Positions 1 through 64,000 of a stretch of 64,000 nt of DNA are shown piece by piece. Under the pieces are notes generated by a model that was given only the letters and a program-made list of their open reading frames with translations, was not told where the DNA came from and made no database searches. Source of the DNA: Rhodopirellula sp. SM50 (GTDB lineage: Bacteria > Planctomycetota > Planctomycetia > Pirellulales > Pirellulaceae); assembly GCF_002289565.1 (NCBI RefSeq), contig NZ_NTFY01000016.1:1-64000 (forward strand), given 5' to 3'. Every line of letters starts with the position of its first letter. Within the stretch, counting starts at the first letter, position 1. The translations under genes and the position numbers were made by a program.

Positions 1-216
1 GACCCCAGGCTATGTTGTTGATGCCCTTTGGGCAAATGCTGCGGAACGGTTTCCGCCTAAGATTCGGACCGGCTGCAACAATCAATTCCGCGCAGCCCAG
101 GCTCCGCCTGGGAACACCATTCTCCAAAGGCTCCGCCTCACCGCGTCCCCGAAACGTGTGGCGGAGCCACCCTCACACTGCGTTCCCAGGCAGAGCCCGG
201 GAACGAGTCAAACGAG
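1..216. repeat. Left-edge spacer with GC-rich hairpins
   Basis: No gene is supported here. The stretch holds two related hairpin-like motifs, one around 96-112 (CCCAGGCTCCGCCTGGG) and one around 182-204 in which GTTCCCAGG pairs with CCGGGAAC. They look like remnants of a dispersed repeat of the kind seen in other spacers of this window. The spacer lies downstream of the minus-strand gene that ends at 217. Confidence 0.45.
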
Positions 217-1272
217 TCAAGGCGTGCCGTCGAACACTTCGAACTCATACCGCGCCCGATAGGTCTGGCCCGGGCCGATATCAAACGCACCGACGACGCA
301 CGGCGAGATGCTGAAATACGGTTTCGTCGGATGCAATCGAACCGGATCGGGATACTGCTCATTGAGCGGCGATGGTGTCACTTTAACGCCGGCAACGTGA
401 TGCTGGCCCTGCGTCTGGTCCACGATCCCAAACAGCGCGGTCCACTCGGGACGGCTATGGTTGCCGAGTCGACGGTCATGGCCTTGGCTGGTTAAAAACC
501 GATGCCGCGTCAGTTCCAACGGCGGCGCGTCGGCCTGGGGTTGTTTGACAAACGCGGCCAGGGCCTTGGCCGATGGAGCGGAATACCAGGCGTTGTTGCC
601 ACGGAAACCGATACCGCCGTAGTGATACTCGTTGATCGACAACGGGTGCTCGGTGATGTTGGTTTGTTCGGTCGAAAACTCGATCACGTAGCGCGGTCTC
701 TTCTGATCATCGGCGGAATCGTCTACGCCGGTCCCACCGCTCACACCGACCGTCCAGACGTCGTCCAAAATCGCTTCGCGCACCCCTTGGTCATCGATGG
801 CGTAGTGTCTGACCGCGACGGAAAACTCCGTGCGTTCCCCTTCGCCGCCGACTGCGATCACCCGCTCGTGAAGCACCACACCGAGCTGCTTGAGCTGATT
901 CCAGAAATCCACCTTCTTGCCACGAAAACTGGTATCCGTCCAAGCGGCGAACAATCCATGTTGATGCGGATGATCGGCGGCAAAGTCACCGCTGACCATG
1001 CGACCGGCCGGCGAGTAGATCGGGTGGATGTAACCGCTCCGCTGATACCTCGGATCGATCCCTTCGGGCGCCTTGGGTGCAGTGAGGTTGTATCGCAAGA
1101 CCTCGGATTGACCGCAATAAACGATCACATGATCGTCCGATTGCACACAGCGAAACAACGGTCCCGAGCGCGAGCCAGCGTCGTCCTGTGCTTGCACCGC
1201 ATCGGACACGATCAGTGTGAACACGAGTGCGACGGCGAGGGAGAGAGGACGCCAAAACGATGAATGCAACAT
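217..1272 (-). CDS. Exported DUF6807 (PmoA-like) family protein
   Basis: This 351-residue protein has an export signal at about residues 1-28 (hydrophobic core followed by AQA). The mature part carries features of the DUF6807 family, once called PmoA-related: the GYIHPIYSPAG segment near 80-90 and a His-rich HPHQHG motif at 101-106. Planctomycetes have many copies of this family, usually near sugar-related enzymes. The biochemical role is not established, and the His cluster only suggests metal or substrate binding. The ATG start places the signal peptide correctly. It is separated from the malic enzyme gene by an inverted repeat and is probably transcribed on its own. Confidence 0.8.
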   Translation of the reverse strand: MLHSSFWRPLSLAVALVFTLIVSDAVQAQDDAGSRSGPLFRCVQSDDHVIVYCGQSEVLRYNLTAPKAPEGIDPRYQRSGYIHPIYSPAGRMVSGDFAADHPHQHGLFAAWTDTSFRGKKVDFWNQLKQLGVVLHERVIAVGGEGERTEFSVAVRHYAIDDQGVREAILDDVWTVGVSGGTGVDDSADDQKRPRYVIEFSTEQTNITEHPLSINEYHYGGIGFRGNNAWYSAPSAKALAAFVKQPQADAPPLELTRHRFLTSQGHDRRLGNHSRPEWTALFGIVDQTQGQHHVAGVKVTPSPLNEQYPDPVRLHPTKPYFSISPCVVGAFDIGPGQTYRARYEFEVFDGTP

Positions 1273-1349
1273 TGCCGGACCAGAGCTCGTCGGAGGAAAG
1301 AACCACCGCCGGATTGTAGCAAAAGCCGACGTCGCAAGCGTCGAGCGGA

Positions 1350-1421
1350 AAGTGGGAGTAAGCTTCCAGCTTGCCTTCTCGTTTCACTCGTGAAACCCAA
1401 GCTGAAAGCTTACGCCACTTT
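1350..1421. repeat. Imperfect inverted repeat (AAGCTTCCAGCTTG family)
   Basis: The left arm reads AGTGGGAGTAAGCTTCCAGC and the right arm contains GCTGAAAGCTTACGCCACT, giving an imperfect hairpin between the stops and starts of two minus-strand genes. Related copies occur at 7735-7795 and 15579-15659. Confidence 0.7.
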
Positions 1422-1442
1422 CTTGCTGAACCTAAAAGAGCA

Positions 1443-2876
1443 TCAAACCACTCGATAGGCCTGCTTGGTGCGTCGCCGCGCGACACCGGTGTCCAAGGCC
1501 GATTGAGCGACGGCTTTGGCCACCTCGCCACAAACACGACGATCAAAGACGCTGGGGATGACGTAGTGGTTGGTCAGATTTTCCGGCGAGATCACGTCGG
1601 CGATCGCGTCGGCAGCGGCCAGTTTCATCGCGTCGTTGATGGCGCTGGCACGAACGTCCAAGACGCCGCGGAACAGTCCGGGAAAACACAACACGTTGTT
1701 GATCTGATTGGCGTAGTCACTGCGTCCGGTCGCGACGATTTGCACGTGCTCGTCGGCGACCTTGGGATCGATCTCCGGGTTCGGATTGGCCAGCGCGAAG
1801 ACCACGGCATCTTTGCCCATCGAAGCGACATCGTCAGCGGTCAACACGTTGGCGACACTGACTCCCACAAACACATCCTTGCCCCGGATCACGTCCGAGA
1901 GCGTCCCAGATTGTCCGTCTTGGTTGGTGTTTTCGGACAACCAGACTTTGATCGAGTTATGAGCGATGTCGGTGCGTCTGTTGTGGATCGCGCCTTTGCT
2001 GTCACAGACGACGATGTCCGTGACGCCGGCTTGCATCAACAACTTTGCGATTGCGGTGCCCGCCGCACCGGCACCGTTGATCAAGACGCGTGCCCCGGCG
2101 AGATCTTTGTTCAGAAAACGCATTGAATTCTTAAGCCCCGCCAGGACAACGATCGCCGTCCCGTGCTGGTCGTCATGGAACACCGGGATCTCAAGCTCGC
2201 GTTCCAGCCGCTCTTCGATTTCAATGCACCGCGGTGCAGAGATGTCTTCCAAGTTGATGCCGCCGAACGTGGGCGCCAGAAGCTTGACGGTCGCGATGAT
2301 TTCTTCGGTGTCCTGGGTGTCCAAACAAATCGGGAACGCATCGACTTCGCCGAACTCTTTGAACAACATCGCCTTGCCTTCCATCACCGGCATGGCGGCA
2401 CGTGGGCCGATGTTCCCCAACCCCAAGACCGCACTGCCGTCACTGACGACGGCGACGGTGTTCTTGCGAATCGTCAAGGAAAATGACGATTCGGGATCTT
2501 CGTGGATCGCCGTACAGACCCGCGCCACGCCCGGGGTGTAGGCCATCGATAAATCGTCGCGGGTCTTGACCGGCATCTTCGGATTGACTTCGATCTTGCC
2601 GCCCAGGTGCATCAAGAACACACGATCGGACACATTGACGACTTCAATGCCGGCGATCTGTCGTATCGCTTCGACGATCTGCTGACCGTGCTCGACGTTG
2701 GTGGCGTTGACGGTGATGTCGCGCGAGATCAACCCGTCCGTCACGCCGACGATATCAACGGCGCCGATGAAACCGTTCGAATCGCCGATCGCAGTCGTGA
2801 TTTTCCCGAGCAGCCCCGGCTGGTCTCGGTAACGGAGGCGGACGGTGATGGCGTACGAAGGGCTGTGATGCGTCAT
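1443..2876 (-). CDS. NAD(P)-dependent malic enzyme with N-terminal ACT domain
   Basis: Oxidative decarboxylation of malate to pyruvate is the expected reaction. Residues about 9-85 form an ACT domain (YRDQPGLLGKIT), a small-molecule sensing module, so allosteric control is likely. The catalytic part follows: AYTPGVARV with Tyr113, MEGKAM with catalytic Lys168, the metal-site motif FHDDQHGTA near 233, and a Rossmann GAGAAG near 267. At 477 residues it matches bacterial ACT-malic enzymes. The gene starts 19 bp after the end of the FabF-like gene on the same strand, so the two probably form an operon; malic enzyme could supply pyruvate and reduced cofactor for acyl chain synthesis. Cofactor preference cannot be read from sequence alone. 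Confidence 0.9.
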   Translation of the reverse strand: MTHHSPSYAITVRLRYRDQPGLLGKITTAIGDSNGFIGAVDIVGVTDGLISRDITVNATNVEHGQQIVEAIRQIAGIEVVNVSDRVFLMHLGGKIEVNPKMPVKTRDDLSMAYTPGVARVCTAIHEDPESSFSLTIRKNTVAVVSDGSAVLGLGNIGPRAAMPVMEGKAMLFKEFGEVDAFPICLDTQDTEEIIATVKLLAPTFGGINLEDISAPRCIEIEERLERELEIPVFHDDQHGTAIVVLAGLKNSMRFLNKDLAGARVLINGAGAAGTAIAKLLMQAGVTDIVVCDSKGAIHNRRTDIAHNSIKVWLSENTNQDGQSGTLSDVIRGKDVFVGVSVANVLTADDVASMGKDAVVFALANPNPEIDPKVADEHVQIVATGRSDYANQINNVLCFPGLFRGVLDVRASAINDAMKLAAADAIADVISPENLTNHYVIPSVFDRRVCGEVAKAVAQSALDTGVARRRTKQAYRVV

Positions 2877-2895
2877 GCTTGATCAAGGACTCGGT

Positions 2896-4206
2896 CTATT
2901 CGAAGGCGCGAATGCGAATGGCGCTGGCCTGGCCCTGCGGCGTCACGTTGACGTTGATGAACTGCTTGCCTGCGGCGGTGGAATCGTCCACGCAGGCGTT
3001 GATGGGACAATCGTCCGCCGGAGCGTCGCAATTGAGAATCGGAAACAGGTTCTCGCCGAGCGACTTCAAACTGGCGATCGTTTCGACCATCCCGCCGCCG
3101 GCACCCAGATTTCCGATGTGTCCCTTGGCGGTCGTCACCGGTGGCTGTTGAGCGACCGGCCCAAAGACGTCGTTGATCGCGGCGGCTTCTTGAGCATCAC
3201 ACTGGACCGTTCCCAACCCATGGGCGTGAAGGTGTCCGATGTTCGCTTTGTCTTCGTCACCCAAAGCGGCGCGCAAGACGTTGGTGATCGCCGCCTGGAA
3301 ATAACGCTCTCCGAACGCCGGACCGACGGCGCTGCTGCCGTAACCGACGATTTCACCCAAGATCGTCGCCCCGCGAGCCTGGGCGTGCTCCAGCGTTTCA
3401 CACACCATCGCGCCGGCACCTTCGCCGAGCACGCTGCCGTCACGCGTGGCCGTGAACGGCCGGCTCATCGTGGACGGATCCGCTTGATTTTTCGCCAACG
3501 TCTCCTGCATGTCCGCATGCAACGACCGCAGTGGGTGAATGCGCGAACCGGTCGATCCGACCAGCAACACATCGGCTTGCCCACGCGAGATCGTCGAATA
3601 CGCTTCGGCCATCGCCGCGCACGCCGAGGCTTCGCGCAACGTGATCGAATTGTTCGCTCCGCGCAGATCGTTGTAGATCGCCACGTGGCTGGCCGGCATG
3701 TTCGGCAGGTACTTCAACAACCACAGCGGATTGACTTCCGGTTTGCCGTGTTCACCCCAACGGTCAAAATCGAAGTTCCCGTCGGCGTCGATGCATTTCT
3801 GGATGCCCGAAGCAAACTCGATCGGCTGCGACATGATGTAATCACAGCCATACAGCACGCCGGTCCGATCGCGATCACGCTGGTCGACTTCCAAACCCGC
3901 ATCGGAGAGCGCCAACTGTGCGACCGCGACACCCATTTCGATCTCGCGGCACATCACCTTGCTGCCCTTGCGGATCGTCCGCTGCAGTTTCTTGTCCATC
4001 GGACCGTAGTCCGCGATGTCGCCGGTGAACTCAGACGCTTCAGCACCATAGTCGACCGACAGGACGCCTTGTGGGACCTGGGTCAACGGACCGATCCCGC
4101 TGCGGCGGGAACGCAAACCGGAGAGCAAACGATCAGAGTCGTTTCCGAGGGGAGTGACCACACCAACACCGGTGATGACCACTCGTCTGGACGTGACATT
4201 TACCAT
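2896..4206 (-). CDS. Beta-ketoacyl-ACP synthase family protein (FabF-like)
   Basis: This is a 436-residue thiolase-fold condensing enzyme. The N-terminus VVITGVGVVTPLG is typical of FabF/KAS-II. The catalytic triad is intact: Cys196 in ASACAAM, His329 in HAHGLGT and His363 in KGHIGNLGAGGG. The chain is somewhat longer than E. coli FabF, and sequence around the active-site Cys (LREASAC) differs from the usual housekeeping pattern, so it may serve a specialised acyl or polyketide-like chain rather than bulk fatty acid synthesis. It is the first gene of a likely two-gene operon with the malic enzyme. Start is the ATG at 4206, a few residues before the conserved strand. Confidence 0.88.
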   Translation of the reverse strand: MVNVTSRRVVITGVGVVTPLGNDSDRLLSGLRSRRSGIGPLTQVPQGVLSVDYGAEASEFTGDIADYGPMDKKLQRTIRKGSKVMCREIEMGVAVAQLALSDAGLEVDQRDRDRTGVLYGCDYIMSQPIEFASGIQKCIDADGNFDFDRWGEHGKPEVNPLWLLKYLPNMPASHVAIYNDLRGANNSITLREASACAAMAEAYSTISRGQADVLLVGSTGSRIHPLRSLHADMQETLAKNQADPSTMSRPFTATRDGSVLGEGAGAMVCETLEHAQARGATILGEIVGYGSSAVGPAFGERYFQAAITNVLRAALGDEDKANIGHLHAHGLGTVQCDAQEAAAINDVFGPVAQQPPVTTAKGHIGNLGAGGGMVETIASLKSLGENLFPILNCDAPADDCPINACVDDSTAAGKQFINVNVTPQGQASAIRIRAFE

Positions 4207-4291
4207 GAATCAGCCGAACGACGCGGAGCAGAAGGAATACGGGATGTCCGCATTCTAGGCTCTGGGGGAATTAGCAAAGAGGGGGTGTATC

Positions 4292-5557
4292 TCAGTAACG
4301 ACCGCGGTGGGGCGCCCCGAAACCGGCAGAAATCTGGGGGACCAGGGGGGTGGTCGTCAAATTGTCCGACGCCCGGCCACGAAACTCGATGAACATCAAC
4401 GCGTCGGCCCGGCCGGCGGTCGTCCCGGTCAGCATTTCCAAGTTGAACAGTGGCATCGCCGCCTGCGGCCGCTCGGGGCTGGCGATCACCCCACAGGACA
4501 ACAACAGAACCATGTCCGACGGCCAGCGAAACCGCTCGTGCAGTCGCCAGCTGACGACTTGGGGAACGTCGATTTTGGTGCGATGGACCTGAGCGTTGGG
4601 CAGCGGAAGATCCAATTCGACCGGTTTGAGCTGGTCGACTTGATCGATCGACGCCTTGATCACGCAATCGATCGCTGAACCGTCCACGCTCAACAGCGGG
4701 CTGATTTCCAAGCGGTAGCCCTCTTGGATTTCCCCCGTCTCGGGCTCATAAGGCGGCCAGCCCGTGGCGGCGGGTTTGACGTTTTGCACGTAATTGCGAC
4801 CGCGGGTGCTGGCCAGTTTTTCGGTTTGGCCGTTGTAGGTGATCAGATCGAGCGCCTGAACTTGGCGGGTGTCGGTCCGCTGACGCAACAGATTCAAGAC
4901 CAACGCCGCGTTCTCTTTACTCAGCAACCAGGCCTGAACGCCGGGTGAGTCCACGTTGACATGCTGCATCAACAGGTGGGCTCGCGATCGCCAGTTCGGA
5001 TTGCCGACCGTCATCACCCGCAACGACAACACCTGGGGATCTTTCTCACCGGCAACAAACCGGTCCACGATTCCCGAAACCACTCCGTGCATTTCGGGGG
5101 TGTGATACACCGACAATTGATCGCGATCGGCATTCAAAAAACCGAACGGCGACGTGAACCAGACGTCGGTTCCCGTTTCACGAAGCACCCAGTCGACGAT
5201 TGCCTGCTCGGGATGGTCATGTTTGGTCAGGTAACCGGTATACGGTCGCAAATCATAGATGCGGTGTTCCTGCCCGGCCGTCTGCGGAAGATTTCCGCCT
5301 CCACCGGCTTGCCCACCGGGAAGCGGTGTCGGCCGGTTCGGAGGAGAGGTCGGTTGATTTTGTAAACTCGGTGGCGTCCCCGCGTTGTCGGGCATGCCTC
5401 CAGCGGCAGCACCAGCACCGGTAGGACCAGACGGCCCCGTGCCGGGCAGCGGCATCCCCTGAGCATGAACCCGATCGCTCGATACGGAAAAGGCGAGGAG
5501 AAAAGACGCGATCGCTGTCGCAAGACTCGCAATGGATCGATTCGGACAAAAACGCAT
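4292..5557 (-). CDS. Exported secretin-like protein with Pro/Gly-rich linker
   Basis: The frame is open to 5800, but upstream of 5557 it only reads through the 87-bp repeats; the ATG at 5557 begins a clean signal peptide (RSIASLATAIASFLLAF, ending VHA). The 421-residue product has a Pro/Gly/Gln-rich linker (about 32-90), then a module with an N1-like helix-strand segment (VVSGIVDRFV), then a stretch reading YNGQTEKLASTRGRNYV and YRLEISPLLSVDG. That order resembles the N1-secretin pattern of type II/III secretion outer-membrane proteins. The fold call is inference; there is no neighbouring secretion gene. It is divergent from the VWA protein across the repeat spacer. Confidence 0.6.
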   Translation of the reverse strand: MRFCPNRSIASLATAIASFLLAFSVSSDRVHAQGMPLPGTGPSGPTGAGAAAGGMPDNAGTPPSLQNQPTSPPNRPTPLPGGQAGGGGNLPQTAGQEHRIYDLRPYTGYLTKHDHPEQAIVDWVLRETGTDVWFTSPFGFLNADRDQLSVYHTPEMHGVVSGIVDRFVAGEKDPQVLSLRVMTVGNPNWRSRAHLLMQHVNVDSPGVQAWLLSKENAALVLNLLRQRTDTRQVQALDLITYNGQTEKLASTRGRNYVQNVKPAATGWPPYEPETGEIQEGYRLEISPLLSVDGSAIDCVIKASIDQVDQLKPVELDLPLPNAQVHRTKIDVPQVVSWRLHERFRWPSDMVLLLSCGVIASPERPQAAMPLFNLEMLTGTTAGRADALMFIEFRGRASDNLTTTPLVPQISAGFGAPHRGRY

Positions 5558-6068
5558 GGCAGACCATCCCTGTAAGACGTGACGAACGGTTTCCTCCCGT
5601 CCGCTTCTTTGACCTTGGCTATAGCCGCCGCGCGGTCTCCAAGGCAAGGTGACTTCTGGTTTCTTTCCCACACGTCCTCCAGCGGGAAGCGTCAGCGAGC
5701 GGCGCGTGTGCAACGAACGTTCACCGCGCGCCACTGGCTCACGCCGCGTGCTGGAATCCGGCACCCCAGCGGGAAGCGTCAGTGAGCGGCGCGTGTGCAC
5801 GCACGACCACCACGCGCCACTGGCTCACGCCGCGTGCTGGAATCCGGCACCCCAGCGGGAAGCGTCAGCGAGTGGCGCGTGTGCACGCACGACCACCACG
5901 CGCCACTGGCTCACGCCGCGTGCTGGGAGGAAGGCTCCGCAACATCAGCCTGATTCAACGATTTCCACGCCCCCCGCCGCGGATGAACTTGCACCACATC
6001 CACCAGGGGGCGATAAATGCGATTCTTGTCGCCAGCGCATCTTCTCCGAACGCAACCGAATCGCTGAA
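5558..6068. other. Divergent intergenic region with repeats
   Basis: A 511-bp divergent spacer between the secretin-like gene and the VWA gene. Its central half consists of three palindromic repeats (5679-5926). The remaining flanks, 5558-5678 and 5927-6068, should hold both promoters, but I could not pick out convincing -35/-10 boxes. Confidence 0.6.
5679..5926. repeat. Three tandem copies of an ~86-bp palindromic repeat
   Basis: Units begin at 5679, 5766 and 5852 (periods 87 and 86 bp). Each starts CCAGCGGGAAGCGTCAG and ends ACGCCGCGTGCTGG; the two ends are imperfect reverse complements about 30 bp long, so each unit can fold into a long hairpin. Related copies lie at 21329-21391, 26851-26876 and 27019-27180. 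Translated through, they extend two neighbouring reading frames with an artificial Arg/Ala-rich peptide. Confidence 0.85.
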
Positions 6069-7724
6069 ATGTCCGAGTTGCCGAACGAACTCCCGTCCAC
6101 TCGCCAATCCCAGCCTTCGCTCGAACTCCCCACCGACTCGAACACTGATCAAACGTATCGTCATCGACTGCGTGAACTGGAACTGGAACTCGACAGGATC
6201 CGCTGCCAAGCCGACGCGGCACGACTGGACGCTCAAGCGGCCGAGTTGGAGCTGCAGATTCAGCGGCTCCGCGAAGGCCTCGAACATGACGACGTCGCCG
6301 ATCCGCAATCGGAGTTGCCTGTCGATCAGTCTGCCGGTTCCAATCAGCCAGCGATGGCCGAACCGCTCGACTCGGCGGATCGACCTGGTGATGCCTTCGA
6401 TTGTCGACGTAGCCGGCCGCCCAAATCCGCCACGATCTTTCACCGCGACCAAGCCGTCGCGGACGGGTCAGCGAATGAACCAAACCTAGCCCGGGGCGAT
6501 GCGGGGTCCCGCCCGAATCCCACCAACCGGCGGTTTGAAAACTGGAACCAGGTGCGAGACGCGCTCGGTCTCTCGGTCGTCGCCCCATCGGGTAGCGACT
6601 CCTCGTGCGGCGACTTACCCGGGAGTCATTCGCAGGACTTGCGAAAGCGGGGTTCAAAAAGAGAAGGCTCGCGGGTCGACCCCGCGCACAGCAAGCGGTC
6701 GCCATCGTCGTTCCCGTCGCCAAGTCTCGCGGGCGGGGCGACCGTTGAGCGGCGTCGGCGTTCGGATCCGGCGGAGAAGATTGATTTGGCCACGCGGGCG
6801 CCCGACCCGCCGCGGCGACGCAAACCCGCCGCTTGGGTGCTCAGCGCGGTGTTTCACGGCTTGATCTTGCTCGCCTTGGCGTTCTTCACGCTGGCATCGC
6901 CGCCACCGGGAGACCAGATCGCGATCGCCGGTTCGGTCGCTGAAACGGAAGAATTGGCCATCGAATCACTCTCGATCGAAGCCCCCGAACTGCCGCCGAC
7001 ATCGAGCGAACCGACACCGAGCGAGTTGGAGGCTGAGATCAGCGACATCGGGGAGATTTCGGTGAGCGATCTGATCAGCGATGCTCCGCCGGCACCACCG
7101 ACTCCGTTGATCGAGTCGATGATCCAGCGTGACGTGACCGGCATGACAGCGATGTCGTTGAAATCCGATTCGGATGCCACGATGAGTTTTTGCGGCGTCG
7201 ACGGCGGCGGAAACCACTTCGTCTATTTGGTCGATAGCAGCGGCAGCATGGGCGACGCGTTTGATTCGGCGCGTGCGGAATTGCTGCAATCGATTCGCTT
7301 GCTGACATCCGACCAGCGTTTTTATGTCATCTTCTTCGATGCCGAACCCGACTACATGCGACTGTCATCTCCCGACGAAGACGAGCCACGCAGTGTCTAC
7401 GCGACGGCGGAGAACAAGCAGAAGCTGCAGCGGTGGGCGATGACGATCAAGATGGATCGCGGCCGGGCGCCCTATGACGCCTTGCCGTTCGCATTGGAAC
7501 TGAACCCGGACGTGATCTTTCTGTTGTCCGACGGCGAGTTCCCCCAGCGGATCGAGGACATGCTGGGGGAGATCAATCGGATCGACAATCTATTCGGTGA
7601 CGACGGTCCGATCAGCATCGTCCACACGATCGGGTATCACAGCCGAGAGGGTGAGAGCCGGATGCGGCGGATCGCGAAACAAAACGGCGGCCAATACCGG
7701 TATGTCCCCAAACCGAACGAATGA
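6069..7724 (+). CDS. Membrane-anchored VWA domain protein
   Basis: A frame open from 5649 covers the palindromic repeats; the first sensible start is ATG 6069 (MSELPNEL), giving 552 residues. Order of parts: a charged coiled coil (about 30-75), a long low-complexity Arg/Ser/Pro region, one transmembrane helix at about 254-277 (VLSAVFHGLILLALAFFTLA), an acidic Pro/Glu/Ser linker, and a C-terminal von Willebrand A domain from about 380 with the MIDAS motif DSSGSMG and a later LLSDGEF. The expected topology is N-terminus in the cytoplasm and VWA domain outside the inner membrane, binding a partner through a metal ion. The partner is unknown. The divergent secretin-like gene is the only contextual hint. 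Confidence 0.75.
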   Translation: MSELPNELPSTRQSQPSLELPTDSNTDQTYRHRLRELELELDRIRCQADAARLDAQAAELELQIQRLREGLEHDDVADPQSELPVDQSAGSNQPAMAEPLDSADRPGDAFDCRRSRPPKSATIFHRDQAVADGSANEPNLARGDAGSRPNPTNRRFENWNQVRDALGLSVVAPSGSDSSCGDLPGSHSQDLRKRGSKREGSRVDPAHSKRSPSSFPSPSLAGGATVERRRRSDPAEKIDLATRAPDPPRRRKPAAWVLSAVFHGLILLALAFFTLASPPPGDQIAIAGSVAETEELAIESLSIEAPELPPTSSEPTPSELEAEISDIGEISVSDLISDAPPAPPTPLIESMIQRDVTGMTAMSLKSDSDATMSFCGVDGGGNHFVYLVDSSGSMGDAFDSARAELLQSIRLLTSDQRFYVIFFDAEPDYMRLSSPDEDEPRSVYATAENKQKLQRWAMTIKMDRGRAPYDALPFALELNPDVIFLLSDGEFPQRIEDMLGEINRIDNLFGDDGPISIVHTIGYHSREGESRMRRIAKQNGGQYRYVPKPNE

Positions 7725-7734
7725 CGGTGATTGA

Positions 7735-7795
7735 AAGTGGCGTAAGCTTCCAGCTTGCGCTGTGGCAGTCGCAAGCTGGAAGCTTACGCCACTTC
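7735..7795. repeat. Near-perfect hairpin of the AAGCTTCCAGCTTGC family
   Basis: Arms AAGTGGCGTAAGCTTCCAGC and the reverse complement at 7770-7794 pair almost perfectly around a short loop. It sits between the convergent ends of the VWA gene and the hydrolase gene, where it could act as a bidirectional transcription stop, although no T-run follows. Confidence 0.8.
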
Positions 7796-7808
7796 GTGTG
7801 GCGACGGA

Positions 7809-8723
7809 CTAACGCTCGATCCAGGGATTGTCGGTTTCGCTGATCGGCACTTGCGAGGTGACGAACTTGACGATCTCGGGGATCACCTGGGCCGATTCAT
7901 TGACCAGGAACGGGCCTCCCAAGGGCTGCTTGACCTGCAGCAATTTTAGTCCTTCCGGATCCTTGCCTCCGCTCAGTTTCTTTTTGGCGGCCTCGACCCG
8001 TTTGTAGATTCGATCCGTGTCGCTCTGTTCCGGGGAGCCTTCACCGACAACCATCATGATCGGCAGTGAGGCGACGGTGGGAACCGCGATCGAGGTTTCG
8101 ATCGGCACCCCCTTCAACAATCGCTCAGGCGACACCAGCACCAACGCTTTGACGTCTTGGCCTTGTTTACGCGTCCCGACCGGTACAAAACTCCAATCGC
8201 GTTGGGTCCACCCGGCGGCCAACACGCCCCCTTCGCGGATGCCGATGACGACCAGCGCGTTCAAATTCAGCTTTCCTTCATTGTTTTCTTTTTCCAGGAA
8301 CGCTTTGGCCGCATCCAGGTCGTACTTGACGATCGCCAGAACGTGTTGCTTGCGCATCCGTTCCAAATCGAATTCCTGCGTTTCCCCGCGTGGATCGGTG
8401 TACTCTCGCGATCCACCGTGCCCGCGATAGTCGAGCGCCAAGACGGCGCAACCGGCATCGCGGAGCGCGATGCAGAGCTTGCCGTAGGGCGCCTTTTGAC
8501 CTTTCCACTCATGCACGATCATCACCGGGATCGCCGCCTTGCCTTTATTGGAACCGAAATAGTATCCGCTCAATTCCAATCCGTCCTTGGTCGGCAATTT
8601 GACGGGGCCCGGCGGAGGCGGCGGTTCCACCTTCTTGCGGGGACCTTGTGCGGACAGAGTCGACTGCGTCAACAGCGTCAGTGTGAACGCAAGGATGACA
8701 ACTCGTACGGACAAACGGCACAT
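7809..8723 (-). CDS. Exported alpha/beta-hydrolase-fold protein lacking the nucleophile Ser
   Basis: The 304-residue protein has a signal peptide (about 1-25, ending LSAQ), a Pro-rich linker (PPPPPGP) and an alpha/beta hydrolase fold of the dienelactone hydrolase type: VMIVHEWKG near 67, LALDYRGHGGS near 95-105. At the nucleophile elbow, where active enzymes have GxSxG, the sequence is GIREG with Arg163 in the Ser position. The C-terminal part also lacks an obvious catalytic His. The protein is therefore probably a non-catalytic binding protein or has unusual chemistry. It lies 84 bp downstream of the DJ-1/PfpI gene on the same strand. Confidence 0.8.
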   Translation of the reverse strand: MCRLSVRVVILAFTLTLLTQSTLSAQGPRKKVEPPPPPGPVKLPTKDGLELSGYYFGSNKGKAAIPVMIVHEWKGQKAPYGKLCIALRDAGCAVLALDYRGHGGSREYTDPRGETQEFDLERMRKQHVLAIVKYDLDAAKAFLEKENNEGKLNLNALVVIGIREGGVLAAGWTQRDWSFVPVGTRKQGQDVKALVLVSPERLLKGVPIETSIAVPTVASLPIMMVVGEGSPEQSDTDRIYKRVEAAKKKLSGGKDPEGLKLLQVKQPLGGPFLVNESAQVIPEIVKFVTSQVPISETDNPWIER

Positions 8724-8807
8724 TCTAAACTCCTGGGCAGTTACTCTCGGTCGGCAATCTCGGTTTGCTCATTTCCCTCTATTATGCGCTCAAACAAGCC
8801 CCAATGC

Positions 8808-9377
8808 CTAATTGAGAAGCTCTAAAAAGGCCCGCATCCAGGCGGGATGGGCCGGCCAGGCCGGTGCGCTGACCAGGTGTCCGTGCGTGTGAGCCGAATC
8901 CATCGTCGCGGCCGGCTCGACATATTTCCCACCCCCGGCGGTGACTTCGAACTGCACCGCAGGGTAGCAACTGCAGTCTTTTCCGACCAAGACGCCTGCC
9001 GCGGCGAGGATTTGCGGGCCGTGGCAGATCGCGGCGATCGGCTTCTTTTCGACGTCAAATTGCTTGACAATCTCCAACACCCGGGCGTTGAGACGCAGGT
9101 ATTCCGGCGCCCGGCCACCCGGCACCACCAAGGCGTCATAGCTCGCGACGTCGACCCCGGAAAAGTCGGCGGTGATGGCGAAGCGGTGCCCGGGCTTTTC
9201 GCTGTAGGTCTGGTCACCGTCGAAATCATGGATCGCCGTCGCCACCGTGTCACCGGGCGTTTTGTCGGGACAAACCGTGTCGACCGTATGCCCCATCGTC
9301 TGCAGAATCTGCAGCGGCACCATCGCCTCGTAATCCTCGACATAGTCTCCGACGATCATCAAAATTTTCTTGCCCAT
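8808..9377 (-). CDS. DJ-1/PfpI family protein
   Basis: A 189-residue, full-length member of the DJ-1/PfpI/YhbO superfamily. The family's nucleophilic Cys is Cys118 in AAICHGPQ with the adjacent His119, and the supporting acidic residue is Glu17 in DYVEDYE. The [12 protein letters not shown] strand-turn is also typical. Members are described as proteases, glyoxalases or protein/nucleotide deglycases acting in the cytosol under carbonyl or oxidative stress; which activity applies here cannot be decided. An insert around 40-65 is longer than in short PfpI proteins. ATG start; no signal peptide. Confidence 0.88.
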
Positions 9378-9487
9378 TTGAATTTCCCTCGCGGTAGGTA
9401 GAGTCGTGCATTTTCCGACTCCGGCCGGATTCCGGATCGAAATCGTGACCTAGAGTGGCAGTGAAATTTAAACCGGGGGATACGTTT

Positions 9488-9769
9488 ATGCGATACGCGA
9501 TTTTACTGAGCACACTGCTGATCACATCGATCACACCCACAGCGGCGACCTCTCCGACCGGCTGGAGCCCGATCATTCTGCCGACCGGTGAGTACCGGGC
9601 GACCATCAAATCGATGCCCATCGAGCAACGCCCGGGTCGGCTGCTGCACGTTTACGGCAACACGGTCCGGTTATTGGACCAATCCAGCCGCGGAATCCCG
9701 ACGCGACCGATCCAGCAAATCATTCTGGGGACGACCAATCCTCGCGGCGAACGGCTCCGCCGGAATTGA
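9488..9769 (+). CDS. Small exported protein of unknown function
   Basis: A 93-residue protein. The frame is open from 9455, but the ATG at 9488 has a good ribosome site (GGGGGA at about 9475-9480, 7-nt spacing) and begins a signal peptide (MRYAILLSTLLITS, cleavage near TAA). The remaining ~70 residues contain no Cys and end in Arg-rich ERLRRN. The body (LLHVYGNTVRLLDQ) suggests a short beta-rich domain. I do not recognise the family. It stands alone between the divergent DJ-1 gene and the BBP7 gene. Confidence 0.6.
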   Translation: MRYAILLSTLLITSITPTAATSPTGWSPIILPTGEYRATIKSMPIEQRPGRLLHVYGNTVRLLDQSSRGIPTRPIQQIILGTTNPRGERLRRN

Positions 9770-10024
9770 TTTGAAGGCTGCCTCGGTCAGAGGGCATCGA
9801 TCAATCAACGCGACCAGACGGCCGCCGGGGCGAGCAGCGGGAGCCAGCCAGCCCAGCCCTGCCCAACTCTCGCCAATCGGCAAAGTTTGCCAAGATTCCT
9901 TAATCAGACGAACCGTCAATGTCGAAAATGCCTGTACCGGGCGCGGTGTCGGCAAATTTCCGCGCGGGAACGGCGCCGATCAACGGCGACAATCAATTGA
10001 CCTGATGCAACATCTGGAATCCTC

Positions 10025-11695
10025 ATGATTCAAGACGCACTTCGACGTTTCGCGTTTGTGACCTGCTTCCTCTCCGTCGCTGCATTCAGCTGCGCCTCGG
10101 GCGTCCTCGGCGGCGATCGCACCCTGCGTCGCAAGCACCCCGATCGAAGCACCTATCAACCACCGGTGCTTGACACCGACCACCTTGAAACCGTGACGGT
10201 CACGCCAGCCGAGGCCGGCGAACCAGCCGGCCGACAAGGCAGCGGGCTGGTCGACGCGCCGTTGGACACGCTCCCACAGCCGCGACGCCGCGCCGAACCG
10301 GTCGTCAGCGAAGCGTCCCTGCCGGACCCGGTGGTCCTGTCAGAGAACGCAACGGCGCAATCACCGGTGCAGACGGTCAGCTACGAAACATCCAACCACC
10401 GACAGCAGCACGTCGCTCCGCAGCAACACGCCGTTGAGACCTGCTCGTGTGAATCCTGTCGTAGCGGCGGTGCCCATGTTCCGCTGCCGCCGGCGATGCA
10501 CCACACCGTTGATGCGACACCCTATGGTTTCGCCGGACAGGTGTTTGACGGCGGATGCGATGCGGCACCGGTTTGTGATTCCCAATTCTGCGACGGAATT
10601 TCCTGTGGCAGCGGCGGATGCGATTCGATCGGATGTGGCCCGCTGGGTCGCTTCGGGCTGTCAGCGGATGACTGGTTCGGATCCGTCGAGTTGCTGTTGA
10701 TGTTCCGCTCGGGCGATCGCTTGCCCGCGCTGGCATCCGATGGCGCTCTGGACGATACCGACACGCAAATCTTTGCCGGTCGCGAAACCGTTTTCAAAGA
10801 CATGACCGCGGGCGGCCGGCTGACCCTCGGTGCTTGGCTGGACGATTACATGGACCGCAACATCGTCGCACGCGGCTGGTTCGCCGGGGAACAAACCTAC
10901 GGATTCAATGCCAATCAAAACACGCACGCGACACTCGTCCGCCCGTTCTTCAACGTCACCGATGGCGTGGACCCGATCGACGACACGCGGATCATCGTGA
11001 CGCCGGGTGAAGCCAGCGGCGAACTGAGCATCCGCGCCGACAGCAACACGTTCGGAGCCGACGTCTCGATTCGCCAACTGTGGTACAAGCGCCAGGGTGC
11101 GACGGTCGACCTGTTGTACGGCTACCAGTACATGGGAATGGATCAATCCCTTTCAATTTCAGATCGTGCCACCGCGTTGAGCGACGGTGCCCGGCCGATC
11201 GGTTCGGTCTTGGCGACGTCGGATTCGTTTGATGTCGAAAACGATTTCCACGGCGGTCAGCTCGGCGTCGCGACCCACTACCGCGAAGGCTGTTGGTCGT
11301 TCAGTTCGCTGGCGAAAATCGGATTCGGATCCATTCGCCGACGAGCCGTGTTGGCCGGTAGCACGTTCACGAGTATCGACGGCAACAATGCGACCAACCC
11401 CAACGGAATCTTAGTCCGCTCGACGAATTCGGGGACGCACAGCGACAACACCTTCGGCTGGGCTCCCGAATTGGACTTTACCCTCGGCTGGCAAAAGTAC
11501 CCCTGTTTCGACGTCACCTTCGGCTATCACATCATCGCCATGACCGATGCCTTGGAACTGAGCGGCGTGATCGACCCTGAATTGGCCGTCAACCTGGCCG
11601 ACACCGCCGTCGGTGCCCAACGCCCCACGTCGAACTTTCGCCACGGCACGTTCTATGTCCAAGGCATCCACTTCGGTCTGTCGTACATCTACTGA
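10025..11695 (+). CDS. BBP7 family outer-membrane beta-barrel protein
   Basis: The 556-residue protein has a signal peptide (about 1-29), a Pro/Gln-rich spacer, two Cys-rich patches (CSCESCRSGG near 140; several CD/CG pairs near 180-200), and a C-terminal domain starting DDWFGSVELLLMFRSGD that matches the planctomycete BBP7 family. The rest alternates amphipathic strands (TLGAWLDDYMDRNIVARGWF, DVTFGYHIIAM) and ends in an aromatic-rich strand (FGLSYIY), as expected for an outer-membrane barrel. The family is named by homology; no transport substrate is known. The Cys patches may form disulfide-stabilised or metal-binding surface loops. Confidence 0.85.
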   Translation: MIQDALRRFAFVTCFLSVAAFSCASGVLGGDRTLRRKHPDRSTYQPPVLDTDHLETVTVTPAEAGEPAGRQGSGLVDAPLDTLPQPRRRAEPVVSEASLPDPVVLSENATAQSPVQTVSYETSNHRQQHVAPQQHAVETCSCESCRSGGAHVPLPPAMHHTVDATPYGFAGQVFDGGCDAAPVCDSQFCDGISCGSGGCDSIGCGPLGRFGLSADDWFGSVELLLMFRSGDRLPALASDGALDDTDTQIFAGRETVFKDMTAGGRLTLGAWLDDYMDRNIVARGWFAGEQTYGFNANQNTHATLVRPFFNVTDGVDPIDDTRIIVTPGEASGELSIRADSNTFGADVSIRQLWYKRQGATVDLLYGYQYMGMDQSLSISDRATALSDGARPIGSVLATSDSFDVENDFHGGQLGVATHYREGCWSFSSLAKIGFGSIRRRAVLAGSTFTSIDGNNATNPNGILVRSTNSGTHSDNTFGWAPELDFTLGWQKYPCFDVTFGYHIIAMTDALELSGVIDPELAVNLADTAVGAQRPTSNFRHGTFYVQGIHFGLSYIY

Positions 11696-11730
11696 TCCCG
11701 CCTCAAGCAAGACGCCCCAAACCACCCAGG

Positions 11731-11862
11731 CAACGCTGTGAAGCATTTTTCCCATGTGTTTCTTGAGGTTTTAGCGGCAGGGCGCGAGCCCTCCGGTTCT
11801 TCATCTCTGCCAAAACACCGGAGGGCTCGCGCCCTGCCGCTAAAAAATGCTTCACAGCGTTG
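11731..11862. repeat. 132-bp MITE-like inverted-repeat element, copy 1
   Basis: Ends CAACGCTGTGAAGCA and TGCTTCACAGCGTTG are perfect inverted repeats; an inner pair (GCGGCAGGGCGCGAGCCCTC and its complement) lies inside. A second copy of exactly the same length, in the opposite orientation and nearly identical, is at 23858-23989. There is no coding capacity. Confidence 0.85.
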
Positions 11863-11887
11863 CCCCCCAGGGCGTCTGTTCTGCCAA

Positions 11888-11906
11888 AAAGGTGTCGGAC
11901 ACCTTT
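11888..11906. repeat. Short perfect palindrome AAAGGTGTCGGACACCTTT
   Basis: A self-complementary motif with arms of 9 nt around a single central G, just upstream of the ribosome site of the next gene. It could be an operator, a terminator stem for upstream read-through, or a repeat remnant; sequence alone does not decide. Confidence 0.5.
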
Positions 11907-11925
11907 GCTACTCGGAGGATGAATG

Positions 11926-12879
11926 ATGGCGGCCAAGGAACCGGTGGGGTGTCAGCGTTTTGTGGACATGTGGGCGTTGCCGGGAGTGCACCCCAGCAAC
12001 GTCGAATTCCTTCAAAAGCTGAAAACAGCCGACACCAATCACTTCACCACGCACATGGATTGCGTCGGCACGGTCAACACGCTGGACCACGAAACCGGTG
12101 ACTGGGAAAAAACGCACCTAGTCGGCGTGCGGACCGATGTCTGGAAACCGGACGACGAGGAAATGCACAGTTGCCTGGACGCGATGAAGGACAAGCGACG
12201 CAATGAGCTGAAACGTTCGATCAAACGTGCGGGGCGATTGAACGCGAAGCAAAAGCAGAAGCTAGAAGACCAACTGGCCGACGATGAGATCATGCAAATG
12301 CAATGCGACGATATCCAAACACGTCGCTTGGTCTTGAAACTGTTTCGCACCACCGGCGACCGCGTCCGCTGGGTCGGCACGATCGAAGAGGTCACGGCGA
12401 CGGAAGTCCACAATTCGATCGGCACCGGCAAACCCCTGCTGACGATGGCCGCGATGCTGTCTCGCAGTGATCTCGTCACCTACGTGCAGCAAAACCACCG
12501 CACCTTTCGCATCCCGTCGCTGTTCAGCTTTTGCTATCACGACGGCCAACGGATGTGGAATCTCTTGCTGCGCCGCTATTGGCTTTCGATCGGCGCAGAT
12601 TTCGAGATCGAAGCCGAGGGACAGGGCATCGGGGAGATCGACGGTAAACTGTTCTCCTTTGGCAGCGACAGTCATTTGGTGTTGGATCCGCACCCGCTGA
12701 CCGCGCAATCGTCCTTCGTCGATCTGATCACGCTGTTCGCCGCCTCGGTCGGCTACCACCGCGCTATGCGAAAAAGCGTCAACCGCCGCGTGGAAGCCGC
12801 GCTGAACGGCGAATCCCACCGCAACCTGCTGCAAAACGAAGAGCTACGCCTTCGCCAAAACGGCCGCGCCGCCGCCTGA
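11926..12879 (+). CDS. Cytosolic protein with possible LURP-one/tubby-like segment
   Basis: A 317-residue protein without signal peptide. Two ATGs abut; GGAGG at 11914-11918 is 7 nt from the ATG at 11926, so that start is preferred over 11923. A basic helical region (about 85-120) is followed by a C-terminal segment, FEIEAEGQGIGEIDGKLFSF, that resembles the LURP-one-related fold, where a strand pair is followed by a 'GKxFSFG' turn. The likeness is limited to that segment and is inference. Conserved Cys and His residues are scattered rather than clustered. Genomic neighbours give no functional hint. Confidence 0.6.
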   Translation: MAAKEPVGCQRFVDMWALPGVHPSNVEFLQKLKTADTNHFTTHMDCVGTVNTLDHETGDWEKTHLVGVRTDVWKPDDEEMHSCLDAMKDKRRNELKRSIKRAGRLNAKQKQKLEDQLADDEIMQMQCDDIQTRRLVLKLFRTTGDRVRWVGTIEEVTATEVHNSIGTGKPLLTMAAMLSRSDLVTYVQQNHRTFRIPSLFSFCYHDGQRMWNLLLRRYWLSIGADFEIEAEGQGIGEIDGKLFSFGSDSHLVLDPHPLTAQSSFVDLITLFAASVGYHRAMRKSVNRRVEAALNGESHRNLLQNEELRLRQNGRAAA

Positions 12880-13151
12880 CGCAACGAAACCAGGTGGGCA
12901 ATCATCACGCCCGTCAACGGCTGGGTCGGCTGACCAAGCCTGGATCAGATTCGAGTTTTTTTGTCCCGCAGGGGCGCGACGTTCGGCACTGCATTTGCGT
13001 CCGCCGGGGAATCTGTCTCGCACCGTTCCACCACCCCGACCGTCATGACGTTTGGCGGCAGGAACGGATCGCCGAACTGCCACGGTGGTATCTGTTCGGC
13101 CAACGCATTGGCGTGAGACACATTCTCCCTCTCCATGCAGGAAAAATTCAC

Positions 13152-14564
13152 ATGAAGACTTCACTTCGACTGATGACAGCAGGTGCCGCGCTCGCCTTGA
13201 CGATCCCGATGGCATCGGCACAAAACGCAATCTCCGATGCGATCGAAGACCGGTTGAGCCCAGGAAACCGAATCGATTCGCGCGATTTCCAATCAGAAGA
13301 TGCGATCCGAAGCGGAATTCGGGGTGCCACGCGCAGTGCGATCCAAGGGAACAATTTTGACCAAGTTGTTCGCGATGGAATCAACCAAGGCCTGCAATCG
13401 ACCTACTCCGATCGCCAACAAAACTACGGCCCGCAATACAACAACGGTTACGGACAGCCGTACAACCAAGGATACAGCCAAGGACAGGGCTACGTTCAAG
13501 GGCGTACCGCAACTGTCTACCGCGACGAACAAGGCCGTCTGTTTCATCTCGATGGCCAAGGCCGAGCGGTCTACTTCCCCACGAATCAGCCTCAATACTC
13601 ACAGCAACCCAATCGTTCACAGTGGAACGACGGCTACAACCAGTCTTATTCCCGGTCGTACCAAGACCAGCGGATGCAGTCCTCCGGGCAGGTGAATGCG
13701 CAAGCCTATGACCGATCGCAATACCATGCGGATCGCAACACGCAGTATTCCGCTCAAGCCAACCAAGGCGGGCGACTCGGCGTTGCGATCGAGGAAACCG
13801 ATCAAGGAGTTCGAGTGCTCCGCGTCGCACGCGGTAGCGCTGCAGCCCAAGCGGGAATTCGCGAAGGTGACGTGATCATCACCGCAGACGGACAAAAGAT
13901 CGAGTCGGCGGGTTGGTTGAGCGAGCGAATCGCTTCGGCCGACGACAATGCTCAAGTGGCTCTGACGGTGAAACGCAATGGCCAAGAGCAGGAATTGACC
14001 GCCACCCTGAATGAAAGAGCCTACGGTCAATCTGGAGATCGTCGATCGTACAACGAGGGTCGGCAAATGAACCGCGACCAATCGCAGTTCACCAATCGAG
14101 TCGATCGTCTTGAACGCGAAATGTCAGAACTCCGGCGTGCAATCGCTTCACTGCGCAGCGACCTGAACCTCAACCAGGCGACGGAACAGGACGCCCGCAC
14201 CGATTCGTCAGTCAACGTGCAGAACGATTCGCGCGACGCAAACCGACAAGGACAACGTGCCAACGTTCGCGCCGACCAATCGCGTCGCGACGAAGCCACG
14301 CTCGATGTCCAAAGTCGTGTCGACGAGGCCAACGACGCTTCCGAAGCACGTTCGAACCGACGCAACAATCGCAACCGAAACGGTAACACGGGTACCGAAC
14401 TCAACACGGATACCGAACTCAACACGGATACCAACCTCAACACGGATACCAACCTCAACACGGATACCAACCTCAACACGGATACCAACCTCAACACGGA
14501 CACCAACCTCAATACGGATACCGAACTCAATACCGACACCGAGTTGGATTCTGCTGTGGAATAG
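13152..14564 (+). CDS. Exported PDZ-domain protein with Asn/Thr/Asp repeat tail
   Basis: The ATG at 13152 starts a signal peptide (SLRLMTAGAALALTIPMASA); earlier in-frame codons are not credible. The 470-residue product has a Tyr/Gln/Asn/Gly-rich region (about 80-200), a PDZ domain at about 203-285 (GRLGVAIEETDQGV, SAAAQAGIREGDVIITADG), a coiled coil (RVDRLEREMSELRRAI), a charged Arg/Asp/Asn linker, and a tail of about nine NTDTNL or NTDTEL hexapeptides. No protease domain accompanies the PDZ domain, so it is likely a periplasmic scaffold that binds C-termini. The acidic Asn/Asp/Thr repeats could bind cations. A strong terminator follows. Confidence 0.82.
   Translation: MKTSLRLMTAGAALALTIPMASAQNAISDAIEDRLSPGNRIDSRDFQSEDAIRSGIRGATRSAIQGNNFDQVVRDGINQGLQSTYSDRQQNYGPQYNNGYGQPYNQGYSQGQGYVQGRTATVYRDEQGRLFHLDGQGRAVYFPTNQPQYSQQPNRSQWNDGYNQSYSRSYQDQRMQSSGQVNAQAYDRSQYHADRNTQYSAQANQGGRLGVAIEETDQGVRVLRVARGSAAAQAGIREGDVIITADGQKIESAGWLSERIASADDNAQVALTVKRNGQEQELTATLNERAYGQSGDRRSYNEGRQMNRDQSQFTNRVDRLEREMSELRRAIASLRSDLNLNQATEQDARTDSSVNVQNDSRDANRQGQRANVRADQSRRDEATLDVQSRVDEANDASEARSNRRNNRNRNGNTGTELNTDTELNTDTNLNTDTNLNTDTNLNTDTNLNTDTNLNTDTELNTDTELDSAVE
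14396..14552 (+). repeat. 18-bp in-frame tandem repeat (NTDTNL)
   Basis: About nine units of CACGGATACCAACCTCAA with small variants (GAACTC for AACCTC) inside the PDZ protein gene. The period is a multiple of three, so copy-number change would not shift the frame. Confidence 0.9.
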
Positions 14565-14603
14565 TCACGTCGCTGACACGTGATTGACAGTCCCTTCGAC
14601 CAG

Positions 14604-14637
14604 GCACCCCGGACACGTTCCGGGGTGCTTTTTTTTT
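14604..14637 (+). terminator. Strong Rho-independent terminator
   Basis: A perfect 10-bp GC-rich stem (GCACCCCGGA pairing with TCCGGGGTGC) around the loop CACGT, followed by nine T residues. It ends the PDZ-protein transcript 40 nt after the stop codon. Confidence 0.93.
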
Positions 14638-14701
14638 GCGTTTTCAGTCGCTGGGGGGATCGGGATGACAGAAAAATGGTGGGTAGAAAAATAACAACGT
14701 C

Positions 14702-14789
14702 GGCAACAAGACAAGAAAATAAGCAGAGCACCGCGGACCAAGCCGGGCTCGGATCCACACCCTTTTCTTGTCACCCATTTTCCTGTCGC
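14702..14789. repeat. Hairpin repeat upstream of carbonic anhydrase gene
   Basis: Contains GGCAACAAGACAAGAAAAT (14702-14720) and, at 14763-14789, a 27-bp block beginning TTTTCTTGTCACCCATTTTC. The same 27 bp recurs perfectly at 15545-15571, so the pair brackets the carbonic anhydrase gene as direct repeats. Confidence 0.85.
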
Positions 14790-14902
14790 CCTCCTCCCCG
14801 CCTATTTTGCTGCCCCACATTTTCCTGCCATCTCCCCCATCCCTCCCCGGATCGAAAACCCGATAGACTCATTGCGTTTTCTGATGTTCTTTTTCTCGCA
14901 AA

Positions 14903-15463
14903 ATGAAACCCGTCATGTCGCTATCCATACGCTCTTTCGGTGGGATCACTCCGCGTCTGGGCAAACGCGTTTATGTCGATCCGGCGGCCACGGTGATCGG
15001 CGACGTTGCGTTGGGTGATGATGCCTCGGTCTGGCCGGGGGCGGTGATCCGCGGCGACATGGAGCCGATCAAGATCGGCGACCGCACGAATGTGCAGGAC
15101 ACCGCCGTCCTGCACACCACCCATGACGGCGAATTCAATCCCGGCGGGTGGCCGTTGACGATCGGCGACGACGTGGTGATCGGCCACCGCGCGATTCTAC
15201 ACGGCTGCACAGTCGCCAACCGCGTTCTGATCGGCAACGGCGCCGTGGTCAACGACGGCGCCGTGATCCCCGACGAAGTCATCGTCGGAGCCGGCTGTGT
15301 CGTGCCGCCCGGCAAGACCCTCGAAAGCGGTTTCGTGTACGTGGGCAATCCTTGCAGACAGCTCCGTCCGGTGAGCGAAAAAGAGGTCCGCTTTTTCCTC
15401 TACTCGCCGGCCCACTACGTCGAGATCAAAAATCAGTATCTGGCCGAAGCGGAAGAGCAGTGA
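14903..15463 (+). CDS. Gamma-class carbonic anhydrase family protein
   Basis: A 186-residue left-handed beta-helix protein built of hexapeptide turns (VIGDVALGDDASVWPGAVIR). The three zinc-ligand His residues of gamma-carbonic anhydrases are present: His71 in VLHTT, His95 in IGHRA and His100 in LHGC. Length and the C-terminal helix match the short YrdA/CaiE-like group, which forms trimers in the cytosol. Activity of this group is variable, so hydration of CO2 is likely but not certain. Start could be ATG 14903 or ATG 14915; neither has a strong ribosome site. The gene stands alone between two copies of a direct repeat. Confidence 0.88.
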   Translation: MKPVMSLSIRSFGGITPRLGKRVYVDPAATVIGDVALGDDASVWPGAVIRGDMEPIKIGDRTNVQDTAVLHTTHDGEFNPGGWPLTIGDDVVIGHRAILHGCTVANRVLIGNGAVVNDGAVIPDEVIVGAGCVVPPGKTLESGFVYVGNPCRQLRPVSEKEVRFFLYSPAHYVEIKNQYLAEAEEQ

Positions 15464-15503
15464 CGCGAACAAACTTTCATCGCGGCAGGGGAATGTCTAG
15501 GAT

Positions 15504-15571
15504 GGCAACGAGACAAGAAAATCGATGACATCGGAACCAAGGCATTTTCTTGTCACCCATTTTCCTGTCGC
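15504..15571. repeat. Hairpin repeat downstream of carbonic anhydrase gene
   Basis: Contains GGCAACGAGACAAGAAAAT (15504-15522) and the perfect 27-bp block (15545-15571) shared with 14763-14789. GACAAGAAAAT and ATTTTCTTGTC can pair. Confidence 0.85.
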
Positions 15572-15578
15572 GATTAAA

Positions 15579-15659
15579 GGCAAGCTGGAAGCTTACCCCA
15601 CTTGATCGGAAAGCTGGAAGCTTTCCCCACTTGATTGGCAAGCGGGAAGCTTACTCCAC
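15579..15659. repeat. Three tandem half-units of the AAGCTTCC repeat
   Basis: Three degenerate ~28-bp units (GGCAAGCTGGAAGCTTACCC and variants). The last unit overlaps the stop codon and final codons of the aldolase-like gene, so the repeat has become part of its 3' end. Confidence 0.75.
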
Positions 15660-16559
15660 GGTCATGCCGGCCACGGCGTCGCGAATTCTAACGATCAGCG
15701 ATGAGTCGAGTTCGCTGAGCATCGGCAGCAGCGGACCGGTCGCAGCGATGCCGGCTTCGGCGACGGCATGATGCAACACACGGATCGGACTGTACGCGTT
15801 TCGTAAATCTTCCAGCGGCAAGAACCACTGTCGAATCGACTCGGCGGTTTCCAAGTCGCCGGCCTGAATCGCGCGGAGCATTTCCATGCTGCGTGCCGGT
15901 GCGACGCAGACGCATCCGCTGGTAAAACCGGTGATGCCGAAATCACGCAGGTGCACGATGGCGGGTTGTTCGCCGATTCCGCTGACCATCCGCGAGGCCG
16001 GAAAGACGTCGCGGATTTCATGGAGATAGTCGTCCTGGCTGGGATCCTCCCGAACGACGGCGTACTTGATCCACGAGATGAGGCCGTCGCGGTGCAACGC
16101 GTCGACCCATCGGGGGTCCAGCCAACGATCAAATTTCAGGTACAGCACCAGGGGTTTGCCGTAGCGTTCGGCCAGCAGCCGAATGCCGGTCGCGATGCCA
16201 TGCTGGTCCACGACATCACGCGCCGGCAGCAACATCGCGGTGGCAAAGTCATACTCGCGCAAGATGTCGACTTGATCGACGGCCAACCCATAGGCCGGGC
16301 CGATCGAGGGCACGACGGAGGTTTGGTCGCCGGCGGTTTCGCTGAGCATCGTCAGGGTCTTGGCGTACTCGCTGAGCCGCATGTGATAGAAGACGGCGTT
16401 TCCACCGTACAACAACGATCGGATTCCGCCGGCTTCGAGAAACCGAATCAGTTTGGCGTTCTCGACGGAACAGACTTCGCCCTCATCGTCACGCGCCAGC
16501 GGCGGCACGGCGAACACACTTTCGGACAGATGGCTGGGATCAAACGAACTGGTAAGCAT
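15651..16559 (-). CDS. DHDPS/NAL-family class I aldolase-like protein
   Basis: A 302-residue TIM-barrel protein of the dihydrodipicolinate synthase/N-acetylneuraminate lyase superfamily. The Schiff-base lysine is Lys165 (ISWIKYAVVRE) and the catalytic Tyr is probably Tyr140 (LVLYLKFDRW). The usual YNxP strand is altered, so the substrate is probably not aspartate semialdehyde; a keto-sugar-acid is more likely. It is the last gene of a three-gene minus-strand operon, 4 bp after the SMP-30 gene, which would produce such sugar acids from lactones. A repeat unit overlaps its last codons. Confidence 0.85.
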   Translation of the reverse strand: MLTSSFDPSHLSESVFAVPPLARDDEGEVCSVENAKLIRFLEAGGIRSLLYGGNAVFYHMRLSEYAKTLTMLSETAGDQTSVVPSIGPAYGLAVDQVDILREYDFATAMLLPARDVVDQHGIATGIRLLAERYGKPLVLYLKFDRWLDPRWVDALHRDGLISWIKYAVVREDPSQDDYLHEIRDVFPASRMVSGIGEQPAIVHLRDFGITGFTSGCVCVAPARSMEMLRAIQAGDLETAESIRQWFLPLEDLRNAYSPIRVLHHAVAEAGIAATGPLLPMLSELDSSLIVRIRDAVAGMTVE

Positions 16560-16563
16560 GGTT

Positions 16564-17505
16564 TCAGTGCAATCCGGGAATCGGCATGGTGACGCGGTAC
16601 AGACCGGTGCGGGCGGTCACAAACATGGTTTTCCAATCGTCGCCACCGAAGCAGACGTTGGCCGGCTGCTGAGGAAACGAGACGACGCCGATCTGTTCTC
16701 CGGCAGGAGAAAAGATCTGCACACCGATGTGGGTGGTGATGTAAACATTGCCTTGAACATCCAACGCGATCCCGTCGGCGCCGGTTCCCGATTTCCCTTC
16801 GGGTTGCTCCACGGTGCAGAACGTTTTCGGCGGAGACAATGTTCCGGGTCCGGTGACCTCATAAACCAGCATCTCGGCCTGTTGGCTGGGGCAGACATAA
16901 AGACGTTTCCGGTCGGGCGACATGCCGATCCCGTTGGGCGCGGCCAAACCCTCGGTGACGCGAGAGACCGTGCCGTCGGAGGCGATGTAATAGACCGCCT
17001 GAACGGTTTGCGGCAGCGGCGTCGGGGCGCGGAACAGCGGGTCGGTAAAATAGATTCCGCCCTCGCCATCAACGCTTAAGTCGTTGGGCGCGTTGAATCG
17101 TTTGCCGTCGTACTGCGACGCCAAGACGGTCGCGTTTGCGTTTTCGTCGTAGCGGACCACTTGGCCATCCATCTGACAGGCCAAGATGCGTCCGTCGCTG
17201 GGGATCAGGATCCCGTTGGTGTGCTTGGAGTCACCGGTGAACAGGCTGATCGATCCGTCGGCGTGGAGCCGGTGGATGGCGGTGTTGGGAATGTCGGTGA
17301 ACAACAGCGTTTTGGATTTCGGCTCCCAGGCAGGACCTTCGGTGAACGCGAATCCGTCTTGAACCAATTCGACCTTGCCGGTCGGCTTGATGGTCGCAGC
17401 AGTGTCATCTTGAGTCGAGTCATCTTGAGCCGAGACGGGCGGGTGCCCGATGGCCAACGCCGCGAAACCGACCACCAACGAGTAGAGAACAGAATGCAAA
17501 TTCAT
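16564..17505 (-). CDS. Exported SMP-30/gluconolactonase-like protein
   Basis: A 313-residue six-bladed beta-propeller. Residues 1-26 form a signal peptide (ending VSA/Q). Family marks: FTEGPAWEPKSKTLLFTDI near 55 with the metal-ligand Glu, NGILIPSDGR, NAPNDLSVDGEGGIYFTDP near 145 with the Asn and Asp ligands, and NGIGMSPDRKRLYV near 185. The enzymes hydrolyse sugar lactones using a bound divalent metal. It lies 10 bp from the GH10-like gene and 4 bp from the aldolase-like gene, so co-transcription and a shared sugar-acid role are probable. Confidence 0.88.
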   Translation of the reverse strand: MNLHSVLYSLVVGFAALAIGHPPVSAQDDSTQDDTAATIKPTGKVELVQDGFAFTEGPAWEPKSKTLLFTDIPNTAIHRLHADGSISLFTGDSKHTNGILIPSDGRILACQMDGQVVRYDENANATVLASQYDGKRFNAPNDLSVDGEGGIYFTDPLFRAPTPLPQTVQAVYYIASDGTVSRVTEGLAAPNGIGMSPDRKRLYVCPSQQAEMLVYEVTGPGTLSPPKTFCTVEQPEGKSGTGADGIALDVQGNVYITTHIGVQIFSPAGEQIGVVSFPQQPANVCFGGDDWKTMFVTARTGLYRVTMPIPGLH

Positions 17506-17515
17506 AGTGTGTGCC

Positions 17516-19012
17516 TCACGTTAAAAGTTCCTGTCGAAGTCGTTCAAAATAGTCCAACATGGGTCGCGGCACGCCGAGCGAATCGATCACGCCGGAGTGA
17601 CTTTGCACGTGCCGTTCGTTGTCCGCCCAACCGTCCCAAACGATCCCATGCACCACATGCTTGGCGAGCAACGTGCGGACGATCGGGCCGGCGATGCGAA
17701 GCTGGTTGGTCGACAATTCCAATGGATTCGTTCCGCTGACCAACGTCGATTGCTTGCACATCGCTTTCTCGTCTTCGCCGGATCCGCCGGGGATCGTCAA
17801 TTGGACCAGCATCGGCATCCCCAACGTCGCCCAGCGGTCAATCATCTGGCCGAAGTCGAGCGCCGAGCGTGGCAACGTCGCATCACTGGAATAATTTAAT
17901 CGAACGTCCAACCCGACGCCCGCCATTCCCAGCCCGCTGCGTGCCAGCGCATCGGCAAAGTGCAAGGCGGAAATTCCATCGCGGTGCTTTGCCAGGTATT
18001 CGCCGAAGGGCTGGTCAAACGAAATGATCGCCGGCGTATTGGGGTCGATGCGGCGGACGGTTTGCAGCACGGCGACGGCGAGCCGCATGACTTGCTCGTC
18101 GTCTAGCGCGATCGGTCCGGGCGTATTCAATCCCGCAGCACAATTCCAAAGCTGCACCGAACCGCGATAACGTTCAACCACCCGCTGCGTGTAGTGCGTG
18201 ATCGATTGCACGAACGAATCAAAGTTGTCTTCGATCAGATACATCCACGGCGGCATCAGCTCTTTGCGAAAGTCAATCAGCGGCCCTGCCAAGACGCGAA
18301 TCCCACGCTCGACGCACCATTGAATCGTTCGATCGCTGGCATCAAATTCGAAACGCCCCGCTTCGGATTCGATCGTCCCCCAATTCAATCGGACCGCCGC
18401 GCAATTGAATGCCTGCTGGAACCGTGAACTCAACGCGGAACGGGTCGGAGACGGCGGAATCACACTGCCGGCCAGCAGCGTGCCGAGTTGCGGTTCGCGC
18501 TGCTTGCGATAAGCGATCGATTGGAGCGCGAACGATTCACCGAGATCGGCGATCGCCTGCTCCAGTGTGGCAATGGCTTGCAAAGCATGCCGCGAACATT
18601 CTTGCAGATCCGACCGCGCTTCGGCCGCATCGAGAAACTGGGACGTCCCCCGCGCGACCAGCTCCGGAAATCGATCTCCCAGCGAAAGCCCCGCCCGTTC
18701 CCAATTGCTGGATTGTTCCCGTGCCCGATAACAACTGCCACGTGCCAGTTCCAGGTACAGCGGATGCGGTTGCTCCTGAGGCATCAACGAGCAGGTGGAA
18801 AGCGTTCGATAACCGAGCCCCTTGGTCGGACAGGTCAAATACAGCTTTCCCGATGTGTCGACCGGTCGTGAAATCGAAAGAACGCCTCCCTGGACACTGT
18901 TCTTGCATTCCCACGGCACACCCTCGATGCCACAGATGTACGCATCTTTCCACAGCGTTTGTTTCAACAACTGGGTCGAATCGGATGGGACAGCGAAATG
19001 AAATTGCCCCAT
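17516..19012 (-). CDS. Glycoside hydrolase family 10-like protein, catalytic Glu residues not conserved
   Basis: ATG 19012 (MGQFHFAVP) is preferred; a TTG at 19060 would add 16 residues. The 498-residue protein has an N-terminal domain of about 190 residues without clear family, then a GH10-type barrel: RLNWGTIESEAGRFEFDASD is the classic second strand of xylanases. In active GH10 enzymes the acid/base Glu sits in 'VVNE' and the nucleophile in 'TELD'. Here the matching regions read QLWNCAAGLN and LVQLTIPGG, so both Glu appear replaced. It may bind sugars rather than cut them. There is no signal peptide. First gene of the SMP-30/aldolase operon. Confidence 0.75.
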   Translation of the reverse strand: MGQFHFAVPSDSTQLLKQTLWKDAYICGIEGVPWECKNSVQGGVLSISRPVDTSGKLYLTCPTKGLGYRTLSTCSLMPQEQPHPLYLELARGSCYRAREQSSNWERAGLSLGDRFPELVARGTSQFLDAAEARSDLQECSRHALQAIATLEQAIADLGESFALQSIAYRKQREPQLGTLLAGSVIPPSPTRSALSSRFQQAFNCAAVRLNWGTIESEAGRFEFDASDRTIQWCVERGIRVLAGPLIDFRKELMPPWMYLIEDNFDSFVQSITHYTQRVVERYRGSVQLWNCAAGLNTPGPIALDDEQVMRLAVAVLQTVRRIDPNTPAIISFDQPFGEYLAKHRDGISALHFADALARSGLGMAGVGLDVRLNYSSDATLPRSALDFGQMIDRWATLGMPMLVQLTIPGGSGEDEKAMCKQSTLVSGTNPLELSTNQLRIAGPIVRTLLAKHVVHGIVWDGWADNERHVQSHSGVIDSLGVPRPMLDYFERLRQELLT

Positions 19013-19263
19013 GGTGCGGGCCAAACAATCCGGTTGCGGGATGGAAGAGGCAAAGGTCAAAATCCAGACTGGCAGAATCCGGAATCGGACGCCAGTTTAC
19101 CGCCTGATCGTGTCGTCCGCGACCATGGCGGCCCGCCCGTCGCGAAACGCCACTGGTTGGCAGCGGCGCCAGATTCTCGACAATGCCTCGGTCCAATCGG
19201 CCGGTCCCGCAGCCGGAGCCCCAGGCGGGAACGACAGACCACTCCCAACCCCGAAGAATCGCC

Positions 19264-20172
19264 GTGACGCAGCCCGCTGAATCGAAGTCCGAACCGCTGT
19301 ACGAATTCGACGATGCCGGAGCGCTACTGCAGACAAATCTGCCGCTGCCTCGAAAGAGTGGGAAAGTTCGCGACCTGTACGATTTGGGCGACGATTTGCT
19401 CGTCGTCAGCACCGACCGCATCAGTGCGTTCGACTTCATTTTGCCTTGCGGGATTCCCGAAAAGGGCCGCGTGCTGACGCAGATGAGCGCGTTCTGGTTC
19501 AATCACCTTGGCGTCCGACATCACCTGAAATCGACGTCCGTCCCCGCGGATTTATCCGCCTCGTTTGACACCGGCCCGCTGGAAGGCCGCATCATGGTGG
19601 TCGAAAAGGCGGAGGTCGTTCCGTTTGAATGCGTGGCCCGGGGCTACCTGGAAGGCAGCGGCTGGCGGGAATACCAGGAGACCGGCGAGGTCTGTGGCAA
19701 CAAGCTTCCCGCCGGGTTACGCCAATGCGACCGACTTCCCGAACCGATCTTTACCCCGGCGACGAAAGCCGAAGAAGGCCACGATGAGAACGTCAGCATC
19801 GGGCGGATGATCGCGGACCTGGGCAGCGATCTCGCACTGCGTCTGCGAGCGGAAACACTGAAGATCTATTCCGCAGCGGCCGACCACGCCCGCTCGCGAG
19901 GGATTCTGATCGCCGACACCAAGTTTGAATTCGGCTTGGTCGACGGCGAGGTTGTCTTGATCGACGAAGTCCTGACGCCCGACTCGTCGCGTTTCTGGGA
20001 CGAATCCGTTTACAGCCCCGGCGCCGCCCAACCCTCGTTCGACAAACAATTCGTCCGCGAGTGGCTTTCGCAATGCGGCTGGGATAAGCAAAGCGAACCG
20101 CCGAAGCTGCCCGACGACATCATTCGGCAGACCGCGGCCAAGTATCGCGAAGCTTTCGAGCGATTGGCGTAG
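19264..20172 (+). CDS. purC: Phosphoribosylaminoimidazole-succinocarboxamide synthase (SAICAR synthetase)
   Basis: Joins aspartate to CAIR in purine biosynthesis. Recognised by KSGKVRDLYDLGDDLLVV, STDRISAFDFILPCGIP, the FECVARGYLEGSGWREY block, and IADTKFEFGLVDGEVVLIDE with TPDSSRFWD. At ~302 residues from the GTG at 19264 it matches the larger, eukaryote-like PurC type rather than the ~237-residue E. coli type. An ATG at 19183 would add a non-conserved Pro/Arg-rich stretch and is less likely. It is divergent from the GH10-like gene, so its promoter lies in or near that gene's 5' end. Confidence 0.92.
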   Translation: MTQPAESKSEPLYEFDDAGALLQTNLPLPRKSGKVRDLYDLGDDLLVVSTDRISAFDFILPCGIPEKGRVLTQMSAFWFNHLGVRHHLKSTSVPADLSASFDTGPLEGRIMVVEKAEVVPFECVARGYLEGSGWREYQETGEVCGNKLPAGLRQCDRLPEPIFTPATKAEEGHDENVSIGRMIADLGSDLALRLRAETLKIYSAAADHARSRGILIADTKFEFGLVDGEVVLIDEVLTPDSSRFWDESVYSPGAAQPSFDKQFVREWLSQCGWDKQSEPPKLPDDIIRQTAAKYREAFERLA

Positions 20173-20178
20173 TTGCGC

Positions 20179-20260
20179 GTGGGATAGGCTTCCAGCCTGT
20201 CATGTGGGATAGGCTTCCAGCCTGTCATGCTAGCGTCGACAGGCTGGAAGCCTATCCCAC
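20179..20260. repeat. GTGGGATAGGCTTCCAGCC repeat: two direct units plus one inverted
   Basis: Two adjacent direct units (20179-20203, 20204-20228) and an inverted unit (20238-20260) form a hairpin between the convergent ends of purC and the HemQ-like gene. Related copies are at 22705-22761 and 30167-30223, and a half copy is near 25826. Confidence 0.85.
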
Positions 20261-20296
20261 TTCTCTACCGCTCGTTGCGTAAGGACTGACGGAGCA

Positions 20297-21136
20297 CTAG
20301 CGGACCTTGCAGTGATCTAAAATCTCGTCGGCGCCGGCGCGATAGCCGACGTAGAACGGGCCGAATTCCGCATACTTGGCACTGGCGATGTCGAAACGCA
20401 TCTTATAAACGATGTCCTTCAGGTAATCAGGGTTGCGGGCCCACAGCGTGACCATCCACTCCCAGTCATCCAAGCCGACACCGACGGTGATCAACTGAGA
20501 CACCTTGCCGGCAAAGGCGATCCCGCTCTGGGCATGCTCGGCCATCATCTTGTTGCGATGGCTGAACGGTTCGGTGAACCAGTTGGCTCCGGGCACGCGA
20601 CTCTTGTTCATCGGATAGAAACACGCCGCCGGCCAATCGGGAAACTCCGGACGCAAACGCTGCTCGTTCATCATCGGCAAACGTCGCTCATAGGCAGCCA
20701 CCTTGGCTTTCAGCTCGTCGGATTCCGGGTCGGTCCCTTCCGAGATCAACCGATCCCGAAATCGCTCGATCGTCGGAACATACTCACTGACTTCGCTGAT
20801 CGAGACAAACGACCAAACCCCTTCGACGAATTGCCCCAGTGGAGGCGCGATCAACGACTGGTGAATCGCATCGACCTTCGCCGGGTCAGGGTCCATGACG
20901 ACGAGTCCGAAATCAGCCTCGTGTCCGCTGATCCAATAGCTGGCGATCCGCTCGGGAGCCACATCGTCCGGCGGCGACAACGCGGCACAAAACTGAGTCA
21001 CACATTCCGGCGTCAACGGCGCCGCCATCGCTTCACGACGAAATCGATAAAAGAAGTGACCGCAATGCCAACCGTTTTCGGGAATGGTCGAGGGCTCGGG
21101 AAGCGGGGCGGCGTGTGGACTGGGACGACCGGACAT
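20297..21136 (-). CDS. hemQ: Chlorite dismutase-family haem protein, HemQ-like (coproheme decarboxylase)
   Basis: A 279-residue protein whose C-terminal half matches HemQ: FYPMNKSR with the catalytic Tyr174, NWFTEPFSHRNKMMAEHA with the proximal haem ligand His201, then GLDDWEWMVTLWA and YKMRFDIASAKYAEFGPF. HemQ converts coprohaem III to haem b with peroxide in the coproporphyrin-dependent pathway. The first ~20 residues are a non-conserved tail. Whether it decarboxylates coprohaem here depends on the rest of the haem pathway, which is not in the window. It is transcribed alone. Confidence 0.85.
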   Translation of the reverse strand: MSGRPSPHAAPLPEPSTIPENGWHCGHFFYRFRREAMAAPLTPECVTQFCAALSPPDDVAPERIASYWISGHEADFGLVVMDPDPAKVDAIHQSLIAPPLGQFVEGVWSFVSISEVSEYVPTIERFRDRLISEGTDPESDELKAKVAAYERRLPMMNEQRLRPEFPDWPAACFYPMNKSRVPGANWFTEPFSHRNKMMAEHAQSGIAFAGKVSQLITVGVGLDDWEWMVTLWARNPDYLKDIVYKMRFDIASAKYAEFGPFYVGYRAGADEILDHCKVR

Positions 21137-21689
21137 AGGCGAAGAAACGCTAGTGGACGGGGGGAAGGAATGGCAATCGCGAAAACGCGGTGATCGATTA
21201 TCCCAGCTTTGCCGCTGGCGCGCAAGCCCCGTACTCTTGGACGACTCAACCGTCGCGGATCACGCCGGCGCCCGACGAGATGCGGGCCACGAGCCGTCCG
21301 GTTGCTAATGAAACGCTTCACAGCGTAGCCCAGCGGAAAAGTGACACGGGGGAGACACATCCAACACGCCACTGGCTGACGCCACGTGCTGACGTGTGCA
21401 TCACAGGGCGAACCGGCGACTTGAGGAAAAATTGAATTCCTCTAGCGGAATCATCGACTTTTTCGCTAACAGTGATCCCACCACGGCTCACGCTGCATCC
21501 CGAGCGGAATCGACTCCTTAATTTGTCGGTGTTGGTCCGGTCGAAACGCTCGGCAACGGATACGACGATTGCTCCGGATGATTGCCCGCCAGTGGAACTC
21601 CTCATCTTCACGTAGCATCTGCGGCGATACGACCACCAAGGCCGTCCTTTTTTCCGGTCGTCCGACGCACGCGCAAGGAAGCAATCGAG
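21137..21689. other. Divergent spacer with a degenerate palindromic repeat
   Basis: A 553-bp spacer between hemQ-like and DUF1571 genes. It contains a fragment of the CTTCACAGCG-type element (about 21306-21330) and a degenerate copy of the 86-bp palindrome (21329-21391). The rest shows no gene. A longer frame open from 21582 runs into the DUF1571 gene but has no credible start before 21690. Confidence 0.55.
21329..21391. repeat. Degenerate copy of the 86-bp palindrome
   Basis: CCAGCGGAAAAGTGACACGG at the left and CACGCCACTGGCTGACGCCA at the right correspond to the two arms of the repeat at 5679-5926, with a shortened centre. Confidence 0.65.
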
Positions 21690-22562
21690 ATGCAACGACG
21701 TCAATTTCTCGCCCTTCTGGGCTCACTCGCAGCGACCTCCGCTGCCGAACAATCGTTCGCCACGCCGCCCCACTTAGTTGAACCGGTCCATCGTGTGGCC
21801 AACGCGGCAAGCCTGACCCCCAGCCCCCCGGTCAAACTCTCGGCACTCGACGAGGCTCTGATGCGGGCCCGCCGGAGCTTGGTGAACTGCCAAAACACGA
21901 TCAACGACTACACCGCGTTGTTGATCAAACGGGAACGAATCGGCGACACGCTCGGCCCGCATGAGTACATGTCGGCAAAAATCCGCTGCCGCAAAGTCGT
22001 CGACAACCAGATCGTCCAGCCGCTCAGTGTTTACCTGAGCTTCGTCAAACCGGCCAGCATCAAGGGCCGCGAAGTCCTGTACGTCGAAGGCCGCAACAAC
22101 GGAAACCTGATCGCGCACGAAGGCGGATTCAAAGGACGCTTTCTGCCGACGGTCAATCTGCCGCCGACCGGTACGTTGGCCATGCGCGGGCAGCGGTACC
22201 CGATGACGGAGATTGGGCTGGAGAATCTGCTCGTCAAACTGATCGAGCGGGGCGAACAAGCCAAACAATTGCCGGACGTGAAAGCCGAGATGCGAACCGG
22301 CATCAAGGTCAACGACCGCCCCTGCATGCTGCTGACCGTCACCCAGCCCACACCACGACCGGATCTGCTGTTCTACCAGGCCAAGGTGTACATGGACGAA
22401 GAACTCAACGTGCCGATCCGCTACGTCGCGTACGATTGGCCCGCACCGAACCAAGAGAAACTGTCGGTGATTGAAGAGTACAACTACTTGAATCTGAAGC
22501 TGAACGTCGGCCTGACCGACGCCGACTTCGATCCGAACAATTCGAAGTACAACTTCTATTGA
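21690..22562 (+). CDS. Exported DUF1571 family protein
   Basis: The 290-residue product starts at ATG 21690 with AAGGA 10 nt upstream. The N-terminus MQRRQFLALLGSLAATSAAE looks like a twin-arginine signal. The body carries the DUF1571 pattern: CQNTINDYTALLIKRERIG, an outer-membrane lipoprotein-carrier-like beta sheet (MSAKIRCRKV, SVYLSFVKPASIKGREVLYV), and a C-terminal YNYLNLKLNVGLTDADFD. The predicted fold resembles LolA/LppX-type lipid-binding half barrels, which is inference. The family is common in planctomycetes and has no assigned function. Confidence 0.83.
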   Translation: MQRRQFLALLGSLAATSAAEQSFATPPHLVEPVHRVANAASLTPSPPVKLSALDEALMRARRSLVNCQNTINDYTALLIKRERIGDTLGPHEYMSAKIRCRKVVDNQIVQPLSVYLSFVKPASIKGREVLYVEGRNNGNLIAHEGGFKGRFLPTVNLPPTGTLAMRGQRYPMTEIGLENLLVKLIERGEQAKQLPDVKAEMRTGIKVNDRPCMLLTVTQPTPRPDLLFYQAKVYMDEELNVPIRYVAYDWPAPNQEKLSVIEEYNYLNLKLNVGLTDADFDPNNSKYNFY

Positions 22563-22704
22563 TCGCCGGCTTCTATTGATCGCCGACCGAAACCTGACGC
22601 CGGGCGTTTCTCCGCAGCCCAATTCCCGGGTGCTGGATCCGGTTAACCATCGTTCCGTGGGGAATCGTTAGGAACTTCGGAACAACCAGTGACAGGAATT
22701 GATT

Positions 22705-22761
22705 GTGGGATAGGCTTCCAGCCTGTCGTTTTCGCGATGACAGGCTGGAAGCCTATCCCAC
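22705..22761. repeat. Perfect hairpin of the GTGGGATAGGCTTCC family
   Basis: GTGGGATAGGCTTCCAGCCT with its exact reverse complement, separated by a short loop. It lies between the convergent ends of the DUF1571 and gatC genes, a position suited to transcription termination. Confidence 0.88.
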
Positions 22762-22793
22762 TTATTGTTCCGGGGATCTTTAAACAAGATCCA

Positions 22794-23087
22794 CTACGCC
22801 GATCCTAAGACAGGCGGCACGAGAAAGCACTCGTCGTCGGCCGCGGGGGCATTGGCCAAGGCGGCGGCGCGATCCAGCCCCGGCGTGATCTCGTCGCGGC
22901 GCCAGCGGTTATCCACGTCCAGCGCCGTCGTCATCGGCTCGACGTCGCTGGTGTCCAGCTCGGACAACTTCGCGACGAAACCGAGAATGCTTTCCAACTG
23001 CGGGCCGAGATGCTCGACCTCTTCGTCGGAAATTTCCAGCCGTGCCAGCAGGGCCAGCTTGCGAACGTCGTCTGCCGATAGTGCCAT
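22794..23087 (-). CDS. gatC: Asp-tRNA(Asn)/Glu-tRNA(Gln) amidotransferase subunit C
   Basis: A 97-residue protein with the GatC pattern: VRKLALLARLEISDEE at the N-terminus, then LESILGFVAKLSELDTSDVE, then a C-terminal stretch with DNRWRRDEI and ending in hydrophobic FLVPPVL. GatC wraps around and stabilises the GatA-GatB interface. It lies 17 bp behind rpmB on the same strand and is about 36 kb from the gatA-gatB pair found at 59-62 kb. Confidence 0.92.
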   Translation of the reverse strand: MALSADDVRKLALLARLEISDEEVEHLGPQLESILGFVAKLSELDTSDVEPMTTALDVDNRWRRDEITPGLDRAAALANAPAADDECFLVPPVLGSA

Positions 23088-23104
23088 GACTTCCTCGCGG
23101 TCAG

Positions 23105-23371
23105 CTATTTGGCGCCACTGACGTCAAACGGCTTGGTGTGCACTCGCTTGCGAATCGCTCCGCTGCGGATGCACTGAACGCAAACACGCATCGACTTGTT
23201 GACGCCGTCGGGCAGCGTCACGTGGACCTTCTGCAGGTTGGGGACAAACTTGCGACGGGTGATTCCGGTGATTTTGGTACCGACACCGCCCAGATACTTC
23301 GCTTTACCGCGAGTTTCGATGCGATTGCCCATCTGCACTTTCTTTCCGCACACTTCACATTGTCGTGCCAT
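23105..23371 (-). CDS. rpmB: 50S ribosomal protein L28
   Basis: An 88-residue L28. It begins MARQCEVCGKKVQMGN with a CxxC and has a second CxxC (VCVQC) near 68-72, so it is the zinc-binding C+ form. The central segment RRKFVPNLQKVHV is characteristic. Likely first gene of an rpmB-gatC unit whose promoter lies in the long repeat-rich spacer upstream. Confidence 0.95.
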   Translation of the reverse strand: MARQCEVCGKKVQMGNRIETRGKAKYLGGVGTKITGITRRKFVPNLQKVHVTLPDGVNKSMRVCVQCIRSGAIRKRVHTKPFDVSGAK

Positions 23372-23857
23372 GGCACATTCCCCCCATCGTATCGCGTGGG
23401 GGCTCCTCAGCCGGTTTGTTCGTTGGATTGCTATTGTGATCTAATCGACTTCGACACGGCCAACCCGAGTCCATCGGAACCGAGCAATTCTCGCTCGGGT
23501 CAGCGATGGCCATGCGAACCCCAGAGTGGGCCGCCCGCGTTGTCTCATTTTTCGCCGGAAACGCGTCGAAGGGTCAAGACTATACAAACACAGGGGATCC
23601 GGCGAAAGAAGTAATCCCCCACCAATCTTTCTTGAGCGAAAGAGTTCAGATTTCTCAAGATCCACGCCCGGGCGGCCGAAAACTCTTCCTAAGCCTCCTT
23701 CCCCGACGCATTTCCCGTCGATTTCGGCACTTCCCCGGCGTCGTGCGACGATCACACGGCGTCTTGCGACCACCCTACCGAGCCTTGCGACCATGACCGC
23801 CTCCGATCGCACCATCGATTCACCTCGAAAAACGGCCATCACCCGCGCCCTGCCGGC

Positions 23858-23989
23858 CAACGCTGTGAAGCATTTTATAGCGGTAGGGCGCGAGCCCTCC
23901 GGTGTTGTGGCAGAGATGAAGAACCGGAGGGCTCGCGCCCTGCCGCTAAAACCTCAAGAAACACATGGGGAAATTGCTTCACAGCGTTG
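23858..23989. repeat. 132-bp MITE-like inverted-repeat element, copy 2
   Basis: Same ends (CAACGCTGTGAAGCA and complement) and same length as the copy at 11731-11862, in the opposite orientation, with only a few base differences by eye. Confidence 0.85.
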
Positions 23990-24253
23990 CCGAGTAGGGC
24001 TGGAGCCGCGTGGCGTCGCACACGTTGGTGTCCAGCCTTCAGACGCATCCCGATCGCTGCGTGGGAACGTCGATTTTTTGTCCGCAGGATTTGGCAACCC
24101 ATTGAGATTCTCTCCCTCTGGCAGAGGCGGCGTTTGCGCAGCAAGCAAACGCCAGAGAGGGCCGGCGCTGGGAAAGTCTTAACGCCTTCCGCGACGATCA
24201 AATCCGTCACTGATAAAGTCGACGTCCCGAGCAGCGAAACGGGGCGGCTAAAG

Positions 24254-24393
24254 CCCAAGACCGCTCGGTGAAGCGCCGTTTCCTCAGGTCGGGGCCCGTA
24301 GGCTGGCGCCAAACGGCTGATCATCGCTTGAGATCAGCCGGTTCGCGCCAGCGCGAGCGGCACCTCCGCTTGTCTTAGCTCAGAGGGATTGGG
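24254..24393. repeat. 140-bp MITE-like element with GGCCCGTAGGCT core, copy 1
   Basis: Ends CCCAAGACC and GATTGGG are imperfect inverted repeats. The core GGCGCCAAACGGCTGATC pairs with GATCAGCCGGTTCGCGCC. It is homologous along its length to 59129-59265. Flanks CTAAAG and CTAAGG resemble a worn target duplication. Confidence 0.75.
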
Positions 24394-24743
24394 CTAAGGC
24401 CCGCACACCCGTGGACGTCTGTTGCTTTTGACCTGAATGATCTCCGCTGTGCGAAGATTTCTAATTCAATTGCGGCAGGGGGGCGTCGACCCCGCTATAC
24501 TCCATCGCCGTCAATTTGAAGCCACTGCAATAGGTCGCAGTGGCGTTGGATGTCACGCGATCGATTGTTTGAGGTAAGCGTTGTGGTCGCAAGAGAGCCT
24601 CGTCTCAGCATAAGCAAGCTGATCTATGCCACGACTTGCTGTTCGAAATGGATTTTTCGTTTCTCTTGTTTTGCGTTGCCATCGTTGTGTGGAGGCTGTG
24701 GAGCACAACGTCGTTTTGAATGGCCGTTGGTCAGACCGTCGCT

Positions 24744-25712
24744 TCACCGGCGGTTGCCCGATGTTTCGCGGTAGGCGGTGGCCATGATGTCGTTGGTTGC
24801 CATGCCGAGTTCGCCGGTCACCGTCGGGGGTCGGCCGGAGAGAAGCGCGTCGGTGAAGTCGCTGATCAGTGGGGCGTGCAAATTGGCGTGCGGCGGATGG
24901 GACTCGCTGCGGCGACCTTCCGCGGTGATGATCGTCAAGTCGCCGCCGTTGAGGTCTTCGGTGGTCGCCCGACCGTCGGTGCCGATCACTTCCAAACGGT
25001 CCGGCGTGTCGACGGTACCGAAGTAGCATTGCAACACGCCATGGCACCGGTTTTCGAATTCGATCAGCAGCGTTGCCATGTCTTCGGTGTCATGTTCCGG
25101 TGAAGGGGCGCAGGACGCTTGGACGTGTCGTGGTCTGCCGAACAGTTGCAGAAACAAGTCCAATCGGTGGCTGCCGATGTCCATCAGCGGGCCGCCGCCA
25201 CCGAGGGCTTTGACAACCCGCCAGTCTTCGGTGGGGAATCGTGTCGGATTACCCGTCGTCGCCAGGATCGAAAGCGGACGCCCCAGGGTTCCGTCGGCGA
25301 TCAATTCGGCCAAGCGTAAAACGACGGGATAAAAACGTCGGTAGTACGCCACGCCCAAGGTGACTTTGGCGGTGGAGCAGGCGGTGATCATCCGCTGGCA
25401 TTCCGCAGACGAATAGGCCATCGGTTTCTCGACCAGCACGTGTTTGCCGGCTTGGGCGGCGGCGATCGTCTGGGCGCAATGCCGGTAGACCGGAGTGGCG
25501 ATGTAGATGGCATCCAGGTCTTCGCGGGCAATCAGTTGCTTCGCCGACGTCGTCAACGTGGGGATGTCGAATCGTTTTCCAAAATCCTCCAGCAGGTGTT
25601 CGGTCCGCCGGCAGGCGGCCACCAATTCGGAGCGTTCATCGGCGTGGATCGCGTCGGCAACCCGTTTGCTGGCGATATCGCCGCACCCCAGCAATCCCCA
25701 GCGTATCGTCAT
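24744..25712 (-). CDS. Gfo/Idh/MocA family NAD(P)-dependent oxidoreductase
   Basis: A 322-residue cytosolic dehydrogenase. The ATG at 25712 puts the Rossmann strand WGLLGCGDIASKR at the N-terminus, as in the family; an open frame to 25850 adds a non-conserved stretch. Further marks: DAIYIATPVYRH, the EKP motif in HVLVEKPMA with the conserved Lys, and GGGPLMDIGSHRLDL near 170 with the catalytic-type His. Substrates are typically sugars, inositols or their derivatives and cannot be named here. It is transcribed alone or with the metallophosphoesterase gene 155 bp upstream. Confidence 0.88.
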   Translation of the reverse strand: MTIRWGLLGCGDIASKRVADAIHADERSELVAACRRTEHLLEDFGKRFDIPTLTTSAKQLIAREDLDAIYIATPVYRHCAQTIAAAQAGKHVLVEKPMAYSSAECQRMITACSTAKVTLGVAYYRRFYPVVLRLAELIADGTLGRPLSILATTGNPTRFPTEDWRVVKALGGGGPLMDIGSHRLDLFLQLFGRPRHVQASCAPSPEHDTEDMATLLIEFENRCHGVLQCYFGTVDTPDRLEVIGTDGRATTEDLNGGDLTIITAEGRRSESHPPHANLHAPLISDFTDALLSGRPPTVTGELGMATNDIMATAYRETSGNRR

Positions 25713-25867
25713 GATGCGTTTTGCGTTTGCGAGGAAGTCATTGGCGGCGAATGCCGCAGAGAAAAGATCGGACGAAAAGTAGAGACGACATCCAGCCTCA
25801 CCGATCCTGGGATGACGGCCAGGAAGCCTATCCCACTCCAAACGCGACATCCTGCGGGCCGACGCGT

Positions 25868-26812
25868 CTAGACCTTCAGCGAAACTCGAAGCTCTTCATC
25901 GCTGTTTGGATGGGACCTGTCAAGTGTGTTGATTCTCAGCCGCAGCTCAGAATCAGAAAAAGTCCCCCGCACCCAGCCGCTGGGTTGCTTTGAATCAAAC
26001 ACGTAGGCGACTGCGGGAAGGTTGACCAAATGAAGTTGCTCGGCGTCGACGTCAAGCACTCGATTCTCCCAGCGATGCGTGTGCCCGTAGCAGTAGGCTT
26101 TCACTCGAGGGTGCTGCTGCAACAATTTTGTAAACGCCGCGGTGTCTTGCACGCCCGAATAGGCTTTTCCGCCAGCGGGTGGTGAGAACTGTAGGTTGTG
26201 GTGGCCGACGACGACGACCGGGCGCTGCGTGTCGGCGGCCAGGAATCCGTTCAGCCAATCGAGCTGCGCTGCACCGATCTCTCCGGTGACCTGATTGACT
26301 TTCCAAAGCGAGTCCAAGAGCACGACGTCGGCCTGCCCGAGTCGGATCACATCGACGTGCTTGTCCTCGACCGCGACGTCGTTGGATTGCTGATCGCCGA
26401 GGGCTTGATAGAGCGGGCCTCGGTCATCATGGTTGCCCATCGTGACGTGCAGTTGGAGACCGGCGTTGTTCAGCGGCGCGACGAGTTTCGCAAAGGTTGC
26501 GTAGTCCCCCGGCAGTCCTTTCAGATAGGCGCAGTCGCCGTTGACAATGACGTGCGATCCGGAAGGGAGTGCGTCGACGACTTGACCGACGACCTGCTCC
26601 AAATGCTCCGCCATCCGGATGCCCCGCGCGACCGTGTTGGTGTCGGCGTCAATGTGCGTGTCCGACAGAAACGCCATTTGCGGTGCCGGTTGCGGAGCCG
26701 GCTGGGCATCGGCCGCGGCGGAAAAGGCGAGGGTGGATGATGCAGCGATCGCCTGGAATTGGCGGCGGTTGATTCGGTGGTTCATGGATCGATGCTGATT
26801 CGGGTGATTCAT
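25868..26812 (-). CDS. Tat-exported calcineurin-like metallophosphoesterase
   Basis: All five metallophosphoesterase motifs are visible in order: SDTHID, NGDCAYL, MGNHDD, VVGHHN and YGHTHRW, which bind two metal ions. The N-terminus has a twin-arginine motif (INRRQFQAIAASSTLAFSA). Start at 26812 gives 314 residues; an internal ATG at 26785 would shorten the n-region and is equally possible. Size and motif spacing fit 3',5'-cyclic nucleotide phosphodiesterase-like (CpdA-like) enzymes, but export argues for an extracellular phosphoester substrate. Confidence 0.85.
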   Translation of the reverse strand: MNHPNQHRSMNHRINRRQFQAIAASSTLAFSAAADAQPAPQPAPQMAFLSDTHIDADTNTVARGIRMAEHLEQVVGQVVDALPSGSHVIVNGDCAYLKGLPGDYATFAKLVAPLNNAGLQLHVTMGNHDDRGPLYQALGDQQSNDVAVEDKHVDVIRLGQADVVLLDSLWKVNQVTGEIGAAQLDWLNGFLAADTQRPVVVVGHHNLQFSPPAGGKAYSGVQDTAAFTKLLQQHPRVKAYCYGHTHRWENRVLDVDAEQLHLVNLPAVAYVFDSKQPSGWVRGTFSDSELRLRINTLDRSHPNSDEELRVSLKV

Positions 26813-26895
26813 AATGTTGGTGTGGGTATCGATTGTAAACGATTGATCGCGTGCCGCTCGCTGACGCTTCCCGCTGATTTGATCTGATCACACGT

Positions 26896-26980
26896 GGGAT
26901 CAGCCGTTTCGCGCGAGCGTACGGGCATGAAGCACGAAGAAAACGCACCAGGGCCCGTAGGCTCGCGCCAAACGGCTGAT
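26896..26980. repeat. Partial/rearranged copy of the GGCCCGTAGGCT element
   Basis: GATCAGCCGTTTCGCGCGAG and, further on, GGGCCCGTAGGCTCGCGCCA plus AAACGGCTGAT are the two core arms seen in 24254-24393 and 59129-59265, here in reversed order and without the terminal repeats. Confidence 0.6.
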
Positions 26981-27018
26981 TCAATCGACAGACCGTAACG
27001 CTTCCCGCTGGTGCCTTG

Positions 27019-27180
27019 CCAGCACGTGGCGTGAGCCAGTGGCGCGTGTGTTGGTGTCGAGAGCACCACGCGCCGCTCGCTGACGCTTCCCGCTGGGGTG
27101 CCGGTCGCTGACGCTTCCCGCTGGGGTGCCGCTCGCTGACGCTTCCCGCTGGGGTGCCGCTCGCTGACGCTTCCCGCTGG
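27019..27180. repeat. 86-bp-type palindrome followed by three 28-bp half units
   Basis: The full hairpin is at 27019-27096. The segment CGCTGGGGTGCC...GACGCTTCC then repeats with an exact 28-bp period at 27119, 27147 and 27175. The half units lack the opposite arm, so only the first unit can fold on itself. Confidence 0.85.
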
Positions 27181-27182
27181 GG

Positions 27183-30122
27183 TTAGTTGCGTAGGCTCGC
27201 CTGCAGGTACTCGATCAGATCGGCCATCGCTTGGGGCGGGATCGCTTTTTCGAACCCTTCGGGCATGATCGATTGATTGGTGTTGCGGAGCAACTCGATG
27301 TCCTGCCGTAAAATGGTGTCAGACACGTTTTCGGCGCGGCGCAGGGTGATGCTGTTGGCGTTTTCCGATGCGATCATACCGGCAACCGTCCGGCCGTCGG
27401 TGGTCAACACGACGTAGTTGACGTATTGCGGATTGACTTCACGGTTGGGGTCCAACACGTTTGTCAAAATCGATTCGCCGCCGCGTGTGGCTGCTGCGGC
27501 CAAACTGGGACCGATCGCGTGCCCGACGTCGCCCGATTGATGACAGCCGGCACATTGCTTCTTAAAGACCTCGGCACCGCGCTGGGCATCGCCGGTCAAC
27601 TGAAAGGTTTCCTGGTACTGCTTGATGACCGCCTCCCGTGACGGACCCTTGGTCGTCGCCAGGTAGCCTTCGGCACGCTTTCGCAGTTCCGGATCACGAC
27701 TGGAGGCGAGTGCATTCCAGCGCGCCAACGAAATGTCAGCCGCGTCGATCGTTCCCGCATCGATGGCGTTCAACACGGCGGCCGATCGCTTGGCAGTCGC
27801 AAACAGGACGTCGCCGGCGGCACTGCGAAGTCGCGGACTCCATGTCGGCCAGGGTTCCAACAGAATCTCAACCAACTCGGGCGACTCGCTACGGTCCAAC
27901 GCACCGATGACGGCCAACTGTAACTCCGACGATTCGCTCTGGCGCAAGACGTTCACCAGCGTGGGGAAGATCTGATCGATCGGTGCGTCGGCCAACCAAC
28001 CGATCGCCCCAATGCGCTCGGCATCGGAACGCTTCGTCTCGGTAACCTGGGCCAATGCCGTCGAGATCAGACCGGCGGCGAGCGACTCGGCGCGGGCATG
28101 CAGTTCCACGCCGATTGAATCTCGACGATCGGCCCGATTCAAACGCCCGATCGCGGGTAACACGCTGGGATGATGCGCCGCGCCGACCAACGCAGAAAGC
28201 GACCGACGCCGCTGGTCGTTCTCGTCACCACGGTCGATTTGGCTGGATAGACGCAGCAGGAATGGGGCAAGCGGTTCGACGACGTCGGATTTCAACAACG
28301 CGGCAAACAAACGATCCGGTTGACCGCTCGTGGAACTTGACACGGCGGTCTGGATCCAACGATCGGTGGGGTTTTGAAGTGCCAGCTCGGCGAGCCAATC
28401 CGACTTGGCCTGGAACGAAAACTCACCGAGCGAAAACGCCAGTTGATAACGGACGTCGATCGATGGATGACGGACCAGCGGTTTCAGATCGTCGACGATG
28501 TTTCGGTCCGACGCAAACTGTTCGGCCAAGCGAATCGAATGGCGGACGACTTGGGGATGCGGATCGTCAAAACGGTCGATCACGTCGCGGGGCTTGAGCA
28601 AACCGAGGCCGTCGAGTGCGTAGAGCGAATGCAAGCGTCCCTGGGCGGACGAGCTTTGTCCGGCTTGACGACGCAGCGTCTCGCCGATCGTCTTGTCCTG
28701 TCGCTGGTAGATCAATCGGGCCGCGGTTTCGCGATGCCAAGCGTTGGGGTGCTGGAGCAACTTCGCCAACGACTCGGTATCGAACGTGTCCAGCTTGGCA
28801 GTCGGCCGATGCTGGTACCCGTCGGGCACGACGCGATAGATTCGGCCCCGATTGCGACCCGAGGTCAGGTCCACATGTTGCTTGATCTCCGGCGGAAGAC
28901 TCTTGGGGTGTTCGATGACTTCGCGGTAAACGTCCACGACCGAGAGTGCACCATCGGGGCCGCAAGCGAATTGGGCCGGCCGAAACCAGTTGTCTTTGGA
29001 GGCCACGAATTCCGATTTCGGATCGATTCGTTCTCCGATCAGCTGCACGCCCGCGGGCCGGAGACGTTTGCGATGGATCAGATTGCTGCCGACGTCGCCG
29101 ACGATCGCCAGCGAGTGATCGTCTTGGGGCCAGGCGTCGCCGCGATAGATCGTCACGCCGGTCGCGCCGGTGAAGTAGCCAGCGGCGCGGCCGCCGCCTT
29201 CGATCGGGCCGCGAACGAGTCCCGCGACACGCAGCCGTGTTCGAACGACACGCCAGGGTTCGACCGGGCTGATCCGAAACACCTCGGCTTGCGGTCCATC
29301 GGCGGCGATCGATTGACGAGCCGACGGGGCGACCAGCAACGGGTTCCGTTTGATGTAGCGATCTTCGTACATCACCTGTTGCAGGTGATCGCTGTTGGAG
29401 GAAACGAATTTGCGTCCCCAGTCGTCGAAACACATTCCGTGCTGGGCGCCACCGCTGGTCAACGTGAACGCGTAGGTTTCCGGATCAAACGCCATGTCGT
29501 GACCGCGGACTTCCACGGCCGCCGATTCGTCTTCGTCCGCTCGTCGTACTTTGCCGCCGACGGTGCCACAGGCCAGATGGATGCGGTTGTCCAATCCCCA
29601 GCGAAAGGAGTTCAAGAGGCCTTGGACGTTTCCGATCGAGAAACCGGTAAAGACGACTTTCTTTGAATCAGCGACGCCATCACCGTCGCGGTCCTTCAGG
29701 TAAAAAATGTCCGGCGCGTCGGCGACAAACAGGCCTCCGTCGTAGGGGAACAGCGCCGTCGGCCAGAGCAGGTTGTCGGCGTAAACGGTGTGGTGATCGA
29801 AGACGCCGTCGTCATCGGTGTCGATCAGTCGCGTGATGCGTGAAAGCTTGTCGTCGCGGTCTTCGCTGTAGCCACGCATCTCACAAACAAACAGCGCGCC
29901 GTCGGCATCCCATTCGATCGCCACGGGACTGTTGACCAACGGCTCGGCGGCGACGAGTTGAATCTGGTAACCGTCGGCGACGCGGAAGTCATCGAGCGTG
30001 TCGCCGGGTTCGGTCGGTGCGATCCGCGGCAATTGATCGGCGAAGTCGGCGGCCGGGCTGGGGGTGAGCGAAAGGACGACGGTGAGGCAGAGAAAGAGCA
30101 ACTGGCAGGACGGACGATTCAT
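27183..30122 (-). CDS. PVC-type haem-binding CxxCH protein with propeller and HEAT-like repeats
   Basis: A 979-residue exported protein. ATG 30122 begins a signal peptide (CQLLFLCLTVVLSLTPSPA). About residues 40-430 form a membrane-bound-dehydrogenase-type propeller (VADGYQIQLVAAEPLVNSPV, DTDDDGVFDHHTVYAD, DRDGDGVADSKKV, the last two like calcium loops). A helical HEAT-like region follows, and a cytochrome c module lies near the C-terminus with haem motif CAGCH at about 855-859 and a likely Met ligand further on (IMPEGFEKAI). These planctomycete proteins are thought to oxidise sugars or alcohols and pass electrons to c-type haem; the substrate is unknown. It is preceded by the ceramidase-like gene on the same strand. 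Confidence 0.88.
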   Translation of the reverse strand: MNRPSCQLLFLCLTVVLSLTPSPAADFADQLPRIAPTEPGDTLDDFRVADGYQIQLVAAEPLVNSPVAIEWDADGALFVCEMRGYSEDRDDKLSRITRLIDTDDDGVFDHHTVYADNLLWPTALFPYDGGLFVADAPDIFYLKDRDGDGVADSKKVVFTGFSIGNVQGLLNSFRWGLDNRIHLACGTVGGKVRRADEDESAAVEVRGHDMAFDPETYAFTLTSGGAQHGMCFDDWGRKFVSSNSDHLQQVMYEDRYIKRNPLLVAPSARQSIAADGPQAEVFRISPVEPWRVVRTRLRVAGLVRGPIEGGGRAAGYFTGATGVTIYRGDAWPQDDHSLAIVGDVGSNLIHRKRLRPAGVQLIGERIDPKSEFVASKDNWFRPAQFACGPDGALSVVDVYREVIEHPKSLPPEIKQHVDLTSGRNRGRIYRVVPDGYQHRPTAKLDTFDTESLAKLLQHPNAWHRETAARLIYQRQDKTIGETLRRQAGQSSSAQGRLHSLYALDGLGLLKPRDVIDRFDDPHPQVVRHSIRLAEQFASDRNIVDDLKPLVRHPSIDVRYQLAFSLGEFSFQAKSDWLAELALQNPTDRWIQTAVSSSTSGQPDRLFAALLKSDVVEPLAPFLLRLSSQIDRGDENDQRRRSLSALVGAAHHPSVLPAIGRLNRADRRDSIGVELHARAESLAAGLISTALAQVTETKRSDAERIGAIGWLADAPIDQIFPTLVNVLRQSESSELQLAVIGALDRSESPELVEILLEPWPTWSPRLRSAAGDVLFATAKRSAAVLNAIDAGTIDAADISLARWNALASSRDPELRKRAEGYLATTKGPSREAVIKQYQETFQLTGDAQRGAEVFKKQCAGCHQSGDVGHAIGPSLAAAATRGGESILTNVLDPNREVNPQYVNYVVLTTDGRTVAGMIASENANSITLRRAENVSDTILRQDIELLRNTNQSIMPEGFEKAIPPQAMADLIEYLQASLRN

Positions 30123-30166
30123 GATGCGTCGGGATGGGAGGGGAGGGGAGTGGGGAGGGGAGGGGA

Positions 30167-30223
30167 GTGGGATAGGCTTCCAGCCTGTCATTTCAGCATC
30201 GACAGGCTGGAAGCCTGTCCCAC
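30167..30223. repeat. Hairpin of the GTGGGATAGGCTTCC family
   Basis: Arms GTGGGATAGGCTTCCAGCCT and AGGCTGGAAGCCTGTCCCAC pair with one mismatch. It lies between two same-strand genes, just upstream of the CxxCH gene start and next to a GGGGA-rich run (30131-30166), where it may attenuate read-through. Confidence 0.85.
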
Positions 30224-30226
30224 GAA

Positions 30227-31630
30227 CTATTCTCTCGAACCGAGCAATTGCGCGATGTTGTCCATCAGAATGCGTTCGCAACTTTTGTCGACGCGCGACG
30301 CCCGGGGACTGGTTTCGTAGCCGCCTTGTCCGTAGGCGATCTCGGTGCCGATGTAGCCTGGCCCGTAATCACCATAGGCGGCCATGGCGACCTGCAAGTC
30401 GTCGCGCATCTTCTTCGCGGCCAGTTGGTATTCGACGAATAGCTCTCCGGGCATGTGCAGCACGCGAACGTCGCCGACGGCCAGACACGCCAGGTCGATC
30501 TTGTGTCCGGATTGGCAGCGTCCGAGCCAAGCCAAGTCGGCCGGTGCGGATGGGGTGTCGGAGGATGGGGGGTGCAATGCCGCTTGCAACTGCTCGCGGT
30601 CCAAATGAGGTGCCGGCGGCAACGCGACCGGGGCGACCGACCAGGCAATCGATTCGGGGCGGACAGGGAAACGCTCGGCAGAATCGAACGCGCGTTTCAT
30701 CGCGTCGGCGACACGGGCGGCCAGGATCAAACGATTCGCCTTGTCGCCGTCGTTGTATTTCCCCGCGCCGATGTTTCCGCCGGCCCCATTGAAATGGATG
30801 TGCATCGTTTCGGGGACGTCTTGTCCGCGGATGATTCGTGCGATGCCGGGGAAATCGGGACTGGGGACGCCGGTGCGGTAATAACTTTGCGGATGACAGG
30901 CGTAGTAGGTCATCGACGCCAGCGCCTTGTCGCCGTCGTAGAACACCAGGCAATTCAGTTCGGGGTCGATCGTTCCTTCCGGTTCGGCACGTAAGTCAGG
31001 GTCGCGGCAGGTGGTGTACCGCGTCGCTTTGACCTTGCCGTCGGGACCGAGCAACCGTCGGTTCGACGCAACGTTCTCGACGACGGCCGTGCCGAATCCG
31101 GCGTGTGTGACCGGCTGGGCGTGGGGCAGGGCGGCGGTGACGGTTTGACCAAGCTGATGCAGCACGCCGCGTTGGAAAGAGCTTTCGAACGAGCCCAGAT
31201 CCGTCGCGCCGGCGTGGTGCAGGATCTGCTCGGCGGTGAAGTCGCAGCGTGGTGCGTCGTGTTGATGCAGACAATGCACTGCGACGCGGTCACGAGTCGT
31301 TTCGGCGGCCGCCGCCAGGACGTCGCGGAACGCGTCGTGGGCGCCGTTGGCGATTCCGATCCAATCGACCGCACACAACACGATCGGCTGGTCGGCGCCG
31401 AGAATCACCAGACCGCGACAGCGCAATCCCAACTCGTCGCTGCGGCGAACGGGGTCGTAAGCCATCATCGAACCGACCGGCGGGGTGACATCCAAATCGA
31501 AAGTCGCGATCTTGACCGCATCGCTCTCCGCGGCGTGTCCGCGGGCGGCAAAGTTTGGAAGCCAACTCGGCACGAGCAAGGCGAGAAACACGAGGGCGTT
31601 GAGGCGGGGGCGATGTATCTTGTTCGACAT
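30227..31630 (-). CDS. Exported neutral ceramidase-like N-terminal domain protein
   Basis: A 467-residue protein. The ATG at 31630 gives a signal peptide ([16 protein letters not shown]); the frame continues upstream to 31975 only by overlapping the peroxiredoxin gene region. Family marks: [25 protein letters not shown] near 110 (zinc-ligand His region), [12 protein letters not shown] and [16 protein letters not shown]. True neutral ceramidases are longer, and in the bacterial enzyme the nucleophile Ser follows an 'NxGNxS' pattern. Here that position appears to be Gly, so ceramide hydrolysis is doubtful. It is shorter than bacterial ceramidases because the C-terminal immunoglobulin-like domain is absent. 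Confidence 0.8.
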
Positions 31631-31829
31631 AGAGAATCGTCTCGGCGGGAATTCGGCGGGAGGTGGGGTTTCCCATGATAGCCTGTCACGTCGCCGGAAA
31701 CACGCTTGATGCGATACATCCGTCTGGCAACTTTTGGGGAGCAAAAAAGACCACGATGACACGCTCGGATCAATTACAATCTCAGTTCCTGCCCGATTGT
31801 CCCACCCACCCCAGAACGAGTTCCCAGTG

Positions 31830-32393
31830 ATGCGTTTCTTCAAAATTTCCGTTTGCATGTTGTTGTCGTTCGTCGCCGCCGAAGCGATGGCGATTGATGT
31901 CGGTGACAAGGCGCCGTCCTTTGAGGCGACCGATGATCGCGATGAGACCTGGAAGTCGTCCGACCACGTCGGCAAAAAAATACTGGTCGTGTATTTCTAT
32001 CCGGCCGACATGACGGGGGGATGCACGGCACAGGCCTGTGGTTATCGTGACAAGATGGAATCGTTTACCGCTGACGGTGTGGAAGTGGTCGGGGTCAGCG
32101 GTGACTCGGCCAAGAATCATCGCATCTTCAAGAAGGCCCACCAGTTGAATTTTACGCTGTTGGCCGACACCGATGGTAAGGTCGCAAAAGCATTTGGCGT
32201 TCCCGTCGCCCTGGGTGAAAAAACGGTGACGAAGCTCATCGATGGCACCGAAACCGAGTTGTTGCGAACCGCCACGGCAAAACGCTGGACCTTTGTGATC
32301 GGCCTCGACGGCAAGATCGCCTACAAGGATTCCGCGGTCAACGCCAAGCAAGATCCGGAGAAGATCGAGGCAGTGATCGAGTCGTTGAAGTAG
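31830..32393 (+). CDS. Exported peroxiredoxin (BCP/AhpC-TSA type)
   Basis: A 187-residue protein with a signal peptide ([20 protein letters not shown]). The thioredoxin fold carries [20 protein letters not shown], with the peroxidatic Cys and a second Cys five residues later as in the BCP class. The usual Pro before the catalytic Cys is Gly here. [14 protein letters not shown] is the conserved later strand. It would reduce peroxides in the periplasm, but its reductant is not identified. The ATG at 31830 is chosen because it begins the signal peptide. Divergent from the ceramidase-like gene. Confidence 0.88.
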
Positions 32394-32545
32394 GGCATGC
32401 TGTGCATGCCGTTCGTCTGGTAGGGCATGCTGTGCATGCCTTCTGTCACGCACAGCGTGACCTACTTGAGCTGTCACGCACAGCGTGACCTACTTGAGCT
32501 GTCACGCACAGCGTGACCTACTTGAGCTGTCACGCACAGCGTGAC
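32394..32545. repeat. Tandem TGTCACGCACAGCGTGACCT repeats
   Basis: Two copies of a GTAGGGCATGCTGTGCATGC unit are followed by four copies of a 28-29-bp unit centred on CACGCACAGCGTG. The two sets are related in inverse orientation. They fill the gap between convergent genes for the peroxiredoxin and the photolyase fusion. Confidence 0.88.
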
Positions 32546-35023
32546 CTACGCGAACAAGCTTTGTGGTTTCGCGGGTGCGGGGCGGTACGGCGGTCGGTCG
32601 ATCGTGTAGCGGCGTAGCAGCGTGCCGGCCAGGGCGACGCCACTCAAATAGGCCGCTTCGACTCGGCTGCCGCCGCACCAATCACCGCAGGTGCCGATTC
32701 CCGTGGTGGCGTCGAACAGGCATTCCTGGTCGAGCGGTTTTTCGGGCACGGCGTAACGCCACCGGTGTGCGGTCGCATAAAGCGGCTGCGTGACCGTCTC
32801 ACCGAGCAGCGACTCGAAGGCCTGTTGCAAGGTTTGCAGGACACGAGCAGGGTCGTCGTCGACATGCGTCTGCGACCATTCCGCCGACGCATGGATGACC
32901 CACGAAGCGGGCGCAGTCCGGCCGGGTTTCTTGTCGTTCCTGGCGATCCACGCGATCGGGCTGTTGTCGACAAACGCACCGTCATAGGGGACATCCGACA
33001 GCGACGGGTCGGCAATCATCACGGCCCAACACGGACGCATGTTGACCGAACGCACCGTCTCTGCCAATTCGGTATGGCCGCCGATCAACGCGAGCGTTTG
33101 CGTCGGCGGACAGTTGCACAACACCACGTCGAACGGTCCGTGTGTTTCGCCTTCCGTCGTTTCGATCTGCCATTGCCCTGCTGCCTCGGTCAAACGCGAA
33201 ATCGTTTTCCCCAACCGCAGCCTCAATCCTTCGGACAAATGTTTGGCGACGGCGTTCATGCCGGGGATGCCGAGGTAACGGGGCGTGTCATTTTTTTCGC
33301 CGAGGATCTCGCCTTGTGCATCCAGATGTACGATTCGACCCATCCAGGGTTCGACCAATCCGTCGTGAATCCAGCTGTTGACCGGTCGACAGAATCGTGC
33401 GTCTCGGGCCGTGAAGTATTGGGCGCCGTGATCAAACTGCAGCTCGTCCTTGGCGTCTGGGTGCGTCGTGCGGCGGGTGGCGGTCCGTCCGCCGACGCCG
33501 CGTGATTTGTCGAACACCGTGACGTCGATTCCGTGATCGGCCAGCGTCCGTGCGGCCGTCAATCCGCCGATGCCGGCACCGATGACTGCGACACGGGGAA
33601 GCGTCGCGGCGATGGGGCGGTCGACATGCCGGCGAAAACGTTGCAGATCGATTTGACTGGCGTGTTCCTCCACGCCGCGTGGACGGAGTTTGCCGATCAC
33701 CGGTTGCTCGGGCGAGAAGGGGCGATCGAACTGGCCGTAACACCAAAGCACGCCGCCGTAGGAGGCCGGGTTGCGACCGTCGAGCGAATAGCGGTGATTC
33801 AAATCCAACGTCAATTGAAGGGCGCGGGAGGGAGTGTCTAGCCAAGAAAGAAACGCTTTTCCCCAGGTCATTCGGACGTTGTTGTGCAATTCGCCATGTT
33901 TGAGCAGACTCCGCTGGGCGGCGTCCCAAAGTGGGCGTCCCGTCTTGGCCCGCGCCAGGGTTTCCCAACTGCAATTGGCTTCTCGCGGATCCCCTTCATG
34001 GCGGCACAGCGACTGCTTGGCCCAGTCCGGCACCGCGTCCAAACTGTCAACGATCTCGCGATGGTGAAAGCAATAGTGAAACGACATCTCACGCCAGGTC
34101 AGCAACTCGTCGAGAAACTTTTTCGCGTTTTGATGTGCCGCTTCCCGAGCGATGCGGAACGGGCTGACCATGCCGTAATGCAGGTAAGCGCTCATTCGGC
34201 TGGCGCCTTCGATTCGCAACGGGTCGTGGCGCGCTTGCCGATACTTTTCCAATCCGCGCGTTTTGAACGCATTCCAACGCGCATAGCCCGCGCGGGTCCC
34301 ACCGGGGGTGTCCGCGACCGGTGCGATTGAATGATCGATCCGGCACTGGCCGATCAAGGACGCCAGATCCACGTCCTGCAACGAGATCGGATGCAGGCCG
34401 AGTGACGACGTGAGCGTTTCGACGTCACACATGGGGACGTCGACCTGTTGTTGTTCGGGATAGGCCTTGGTTAACCGTTCGTCGTAGAGAGGTTGAGCGT
34501 GGCGGCGAAATTCAGCGGCGGAGGTGAATGCCTGATCGAGCAAGGTGACCGGGGCGACACACGAGCAGTCGACGGTGGCCACCGGTGTCTTGCAGGTCGC
34601 GACCAATCGATCCATCCAGCCGACGAGCGGTTGCACCGGCATCTCTTCGGTGATCAGACAGGCCGCCGCACGCGTCAGGTTCCGCAGGTACGGCCCACGT
34701 CGTCCTTGACGTTGCAAATGAAACGTGGCCGCGATGCCGCGGTCGGCCAGTTCACGTTGCACATCACGATGGCCCTGCAACATGAACGCGTGCAGTCGGT
34801 CCGAAGCGTACGGGTACTCTTCGCTGAGCCCGTGGTAGACCAGCAGCGGCAGTCCGTTTTGGCGGGCCAGGCAAATCGCAGCATCGAGCGCCGGGTTCTC
34901 GTGAGCACGCAGCGCGTTGTGCATCCAGTACAGCACAAACTGCCCTGGCTCGTACGCCCGCTCCTCGGGCGACGCCATCCAACGAAGACGCTCGGCAATG
35001 TGTTTGGGAAGTGCGGTGTCCAA
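32546..35023 (-). CDS. Fusion of class II-like photolyase and renalase-like FAD oxidoreductase
   Basis: An unbroken 825-codon frame. Residues 1 to about 465 form a photolyase/cryptochrome protein nearest class II: VLYWMHNALRAHENPALDAA at the N-terminus, SRMSAYLHYGMVSPFRIA, LLTWREMSFHYCFHHRE, then HGELHNNVRMTWGKAFLSW and NHRYSLDGRNPASYGGVLWC in the FAD pocket. From about 474 a second FAD/NAD(P) Rossmann domain begins (VAVIGAGIGGLTAARTL, then GVGGRTATRR), typical of renalase-like COG3380 proteins, and runs to the end (IGTCGDWCGGSRVEAAYLSG). The start is a TTG at 35023; an ATG at 34978 is possible. It follows hpnE by 63 bp on the same strand. Expected roles are light-driven repair plus a flavin reductase or oxidase step; the coupling is inference. 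Confidence 0.85.
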   Translation of the reverse strand: MDTALPKHIAERLRWMASPEERAYEPGQFVLYWMHNALRAHENPALDAAICLARQNGLPLLVYHGLSEEYPYASDRLHAFMLQGHRDVQRELADRGIAATFHLQRQGRRGPYLRNLTRAAACLITEEMPVQPLVGWMDRLVATCKTPVATVDCSCVAPVTLLDQAFTSAAEFRRHAQPLYDERLTKAYPEQQQVDVPMCDVETLTSSLGLHPISLQDVDLASLIGQCRIDHSIAPVADTPGGTRAGYARWNAFKTRGLEKYRQARHDPLRIEGASRMSAYLHYGMVSPFRIAREAAHQNAKKFLDELLTWREMSFHYCFHHREIVDSLDAVPDWAKQSLCRHEGDPREANCSWETLARAKTGRPLWDAAQRSLLKHGELHNNVRMTWGKAFLSWLDTPSRALQLTLDLNHRYSLDGRNPASYGGVLWCYGQFDRPFSPEQPVIGKLRPRGVEEHASQIDLQRFRRHVDRPIAATLPRVAVIGAGIGGLTAARTLADHGIDVTVFDKSRGVGGRTATRRTTHPDAKDELQFDHGAQYFTARDARFCRPVNSWIHDGLVEPWMGRIVHLDAQGEILGEKNDTPRYLGIPGMNAVAKHLSEGLRLRLGKTISRLTEAAGQWQIETTEGETHGPFDVVLCNCPPTQTLALIGGHTELAETVRSVNMRPCWAVMIADPSLSDVPYDGAFVDNSPIAWIARNDKKPGRTAPASWVIHASAEWSQTHVDDDPARVLQTLQQAFESLLGETVTQPLYATAHRWRYAVPEKPLDQECLFDATTGIGTCGDWCGGSRVEAAYLSGVALAGTLLRRYTIDRPPYRPAPAKPQSLFA

Positions 35024-35086
35024 GAGTTCCGGTCTCGGTCGGAGAAAAGACGATCCTGCGTCACATCGTATGACAGTGGCAAACCT

Positions 35087-36541
35087 TCAGTCGTGGCGGA
35101 TCAACCAGCGGGCGAGGCGTCCGGGGGGCAGGCCGGGACAAAGGTAGCGATTTGATGGGATCGAGTCCCGATTGGAATCGCGTCCAAGCTGCTGTGCGAC
35201 CGCCCGTGCCGCCAAGCGACCGCTGATCACGGCGCCTTCCATCGTGGCCGGCCAGCCCGTTTGCGTCCAATCCCCCGCCAGAGCGAGCCAGGGCAGTTGC
35301 GTGGTCGCAGCCGGACGGATCGCATCGACATCCGGACGCAATGAAAACACGCTGTTGGGGTCGGTGACCAGGCGGTGGCGCAGCAGGTTTGCGTTTCTGG
35401 CGGCCGGAAAGGCGTGTCGAAGTTCGGCCAAAACGGTGTCGATCAGTTCCTGTTTGGACCCCGAAATCGATTCCTTAGAGGCGCTGATCACTACCTGATA
35501 GTAAAATTGCGATGGCTCATCGGTTGATTTCGCGGCCGGCGGGTGATGCGATTCAAACGGGTCACGGAACAGCCACTGCGCGGTCGTGCCCACCATCACC
35601 GCATGATCCAACGCCGTGATGGGCGAATCGAACCAGAGATGCAGCCCCGTGATGGGAGACGACGGGATTTGCGAAATCGCGTCCACGTCCGGCAGCCGAT
35701 TTCGGTCCGCCTCAGGCCATCGGTCGAACAGTTTGTCGATCCGGTGCCAAGGGACGGCGCAGATCACGGCGTCTGCATCCAGGTCGCCTGATGCGGTGAT
35801 CACACGTGCTTCGGGGGTGATTTGCTCCACGGCGTGCCCGGTCCGAATCTCCACGCCTCGCCCGGTCAACACCGCCGAGAGCAGACGCCCAAACAGCTCG
35901 GCCAGCGGCACAGTGGGAACCAGTACATCGCTGGCACCGCGGGCGATCGCGAATCCGTCGATCAGCACCTTGCGGGCGGCAGCCATCGAGACATGCCCGG
36001 TCGTTTCTCCCAAAGCGCTGACCAGGATCACGTCCCAGAACTCTCGTACGCTGTCGTCGCTTTGACCAGCCTGGGCCAGCCACTGCCGGGCGCGGCAGTC
36101 CCCCAACACACGCGGCGGCGTCCGCATCAGTTTCCATAGCCCGCCGAGAATCTCGCGTTTCTGTCGGGCGGCGAGGTAGCGCTGCGCACCGATGGTTCCC
36201 AACAGGTGCAACGGCGGTGGCAGCCAACCGTTCGGTGCGAACCGACTCGGCGGATGATCGGGGTGCAAGAATGTCAGCGAACGGTAGCGTCGGAAGTGTT
36301 GTTGCAAACCACATCGATCCAGCATCTCGATCAAGTTGGTGCAGCAACCCATCGCGGCATGCTGGCAATAATCGACTTCCGCTTCCGTTTCGGGATCGAC
36401 GTAAGATCCGGCGCGGCCGCCGGTGATCCGTTTGGATTCCAGCAAGGTGATTTGGTCGTCGGGATGAACCCGCGAGAGTGTTTCGGCGGCGGCCATCCCG
36501 GCCAACCCGCCGCCGACGATCACGACACGCTGCCCCGTCAC
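35087..36541 (-). CDS. hpnE: Hydroxysqualene dehydroxylase HpnE
   Basis: A 484-residue FAD-dependent amine-oxidase-fold enzyme that reduces hydroxysqualene to squalene. It starts at GTG 36541, which overlaps the hpnD stop as GTGA; the frame continues upstream only inside hpnD. Marks: VVIVGGGLAGMAAAETLSR, the ITGGRAGSY dinucleotide-binding follow-on, an inner GALGETTGHVSMAA-like segment near 180-195, and C-terminal WLALAGDWTQTGWPATMEGA. The last step of the HpnCDE route, so it closes the squalene operon. Related phytoene-desaturase-type enzymes are the main alternative, but the context fixes the assignment. Confidence 0.9.
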   Translation of the reverse strand: MTGQRVVIVGGGLAGMAAAETLSRVHPDDQITLLESKRITGGRAGSYVDPETEAEVDYCQHAAMGCCTNLIEMLDRCGLQQHFRRYRSLTFLHPDHPPSRFAPNGWLPPPLHLLGTIGAQRYLAARQKREILGGLWKLMRTPPRVLGDCRARQWLAQAGQSDDSVREFWDVILVSALGETTGHVSMAAARKVLIDGFAIARGASDVLVPTVPLAELFGRLLSAVLTGRGVEIRTGHAVEQITPEARVITASGDLDADAVICAVPWHRIDKLFDRWPEADRNRLPDVDAISQIPSSPITGLHLWFDSPITALDHAVMVGTTAQWLFRDPFESHHPPAAKSTDEPSQFYYQVVISASKESISGSKQELIDTVLAELRHAFPAARNANLLRHRLVTDPNSVFSLRPDVDAIRPAATTQLPWLALAGDWTQTGWPATMEGAVISGRLAARAVAQQLGRDSNRDSIPSNRYLCPGLPPGRLARWLIRHD

Positions 36542-37518
36542 GCGCCGGCCTCGGTGACTTCGATCGGTGGCACGGGCAGACGATGAAAAATCGGCTTGAG
36601 GAAGTGCTGGGAAACGAGGCCGAGTTTCGTCGCGGTGCTCAGTTCGACGCGCCGCGTCGCGACCGCGCGGGGGTTTTCCGCGATGCGATCGAGCAGTCGA
36701 CGGTACGTCCGCCACATCATCGAAAACATCGGGCGGCCGTCGGGGCCGAGTGAATCCCAGACTTGCCAGCCGCTGACATAAAGTGCTTTGGCGCGACGGA
36801 TTTCGTCTTCGATCAGACAAACCAAGCGGTCGTCCGGACGCGGTTCCAACAGATCATCTTCGCACAAACCGTGTTGGGCGAAGTGCTGGCGCGGCAAATA
36901 AATCCGTCCCCGCTGGGCGTCTTCGGAAATGTCACGCAGGATGTTGGTCAGTTGAAACGCCAGTCCACAGTCGACGGCCGCACGCATCGGCAACGGGGCG
37001 TCGAATTCCCAGATGTGCAGACAAGCCAACCCGACGGCCGATGCGACCAGGTAACAATAATGTTCCAGTTGTTCGTAGGTGTCGAAACGCGTTTTCTGTT
37101 GGTCGGCCAGGACGCCGTCGACGATTTCCAACAGGTAGCGAGTGGGGATTTGAAACCGTCGCGTCGTGTCGCGCAGCGCCGGCATGATTTCTTTGGCGTG
37201 ACGAAACAGGTCGATCGGCCAATCCGAGGTGTCGTCGGCCAATCCCGGCGACAGCGGCACATGGTCCACCGGGGTGTCGCTGATCAGGTTCAGTGCCGTG
37301 GTTTGTCGCCACCAATCCAGCCAGCGGGTCCGCAGCGCCGCCGGTTCGTCGCAATCGCCGATGTCGTCGGTGATCCGAGCGAAGGCGTAGAGCGCGCACA
37401 TGGCGTTGCGTTTATCGCGCGGCAGCAGCCAAAACGAGCGATAAAAGTTGCTGCCGCTGCGGCGCGAAATGCGTCGCACCCGTCGGTAGCTGTCGGTCGT
37501 GATGGAAGCGGATCGCAT
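36538..37518 (-). CDS. hpnD: Presqualene diphosphate synthase HpnD
   Basis: A 326-residue all-helical prenyl synthase. Both Mg-binding Asp-rich motifs are present: FARITDDIGD near 47-56 and LTNILRDISEDAQRGRIYLP near 205. It joins two farnesyl diphosphates to presqualene diphosphate. The ATG at 37518 follows the hpnC stop by 2 bp and the gene overlaps hpnE by 4 bp, so the three are translationally linked. HpnD is told from HpnC by the second motif and by gene order. Confidence 0.9.
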   Translation of the reverse strand: MRSASITTDSYRRVRRISRRSGSNFYRSFWLLPRDKRNAMCALYAFARITDDIGDCDEPAALRTRWLDWWRQTTALNLISDTPVDHVPLSPGLADDTSDWPIDLFRHAKEIMPALRDTTRRFQIPTRYLLEIVDGVLADQQKTRFDTYEQLEHYCYLVASAVGLACLHIWEFDAPLPMRAAVDCGLAFQLTNILRDISEDAQRGRIYLPRQHFAQHGLCEDDLLEPRPDDRLVCLIEDEIRRAKALYVSGWQVWDSLGPDGRPMFSMMWRTYRRLLDRIAENPRAVATRRVELSTATKLGLVSQHFLKPIFHRLPVPPIEVTEAGA

Positions 37519-37520
37519 GA

Positions 37521-38483
37521 TTACAGTTTGCCGAGCAATGCACGCCCGACGAGCATTCCTTGTTTGATTTTCCCAACTTTGGGCCGGACACGCAGGACAT
37601 CGAAGTCGATTTCTCGAATCGCATCGAGCGTCGCCAGACCGCCGTGGGCGAACAGTTTGATGTCGCTGCGCAGCCAAGCGGGGACATGATCGACCAATGG
37701 CAATCCGCGATGGAAATAATTCTCGGCTTGGTCGCAGAGAAACGCGAGTGATTCTCGCAGGCCAGCGGGCGTGGACGGTTCGGCGAGCATCGACACGCTG
37801 ACGCCAAACCGCTTGCGAACGTCGGCGGGCAAGTAAATCCGGCCGATCGCGTGATCCCGCGAAAGGTCTTGCCAGAAATTGGCCAGTTGCAGTCCGGTGC
37901 AGATTTCGTCCGACAGGGCGGCCGTCGTCGGGTCGAGCGAATCGGCTAATTGCAGCACCAGGCGTCCCACCGGATTGGCCGAACGCGAACAATAATCGAT
38001 CAGTTGGGGCATCGATTCGTATTGTTTGATCTGTTGGTCTTGCCGAAACGCCGACAACAGATCATCAAAAGGGCGTTTGTCCAGGCGATAGGTCGCGACG
38101 GTGTCGGCCAAGGCGGGGAAGAGTCCCTCCGTCGGGGTCTGGCAATCGGTCGGGGCCCAACTGTCCGCTGCAGGCTGGCTGTCCGCTGCAGGCTGGCTGT
38201 CCGCTGCAGGCTGGCTGTCCGCTGCAGGCTGGCTGGCAAACAACCGGTCGATCTGGTGTTGCAAGCGGTCCAGGCCTTCCAGGGCGGTGCGTTCGTCGGC
38301 CGATTCGTCCGCGACATCGTCGGCGGTACGACAAAACGCGTAAATGTTGTAAAACGGTTGTCGCATTCGCCGCGGCAGTAAAATAGAAGCGACGAGGAAG
38401 TTTTCGTAGTGGGACGTGGCGAGCTGACGGCAATACCGGCGGCTTTTTTTTAACTCGATCGGCGGCGTGGTTCCGGACGACAT
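37521..38483 (-). CDS. hpnC: Hydroxysqualene synthase HpnC
   Basis: A 320-residue member of the squalene/phytoene synthase fold that turns presqualene diphosphate into hydroxysqualene. The motifs are FCRTADDVADE and LANFWQDLSRDHAIGRIYLP, the latter in the HpnC form. Inserted at about residues 83-107 is a run of four SQPAAD repeats encoded by an 18-bp minisatellite; it falls in a loop between early helices and is probably tolerated. First gene of the operon; its ATG lies 14 bp from the ispH ATG on the other strand. Confidence 0.9.
   Translation of the reverse strand: MSSGTTPPIELKKSRRYCRQLATSHYENFLVASILLPRRMRQPFYNIYAFCRTADDVADESADERTALEGLDRLQHQIDRLFASQPAADSQPAADSQPAADSQPAADSWAPTDCQTPTEGLFPALADTVATYRLDKRPFDDLLSAFRQDQQIKQYESMPQLIDYCSRSANPVGRLVLQLADSLDPTTAALSDEICTGLQLANFWQDLSRDHAIGRIYLPADVRKRFGVSVSMLAEPSTPAGLRESLAFLCDQAENYFHRGLPLVDHVPAWLRSDIKLFAHGGLATLDAIREIDFDVLRVRPKVGKIKQGMLVGRALLGKL
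38161..38235 (-). repeat. 18-bp in-frame minisatellite in hpnC
   Basis: Four copies of CTGGCTGTCCGCTGCAGG (plus-strand reading), coding for SQPAAD on the minus strand. Copies are almost identical, which suggests recent expansion. Confidence 0.92.
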
Positions 38484-38497
38484 TCAGGATTGATTCA

Positions 38498-39436
38498 ATG
38501 AAAATTGTGCTGGCCGCCCCCCGGGGATTCTGTGCGGGGGTCAACATGGCTGTCGACTCGTTGGATTTGACGCTCCAACATTTTGGCGCTCCGGTCTACG
38601 TGTACCACGAGATCGTACACAATCAGTACGTGGTCGACACGTTTAAGCAAAAAGGGGCGGTGTTCGTCGATTCGGTCGATGAGGTGCCCGAGGGAAGCGT
38701 GCTGATGTTTTCCGCACACGGCGTGTCGCCGGAAATCCGCGCCGCCGCCGCCGCTCGCAACCTGACCGCTCTGGACGCCACCTGTCCGCTGGTCACCAAG
38801 GTTCACTTGGAAGCGATCAAGTACGCCAAACTGGGCTACACGATCGTCTTGATCGGGCACCAGGGGCACGATGAAGTGATCGGGACGATGGGCGAGGCGC
38901 CCGAAGCGATCGTGTTGGTCGAAGATCAACAGGATGTGCAGACGTTGGAGGTCGCCGACGAATCAAAGATCGCCCTGTTGACGCAAACCACGCTCAGCGT
39001 CGATGACGCCAACCGGATCATCACCAAGCTGCGCGAGCGGTTCCCGATGATCCAAAGTCCGCCCAAAGGCGACATCTGTTACGCCACCCAGAATCGGCAA
39101 GATGCCGTCAAAATACTGTCCGAGGATGCCGATGTCGTCGTCGTCCTCGGTAGCCAGAACAGCAGCAACAGCGCCCGCTTGCGAGAACTGGCTGTCGACC
39201 GCGGAAAGCGTGCGTTCCTCGTCGACGGGCCGGGCGACTTGAAACGGGACGATTTTCGTGACGCCGACACGGTGCTGATCACCGCCGGGGCCAGTGCGCC
39301 AGAATCGGTGGTGCAAGAGACGGTTGATTGGCTCCGACGGGAATTCGACGCCAGCGTGGAAACGGCGACGGTGCGGGAAGAATCGGTGGAATTTCCATTG
39401 CCGAAACCGTTGCGGGCGATCTCGGCTGCGAAGTGA
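38498..39436 (+). CDS. ispH: 4-hydroxy-3-methylbut-2-enyl diphosphate reductase
   Basis: The last enzyme of the MEP pathway, making IPP and DMAPP with a 4Fe-4S cluster. The three cluster Cys are seen in APRGFCAGV (Cys12), DATCPLV and DICYATQNRQ. Also typical are FSAHGVSP, with its His, and GSQNSSNSARL. At 312 residues it is full length. Its products feed farnesyl diphosphate and then hpnC, hpnD and hpnE, whose operon diverges from it with a 14-bp gap. Either promoter must therefore lie inside the opposite gene or the two starts share a very compact control region. Confidence 0.95.
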   Translation: MKIVLAAPRGFCAGVNMAVDSLDLTLQHFGAPVYVYHEIVHNQYVVDTFKQKGAVFVDSVDEVPEGSVLMFSAHGVSPEIRAAAAARNLTALDATCPLVTKVHLEAIKYAKLGYTIVLIGHQGHDEVIGTMGEAPEAIVLVEDQQDVQTLEVADESKIALLTQTTLSVDDANRIITKLRERFPMIQSPPKGDICYATQNRQDAVKILSEDADVVVVLGSQNSSNSARLRELAVDRGKRAFLVDGPGDLKRDDFRDADTVLITAGASAPESVVQETVDWLRREFDASVETATVREESVEFPLPKPLRAISAAK

Positions 39437-39729
39437 CGTCGGGAGGGGGGCAAAACGATGGGGGCAAAACGATAAGAAGGCAGAATGATGGGGCGGCAGA
39501 ATGATGGGGCAAAACGATAGGGGCGAAACGATAGGGGCAAAACGATGAGTAGGCAGCAGGAACCCCGCAGTACTTATTCCACTCTATCGCGCGACCCTCT
39601 CTTCTTGTCTCCCCCATCTCCTTGTCTCTCCCTCTCCTTGTCTCCTTGTCTCCCCGTCTCCCCATCTCCTTGTCTTCATCATTCTGCCCCGAATCATTCT
39701 GCCAACTCTTCTCCCCTGCCTCGCAGCCC
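39437..39729. repeat. Spacer of GGCAAAACGATGGGGG repeats and CTCCTTGTCTCC tracts
   Basis: Left part (39449-39545): head-to-tail units of GGGGCAAAACGATG and GGCAGAATGATGGG. Right part (39597-39690): pyrimidine tracts of TCTCCTTGTC followed by inverted CATTCTGCC units. The block at 39449-39470 is the reverse complement of the direct repeat that flanks the GxxExxY gene at 49.6 and 50.5 kb. No gene is credible. Confidence 0.8.
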
Positions 39730-41130
39730 CTAATTCAGTTCAGCGATTTGCAGGTTGCGGAACAGCACGTCGGTCTTGGGGTCGTGTCCTTGGATCATGA
39801 TGGTTCCCGGTGACGTCCGTTTTCCTTTACGCGGGTTCTCGTGTTCTTCGCGGGTGTCTTCCCAGTCGCTGACTTGCACCCCGCCGACCCAGGCGGCGAT
39901 TCTGTTGCCGCTGGCATGCAGCAGCACCGTCGACCACTCGCCGTTTTCTCCGGCGATCACGCGGGCGTCTTGGCGACGAAAGATGCCGCCGGTGCCGCAA
40001 TCCAAGGGCGTCAATCGATTGCCGTCTTTGAATCCGTTGTTGATCTGGCATTCATAGCCCATCATTTCATCGCCGGGGATGCAGCGAAAGAAGATCCCGG
40101 AATTCATTTCGGGGTCATCGATTTTGTACTCCGCGAGCATGAAGAAGTCGCCGTAGCTTTGTCGGGTTTCCAATTGCGTCTTGCCGCCGAGCACGTGCAG
40201 GTCGCCGTCCTCGTTGATCGTGAAAGTCCCTTCCATCTGCGGGTATTTCTTCCATTGAGACAATTCCGCATCGAGCATCGGTTGCATGCCTAGCGGGCGG
40301 ATTTTGATGTTCTTGAATGCGACGCGTCCGGAATTGTGTTGCAGGCCGATGCGACGTGCTGCCAGGTCGACCGGATCGGTGTAACGACAGACGGCGTTGC
40401 CGTCGAGGGACACGGTGACATCCCTGCCGTCGGCGATGACGGACATCGTTCGCCACTGCGCCGGCGTTTGCGGGCCCGCCGCTTCGCCGTCGACTTTCTG
40501 TCGCTGGACAATGCTGCCGGTGGGGAACGGGTTGTCGTCAGGGGCGATGTTGATTTCGTAGCAATCCGAGGTCACATTTTCCGGTTTCAGTGGCGTGCGA
40601 ACGAACACACCACTGTTGGTTTCTTCATCCGCTTTGAAATCGAATGTCAATTCAAAGTCGCCCCAGGTGGTCGAAGTGCACAGCAAGCATTTCTCGCCCT
40701 GGTCGACCACGATCGCGCCGTCTTCGATGCGAAAGTTGGCGTTGCCGGTGATTTCCCATCCGAACAGCGTGTGTCCGTCGAACAGACGGACCCAGCCCGC
40801 CGCGGTTTCTTCGTCCGGCAGTCGTGCGGCCAGCAAATCGTCGGCGCTGGCCGAGTAGGTTTGCGGTGCAATCGGCTCGATCGCCGGTTCCGCCTGGGCG
40901 GGCGACTGCTCCGCGGTTGCTTGCTCCGCTGTTCCTTGCTCCGCTGTTCCTTGCTCCGCTGTTCCTTGCTCCGCTGTGGGCGTTGGGGGATCCTTCCGCC
41001 CGCACCCGATCAACGAGACCGACAGGGCAATCATCACACAGCAGGGCAGGGCGGATGTCGAAATACTGGTGCGTTGGAGTGGATGGCGACGCGAGTCGTT
41101 CAGGCGCGGAGTCATGCGATTAGTAGCCAT
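39730..41130 (-). CDS. Lipoprotein with two 3-keto-disaccharide hydrolase (DUF1080) domains
   Basis: A ~466-residue protein. It has a lipoprotein signal with lipobox SLIGC and then a Thr/Ala/Glu/Gln-rich spacer of TAEQG repeats. Two DUF1080 jelly-roll domains follow, from about 105 (WVRLFDGHTLFGWEIT...GAIVVDQG) and from about 280 (GTFTINEDGDLHVLGGK... GIFFRC). The family cuts 3-keto-glycosides or binds sugars outside the cell. ATG 41130 overlaps the end of the sulfotransferase gene by 11 bp; a TTG at 41139 or an ATG at 41115 are alternatives. Export as an outer-membrane lipoprotein is inferred. Confidence 0.85.
   Translation of the reverse strand: MATNRMTPRLNDSRRHPLQRTSISTSALPCCVMIALSVSLIGCGRKDPPTPTAEQGTAEQGTAEQGTAEQATAEQSPAQAEPAIEPIAPQTYSASADDLLAARLPDEETAAGWVRLFDGHTLFGWEITGNANFRIEDGAIVVDQGEKCLLCTSTTWGDFELTFDFKADEETNSGVFVRTPLKPENVTSDCYEINIAPDDNPFPTGSIVQRQKVDGEAAGPQTPAQWRTMSVIADGRDVTVSLDGNAVCRYTDPVDLAARRIGLQHNSGRVAFKNIKIRPLGMQPMLDAELSQWKKYPQMEGTFTINEDGDLHVLGGKTQLETRQSYGDFFMLAEYKIDDPEMNSGIFFRCIPGDEMMGYECQINNGFKDGNRLTPLDCGTGGIFRRQDARVIAGENGEWSTVLLHASGNRIAAWVGGVQVSDWEDTREEHENPRKGKRTSPGTIMIQGHDPKTDVLFRNLQIAELN
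40906..40979 (-). repeat. 15-bp in-frame minisatellite in the DUF1080 lipoprotein
   Basis: Five copies of TGCTCCGCTGTTCCT (plus-strand reading), coding for TAEQG/TAEQA just after the lipidated Cys, in the flexible tether. Confidence 0.9.
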
Positions 41131-42424
41131 AGTTTTCAAAGTAATGTTTCCAGGCGGAGCGAATGGTCGCTTCGTCTTGGGGAGACAATTGATGCCGGTT
41201 GGTTTGGTAGGAGCGGTGTTCGCTGGCGGCCCACGATTCGATCACGGGGCGGACCGAATCAAAATCGCTCAATCGCAAGGAGCGATAGATGGTTTCAAGG
41301 ACGGTGACCGGGTCGTCAACCAAGTCTTCGTAGCGGATGTCAATGATTCGGTTGGAGTCGATGGTCGGGCGATCGCGGAAGAAGGCGTCGTACATGCGCC
41401 GCAAGCAATCGACCACGTATTGTTTGTCGGCCGACAGTGGCTGGTCGTCACCGTCACCGTCGCCGGACGAGTTTGTTGATGCGGCAGTGGCGGGGCGTCG
41501 CGCCACCTGCATGCCCTGGGCTTCGGCCAGTCCGGCCCACAGCCGGCAGGTCGAGGGGAACAGGGCGCGGGGGTCGCGGGTGACGTGGATGAACCTCGCA
41601 TCGGGAAATTCTTTGGCCAGCGCGGCGATGCGGCCGGTGTGGGTGGGGCTTTTGATCACCAGCGGGCGTCCGGTCACGGTGCTGACCCCTAGCAAAAAAC
41701 GTCTCAGTGCGTCCAGCCATTGGCGTAGCGCCGACGGGGAGACGTCCTGAAAGTCCAGGTAGTTCATGTCCACGGGGGCTTCACAGGGAAACGCGATGTG
41801 GCGATAGGGAGACGGCAGCCCCAGGTTCATCAATGCGAATTCGTCTTCTTGGGGCCGTTCCCAACCGGCCGCCATGTTGTCCATGGGGCGTTTTCCCGGT
41901 ATCAGCCAGCCGAAAAACTTCTGGAAAATCCACTCGGTGACCAGAAAGTGATGCGGCGCGAAACACTGAAACGTCGTCGGGCTGCTGTAGCGTTCATCGA
42001 GCACCAGCAGTTCGTGCAGCAGCGTGGTGCCGCTGCGCCAATGTCCGATGATGAAGACGGGGGGGCCGTGCAGTTCGGCCGAGGCCAGCCGATTTCGGAA
42101 AACCAGTTGCTGGATACCTGCCAAGACCGTGTTCCACGGCGTCGCCAGCGACACGCCCAGCAAATTCGGCAGCCGACTCGGGTGGATTTTGAACCGCCCC
42201 TGGCGCAGCAGGCCCCACCAGGTCAGCGGCCGCATCCCGTGCCAAAATCGCGGGGCGTACCAAGGGTAACGGTGAAACTCGGCCGCCGGTTTTCCCGCGG
42301 CTTTGTCGTCGGGGGCGGCCGTCCGGCGGTGCTCAGAATCAGTCAACGAAGGTCGCTGCGGGGTTAAAAGAGAGAGAGCGAGAGGCGGGTTTGGGAAAAC
42401 AATCGTGCCGAGGTGCAGAACCAA
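41120..42424 (-). CDS. PAPS-dependent sulfotransferase family protein
   Basis: The 5'-phosphosulfate loop IIGHWRSGTTLLHELLVLDE and a 3'-phosphate site VTRDPRALFPS identify the sulfotransferase fold. The C-terminal IRYEDLVDDPVTVLETIY also fits. A Gly/Asp-rich insert near 330 separates the two halves. It is ~434 residues from a TTG at 42424; no ATG precedes the conserved part, so the true start is uncertain (TTG at 42346 is another option). Substrate unknown; such proteins may sulfate glycans or lipids. It is followed by the DUF1080 gene with overlapping ends. Confidence 0.82.
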   Translation of the reverse strand: MVLHLGTIVFPNPPLALSLLTPQRPSLTDSEHRRTAAPDDKAAGKPAAEFHRYPWYAPRFWHGMRPLTWWGLLRQGRFKIHPSRLPNLLGVSLATPWNTVLAGIQQLVFRNRLASAELHGPPVFIIGHWRSGTTLLHELLVLDERYSSPTTFQCFAPHHFLVTEWIFQKFFGWLIPGKRPMDNMAAGWERPQEDEFALMNLGLPSPYRHIAFPCEAPVDMNYLDFQDVSPSALRQWLDALRRFLLGVSTVTGRPLVIKSPTHTGRIAALAKEFPDARFIHVTRDPRALFPSTCRLWAGLAEAQGMQVARRPATAASTNSSGDGDGDDQPLSADKQYVVDCLRRMYDAFFRDRPTIDSNRIIDIRYEDLVDDPVTVLETIYRSLRLSDFDSVRPVIESWAASEHRSYQTNRHQLSPQDEATIRSAWKHYFENYGY

Positions 42425-42561
42425 ACCGCTGGGGACACCGAATCAAACGGTCCGGAGCACTGAACCAAACCGTCGCAAACGCTGTACGGATGGCTAAACC
42501 CTAATCTAACTCAGCCCACCCCAATCGCGAAAGCGCTACGCACGCGCTACAATCTGCCAGC

Positions 42562-42879
42562 ATGAGTGATTCTACTGAATTATCGTTTGCGGATCTTCAG
42601 CGGCATATTCGTCAGATGTACCACGAGAAGGACGTGGCCCGGGGGGTGGAAGGCACGTTCATGTGGCTGATGGAGGAAGTTGGAGAACTTTCGTCGGCTT
42701 TGCGGGGCGATGACCGAGCCAATCTGGCCGAAGAGTTCGCCGACGTGATCGCCTGGCTGACCACGATTGCCAACGTCGCCGAAATCGACCTCAACGCAGC
42801 CCTAGTTGCCAAGTACGGCGGGGGATGTCCGGGTTGTGGCAAACTGGTGTGCGAATGCCCCGATTCAGAGAAGCCATGA
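42562..42879 (+). CDS. MazG-like nucleotide pyrophosphohydrolase with Cys-rich tail
   Basis: A 105-residue protein. The all-alpha NTP pyrophosphohydrolase motif is intact: LMEEVGELSSALRG followed by ANLAEEFADVIAWL, which supplies the EExxE and ExxD Mg ligands. The last 20 residues hold CPGCGKLVCECP, a CxxC...CxC cluster that may bind zinc. The enzyme would cleave non-canonical or excess NTPs to NMP and PPi. Its stop overlaps the next gene's ATG as ATGA. Confidence 0.88.
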   Translation: MSDSTELSFADLQRHIRQMYHEKDVARGVEGTFMWLMEEVGELSSALRGDDRANLAEEFADVIAWLTTIANVAEIDLNAALVAKYGGGCPGCGKLVCECPDSEKP

Positions 42880-45221
42880 CAGACCACGTCAAGTTCGCGG
42901 CCGCCGCTGCGCTCCTCTCGCTCGTGCTCCTCTCGTCGGCCCCCGTTGTGGCGGCGGAACAGGATCCGGCGGTCGCGGAAACCACTCCGGCGGCCGTGGT
43001 TGTAGGCATCAACGGACACTATCGAGTCGGCCGGCCGACTGCGATCCGCTTGGCCGAATCGACCCGTTCGGCAATGAAATCGGCAATGGAATCGGACGGT
43101 GGGTCGCGTTCGGAGTTGACGCTGGAGACGCTCGACGGCGACGGCGTGCGGGTACGTTATGGAACCTACCCCACCGTTGACTCCGAGCCGATCGAACTGG
43201 GTTACGTGGTGCCGGGCTCCGAGGCGGCTCCGCTGCAGATTCAACGCACGACCGAAGCGGGGGCGGAAGTGGTCGTCCAGACACGGTTTCCCGCAGCCGG
43301 CCGACCGGACCGCGGACCGTCGATGATCCCCGCCGGCATGCCCTGGATCGTTTCGGTCGGCGATCCGCTGGGCGTCGACCAAATCGGCGCGTCCAATGTG
43401 TTGCTCGACAAGGCCGCTCACATCGCCGTGACCCGAATCGACTCGGCCGACCGTTTGCCGTTTCAGTCGCTCGGCTATGACGGCGTCGACCTGGTGATGA
43501 TCAATGCCACCGGCGTGCCGGTGTTGGAGGCGATGACCGGGGCGCAGGCCGATGCCTTGGTCTCGTGGCTGCGTCGTGGCGGACACTTGTTCGTCACGCT
43601 CGGTGAGGCGACCGAGCGAACGTTGCAGGCGGCACCGTGGCTGGTGTCGCTGTTGCCGGTCGAGGACGTCACGCTTTCACGCTATGACCCCGCGGCCTTC
43701 GAAACATTTACCTCCAGCCAGACGCCGCTGGATGTTTTTCAAGGCATCAAGTTGCCCCGACGCGAGGGCCGCGTGTTGATCTCGGGCCGCACGACGCGTC
43801 GCGTTTCCGCCGTGCTGGGGGCCGACTACGTGATCGGACTGGGGCACATCACGGTCGTCACGGCCGACTTGGATCGACCCCGGTTTGCCCAGTGGCCCGA
43901 GCGTCTGGATCTGATCAAGCAAGTCGTGGGCGAATTGCTCGAGGAACAGACCGGAGAGCGGGACAGCCGGACCGGTTCGACATCGTTCTCTGATTTGGCC
44001 GGCCAGATGCGAGGTGTGTTGGATCAGTTTGTGATCAAGCCACGCTTCCGTTTTTCTGTCGTCTCGGTCGTCGTGATGTTATTGATCGCCTTGATCGGGC
44101 CGCTGGATTACTTGTTGATCAATCGCGTGTGGGGAAAGCCGCTGTTGGGATGGGTGACGTTTCCGTTGATGGCGATCCTCCTGTCGGTGTTCCTGGTCAT
44201 CCAGGCCGCGCCCAAAACCGTCGCCGACGCCGCGGACACTGAATCGGCAGGCGGCGACTCGACCGCTGCCGCATCGGAGACGTCCGCGCTGTTGCGGGCG
44301 AATCAATTTCAAGTGACTGACATCGATCTGGTCAACGGGGCCGGACGCGGGTTCGCGTGGTGCTCGTTGTATTCCCATGACCCGGTGCGGGTGGACCTGC
44401 GCTATGGGGCTCGTGAAGCGCTGGCGCCGCTCGAGCCGAAATCGAGCGAACCAGCCGGATCGACCGCTGCTCGCTCCTTCGTCTTTCCCATGGGCTATCC
44501 CGGCCGAGAGTTCGGCGGCATTCAGTTGGCCGGGGAGAACACCGTGTTTGAAGCGTACTCGGTGGCGCCGTCGAAGATCGATCAAGAAGTCGGTCGGGGC
44601 GTGACGACAGAACTCAACGGTTTGACGATCGCCCCACGCAGCAGCAAGTCGATTGCGGCACGCTGTTCGTTCACCGCCGACACCGACAGGGCCGTCGCCG
44701 TGATCCGCCGGCCGGGAAGTGAGTTGTTGCGGGGCGCGCTGGTCAACCCCTTGCCCTATGACCTTCTCGATGGCGTGCTGATCTATGGAAACTGGGTGTA
44801 TCTGTTGCCGACGCGTGTTCCCGCCGGATCGAGTGTGGCGGAGTTGAGTGAGTTGCGCCAGAAGAATTTTCGTTGGCGTCTGACGCGGCAGCAGTCGGCC
44901 GACCAAAGCACGACGGTGACGGCTCCGTGGTCGCCGAGTGATTTTTCAGACGCCAAACGGGTCGCCGAAATGATCTTGTTTCATCGCGCCGCCGGGGGAG
45001 AACTCTACACCGGGCTGGGGCACCATGTGCTCGGCGATCTGGATCTATCGGACTTGTTGGTCGAAGACCGGTGTCTGTTGATGGGGCGGACGGAGCAACC
45101 GCTGTTTGAATTGGAAGTAAAAGAAACGATGGATGATTCAGCGGGATTCATCCAGCCCGGTGGTCGGGTGTTGTCGATGGTGCGCGTGGTCGTGCCGGTC
45201 CGTTCGACTCGCCTGAACTGA
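42876..45221 (+). CDS. Membrane protein with GATase-like extracytoplasmic domain
   Basis: A 781-residue protein that starts at ATG 42876, overlapping the MazG stop by 4 bp. Order: signal peptide (about 1-26), a large N-terminal domain with a GATase1/DUF4350-like segment (VLEAMTGAQADALVSWLRRG near 225), two close transmembrane helices (about 389-410 and 420-441), an Ala/Ser/Thr linker, and a C-terminal beta-rich domain. It looks like the GldG-type partner of an ABC export or motility system, which fits the ABC ATPase gene 30 bp downstream. That assignment is inference; no polytopic permease is present. Confidence 0.7.
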   Translation: MTDHVKFAAAAALLSLVLLSSAPVVAAEQDPAVAETTPAAVVVGINGHYRVGRPTAIRLAESTRSAMKSAMESDGGSRSELTLETLDGDGVRVRYGTYPTVDSEPIELGYVVPGSEAAPLQIQRTTEAGAEVVVQTRFPAAGRPDRGPSMIPAGMPWIVSVGDPLGVDQIGASNVLLDKAAHIAVTRIDSADRLPFQSLGYDGVDLVMINATGVPVLEAMTGAQADALVSWLRRGGHLFVTLGEATERTLQAAPWLVSLLPVEDVTLSRYDPAAFETFTSSQTPLDVFQGIKLPRREGRVLISGRTTRRVSAVLGADYVIGLGHITVVTADLDRPRFAQWPERLDLIKQVVGELLEEQTGERDSRTGSTSFSDLAGQMRGVLDQFVIKPRFRFSVVSVVVMLLIALIGPLDYLLINRVWGKPLLGWVTFPLMAILLSVFLVIQAAPKTVADAADTESAGGDSTAAASETSALLRANQFQVTDIDLVNGAGRGFAWCSLYSHDPVRVDLRYGAREALAPLEPKSSEPAGSTAARSFVFPMGYPGREFGGIQLAGENTVFEAYSVAPSKIDQEVGRGVTTELNGLTIAPRSSKSIAARCSFTADTDRAVAVIRRPGSELLRGALVNPLPYDLLDGVLIYGNWVYLLPTRVPAGSSVAELSELRQKNFRWRLTRQQSADQSTTVTAPWSPSDFSDAKRVAEMILFHRAAGGELYTGLGHHVLGDLDLSDLLVEDRCLLMGRTEQPLFELEVKETMDDSAGFIQPGGRVLSMVRVVVPVRSTRLN

Positions 45222-45251
45222 TTCGCCAGAACTGAACGAGAAAAGACTCCC

Positions 45252-46190
45252 GTGATCAAGACAGTCGATTTGACAAAAAAGTATGGCGATGCGTTTGCGA
45301 TTCGCAGCATCGACCTGGATCTCAAGGCAGGCGATCTGTTCGGGTTCATCGGACCCAACGGGGCGGGCAAGACCACGACGATGCGGATCATCGCCACGTT
45401 GCTCGAACCGAGCTGGGGCGAGGCGTACGTGTGCGATCATTCGGTCCACACCGCCCCCAAAGAAATTCGCCGCCTGGTCGGTTACATGCCCGACTTCTTC
45501 GGCGTTTACGACGACATGACCGTGGTCGAGTACTTGGAGTTTTTCGCCGCAGCGTACCGAATCAACGGCCAGCAACGACGAGAACGCGTCAATGAAATGC
45601 TGGAAATCGTCGACCTGGAATTCAAACGCGATGCCTTTGCCAATACGCTCTCACGCGGACAAACCCAGCGACTCGGGCTGGCGCGTACGCTGTTGCACGA
45701 CCCCCAAGTCCTGCTGTTGGATGAGCCCTTGTCGGGACTCGACCCCCGGGCGCGGATCGAGATGCGCAACTTGTTGCGCAAGTTGGGCGAGATGGGGAAA
45801 ACTATCATCGTCAGCAGCCACATTCTGCCCGAGCTGGCCGACGTGTGTAACAAGGTCGGCATCATCGATCGTGGTGAACTGAAGCAAAATGCCGAAGTCA
45901 CTGAAGTGATTCGGATGGTCCGTGAACACGTCGTCTTGGTGATCCAACCGAACCGGCCGGACCAGCTGAATGCCATCATCGACTTGCTCGCCCAGCACGA
46001 AAAGGTCCAGAATTGCGAACTCGGTGATGCGTCGATCCGAGTGGTGTTGAAGCCCGATGTCGAAGAGTACAGCGACTTGCCGAAACTGTTGATCGAAAAC
46101 GATATCGATCTGAAGCGGTTTTCGGAGGAAGAGTTGGATCTGGAGTCGGCCTTTATGGCTCTGACGAAGGGGACCAGTACCCGTATGTAG
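45252..46190 (+). CDS. ABC transporter ATP-binding protein (ABC-2/GldA type)
   Basis: A 312-residue ATPase from a GTG start. The motifs are Walker A GPNGAGKTTT near 35-44, signature LSRGQTQRLGLAR near 136, Walker B LLLDEPLSGLDP near 157 and switch SSHI. The signature has SRGQ in place of SGGQ. A ~90-residue C-terminal extension (LVIQPNRPDQL onwards) is typical of ABC-2 exporters. Partner permease is missing nearby; the preceding two-helix membrane protein is the best candidate partner. Confidence 0.9.
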   Translation: MIKTVDLTKKYGDAFAIRSIDLDLKAGDLFGFIGPNGAGKTTTMRIIATLLEPSWGEAYVCDHSVHTAPKEIRRLVGYMPDFFGVYDDMTVVEYLEFFAAAYRINGQQRRERVNEMLEIVDLEFKRDAFANTLSRGQTQRLGLARTLLHDPQVLLLDEPLSGLDPRARIEMRNLLRKLGEMGKTIIVSSHILPELADVCNKVGIIDRGELKQNAEVTEVIRMVREHVVLVIQPNRPDQLNAIIDLLAQHEKVQNCELGDASIRVVLKPDVEEYSDLPKLLIENDIDLKRFSEEELDLESAFMALTKGTSTRM

Positions 46191-46379
46191 GTGTCTCGCT
46201 GCGACGGTTGCCGTTGCATCAAGCACCCCATACGACGGACTGTTCATCACAACCCCGCTGATCGGATACTGGAACGCCCGGGCCGGGATCGACGTGCTAG
46301 GATCATGGTGGGTGAGGCTGCTCGTGCAATCCTCGCTGTCCCTCGATGCCGAAATCACTCTGATGCCCCCAACTCGCTG
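46191..46379. other. Spacer upstream of the GYF-SUFU gene
   Basis: A 189-bp spacer that is in frame with the next gene but uses no credible start before 46380. No repeat or clear promoter was seen. Confidence 0.5.
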
Positions 46380-48356
46380 ATGCCAGACCAGGTGATACCA
46401 GACCAGTGGTACATCAAGACCAAGAACGGAAAACGTGGTCCCTATTCGGTCCAGCAGCTGCAACGCTACGTTGACGCCGGAGCCATCCTGCCCAATTCGG
46501 GACTGGGAACCGGGCAAGGTCCGTGGGTGGCCGCAGCAACTGTCCGGGGATTGAACTTTTCGGCCGAATCGATCGCGAAAGTGCGCGCCACCAAATCGTC
46601 GGTCTCGACCGGGAACGCCACCGACGCCGCGCTGAATCAGCGGGCAACGGACCTGCAATCGCGAGAACAGGTCGTGCAAGATCGGGCGGATGAGTTAGAC
46701 GCCCGTGGCAGTGAGTTGGACGCCCGGGCGAATGAGCTGGAGCAGCGCGAGCAGGGGTTGGAGCAGCGCGAACAGGGGCTGGAGCAGCGCGAGCAGGAGT
46801 TGGAGCAGCGCGAGCAGGAGTTGGAGCAGCGCGAGCAGGAGTTGGAGCAGCGCGAGCAGGAGTTGGAGCAGCGTGAGCAGGGGCTGGAGCAGCGTGAGCA
46901 GGGGTTGGGCCAGCGCGAGCAGGAGTTGGAACAGCGCGAGCAGGGGTTACCTGAACGCGAGCAGGAGTTGGAAGAGCGGACGCGGAAGCTGGACCAGCGT
47001 GAATCGGAACTCGGCCAACAGCAGCAAGAGATCCAGTGCCGGTCGCAGGATTTGCAGCAAGGCGAGTCGGACTTGGCGGCACGAATCGCCGAGACGCAGC
47101 AATTGGAATCTCGTTTGCAAGCCGAGCAGGCCGCGCTGCAACAGCGCAGCGAAGAAATGAACCAGCGAGAAGCGGCGTTGGCCGACCGTGAGCAAGCGAC
47201 GCGTCAATTGGAACAGTCTCTTGAGGAGCAGCAGCTCGCCGGCGCCGACCAAGATGCTCCGGCCGCTCTGCCCCCGACGGCGAGCGATGATGCCCGCGAC
47301 GTTTCGGCTGAATCGATGTTGGAGGAAAAGAAACGGCTGTTGCAAGAGTTTGCCGATCGCCAAGCATCGTTGTCGCGACGCGAAGCGGAATTGATGCGGC
47401 GTGAAAACGAATTGACCCGTCGCGAATTGGATAGCGTCGTGACCCATGATGCAGCGACGGAGCCTGGGGGGGAATTTGAAGTTGAACCCGAACCCGCACC
47501 CGAATCTGCGGAGACGGTGACCACGGTTCAAGAATCGGAGCCCCAGCGGCCGGAGGAACCTGTTGCGACAGAGTCTGATTCGACGAGCCGCGCAGCCTCG
47601 TCTTGGCAGGACGTGCTGGGGCGGGCCGAAGAGCAGCCTGCTGATTTTGAACTGGCCGAGTACGACGGGGGCTCCGGCGAAGGCGTTGCAACGGTCGGCG
47701 AGGTCGCCGTCGCCACAAAGTCGGAGGACGATCGCAGCGATGTCGCTGCGTCTCAGACAGGTTTGAGTGAACTGCGGCGACTCGCTTACGAAGAACGGTT
47801 CGGACCATGCAGTCGCTATGACGTCGATGATGACCCGTCGATGCGAGTGGACGTCTCGGTCCATCTTCCCGAAGACGCACGCGATTTCACGACGCTGGTG
47901 ACCAGCGGCATGAGTGACTATCCGATTCCAATGCCAAACGGCCAGCGGAGCGTGCGTGCCGAACTGTTGCTCTATGTCACCCACCTGGATGAATTGGCGA
48001 TCCAGATTCTACGCGGTGCGGCCAAACTTCCGTTTCGAAAAAAGAAGGGGCTCTCGATCGGGACGACGGAATCGCTGGATGAACTGCGCGATCAGTTATC
48101 TGGCAGTGAGCAACAGGACTGTGTGTACATGCTGCCGGTGGTCGAATCCGATTCCAAACCGATCCCGGCGAAAGAGACGATCGGCGGAGTGGTTCAGTTG
48201 TTCTGGTTGGTGACGATCACCGAAGCGGAACGCAAACTGATTGACACCGGCGGCATTCACAAATTCCTTTCACTGCTGGAAAAGAACCATCACGCGGTGT
48301 TCTTCGATTTGACGCGTGATTGTTATGTGAAACGAAAGGGCTGGTTTCGACGCTAA
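46380..48356 (+). CDS. GYF_2 domain, long coiled coil and SUFU-like C-terminal domain
   Basis: A 658-residue protein from ATG 46380. Residues about 5-55 form a GYF_2 domain (QWYIKTKNGKRGPYSVQQLQ), a Pro-rich-peptide-binding fold. About 87-353 are a nearly continuous coiled coil with ELEQREQ and GLEQREQ heptads from a 21-bp repeat, plus more varied heptads. An acidic linker follows. From about 463 there is a domain with FTTLVTSGMSDYPIPMP, VRAELLLYV and LFWLVTITEAERKLIDTGG, the pattern of the suppressor-of-fused (SUFU) family; bacterial SUFU domains often act as immunity proteins against polymorphic toxins. No toxin gene is next to it. The architecture is unusual. Confidence 0.78.
   Translation: MPDQVIPDQWYIKTKNGKRGPYSVQQLQRYVDAGAILPNSGLGTGQGPWVAAATVRGLNFSAESIAKVRATKSSVSTGNATDAALNQRATDLQSREQVVQDRADELDARGSELDARANELEQREQGLEQREQGLEQREQELEQREQELEQREQELEQREQELEQREQGLEQREQGLGQREQELEQREQGLPEREQELEERTRKLDQRESELGQQQQEIQCRSQDLQQGESDLAARIAETQQLESRLQAEQAALQQRSEEMNQREAALADREQATRQLEQSLEEQQLAGADQDAPAALPPTASDDARDVSAESMLEEKKRLLQEFADRQASLSRREAELMRRENELTRRELDSVVTHDAATEPGGEFEVEPEPAPESAETVTTVQESEPQRPEEPVATESDSTSRAASSWQDVLGRAEEQPADFELAEYDGGSGEGVATVGEVAVATKSEDDRSDVAASQTGLSELRRLAYEERFGPCSRYDVDDDPSMRVDVSVHLPEDARDFTTLVTSGMSDYPIPMPNGQRSVRAELLLYVTHLDELAIQILRGAAKLPFRKKKGLSIGTTESLDELRDQLSGSEQQDCVYMLPVVESDSKPIPAKETIGGVVQLFWLVTITEAERKLIDTGGIHKFLSLLEKNHHAVFFDLTRDCYVKRKGWFRR
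46738..46960 (+). repeat. 21-bp in-frame minisatellite in the GYF-SUFU gene
   Basis: About ten copies of a unit reading GAGCAGCGCGAGCAGGAGTT with the frame EQREQEL; the interspersed GGG/GAG variants change EL to GL. It extends the coiled coil by whole heptads. Confidence 0.9.
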
Positions 48357-48372
48357 CCACTCAGGTTGCCCC

Positions 48373-48458
48373 TGGCGCTTAGGTGGCACTGGCGCTTAGG
48401 TGGCACTGGTGCTTAGGTGGCACTGGTGCTTAGGTGGCACTGGTGCTTAGGTGGCACT
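48373..48458. repeat. 17-bp tandem repeat at the holA 3' end
   Basis: Five to six copies of GCTTAGGTGGCACTGGT lie between the convergent stops of the GYF-SUFU gene and holA. The last copy contains the holA TAA stop, and each copy read on the minus strand carries CAGTGCCACCTAA, so the repeats are copies of the gene's final codons and stop. Confidence 0.88.
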
Positions 48459-49493
48459 GGCCAGTCGCATCACAAATTGCTCCAGCATAAACCGGTCGCG
48501 GCCGTCGGCGCTGTGCGTGCCTTTGAGCCGCAGGTCGGCATCGAGCAACCAGGCCAACAACTGGACCGCCTTTTCACGTTTCATGCGTTTCATGTCGGCG
48601 ATCGCCCGCGAGATTTCGGCCGGGCGATGGATGCCGGCTTGGGCCAACGAGTCTTCCAACGTCTGCCGTTTGCCGGCCCGTTCGGCGGCCACGTGGGCCG
48701 ACGCGGCCAATCCGAGGCGGCGCAGGGACCAAGCGATTTGCGGCAGCAATGCGATTGCCGGTTGCCCGCCCGAAATCAGCTTGTCGAGTTGCTTGATCGC
48801 TTCGGCGGCGTTGCCCGACGAGATCGCTTCGGTGATCTGCCAGATCGTTTTGCCCTGCCAGCCGGCGACCACGTCGCGGACCAGTGGTTCTTCGATTGTC
48901 TCACCGGGCGGGAGGTAGAGCGCGAGTTTGGCGATCTCGGTGTCCAAAAAACCGATGTCGTCGCCGAGCATTTCGACCAAGGCGTCGGCGGCGCCGCCGC
49001 TGAGTTTGGTTTGGTGGCGAGCGGCGATGTATTGGGTCAAGAACTTCCGCCGTGATGCCGCCGTGGCACCCGTTTTCTGGCCCGTTTCGCCGCTACAGCA
49101 AACCAGGACGTGTGACTTGTCGAGGGCCTTGTAGACTTTGGTGTTCGACGCCAGGGATTCGAATTGCAACACGAGACGCGCCGCCGAGCCGGGCTTGGCC
49201 AGGTAGTGCTCGATTTCGTTGCGGTTGGACGAGACGAATTTGTCGGCATCGCGGATGACCACCGATCGTTTTTCGCCCATGTCAAACAACGATGCGGTGG
49301 ACAGTTCGTCATTGATGTCGGCCCAGCGCGCCGTCGTGCCATCGACATCGGTAACGTCGGCCGCACCGGTCAAGACCGACGTCGTCCAGGACGCCAACGT
49401 GTGGTCCCCACCAAACACCGCCGCGACCGCGAAGTCGACCGGAGCGGCAGAAGAATGGCTGGTCAGAAATTCAAACGCATGTGTTTTGGGCAT
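48447..49493 (-). CDS. holA: DNA polymerase III subunit delta
   Basis: A 348-residue clamp-loader subunit: a RecA-like N-terminal region, with YIAARHQTKLSGGAADALVEML in the middle, and LDTEIAKLALYLPPGETI, WQITEAISSGNAAEAIKQLD typical of HolA. The C-terminal all-helical domain (LLPQIAWSLRRLGLA) forms the collar of the clamp loader. It opens the beta clamp to load it on DNA. Short Ser/Ala-rich N-terminus is not conserved. Its stop codon is embedded in a tandem repeat. Convergent with the GYF-SUFU gene. Confidence 0.88.
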   Translation of the reverse strand: MPKTHAFEFLTSHSSAAPVDFAVAAVFGGDHTLASWTTSVLTGAADVTDVDGTTARWADINDELSTASLFDMGEKRSVVIRDADKFVSSNRNEIEHYLAKPGSAARLVLQFESLASNTKVYKALDKSHVLVCCSGETGQKTGATAASRRKFLTQYIAARHQTKLSGGAADALVEMLGDDIGFLDTEIAKLALYLPPGETIEEPLVRDVVAGWQGKTIWQITEAISSGNAAEAIKQLDKLISGGQPAIALLPQIAWSLRRLGLAASAHVAAERAGKRQTLEDSLAQAGIHRPAEISRAIADMKRMKREKAVQLLAWLLDADLRLKGTHSADGRDRFMLEQFVMRLASAT

Positions 49494-49676
49494 GGGGAGA
49501 GTTTAGCAATCGCAGCCGCAGCAACGAAGCAGGGGCAAGACGATGGGGGCAGGGCGATGGGGGCAGGGCGATGGGGGCAGGGCGATGGGGGCAGGGGGTT
49601 GTGGCGTACTTCTTTCGTGTTGTTGTTTTGCCCCCATCGTTTTGCCACTTTCCAACTCGCAACGAGAGGTGTCGCC
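49494..49676. repeat. Spacer with 14-bp GGGGGCAGGGCGAT tandem repeat and left 24-bp flanking repeat
   Basis: Units of GGGGGCAGGGCGAT repeat about four times at 49531-49596. At 49623-49646 is a 24-bp block beginning TTGTTTTGCCCCCATCG, which is the reverse complement of part of the repeat and recurs perfectly after the GxxExxY gene at 50510-50533. Confidence 0.88.
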
Positions 49677-50480
49677 ATGCCCATTGAGGTTGACTCAGAA
49701 ATTCAGGTTCTTGACCGCGACGAGTTTCAGTCATTCGCATACCGAGTCATGGGAATCATCTACTCCGCTCACAATGAATTCAGTCGTCTGATCGACGAGA
49801 CTCCATTCAAAAACATCATTCGTCGGCGTTGTGAACTTGCGGGCGTGGCGCCCGCTCGGCGAGAAGTCGAAATCAGAGTGTCACACAAAAACTTTTGTAA
49901 GTCGTACTATATGGATCTGCTTCTGGGCCACGCGCTGATGGTGGAAGCAAAAACCGTTGATTGCCTGACGCCTGCTCACGACGCTCAAACAATCAACTAT
50001 TTGCTTCTCTCGGGGATGAAACATGGATTGTTGGTGAATCTGCGAACGCCTCGAGTCCAAAAGCGTTTTATCTCGACCAACCTTGATTCAGCAGCTCGAC
50101 ACCGATTTGCGATCGATACCAAACGATGGCGAGGCGTCAATGATGCGAGCGTTAGATTACGAGAGGTATTGGAAGATCTTTTGAATGATTGGGGCGTATT
50201 CTTAAGCGCATCTCTCTATCGTGAAGCCACGTTGTATCTGCTCAAAGGATTCCAGAGTGAATCGAGGCGCGTTCCGATCTTTGACGGGAACTTTCAAGCT
50301 GGAATGCACGACGTATTCTTGATCGACATTGACACAGCAATGGCCATCACAACGCTTACCGATGGCGATGCAGAGATGGAGACGCAGCTAAAAAGACTGC
50401 TGTACCATACAAGCCTTCGTTGTATTCAGTGGGCAAATCTAAACCATCACGATGTGCAAATGGCAACACTTGAATTATGA
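49677..50480 (+). CDS. GxxExxY family (PD-(D/E)xK-like) protein
   Basis: A 267-residue protein from ATG 49677. The GxxExxY family marks are altered at the N-terminus (GIIYSAHNEF where most have 'GaafeVhneLG'), but the core is clear: YYMDLLLGHALMVEAKTVDC (the D...ExK nuclease triad) followed by HDAQTINYLLLSGMKHGLLVN. The C-terminal ~120 residues have no known domain. Composition is visibly lower in GC than its neighbours, and codon choice includes more A/T-ending codons. A perfect 24-bp direct repeat flanks the gene. The role of this family is unknown. Confidence 0.82.
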   Translation: MPIEVDSEIQVLDRDEFQSFAYRVMGIIYSAHNEFSRLIDETPFKNIIRRRCELAGVAPARREVEIRVSHKNFCKSYYMDLLLGHALMVEAKTVDCLTPAHDAQTINYLLLSGMKHGLLVNLRTPRVQKRFISTNLDSAARHRFAIDTKRWRGVNDASVRLREVLEDLLNDWGVFLSASLYREATLYLLKGFQSESRRVPIFDGNFQAGMHDVFLIDIDTAMAITTLTDGDAEMETQLKRLLYHTSLRCIQWANLNHHDVQMATLEL

Positions 50481-50509
50481 CTTCGGTTGTTGCCCAATCG
50501 TCTTTCCTA

Positions 50510-50533
50510 TTGTTTTGCCCCCATCGTTTTGCC
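50510..50533. repeat. Right copy of the 24-bp direct repeat flanking the GxxExxY gene
   Basis: Begins TTGTTTTGCCCCCATCG and is identical over 24 bp to 49623-49646. It lies between the gene's stop and the sulfatase stop. Near-identical inverse block at 39449-39470. Confidence 0.9.
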
Positions 50534-50554
50534 TTGCCCGGCACCCGCCATTGC

Positions 50555-51979
50555 CTACTTCCCCGTCTTGCGGCGTCGGTCTAGCCAGGTTTTGTATTCC
50601 CAGCGGTCTTTCCAGTTTTTCAGGTGGGGTTGGTAGTCGGGGCGGTCGACCCAGAACATGGGTTGGGGATGATCCGCCGCGACGCGGCCTTCGGGGTAAT
50701 CCTTGCCCGCTTCGCTGGCGTCGGTGGATTCGAGCCAGTTGCGAAGTTGGCGGCGGAGCGTTTGAAAACGCTGGGGATGTTGTTCAGCGACGTTCGTGGA
50801 TTCCGCCACATCGCTGGCCAGGTTGTAGAGTTCAAAGGCGTCCTTCTTGAAATCTTTAGTCAGCAGTTTCCAGTCGCCGTCGACCACCGCCGCAGCGGAT
50901 TTGTAGCGAAAGAAAATCGGTTCGGGGCGATGGCGCTGAGCGTCCGACGGTCCGCTAAACAGCGGCGTCAAACTGATGCCGTCGCGCGGGCGATCGGGAG
51001 CGGGGTGTTCGGCGCCGGCGAGCTCGAGAATCGTGGGCATCATGTCCATCACGCTGGCCGGATAATCGGTTTTTCGTGGGGTGACGGTTCCGGGCCATTC
51101 GATGATGCCTGGCACCCGCAAGCCGCCTTCGAAAATCGTGCCTTTGTTTCCACGCAGACCACCGGTCGTCGTCGGCGTGATCTTGGGGAGTCCGCCGTTG
51201 TCGCTGCAGTACCAAAACAGGGTTTGCTTTTCGATGCCCAGCGTGCGCAATCCAGCACGCAGCGCACCGATGCTGCGATCCAGCGCGACCAGTTCACCGT
51301 AGTGATGCATCGATGTTTCGTCTAAATCCGAAAACGCTGCGTTATCTTCGGCCGACGCTTTGAAGGGAGAGTGGGGCGTGCCGTACCAGATGACGGTAAA
51401 GAACGGTTGGTCGGATGCGGCTTGGCGTTCGATGTGCTTGAGCGCCTGCTCCATGATCACGTCCGACGAATCGCCCCGGTAATCTTCAAACTCTCCTCCG
51501 CGGCTGAGCAACGGATCGCGGTCGAAGAAGTTGGTCACCGACAACCAATGGTCAAAGCCGAACGTGCCCGGATGAAATTTGTCGTCCCGCAGGATCGGCG
51601 CGCCGGGACCACGCAATCCGTTCAAGTGCCATTTGCCGAAGTGGGCGGTCTGGTAACCCGCTTCGGACAGCACTTGTGGCAACGTGATTTCTTGGTGACG
51701 CAAGGCGTAGCCGTGTTCGGGAACGCCGACTCGGTAACACGACCGACCGGTCAGCACGGCGGCGCGGGTCGGCGAGCAGACCGGAGCACCGGCGTAAAAC
51801 CGATCGAACCGCAGGCCGGATTGGCTCATCGCGTCCAAGTTCGGTGTCTGAAGTCGCGGGTGCTGGTTGTAACCGGTTTCGCCCCAGCCTTGATCGTCGG
51901 CCATCACCAAGATGATGTTCGGTCGTGCGGCTTGGACCGCGAGGGGAAGCAACGCCAGGATCAACAACAGGTAACGCAT
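50555..51979 (-). CDS. Exported type I sulfatase (CSPTR)
   Basis: A 474-residue arylsulfatase-family enzyme. ATG 51979 starts a signal peptide (MRYLLLILALLPLAVQAA); a GTG one codon earlier is unlikely. Active-site marks: PNIILVMADDQGWGE (metal Asp pair), AGAPVCSPTRAAVLTGR where Cys is converted to formylglycine, HFGKWH, and FWYCSDNGG with the Asp-Asn metal ligands. It removes sulfate from a polysaccharide or other ester outside the cytoplasm. Needs a formylglycine-generating enzyme or related maturase, not in this window. Planctomycetes use many such enzymes on algal sulfated glycans. Confidence 0.92.
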   Translation of the reverse strand: MRYLLLILALLPLAVQAARPNIILVMADDQGWGETGYNQHPRLQTPNLDAMSQSGLRFDRFYAGAPVCSPTRAAVLTGRSCYRVGVPEHGYALRHQEITLPQVLSEAGYQTAHFGKWHLNGLRGPGAPILRDDKFHPGTFGFDHWLSVTNFFDRDPLLSRGGEFEDYRGDSSDVIMEQALKHIERQAASDQPFFTVIWYGTPHSPFKASAEDNAAFSDLDETSMHHYGELVALDRSIGALRAGLRTLGIEKQTLFWYCSDNGGLPKITPTTTGGLRGNKGTIFEGGLRVPGIIEWPGTVTPRKTDYPASVMDMMPTILELAGAEHPAPDRPRDGISLTPLFSGPSDAQRHRPEPIFFRYKSAAAVVDGDWKLLTKDFKKDAFELYNLASDVAESTNVAEQHPQRFQTLRRQLRNWLESTDASEAGKDYPEGRVAADHPQPMFWVDRPDYQPHLKNWKDRWEYKTWLDRRRKTGK

Positions 51980-52027
51980 CACGGGCTCCGGGGCAGGGAA
52001 GGGCAGGGCGGAGCCGTAGTCTAACCG

Positions 52028-52184
52028 CTAGTGTTGCGCTGCAAGTCATCTCTTCGGGTGGCGCGTTTGATCGGAAACGGGGTCAGGAACCAAAAATGCG
52101 AAGCACCCTGCGGGCCATTTGGTTTTTGGTTCCTGACCCCCTTTCCGTGGGCAATCCTAAGAATGAGCTGCAACGCAGCACTAG
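52028..52184. repeat. 157-bp nested inverted-repeat element
   Basis: Outer ends CTAGTGTTGCGCTGCAAG and CTGCAACGCAGCACTAG are imperfect inverted repeats; inner arms GGGGTCAGGAACCAAAAA (52079-52096) and its exact complement (52123-52140) enclose 26 nt. The right outer end, CTAG, supplies the TAG stop of the adjacent secreted-protein gene. No protein is encoded. It resembles a non-autonomous insertion. Confidence 0.82.
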
Positions 52185-54496
52185 CGTGATCGGAAGCCGA
52201 GGATTCGGGCCCGCGGGGCGAGCCCGCCGGTGGCGATCGGTTGGTCCAGCAAGTAGCTGCCCGTGTTGCCGGCCTGGTCGGTTGCATCGACACGCAGATA
52301 GATCTCGTGTGGCAACTTCGGATCGGCCGGCCAGACGTAGAGTCCGTCGTTGCGAAGCCCCGCAGCGATGGTCGTCCACGGCCCGTCGATCGAATCACTA
52401 AACGCGATCGCGACGGGGCGGTCCATCAGGTTTTCATCACTGCATTCATAGCGAATGATCAACGACCCGGTGCGATCCCCTTCGCCGTACCGCGCCGAAG
52501 TGATTTTGATCTTGGGCAACGTCTGGTCCACGATCACCGCGATATCGGGTTGATCGCCGGGCAACGGGCGTGGGCTGGCCAAGCCGTTGTTGCCGAGCAC
52601 CACGATTCGAAACGCGAAGACGCCTTCGCCCTTGGTTTCGATGTCAAAGGGACTGGTCCGATCCGGGTCAGCGCCCCATCGTTTCCACGTCCGCCCGGCA
52701 TCCAGACTGCCGTACAACTCGACCGCTTCGACCCCCGAAGCGCCGACGGCTTCGAGTTCGTATTCCAAGCTAAAGCGATTGGAGTTGCTCCAGCGAAACG
52801 GAACGGTGCGGGCCAGTTGAGCTCGATCGTACCGTTGTTGTTGCTCGCGACTGAGTTGTTCGGCACGCTCGGCCCGGTACCGTCGTTGATCTTCCGGTGT
52901 GCTGCTCGGTGCCGGTGTCGGAATCTGCTCCGCGGCGGGACGGCGTGATTGCTGATCAGGCGTCGTTTGGGATCGCGGGGTGATCGGCCGCAAGGCTTCT
53001 TCGAGTGTCCGCGATCGCTGGGACGTGACTTCGTCGTCCGCCTCCGCTTTCGGCAGCGGGATCGACTCGGTGATCGGGTCGCCGGGCGATTTCGGTGGGG
53101 CCAGGTTCAGCGTCGGCGCGTCTGTCGTTTCCGGCGTTGGTGCGGGTGTCGGCAATGTCTCGGCCGCCGCCGCGGGTGCTTTCGGTGCTTCGGCGGGGGC
53201 GGGTTCGGGCTGTGGTGCCGGCAACACCTCGATGCCTTCGGGCGTCAGCTTGGCGGTCAGTCCCGACGCGGGCAACGTCATCGGAGGCGACGGATTGCCG
53301 GGTGAGCTGGCTGCCGGCGAGCTGGCTGCGGGCGAGTTGGCTGCGGGCGAGTTGGCTGCGGGCGAGTTGGCTGCGGGCGAGTTGGCTGCGGGCGAGTTGG
53401 CTGCGGGTGTTGCCGCCGCGCCCGCCGCTGTGGGCTCGATCGGTTTGGTCACCGGTTGAGCGCTGGCGCCGAACGCCGAACCGAACGACTGCAGCGAACG
53501 TCCCCTGGTCGGGGCGGTGGTGGGTGCCGTGCCGCGGACAGGCGTGCTCGCGTTGCCGGTCGATCGCAGCGGACCGGATCCCGGTGACTGCAACGCGGCG
53601 CCGCGCGTGGACGACTGCGGGAGCGACTGCGGAGCGGTCGGGGCAGATGACGAAGGTGAGGGGTGGGTGTCGGACGTCGGTCCGAGTCGAAAGCTGGGCG
53701 GATCGCTGGGGCCGGCGACGGTTTGGATCCGCAACTGGTTCGGTGACGCAGCCATCCGCGGCAGTTTGGTGGCGGCCACGCGGGGGCGGCGGAACGTTTT
53801 CGCTTGGACCGACGCGTTGCCGATCGAGTCGGTGGCCGTGACGTGGACGGACATCTGTTGCCAGTCGTCGGCGGGGCGAATCGAAAATCGGCCTTCCTGA
53901 TCCATCGACGCGTTGGGGACCGTGACCCACTGCCGCCGGACATCGGTCGCGTACAGCACGCGGAGCGTGGCGACTTGATGCGGATCGGTCAGTATTAATT
54001 GCCCCGAAAGGGTGCCGTCGACATCGGCGCCGGCTTGAAGATCGATCGCCGGTCCGGTCGTGTCGATAAAAATCTTGCGTTCCGGAGACAGCGTTTCGGT
54101 CGGCTGGGGGGGCGTGTCCAAATCGGTCGCGTGGGTGAACCAGTAGTCCCCATCGGCGGTCGCTTCGAAGTGGAATTGTTGAATCGGCAGAGGCTGTTCG
54201 GCCGCCTTGGCCCACGTTTGTCCGCGGTCGGAGGAAACATAGAGCCGCACCATCGTCGCTCCGCTATCCCGTTCCATCTGAAATGGGATATCAAAAACCC
54301 GAGATGTGAGGACAATGGCGTCCGGGTCGACCGCGACCGCCGGAACGGCGAAGATGGCAAACAGGGTCCACAGCGAGATCGACAGTGTGACGCGATGGCA
54401 ATCCAGCCTGCGTACCGCCGGCCTGCGGCGGGATGTCGCCGGGATGAACGGGGGGCGATGATTGATCGCCCGGACGAATTGGCGGAAAACGCCCAT
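52181..54496 (-). CDS. Large exported protein with Ala/Asn/Ser/Pro repeats
   Basis: A 771-residue protein; ATG 54496 is the last good start before the mnmG gene begins on the other strand. The N-terminus has an Arg-rich stretch and then a hydrophobic signal (SISLWTLFAIFAVPAVA). Two beta-sandwich-like halves follow: MVRLYVSSDRGQTW at ~85 and a similar VELYGSLDAGRTWKRW at ~595. Between them is a low-complexity region with AANSP repeats and a Pro/Ala-rich linker. The duplicated 'S-x-D-x-G-x-T-W' element is like BNR or fibronectin-type repeats; I do not assign a family. Its stop codon lies in an inverted-repeat element. Confidence 0.65.
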   Translation of the reverse strand: MGVFRQFVRAINHRPPFIPATSRRRPAVRRLDCHRVTLSISLWTLFAIFAVPAVAVDPDAIVLTSRVFDIPFQMERDSGATMVRLYVSSDRGQTWAKAAEQPLPIQQFHFEATADGDYWFTHATDLDTPPQPTETLSPERKIFIDTTGPAIDLQAGADVDGTLSGQLILTDPHQVATLRVLYATDVRRQWVTVPNASMDQEGRFSIRPADDWQQMSVHVTATDSIGNASVQAKTFRRPRVAATKLPRMAASPNQLRIQTVAGPSDPPSFRLGPTSDTHPSPSSSAPTAPQSLPQSSTRGAALQSPGSGPLRSTGNASTPVRGTAPTTAPTRGRSLQSFGSAFGASAQPVTKPIEPTAAGAAATPAANSPAANSPAANSPAANSPAANSPAASSPAASSPGNPSPPMTLPASGLTAKLTPEGIEVLPAPQPEPAPAEAPKAPAAAAETLPTPAPTPETTDAPTLNLAPPKSPGDPITESIPLPKAEADDEVTSQRSRTLEEALRPITPRSQTTPDQQSRRPAAEQIPTPAPSSTPEDQRRYRAERAEQLSREQQQRYDRAQLARTVPFRWSNSNRFSLEYELEAVGASGVEAVELYGSLDAGRTWKRWGADPDRTSPFDIETKGEGVFAFRIVVLGNNGLASPRPLPGDQPDIAVIVDQTLPKIKITSARYGEGDRTGSLIIRYECSDENLMDRPVAIAFSDSIDGPWTTIAAGLRNDGLYVWPADPKLPHEIYLRVDATDQAGNTGSYLLDQPIATGGLAPRARILGFRSR
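53301..53410 (-). repeat. 15-bp in-frame minisatellite (AANSP)
   Basis: About seven copies of GGCGAGTTGGCTGCG (plus-strand reading), coding for PAANS on the minus strand. The edge copies have CTG/CCG variants that give AASSP. Confidence 0.9.
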
Positions 54497-54658
54497 CGGA
54501 TATGCCGGAGTCGAAAGAAACGGGTGTACCTCATCTTCCGGTTCGGCAAAATGAAGGGCCAATCTTGATGGGGAAGCAGGAAAAAGTGTGGCATCGATCG
54601 TTTCGCCGCGACCCGCGAGGTCACGGGCGGTGGTGCCAAGGCAAATGAGTAAGGGTTC

Positions 54659-56494
54659 ATGATTCAGTATCAATACGATGTCGTGGTGATCGGGGCAGGG
54701 CATGCCGGCACCGAGGCGGCTGCCGCGGCGGCTCGGTTGGGCGCGCGGACGGCGCTGCTGACGACCAATTTGGATACCGTCGGGCAGATGTCCTGCAATC
54801 CGGCGATCGGTGGCGTCGCCAAAGGCCAGATCGTCCGCGAAGTCGATGCGCTCGGCGGATTGATGGGGCACGCGATTGACGCGACCGGCATCCAGTTTCG
54901 ACTGCTCAATTGCCGCAAGGGGCCGGCGATGCACAGCCCCCGCGCGCAGGCCGACAAAAAGGCGTATCAGCAATACATCAAGCACGCGATCGAATTGCAG
55001 AGCGACTTGGATCTGCGTCAAGAAACGGTCGAAGACCTGTTGACCGAGAGCACCGCCGAGGGTGAGCGGATCGTCGGGGTCCGCGTGCGAGGTCAGGCCG
55101 AGTATCGCGCGGCGGTGGTGGTGCTGACCACGGGCACGTTCTTGTCAGCGATCATGCATACCGGCGAATCCAAAACCGCCGGCGGCCGCGCCGGAGAGGG
55201 AACGACGACAGGGATCAGCGGCGCGCTGAATCGATTGGGATTCCAAATCGATCGATTCAAGACGGGCACACCGGCCCGATTGAATCGCCGGACGATTGAT
55301 TATGCCAGCCTGGACGAACAGCCCGGTGATGACCAACCCCAACCGTTTTCGTTTCTCAACGATTCCCTGTCCATCGATCAGGTGCCCTGTCACATCGCGA
55401 TGACCAATGAAGCGGTGCACGATCTGATTCGCGCCAATCTTCACCGCGCGCCGATGTACAGCGGACAAATCAACACGCGCGGACCACGCTACTGTCCTTC
55501 GATCGAAGACAAAGTCGTTCGCTTTGCCGATAAATCCAGCCACCAGTTGTTCCTCGAACCGGAAGGCCATCACACCGAAGAGGTCTACGTCAACGGCATC
55601 TCGACCAGTCTGCCACGCGATGTTCAAGACGGGATGTTCCGGCTGATCCCCGGACTGGAACGGGCGACCATCATGCGTTACGGATACGCGGTGGAGTATG
55701 ACTATTGTCCGCCCACGCAACTCTGGCCGCACCTGGAATCCAAACGGGTTTCGGGGCTGTATCTCGCCGGCCAAATCAACGGCACGACCGGATACGAAGA
55801 GGCGGCCGGACAAGGCTTGATCGCCGGCCTCAACGCGGCGCGGCAAGTCGCCGGAAAATCGACCTGGGTTCCGACGCGGGATCAAGCTTACATCGGCGTG
55901 TTGGTCGACGATCTGGTCACCAGCGGCACGGACGAACCCTATCGAATGTTTACCAGTCGCGCGGAATATCGATTGTTGCTGCGGCAAGACAACGCCGATC
56001 GCCGATTGACGCCCGACGCCGACGCGCTGGGATTGATCGATGCCCAACGCCGCCAGAAGTTTACGACGAAATTGGCCGACATCGATCGGGCGATCGAGTT
56101 GCTCGGGTCGGTGCGGATCAGCACACCCAAGGGCGACGTCAAGGGTGACGTCTACCTTCGTCGCCCCGAAGTCGATTGGGCGAAGATGCGCGAGTTCATT
56201 CCCCAGCTTGCAACGATCGGCGACCAGGCCGCCCAGCAAGTCGTTTACGACATCAAATACGAAGGCTACGTCAGCCGGCAACGCGACGAAGTTGCCCGCC
56301 AGCAGCGGATGCTCAAGAAGAAAATCCCCGGCGGATTCGATTACGCCGCGATTACCGCGATGCGTAACGAGGCCAAGGAGAAACTCAGTCACATTCGGCC
56401 CGTCTCGCTCGACCAGGCACAGCGAATCAGCGGAATCACGCCGGCGGATATCGCGTTGTTGCTGGCCTATCTCGAAGCCCCGTCGTCAAGGTGA
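54659..56494 (+). CDS. mnmG: tRNA uridine-5-carboxymethylaminomethyl modification enzyme MnmG
   Basis: A 611-residue FAD enzyme that, with MnmE, modifies U34 of several tRNAs. Typical blocks: [83 protein letters not shown]-like segment near 280, [18 protein letters not shown] with the catalytic Cys, and [17 protein letters not shown]. The length is close to the bacterial norm of about 630. MnmE is not in the window. Divergent from the repeat-protein gene. Confidence 0.95.
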
Positions 56495-57068
56495 TTGCCT
56501 TTGAATCGACTGGGCTGATCAAACGCCAGAGCGGGCCGGCGGCTCGCGAAAGTCTTGACGGGCTGTCGATTTAGTTGGGATCTGCTGAGTCTATGGTGAG
56601 CCGCTGGCCGTAAGGCCTCGGGCAGCGTCGCAGTGCCCGGCCGCTTACGCGTCGCGGCTCACAAAAACGACAGCCCGTTGACGACTTCCGCTACGATTAA
56701 CGCCGCCACTTTTACAATCAACGTCCCGCACTGATCGTTGGCTGTTCAAAGTTCGCCGGTAACCTATCTTGACCTATTCTGTGGATTCGGTAAGATTCGT
56801 TGGTCGGGCAAGATCGGCAAGCTTGAGGGTTTCGGAGTTTGCTGTTACTTACGTTTTTGACGCAAATTGGCACTGAAATGCTCTTGTGCGGAAGCGTGGG
56901 GGTTTTGCTAAAAGAAGCCTGTCGTGCTGGTTTGGTGACCGGCACAAGAGTGTTGGCGAATGCTAGCACGGAAAGACATGGAACAGGGTGAGGCTTCCAC
57001 GAAGGCTCACTCGCGACAAACGCACAGGTTGGGAAACGGCTCGTCCTGCAGGGAGGATGGTTTCTGCG
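56495..57068. other. Spacer upstream of the regulator with nested inverted repeat
   Basis: A 574-bp gap. It holds a 121-bp nested inverted repeat (56558-56678) and then about 350 bp of less structured sequence leading to the regulator gene, the likely site of its promoter and any operator for its own HTH domain. No gene was recognised. Confidence 0.6.
56558..56678. repeat. Nested inverted repeat
   Basis: Outer arms ACGGGCTGTCG and CGACAGCCCGT; inner arms GTGAGCCGC (from 56596) and GCGGCTCAC (to 56662). It could fold into one long stem and lies downstream of mnmG, so termination is possible. There is no T-run. Confidence 0.7.
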
Positions 57069-57656
57069 ATGACCACGAAGACGGTCTTTACGACAGGCGA
57101 AGCGGCTAAAATCTGCAAAGTCAGCCAGCAGACGATCATTCGTTGCTTTGACAATGGTTCGCTGAAGGGCTTCCGGGTGCCGGGAAGCAAATTTCGACGT
57201 ATTCCACGTGAACAGCTCTACCTGTTCATGAAGGACAACGGGATACCGACAGACGCGCTGGAGAGCGGCAAGAAGAAGTTGTTGATCGTTGATGACGACC
57301 AGGATCTGGTCGAATTGATGAAAGACGGCTTTGAACGCGACGGGCGATTCGATATCCGCACGGCCAATAACGGCTTTGATGCCGGGATGGGCGTGAAGGA
57401 ATTTCGACCCGATCTGGTCGTGTTGGACGTGATGTTGCCCGACATCAACGGCAAAGAAGTCTGCCAGCGGGTCCGCAGCGATCCGGCCTTGGACATGGTC
57501 AAGATTCTTTGCATTTCCGGGATGGTGGAGCACAACAAGGTTGACGCGCTGCGTGCCGCCGGTGCGAACGATTTCATGCAGAAGCCGTTTGCGATCGACG
57601 ACTTGGTGTTGCGATCTTGCGATCTGCTGGAAATGGAACGCAAAGTCCCGAATTAG
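57069..57656 (+). CDS. Response regulator with N-terminal excisionase-type HTH
   Basis: A 195-residue protein from ATG 57069 (an in-frame ATG at 57057 sits directly on the GGAGG and is less likely). Residues about 5-55 form a MerR/excisionase-like winged helix: FTTGEAAKICKVSQQTIIRC FDNG, then GFRVPGSKFRRIPREQL. From about 70 there is a receiver domain: LLIVDDDQDL, the phospho-acceptor Asp in LVVLDVMLPD, a Ser/Thr switch in LCISGM and Lys in MQKPF. The DNA-binding part being at the front and of the excisionase type is unusual. The next gene, a histidine kinase, starts directly after the stop. Confidence 0.88.
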   Translation: MTTKTVFTTGEAAKICKVSQQTIIRCFDNGSLKGFRVPGSKFRRIPREQLYLFMKDNGIPTDALESGKKKLLIVDDDQDLVELMKDGFERDGRFDIRTANNGFDAGMGVKEFRPDLVVLDVMLPDINGKEVCQRVRSDPALDMVKILCISGMVEHNKVDALRAAGANDFMQKPFAIDDLVLRSCDLLEMERKVPN

Positions 57657-58973
57657 ATGAATGCGGTGACGAGTCTCCGCGACCAGTCGAATGAATTCCC
57701 GTTTCCGGGCTCGGTGTTAGAGCTCGGCTGGTGGGGCGTTCTGCCGCCCATCTCGCGCGAGGGCAAACGCTGGTGGTTGCCGTTGTCGGACACCGCCATG
57801 GTCGCGATCTCGACGGCGATCTCGTCATCCACCGCCGGCTGGGGGGACGTCAATCCGCTGGCCGTTCGCCGTGTGACCTCGGCGTTTCTCCAAGACCCGC
57901 CGTTCTTGCTGTATGCCCTGTTGAGCTGGCCGGGCGATGAATTTGTGTCCGCGACGGAGCTGGCGGAGTGGTTCATCGGTGCGGCACCGGCGGCATTGGC
58001 CGACGGCGAGTGGATGCTTGCGGCGCCGGAGATCACCAATGCGCACCAGCATCGTTGGTCCCGTTTGCTGGCCCGCAGCCGAACGACCGAGCCGAACGAT
58101 TGGATTGCCGGAGCGGCGGAGTGGTTGCAGGTTTTGGGGCCGGCGATCGATTCGGACTGGATCGAGCACCTGCCGGCGGTGATTTGGGACTGTGTCGCCG
58201 AGCCGAAACGCAAAATCGAAGGCAGCCGTTTGCTGCAGCAATTGGCGCGGGCTCGGGAGCGCGAGTTGGTGACTCAGTCCAGTCTGTCCGCCCTGGCAGA
58301 GCAACGGAAGTTGGCTGCCGCGAAGCAGTTGGCCTATGGATTGAGCCATGAAATCAACAATCCGCTGGCAAACATTTCCGCCCGGGCACAACAGCTCGCC
58401 CGCGAGGAATCCGATCCACAGCGTCAGCAATCGCTTCAGCAGATCGTCCAACAGGTCTATCGCGCCCATGAGATGATTGCCGGGTTGATGTTTTTCGCCA
58501 ACCCGCCGGAGGTCGATCGGGAACGTGTCGATTTGAACGCGCTGGTCGAGGCGGCGGGTGAGGAGTTTGCCGGGATTGCTGCGGAATTCGACATCCGGTT
58601 GTTGGCTGAAACGTTACCGGAGCCGGCGAGGGTGTCGGTGGATCGGTCGATGATATTGGAAGCGATTCGAATCTTACTGCGAAATTCGATCGAGGCGATC
58701 GGCAGCGGCGGCACGGTCGTGTTGTCGATGGAGCGGGTGGATGACCCATCGCGGGATCCGCAGTGGTTGATCCACGTCGCCGACAGCGGACCGGGGCTGA
58801 GCGTCGAAGCGTCCAAGCATGCCTTTGATCCATTTTACAGCGGTCGCGAGGCCGGCCGCGGGTTGGGATTGGGGCTGTGTCGAGCCTACCGAGTCGCCCA
58901 ATTGCATGACGCCACCATTCGGCTCTCCGGCGGCTTGGCCGGTTGCGTCGCCACGATCGCGATTCCGGATTGA
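57657..58973 (+). CDS. Soluble sensor histidine kinase
   Basis: A 438-residue kinase whose ATG directly follows the regulator stop (TAGATG), so the two are a translationally coupled pair. There is no transmembrane segment. The N-terminal ~200 residues are unrecognised and Trp/Ala-rich, with a weak HDOD-like feel around FLQDPPFLLYALL. A coiled helix (QLARARERELVTQSSL) leads to the H-box YGLSHEINNPLANIS near 229. The catalytic domain has RNSIEAIG (N box), VADSGPGLS (G1) and GRGLGLGL (G2). It would sense a cytosolic cue and phosphorylate the neighbouring regulator. Confidence 0.9.
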   Translation: MNAVTSLRDQSNEFPFPGSVLELGWWGVLPPISREGKRWWLPLSDTAMVAISTAISSSTAGWGDVNPLAVRRVTSAFLQDPPFLLYALLSWPGDEFVSATELAEWFIGAAPAALADGEWMLAAPEITNAHQHRWSRLLARSRTTEPNDWIAGAAEWLQVLGPAIDSDWIEHLPAVIWDCVAEPKRKIEGSRLLQQLARARERELVTQSSLSALAEQRKLAAAKQLAYGLSHEINNPLANISARAQQLAREESDPQRQQSLQQIVQQVYRAHEMIAGLMFFANPPEVDRERVDLNALVEAAGEEFAGIAAEFDIRLLAETLPEPARVSVDRSMILEAIRILLRNSIEAIGSGGTVVLSMERVDDPSRDPQWLIHVADSGPGLSVEASKHAFDPFYSGREAGRGLGLGLCRAYRVAQLHDATIRLSGGLAGCVATIAIPD

Positions 58974-58980
58974 TCTGCCC

Positions 58981-59287
58981 GCGCTGGTGTGCAGGCTTCA
59001 GCCGCCCGATTCGCTGCTCGGCAGCGAGCGGGAGATCGCCTGAAGGCTGGACACCAACCTGCGCTGGTGTGCAGGCTTCAGCCGCCCACTGTGGCTGCTC
59101 CGCAGCGAGCGGGGAAATCGCCTAAAGGCCAATACCGCTAAGTTAAGCGTCGTTTCTTCAGATGAGGGCCCGTAGGCTCGCGCCAAACGGCTGATATTCG
59201 TTTGATATCAGCCGGTTCGCGCCAGCGTCCGGGCCCCCTCATTCATGTTCACTTAGCGGTATTGGCCTAAAGGCTGGACACCAACCT
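58981..59287. repeat. Two ~80-bp direct repeats (GCAGGCTTCAGCCGCC family)
   Basis: Unit 1 is 58981-59060. Unit 2 is 59061-59128 continued at 59274-59287, split by the inserted element. Each unit has GGTGTGCAGGCTTCAG at one end and its relative CTGAAGGCTGGACACC at the other, so each can fold back. A fragment of the same family is near 23998-24060. Confidence 0.85.
59129..59265. mobile_element. 137-bp MITE-like element with 8-bp target-site duplication
   Basis: Terminal inverted repeats CCAATACCGCTAAGT and ACTTAGCGGTATTGG are perfect over 15 bp. CCTAAAGG flanks it on both sides (59121-59128 and 59266-59273). Removing the element and one flank restores the ~80-bp host repeat, whose intact copy reads ATCGCCTGAAGGCTGGAC at 59035-59052. 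The core is related to 24254-24393. It encodes no protein. Confidence 0.88.
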
Positions 59288-59386
59288 GCCCTCGATTCCC
59301 CCCGTGCATGCCCGGTGGTCGATCGGCGGATGATGGTCGATAATTCATGACTGTCATCCATCTGGTCGTAACGAGTCACCCCCTTC

Positions 59387-60847
59387 ATGCTTGATTCTGC
59401 TTTGGAAGTGCTGCGATTGCAGGCTGCCGGTGAGGCGTCGGCGGTTGAAATCGCTGAACGCGCGTTGGACGCGATCGAGGCGTCTCAGTCGACGCACAAC
59501 GCTTACACCCACGTCGATCGCGAGGCGGCGCTGGCGGCCGCCAAGTCCGTCGATGCCAAGCGTGCCTCCGGAAAACCGCTGGGGGCGCTGGCCGGTGTGC
59601 CGATCGCCGTCAAAGACGTGTTGTGCACGTCCGACATGCCGACGACCTGCTCGTCGGAAATGCTGCGTGGGTTTCGTCCGCCGTACGATGCGACCGTCGT
59701 CGAAAAGCTCCGCGCCGCAGACGCCGTGATCGTCGGCAAAACGAACATGGACGAATTCGCGATGGGGGCGAGTACCGAAACGAGTGCCTTCGGGATCACC
59801 AAGAACCCCTGGGATCCCTCGCGGACTCCCGGCGGCAGCAGCGGTGGCGCGGCCGCGGCGGTGGCTGCCGGGACCGTTCCGCTGAGTCTGGGCACCGACA
59901 CCGGAGGCTCCATCCGTCAGCCCGCGGCATTTTGTGGCGTGACGGGTCTGAAGCCGACTTATGGTCGGGTCAGCCGATACGGCTTGGTGGCCTTTGCCAG
60001 CAGTTTGGATCAGATCGGTCCGATGGCGTGGTCGGCCGACGAGTGCGCGTTATTGATGAACGTGATCGCGGGGTTTGAGCCGCGGGATTCGACCTCGCTC
60101 GACCAAGCCGTTCCCGATTTCACGTTGGCGACCGAATCGAACGATCTTCGTGGCATGCGGATCGGGGTGTTGCGTGAATCGTTGCAAGCCGAAGGCATCG
60201 ACGAATCGATCCGGACCGCGGTCAAGCATGCGATCGGCGTGTTTGCGGAACTGGGCGCCGAGATCGTCGATGTCGATCTGCCGCACCGTGAGTATTGGGT
60301 GCCGACCTATTACGTGATCGCGCCGAGCGAAGCGAGCAGCAACCTGTCGCGTTACGACGGGGCACACTATGGACATCGCGCCGCTGCAGAGGCGAAAGAC
60401 TTGGTGTCGATGTATTGTCGCAGTCGTGCCGAAGGGTTTGGCGCGGAAGTCAAACGCCGCATCATGATCGGGACCTACGCACTGAGCGAAGGGTATGCCG
60501 ACGAGTACTACAACAAAGCGCTCAAGGTACGACGATTGATTCGTGGCGATTTTGACGCCGCGTTCTCGCAAGTCGATCTGTTGTTGGGACCGGTCACACC
60601 GACGCCCGCGTTTTCGCTGGGCGACAAGATTGACGATCCGATCCAGATGTATCTGTGCGACTTGTTCACCGTCGGCGCGAACCTGGCCGGCGTTCCCGCG
60701 ATTTCGTTGCCGGGCGGATTCGATCCGTCGGGATTGCCGATCGGGATACAACTGCAGGCCCCGACGTTGGAAGAGAGTCGCTTGCTGTTCGCGGCATCTG
60801 CTTTTCAATCGGCGACCGATTATCACACCCAACGACCGAATCAATAA
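59387..60847 (+). CDS. gatA: Asp-tRNA(Asn)/Glu-tRNA(Gln) amidotransferase subunit A
   Basis: The glutaminase/amidase subunit, 486 residues. The Ser-cisSer-Lys triad is Lys76 (IAVKDVL), Ser151 (TPGGSSGGAAAAVA) and Ser175 (GTDTGGSIRQPA). GLKPTYGRVSRYGLVAFASS follows, as in GatA. It releases ammonia from glutamine and passes it to GatB. gatB starts 3 bp after its stop. gatC is about 36 kb away beside rpmB. Confidence 0.96.
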   Translation: MLDSALEVLRLQAAGEASAVEIAERALDAIEASQSTHNAYTHVDREAALAAAKSVDAKRASGKPLGALAGVPIAVKDVLCTSDMPTTCSSEMLRGFRPPYDATVVEKLRAADAVIVGKTNMDEFAMGASTETSAFGITKNPWDPSRTPGGSSGGAAAAVAAGTVPLSLGTDTGGSIRQPAAFCGVTGLKPTYGRVSRYGLVAFASSLDQIGPMAWSADECALLMNVIAGFEPRDSTSLDQAVPDFTLATESNDLRGMRIGVLRESLQAEGIDESIRTAVKHAIGVFAELGAEIVDVDLPHREYWVPTYYVIAPSEASSNLSRYDGAHYGHRAAAEAKDLVSMYCRSRAEGFGAEVKRRIMIGTYALSEGYADEYYNKALKVRRLIRGDFDAAFSQVDLLLGPVTPTPAFSLGDKIDDPIQMYLCDLFTVGANLAGVPAISLPGGFDPSGLPIGIQLQAPTLEESRLLFAASAFQSATDYHTQRPNQ

Positions 60848-60850
60848 ACG

Positions 60851-62323
60851 ATGTCACAGCTACCGACCACGACGATCATCGGACTGGAAGTCCACGTCCA
60901 ACTGAAGACGGCGACCAAGTTGTTTTGCGGTTGCAGCACGAAATTCGGCAGCCCACCCAACACGCAAGTCTGCCCGGTTTGTTTAGGCTTGCCCGGCGCG
61001 TTGCCGGTGATCAACGAGCACGCGATCGAGCTGGCGATCCGAGCCGGGTTGGCGATCAATTGTGATATCCCGCCGCTGACCAAATGGGATCGCAAACAGT
61101 ACTTCTATCCTGATTTGCCCAAGGGTTACCAGATCAGCCAGTTCGATCTGCCGATCTGTGCCGACGGGTGTTTGGAGATCACCGATCCGGCCGATGGTGA
61201 TGCCACGCGTAAGATCGGGATCACCCGCGCCCACCTGGAAGAAGACGCCGGCAAGAGCATGCACGACGAGGCGGCCGGCCGCGCCGACAGTCGCATCGAT
61301 CTGAACCGTTGCGGCACCCCGCTGCTGGAGATCGTCAGTGAGCCGGATTTGCGAACGGCCGAAGAAGCGTTGGCGTATCTGACCAAACTGAAAGAGATCA
61401 TGACGCACTTGGGCGTTTCGGATTGCGAAATGCAAGAGGGCAGTCTGCGCGTGGATGCCAACGTCAACCTGCACATCGACAAACATGGCGAGCGGATTGC
61501 CACGCCGATCGTCGAAGTCAAAAACATGAACAGCTTTCGCAACGTCGTCGCGGCGCTGCACTTTGAAGTCGATCGACAGTATGCCGAGTGGGAGGAAACG
61601 GGGAACACGATCGAGACCCACGGCAAACGCACCTTCGGCTGGGATGACGTCAAGGGCGTGACCTATCCGCAGCGTGAGAAAGAAGAATCCGCCGACTATC
61701 GCTATTTTCCGTGTCCCGACTTGTTGCCGATTCGAATCCCCAGCGAGCGGGTCGAGGAGATCCGCGCGTCACTCGGGGAGACACCCGAAGAAACCCGCGA
61801 ACGCTTGCAGTCGCAATACGGCATCAAAGCCTACGACGCCGACGTGATCGTTTCTCAAGGCCGCGCGATGGTCGAGTACTATGACGTCGTCGCGATGGCC
61901 TGCGGAGACGGCAAACGCGCCAGCAGTTGGATTCAGCAGGACGTGATGCGAACTTTGAAAGAGCAGGGCGAGGACATCGAGACCTTCGGCGTGACGGCCG
62001 AACAGCTCGCCCAACTGTTGTCCAAAGTCAGCAGCGGAGAACTGACCAACGACCGCGCCCGCGACGTGTTCAAACACCTTAGCGAAAACGGCGGCGACAT
62101 CGATGAGGCGATCAAAGCCTTGGGGATCGAGGCCGTTGACGAGTCGGAAATGGAAACGCTGGTCAAGGAGTTGCTCGCGGCCAATCCCAAGGTCGTCGAC
62201 GATGTCAAAAACGGCAATCAGAAAGCCGTCGGTTCGTTGATCGGTCAGGCCCGCGGCAGGAATCCCAACGCCAACCCGCAAAAGGTTCGCGAGATCGCGC
62301 TGCGGTTGATCGATCAGGCGTGA
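60851..62323 (+). CDS. gatB: Asp-tRNA(Asn)/Glu-tRNA(Gln) amidotransferase subunit B
   Basis: A 490-residue kinase and transamidase subunit. It starts with IIGLEVHVQLKTATKLFCGC, has CPVCLGLPGALPVIN, KQYFYPDLPKGYQISQFD, HLEEDAGKS and a YRYFPCPDLLP block, then the C-terminal YqeY-like tail (VGSLIGQARGRNPNANPQKV) that contacts the tRNA. It activates the misacylated tRNA-bound Asp or Glu with ATP and adds ammonia. Operon with gatA. Confidence 0.96.
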   Translation: MSQLPTTTIIGLEVHVQLKTATKLFCGCSTKFGSPPNTQVCPVCLGLPGALPVINEHAIELAIRAGLAINCDIPPLTKWDRKQYFYPDLPKGYQISQFDLPICADGCLEITDPADGDATRKIGITRAHLEEDAGKSMHDEAAGRADSRIDLNRCGTPLLEIVSEPDLRTAEEALAYLTKLKEIMTHLGVSDCEMQEGSLRVDANVNLHIDKHGERIATPIVEVKNMNSFRNVVAALHFEVDRQYAEWEETGNTIETHGKRTFGWDDVKGVTYPQREKEESADYRYFPCPDLLPIRIPSERVEEIRASLGETPEETRERLQSQYGIKAYDADVIVSQGRAMVEYYDVVAMACGDGKRASSWIQQDVMRTLKEQGEDIETFGVTAEQLAQLLSKVSSGELTNDRARDVFKHLSENGGDIDEAIKALGIEAVDESEMETLVKELLAANPKVVDDVKNGNQKAVGSLIGQARGRNPNANPQKVREIALRLIDQA

Positions 62324-62850
62324 GTCGGGGTGAAAGAATGAATGGGCAATTGCCGGAACACAGCGAATCCTTGAAAACCCACGGATAGCAGCGCGAACCC
62401 ACGGATGTAAAGCAGCCAGGGATCCGTGGGTTCGCGCTGCCATCGGTGGGCCGGTATGTTCCCAGGCCGGAGCCTACGCCCTGAACGATTTTTTGGCATT
62501 GGGCTTGCTTCCAATGTCACGTCCTTTGACTCTAATGGTGTTAGCGGAACGGCGCGAGCCGTCCGGTCGCGCTTCAAAAATACCGTGAAAGACCGGAGGG
62601 CTCGCGCCCTACCGCTAACAAATCGTTCACGGCGTAGGGCAGAGCCTCTAAAGGTGTTAGCGGAACGGCGCGAGCCGTCCGGTCGCGCTTCAAAAATACC
62701 GTGAAAGACCGGAGGGCTCGCGCCCTACCGCTAACAAATCGTTCACGGCATAGGCCGGATCCTGGAGACAAGTCTGGTATCATCAATGGCAGTGACTGAT
62801 CGATCGACCAGCGTGTCCTGCTGGTATCCCCTTCCAAGGCAATCAGTGTG
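62324..62850. other. Repeat-rich spacer upstream of the Uma2 gene
   Basis: A 527-bp spacer. After a pair of GGATCCGTGGGTTCGCGCTG-type arms (about 62378-62442) come two ~116-bp direct repeats. The 62753-62850 stretch is left for the promoter of the Uma2 gene. No gene was seen. Confidence 0.65.
62531..62760. repeat. Two ~116-bp direct repeats with GTTAGCGG palindromes
   Basis: TTAGCGGAACGGCGCGAGCC begins at 62541 and again at 62657, a spacing of 116 bp. Each unit is itself an inverted repeat (GTTAGCGG...CCGCTAAC) with an inner CCGGAGGGCTCGCGCCCT arm shared with the 132-bp elements at 11.7 and 23.9 kb. Confidence 0.85.
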
Positions 62851-63414
62851 ATGCGCAGCATTCCCGCAGGGTCATTCGTGTCGATCGAGGATTACCTGAG
62901 CGGCGAAGTTGAGTCGGAAGTCAAGCATGAATATCTGGCTGGACATGTTTACGCCATGGTCGGTGCGACGAATGCACACAACTTGATCGCCAGCAATGTG
63001 CTGGGGCTTCTGCACGCGCAACTTGCGGGGCGCGGTTGCCGCGTCTTCAACTCCGATACGAAGGTCCGCCTGCGACGTGAACACGGAACGTATTTCTACT
63101 ATCCAGATGTGATGGTGGCCTGCACGTTGAATCCGCTTGAGGAGACGTTTCAAGATTCTCCCGTTGTCATCATCGAAGTGCTCTCCGACAGCACTCGACG
63201 TACCGATGAGGGAGAGAAACGCGAGGCGTATCTCTCGATTCAGACGCTTGGAGCGTATGTATTGATGGAACAAGCCGTGAAATCGGCAGTGGTTTACACC
63301 CGCGGAGATTCAGGCTTCCTTCGTCAGGAGTACGGTGCAGGGGAACGGCTCGATTTGCCGATTGAAAATCTGAGTCTGGAGCTTGATCGGGCGTATGAGG
63401 GTTTAGCGATTTAA
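62851..63414 (+). CDS. Uma2 family (DUF820) putative endonuclease
   Basis: A 187-residue protein with the PD-(D/E)xK-type core of the Uma2 family: YLSGEVESEVKHEYLAGHVY at the start, FYYPDVMVAC (the D), SPVVIIEVLSDSTRRTD (the E) and EKREAYLSI (the K). ATG 62851 is preferred over a GTG just before. The family has expanded greatly in cyanobacteria and planctomycetes, and its function is unknown. Composition is slightly less GC-rich than its neighbours. It stands alone behind a repeat block. Confidence 0.85.
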   Translation: MRSIPAGSFVSIEDYLSGEVESEVKHEYLAGHVYAMVGATNAHNLIASNVLGLLHAQLAGRGCRVFNSDTKVRLRREHGTYFYYPDVMVACTLNPLEETFQDSPVVIIEVLSDSTRRTDEGEKREAYLSIQTLGAYVLMEQAVKSAVVYTRGDSGFLRQEYGAGERLDLPIENLSLELDRAYEGLAI

Positions 63415-63455
63415 ACGATCAGGCAGGTTGCGTCAAAGTTGCTTGAGAGGATGCC

Positions 63456-63938
63456 ATGGACACCGAAACTCGCCGACCGCGTCGCGATCCGCTGTTCGTG
63501 CTGATCCTCTTTGGGGTCTGTGTGGTGACGGTTTGGTTGTTGCTGATGCCGTTTTATGCGGCGATCGCCCGTGTGACGATGAAGCGTTTTCATTTGTCGA
63601 CCGAATCGTTTGCCTGCTGGGCCATCCAGGCTCCGGTTCCGGCGATGTACAACTTCGGCAATCAATATGAGATACGCGATCTACCGGAAGGCTTGATCAC
63701 GCCGGTGCTCGATTCGAGTCGACCCCGCTACATCAACCACTTTCCGACTCGGGTGTTGACGTTCGCCAACGGGCGCTACTCGTTGCTCAGTCCCGGCCAG
63801 GATCGCTGGGTGACGATCAGATCGTCTTACCGCGGGCAGACGTTGGAAACCAAGATCCACGCCAAGCCGATCGGCGAAGGCAGATTCGAGTGGATTCGCG
63901 AGTCATCCGAGATTCTTTCGACCGGGGGTGACCGGTGA
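63456..63938 (+). CDS. Small single-helix membrane protein of unknown function
   Basis: A 160-residue protein with a basic N-terminus (TRRPRRDP) and one transmembrane helix at about 13-37 (FVLILFGVCVVTVWLLLMPF). The rest is a predicted beta-rich domain of about 120 residues outside the cytoplasm (RYINHFPTRVLTFANGRYSL, KIHAKPIGEGRFEW). I do not recognise the family. Its TGA stop overlaps the ATG of the next gene, so the two are probably co-translated. Confidence 0.65.
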   Translation: MDTETRRPRRDPLFVLILFGVCVVTVWLLLMPFYAAIARVTMKRFHLSTESFACWAIQAPVPAMYNFGNQYEIRDLPEGLITPVLDSSRPRYINHFPTRVLTFANGRYSLLSPGQDRWVTIRSSYRGQTLETKIHAKPIGEGRFEWIRESSEILSTGGDR

Positions 63939-64000
63939 TGTTCGGCGGCAAGGCAACAGACGGCAGTGGAGAGGAGGTCGAGGCCGCGGCGCCTGACTCG
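63938..64000 (+). CDS. Start of a gene cut by the window end
   Basis: ATG 63938 overlaps the preceding stop (TGATG). Only 21 codons are visible (MFGGKATDGSGEEVEAAAPD and on), acidic and Ala/Gly-rich. The product cannot be identified. Confidence 0.55.
   Translation, partial: MFGGKATDGSGEEVEAAAPDS

Follow-up and report, generated by a model that had tools for sequence, protein, structure and literature searches.

The class II CPD photolyase of M. mazei, known from the structures 2xry, 4cdn and 8oet, has a Trp381-Trp360-Trp388 photoreduction chain whose fourth member, Tyr345, is almost strictly conserved in class II; in the same enzyme Tyr445 lies 4.0 Å from Tyr380 (PMC5885780). A survey of class II enzymes found Phe and His at the position of Trp431, with Asp428 and Arg441 strictly conserved (PMC6126647). 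Bifunctional CPD/(6-4) photolyases like PhrSph98 have been modelled on class II in a study that describes the role of N403 at the FAD site and a tree in which one node carries Thr or Leu at Y389; the words 'fused' and 'fusion' do not occur in its text (PMC9649867). Renalases are described as oxidising 1,2- and 1,6-NAD(P)H, and the human enzyme reportedly acts on these isomers but not on the ordinary 1,4-form (PMC7660482). In P. mendocina, phrB and LitR belong to a light-inducible nine-gene unit that begins with PME6650 (PMC9758184), and RudS genes are frequent in light-responsive operons (PMC11417400). Within the open-licence PMC library, no description of a photolyase-renalase fusion, no paper naming the two enzymes together and no reported activity for any such fusion was found.

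The window, that is the whole stretch of 64,000 nucleotides from Rhodopirellula sp. SM50 that was analysed, encodes a protein of this kind (Table 1). A reading of the sequence alone had described one unbroken frame of 825 codons that joins a class II-like photolyase to a complete renalase-type flavoprotein, and both parts of this description were borne out. The frame is open throughout from a TTG start. Pfam places DNA_photolyase at residues 30-98, FAD_binding_7 at 307-388 and NAD_binding_8/Amino_oxidase from about residue 480 (NAD_binding_8 at 480-539). TIGR00591 (phr2) matches residues 10-465 with 288 bits, which is under its curated cut-off of 550, as is the stand-alone class II paralogue of the same organism (352.6 bits). 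Among sequences of solved structures the best match of the N-terminal half is the M. mazei class II photolyase (8oet/2xry, residues 29-461, 188 bits) and that of the C-terminal half is the Pseudomonas renalase (4zcc, residues 476-808, 230 bits). The second half presumably corresponds to COG3380. Most photolyase matches stop at 467-471 and renalase matches start at 475-476, which bounds the linker.

Table 1. Features of the fusion gene and its neighbours in the window
Feature	Coordinates	Strand	Basis
Fusion gene, class II-type photolyase + renalase-type flavoprotein	32546..35023	-	ORF, family matches, model
Photolyase half, residues 1-470	33614..35023	-	Structure alignment to M. mazei 4cdn_A
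Linker of about 5-8 residues (471-475)	33599..33613	-	Ends of structure matches
Renalase half, residues 476-808	32600..33598	-	4zcc_D match and hallmark columns
Photoreduction-chain stretch W366, W387, W394 (M. mazei W360, W381, W388)	33842..33928	-	Conservation
hpnE (hydroxysqualene dehydroxylase)	35087..36820	-	TIGR03467 422.8 bits, cut-off 283
hpnD-like presqualene diphosphate synthase	36538..37992	-	TIGR03465 219.8 bits, best match, below cut-off 278.6
hpnC squalene synthase	37521..38483	-	TIGR03464 309.6 bits, cut-off 250

The whole-chain model of the window protein has a mean pLDDT of 94.1 and a pTM of 0.93. A pTM this high for a two-domain chain is generally read as a confidently fixed orientation, and the two halves are thus confidently predicted to pack together. 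For another fusion, 47% identical to the window protein and taken from a record titled Desulfobacteraceae, the model reached pLDDT 93.0 and pTM 0.93, but its alignment has most rows in common with that of the window protein, so that the two models are not independent. Structure alignment to the M. mazei class II photolyase (4cdn_A: Z 44.8, rmsd 2.2, 447 residues aligned, model residues 2-468) shows the class II fold along the full photolyase half, whereas other photolyase classes score Z ~31 or less. The renalase half superimposes on Pseudomonas renalase (4zcc_D: Z 44.7, rmsd 1.6, 326 residues aligned, 38% identity) and has the renalase fold with its FAD site. Family scans, sequences of solved structures and the model agree in predicting two complete enzymes in one chain.

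At the level of residues the photolyase half is 29% identical to the M. mazei enzyme over aligned residues (M. mazei positions were numbered from the printed alignment by subtracting 20 from the 8oet numbering), and was compared among 96 fused rows, which represent 93 distinct proteins or 85 at 90% identity. The FAD-site N403 is kept in 90 to 96 of the 96. The CPD contacts R256, E301, W305, M379 and W421 are each present in all 96 rows and R164 in 90, and all six are found in the window. At the contact N257 (N266 in the fusion) 89 of the 96 have N, and the window has H266. Asp428 and Arg441, which form a bolt in the M. mazei enzyme, correspond to D433 (96/96) and R447 (95/96). Bubble-plug residues are likewise kept in 90 to 96 rows, while the Trp431 position is F in 91 rows (F436 in the window) and H in five. 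The sequence-only reading had read the motif of the window correctly, YGQFDRPF being aligned with GGVHDRAW of M. mazei, but the possible substrate other than CPD lesions that it drew from this motif is not upheld, as the CPD contacts are conserved and Phe or His at Trp431 has been described for class II (PMC6126647). An altered lesion specificity caused by GQFDRPF is thus unsupported, D433 and R447 being kept as well. The N-terminal half is best placed, on its sequence, in a class II-type clade rather than among standard class II enzymes, because the Tyr345 position is not conserved in the fusions.

Conservation of at least 95% among 45 stand-alone renalases defines 29 hallmark columns for the renalase half. 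The window protein matches 28 of them, the V584 position being L, and 70 of the 96 fused rows have lost none or one. Four rows have decayed renalase halves with 7 to 15 losses (L015, L016, L017 and L018; the count for L015 is partly inflated because this row ends at its matched range) and yet still have most photolyase residues, and the R. baltica fusion (L040) has four losses. The Pseudomonas renalase (3kkj, 4zcc, 4zcd and 5krq) has these hallmark residues too but is a free enzyme, and human renalase (3qj4), which shares the fold (Z 35.8) and presumably the chemistry with only 20% identity to the renalase half, comes without a photolyase. It is conceivable that the renalase half has been repurposed, for example towards a flavin, a deazaflavin or a lipid, and has ceased to be an oxidase of NAD(P)H isomers; the divergence of some fused rows in hallmark columns would fit this, and so would FAD oxidases encoded nearby (HpnE, the AOc14 family) that act, or may act, on other substrates. 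With nearly all hallmark columns kept in the window, and with renalases that have NADH or NAD+ bound as the top structural matches of this half, a repurposed enzyme seems very improbable. The fused flavoprotein had also been expected to draw on NADH or NADPH, a donor that looks wrong given the reported inactivity of human renalase on the 1,4-forms (PMC7660482).

Both halves are under purifying selection. Against four relatives, dN/dS ranged from 0.09 to 0.14 over the photolyase half and from 0.14 to 0.22 over the renalase half, and the comparison with a fifth (L040) was saturated. A match to both halves without internal stops occurs in 14 of 392 planctomycete genomes from eight families, counting that of the window, and, the organism's own copy apart, these fusions are 39-57% identical to the window protein. 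A scan with the fusion alignment, one genome per species, gave 456 candidate stretches, of which 453 were confirmed as relatives. The best 80 loci were kept, and all 80 have a single open frame through both halves (in L053 and L111 the contig end cuts it short); as these loci were ranked by full-fusion match, this figure does not mean that the photolyase is always fused. In total 93 distinct fusions were collected. Unbroken orthologues in so many assemblies rule out an assembly or frameshift artefact. The fusion is no assembly accident and is common to many planctomycetes and a few other bacteria, so that the expectation of one chain in other planctomycetes held.

Outside the planctomycetes the fusion was seen in one of 349 genomes taken as Pseudomonadota and one of 198 taken as Desulfobacterota (phyla assigned by the titles of the seed records), in both cases the seed genome only. 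Fusion-bearing records include ones titled Desulfobacterales, Myxococcota and Alphaproteobacteria, although the titles of MAG records may be wrong. In the photolyase tree, records titled Kuenenia and Klebsiella pneumoniae pair up beside the planctomycete Mariniblastus. The genome searches scored the best two candidates per genome in the 392 and 349 sets and the best five in the 198 set, with E up to 1e-20 for the latter two; stand-alone photolyases and renalases are under-counted as only these best candidates were scored, and the numbers of matches in the 392 genomes are to be read as 'at least'. The organism itself has three photolyase-family genes, namely the fusion, the class II paralogue and one DPRP.

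Trees of the two halves differ. For both, the authors selected 40 of the 96 fused rows. In a quick tree of the photolyase half (40 fused and 43 stand-alone proteins) all 40 fused proteins fall on one side of a branch with an SH-aLRT of 97. Just outside lies L116, a long-branched lone protein, and beyond it a clade of stand-alone planctomycete proteins, among them the product of the second class II gene of the organism itself (L002). A further 18 stand-alone planctomycete photolyases (20 were fetched and two too-short ones dropped), analysed together with 18 fused proteins and the earlier 43 stand-alone ones, all fell outside and their nearest row was never fused. None of the 61 stand-alone photolyases placed on trees therefore lies within the fused clade; those beyond the 61 were judged by lower identity or shorter matches only. 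Across 939 genomes of three phyla, all 16 photolyases assigned to the clade are fused (14/392, 1/349 and 1/198). The photolyase halves thus form one clade that occurs only in fused form in the genomes searched.

In the tree of the renalase half (40 fused and 46 stand-alone proteins), on the other hand, the labels switch 15 times, at least five of the switches being forced by starred branches, and fused and free proteins pair with high support (L064 with L197, 100; L060 with L186, 99; L009 with L191, 97). A single clade for the fused renalases was rejected when 33 of them were forced together (lnL difference 288, p-AU 3.6e-63), in a test that left out seven divergent fused rows (L011, L012 and L014-L018) and 13 of the 46 stand-alone rows. 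The simplest reading of both trees would be one old fusion that spread in part between phyla, after which repeated losses of the photolyase part left the renalase behind; repeated domain replacement or repeated fusion is a possible alternative history.

The neighbourhoods of the fusion gene differ between loci. In the window the order on one strand is hpnC, hpnD, hpnE and then the fusion, with hpnE 63 nt upstream and its true start probably later than the start of its ORF. The fusion follows hpnCDE in 11 of the 80 loci (L035-L045) besides the window, all from the Rhodopirellula/Stieleria group (records titled Stieleria, Rhodopirellula, Roseiconus, Rubripirellula, TBK1r and Planctomycetales), and a universal operon with squalene genes was rejected on this count. 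Another photolyase or cryptochrome gene lies within 6 kb of the fusion in 24 of the 80 loci (734 kb of flanks), namely DPRP (PF04244) in 16 and CRY/photolyase (PF00875 and PF03441) in 10. These figures come from tblastn, used because greedy ORF calling overlooked several renalase genes in G+C-rich loci; clustering gave 22. Neither family was found in 19 arbitrary 20-kb planctomycete stretches (380 kb), taken from long-contig and mostly fusion-free genomes other than the 80. The flanks of the remaining 56 loci had no further photolyase gene, and none was found near the hpnCDE-linked loci. Genes for SDR, DUF2867, DUF2805 and Nei-type glycosylase proteins recur around the fusion.

Some stand-alone renalases also keep such company. 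Of 20 Pseudomonadota loci drawn from 53 renalase-only matches, in ten the renalase gene adjoins genes for RudS, PhrB and a MerR/LitR regulator, and divergent HemH and SDR genes are present; the names RudS, LitR, PhrB and HemH are those we take to apply from gene order. Thus the idea that the two halves might be neighbours elsewhere proved right for half of these loci, although the ten look like one conserved block and so may count as one event. One further locus has HemH-SDR-renalase without PhrB (L180), one has DUF2805 only (L165), and eight have none of the reference genes. The fusion resembles the Pseudomonas phrB-LitR-RudS light cluster in that a renalase gene adjoins a photolyase gene there, but in the cluster the chains are separate and the photolyase is of the PhrB type and not class II. 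Judging by gene order PME6650 is probably RudS, and the neighbouring renalase gene may therefore lie outside the light-inducible unit of P. mendocina. Among 20 planctomycete stand-alone renalase loci, one has the order SDR-DPRP-renalase (L191) and another has a class II photolyase about 5 kb off (L186), while the fetched flanks of the other 18 had no photolyase gene.

These neighbourhoods, held in common with other light genes, together with the interleaving of fused and free renalases, could be accommodated if two unrelated enzymes had been joined merely for equal dosage, with no shared chemistry or substrate link beyond light stress. Such a plain co-expression device is nonetheless quite unlikely, for the halves are modelled in a confidently fixed orientation and no stand-alone photolyase was found inside the clade.

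The remaining evidence concerns the photoreduction chain. Its core is intact, as W387 (M. mazei Trp381) and W366 (Trp360) are each present in 96 of 96 fused rows and W394 (Trp388) in 92, all three being found in the window; the fusion therefore does not obviously replace photoreduction. The exit of the chain has been remodelled. All 42 single proteins have Y at the Tyr345 position, as against 44 of the 96 fused rows (C351 in the window), and a new Trp353, present in the window, occurs in 82 of 96 fused rows and in none of the 42 single ones. The position of Tyr380 is T in all 96 fused rows (T386 in the window), whereas 10 of the 42 single proteins have Leu; Y389 of the PhrSph98 tree is taken to match this position. 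Tyr445, close to Tyr380 in M. mazei, is followed there by about 20 residues up to the C-terminus, the end that carries the renalase in the fusion. Co-variation of W353 with renalase integrity has a significant raw Mann-Whitney p of 0.008, but W353 ranks only 8th of 116 columns and a few lineages carry the signal; its loss goes at best weakly with renalase decay.

The sequence-only reading had proposed that the oxidoreductase could deliver electrons to the photolyase flavin, which is possible. In this form the renalase flavin, reduced by a dihydronicotinamide, would supply the photolyase FAD or the oxidised end of the Trp chain and so keep FADH- under oxidative light stress. The exclusively fused state of the photolyase clade is in its favour, and since renalases are often free the dependence would run from photolyase to renalase; the predicted packing across a linker of 5-8 residues, the altered chain exit and the place of Tyr445 next to Tyr380 point the same way. 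Set against these are the retained Trp triad, the existence of decayed renalase halves (4/96), the faint link between W353 and decay, and the report that human renalase does not use 1,4-NADH (PMC7660482), so that an electron-fed photolyase is regarded as a tentative and rather unlikely alternative. A built-in supply in which the renalase passes electrons from misreduced nicotinamides, presumably products of light and oxidative stress, to the remodelled Trp exit is unlikely as well. If true, it would keep FADH- ready while clearing inhibitory NAD(P)H isomers, and would account for the lack of unfused members of the photolyase clade among the genomes searched.

The best-supported reading is a light-damage protein made of two working enzymes, owing to the conserved folds, the packing, the photolyase clade and the light-gene neighbourhoods, and full-length matches of both halves to characterised enzymes also favour it. 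The N-terminal half would belong to a divergent class II clade and act as a CPD photolyase, binding FAD, photoreducing it through the Trp triad and using light to split pyrimidine dimers. The renalase half, with its own FAD, would convert 1,2- and 1,6-NAD(P)H, the wrongly reduced nicotinamides, to NAD(P)+, its electrons most likely passing to O2 as they generally do in renalases. Both would be made together and lie side by side within a light-stress gene set. The two activities, and sunlight as the source of both substrates, are proposed by analogy with family chemistry, and two independent activities would leave the fused-only photolyase clade unexplained; belief in a bifunctional enzyme that combines photoreactivation with renalase-type oxidation of NAD(P)H isomers is accordingly about evenly balanced. 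There is still debate over how photolyases maintain reduced FAD in cells exposed to oxidative light stress, and the reason for which bacteria retain renalases has been little studied. A covalent photolyase-renalase pair conserved in many species makes both questions testable in one protein.

At its 3' end the fusion gene adjoins a tandem array of a 28-bp unit, and the stop codon of the gene, which lies on the minus strand, is the last CTA of that array. Contained in the array is a 20-mer, GTCACGCACAGCGTGACCTA, that bears a palindrome and is present in 91 exact copies in the genome (51 forward and 40 reverse), the reversed control giving none. These genomic copies are frequently grouped as short arrays, and the 20-mer is a REP-like element family. 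On the upstream side the fusion gene is immediately preceded by the squalene genes hpnC-hpnD-hpnE, an adjacency found only in loci L035-L045 among the best 80 fusion loci. The hpnC gene carries an in-frame tandem repeat, which encodes QPAADS units.

Two families of neighbouring proteins, c7 (8/80) and c10 (9/80), recur in the flanks of the best 80 loci, where they adjoin the fusion within light-gene clusters. Neither family had a match in Pfam at E 0.001 or in NCBIfam at E 1e-10.

Features of the window and of other fusion loci
Feature	Coordinates	Remarks
hpnC-hpnD-hpnE, squalene genes	window 35087-38483	immediately upstream of fusion gene
18-bp tandem repeat, in-frame	window 38161-38235	inside hpnC; 4.2 perfect copies
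Trp353, photolyase half	window 33965-33967	two residues off relaxed Tyr345 position (M. mazei numbering)
Tandem array, 28-bp unit	window 32443-32549	3.8 copies; adjoins fusion gene 3' end
Unnamed c7/c10 flank families, examples	L091:9672-10631; L110:9400-9855	
Short second fusion-like fragment	L111:2280-2639	1.4 kb from fusion, same contig
Fusion of L111	L111:4077-6395	

In the tree, the sister to the fused photolyase clade is a lone photolyase on a long branch, L116, which lacks the equivalents of Asp428 and Arg441 (M. mazei numbering). Immediately upstream of L116 and on the same strand a second photolyase-like frame was called by eye. The closely related fusions in L088 and L092, whose records are titled Kuenenia stuttgartiensis and Klebsiella pneumoniae, cluster with those of planctomycetes, and these records are probably mis-titled MAGs.

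Trp353 of the photolyase half is specific to the fused clade, being present in 82/96 fused rows versus 0/42 single proteins, and among the fused rows its loss is weakly associated with decay of the renalase half. Such decay is seen in L015, L016, L017 and L018, fusions in which 7 to 15 of the 29 hallmark residues of the renalase half are gone and the photolyase residues are mostly kept. These four fusions are natural test cases for dependence.
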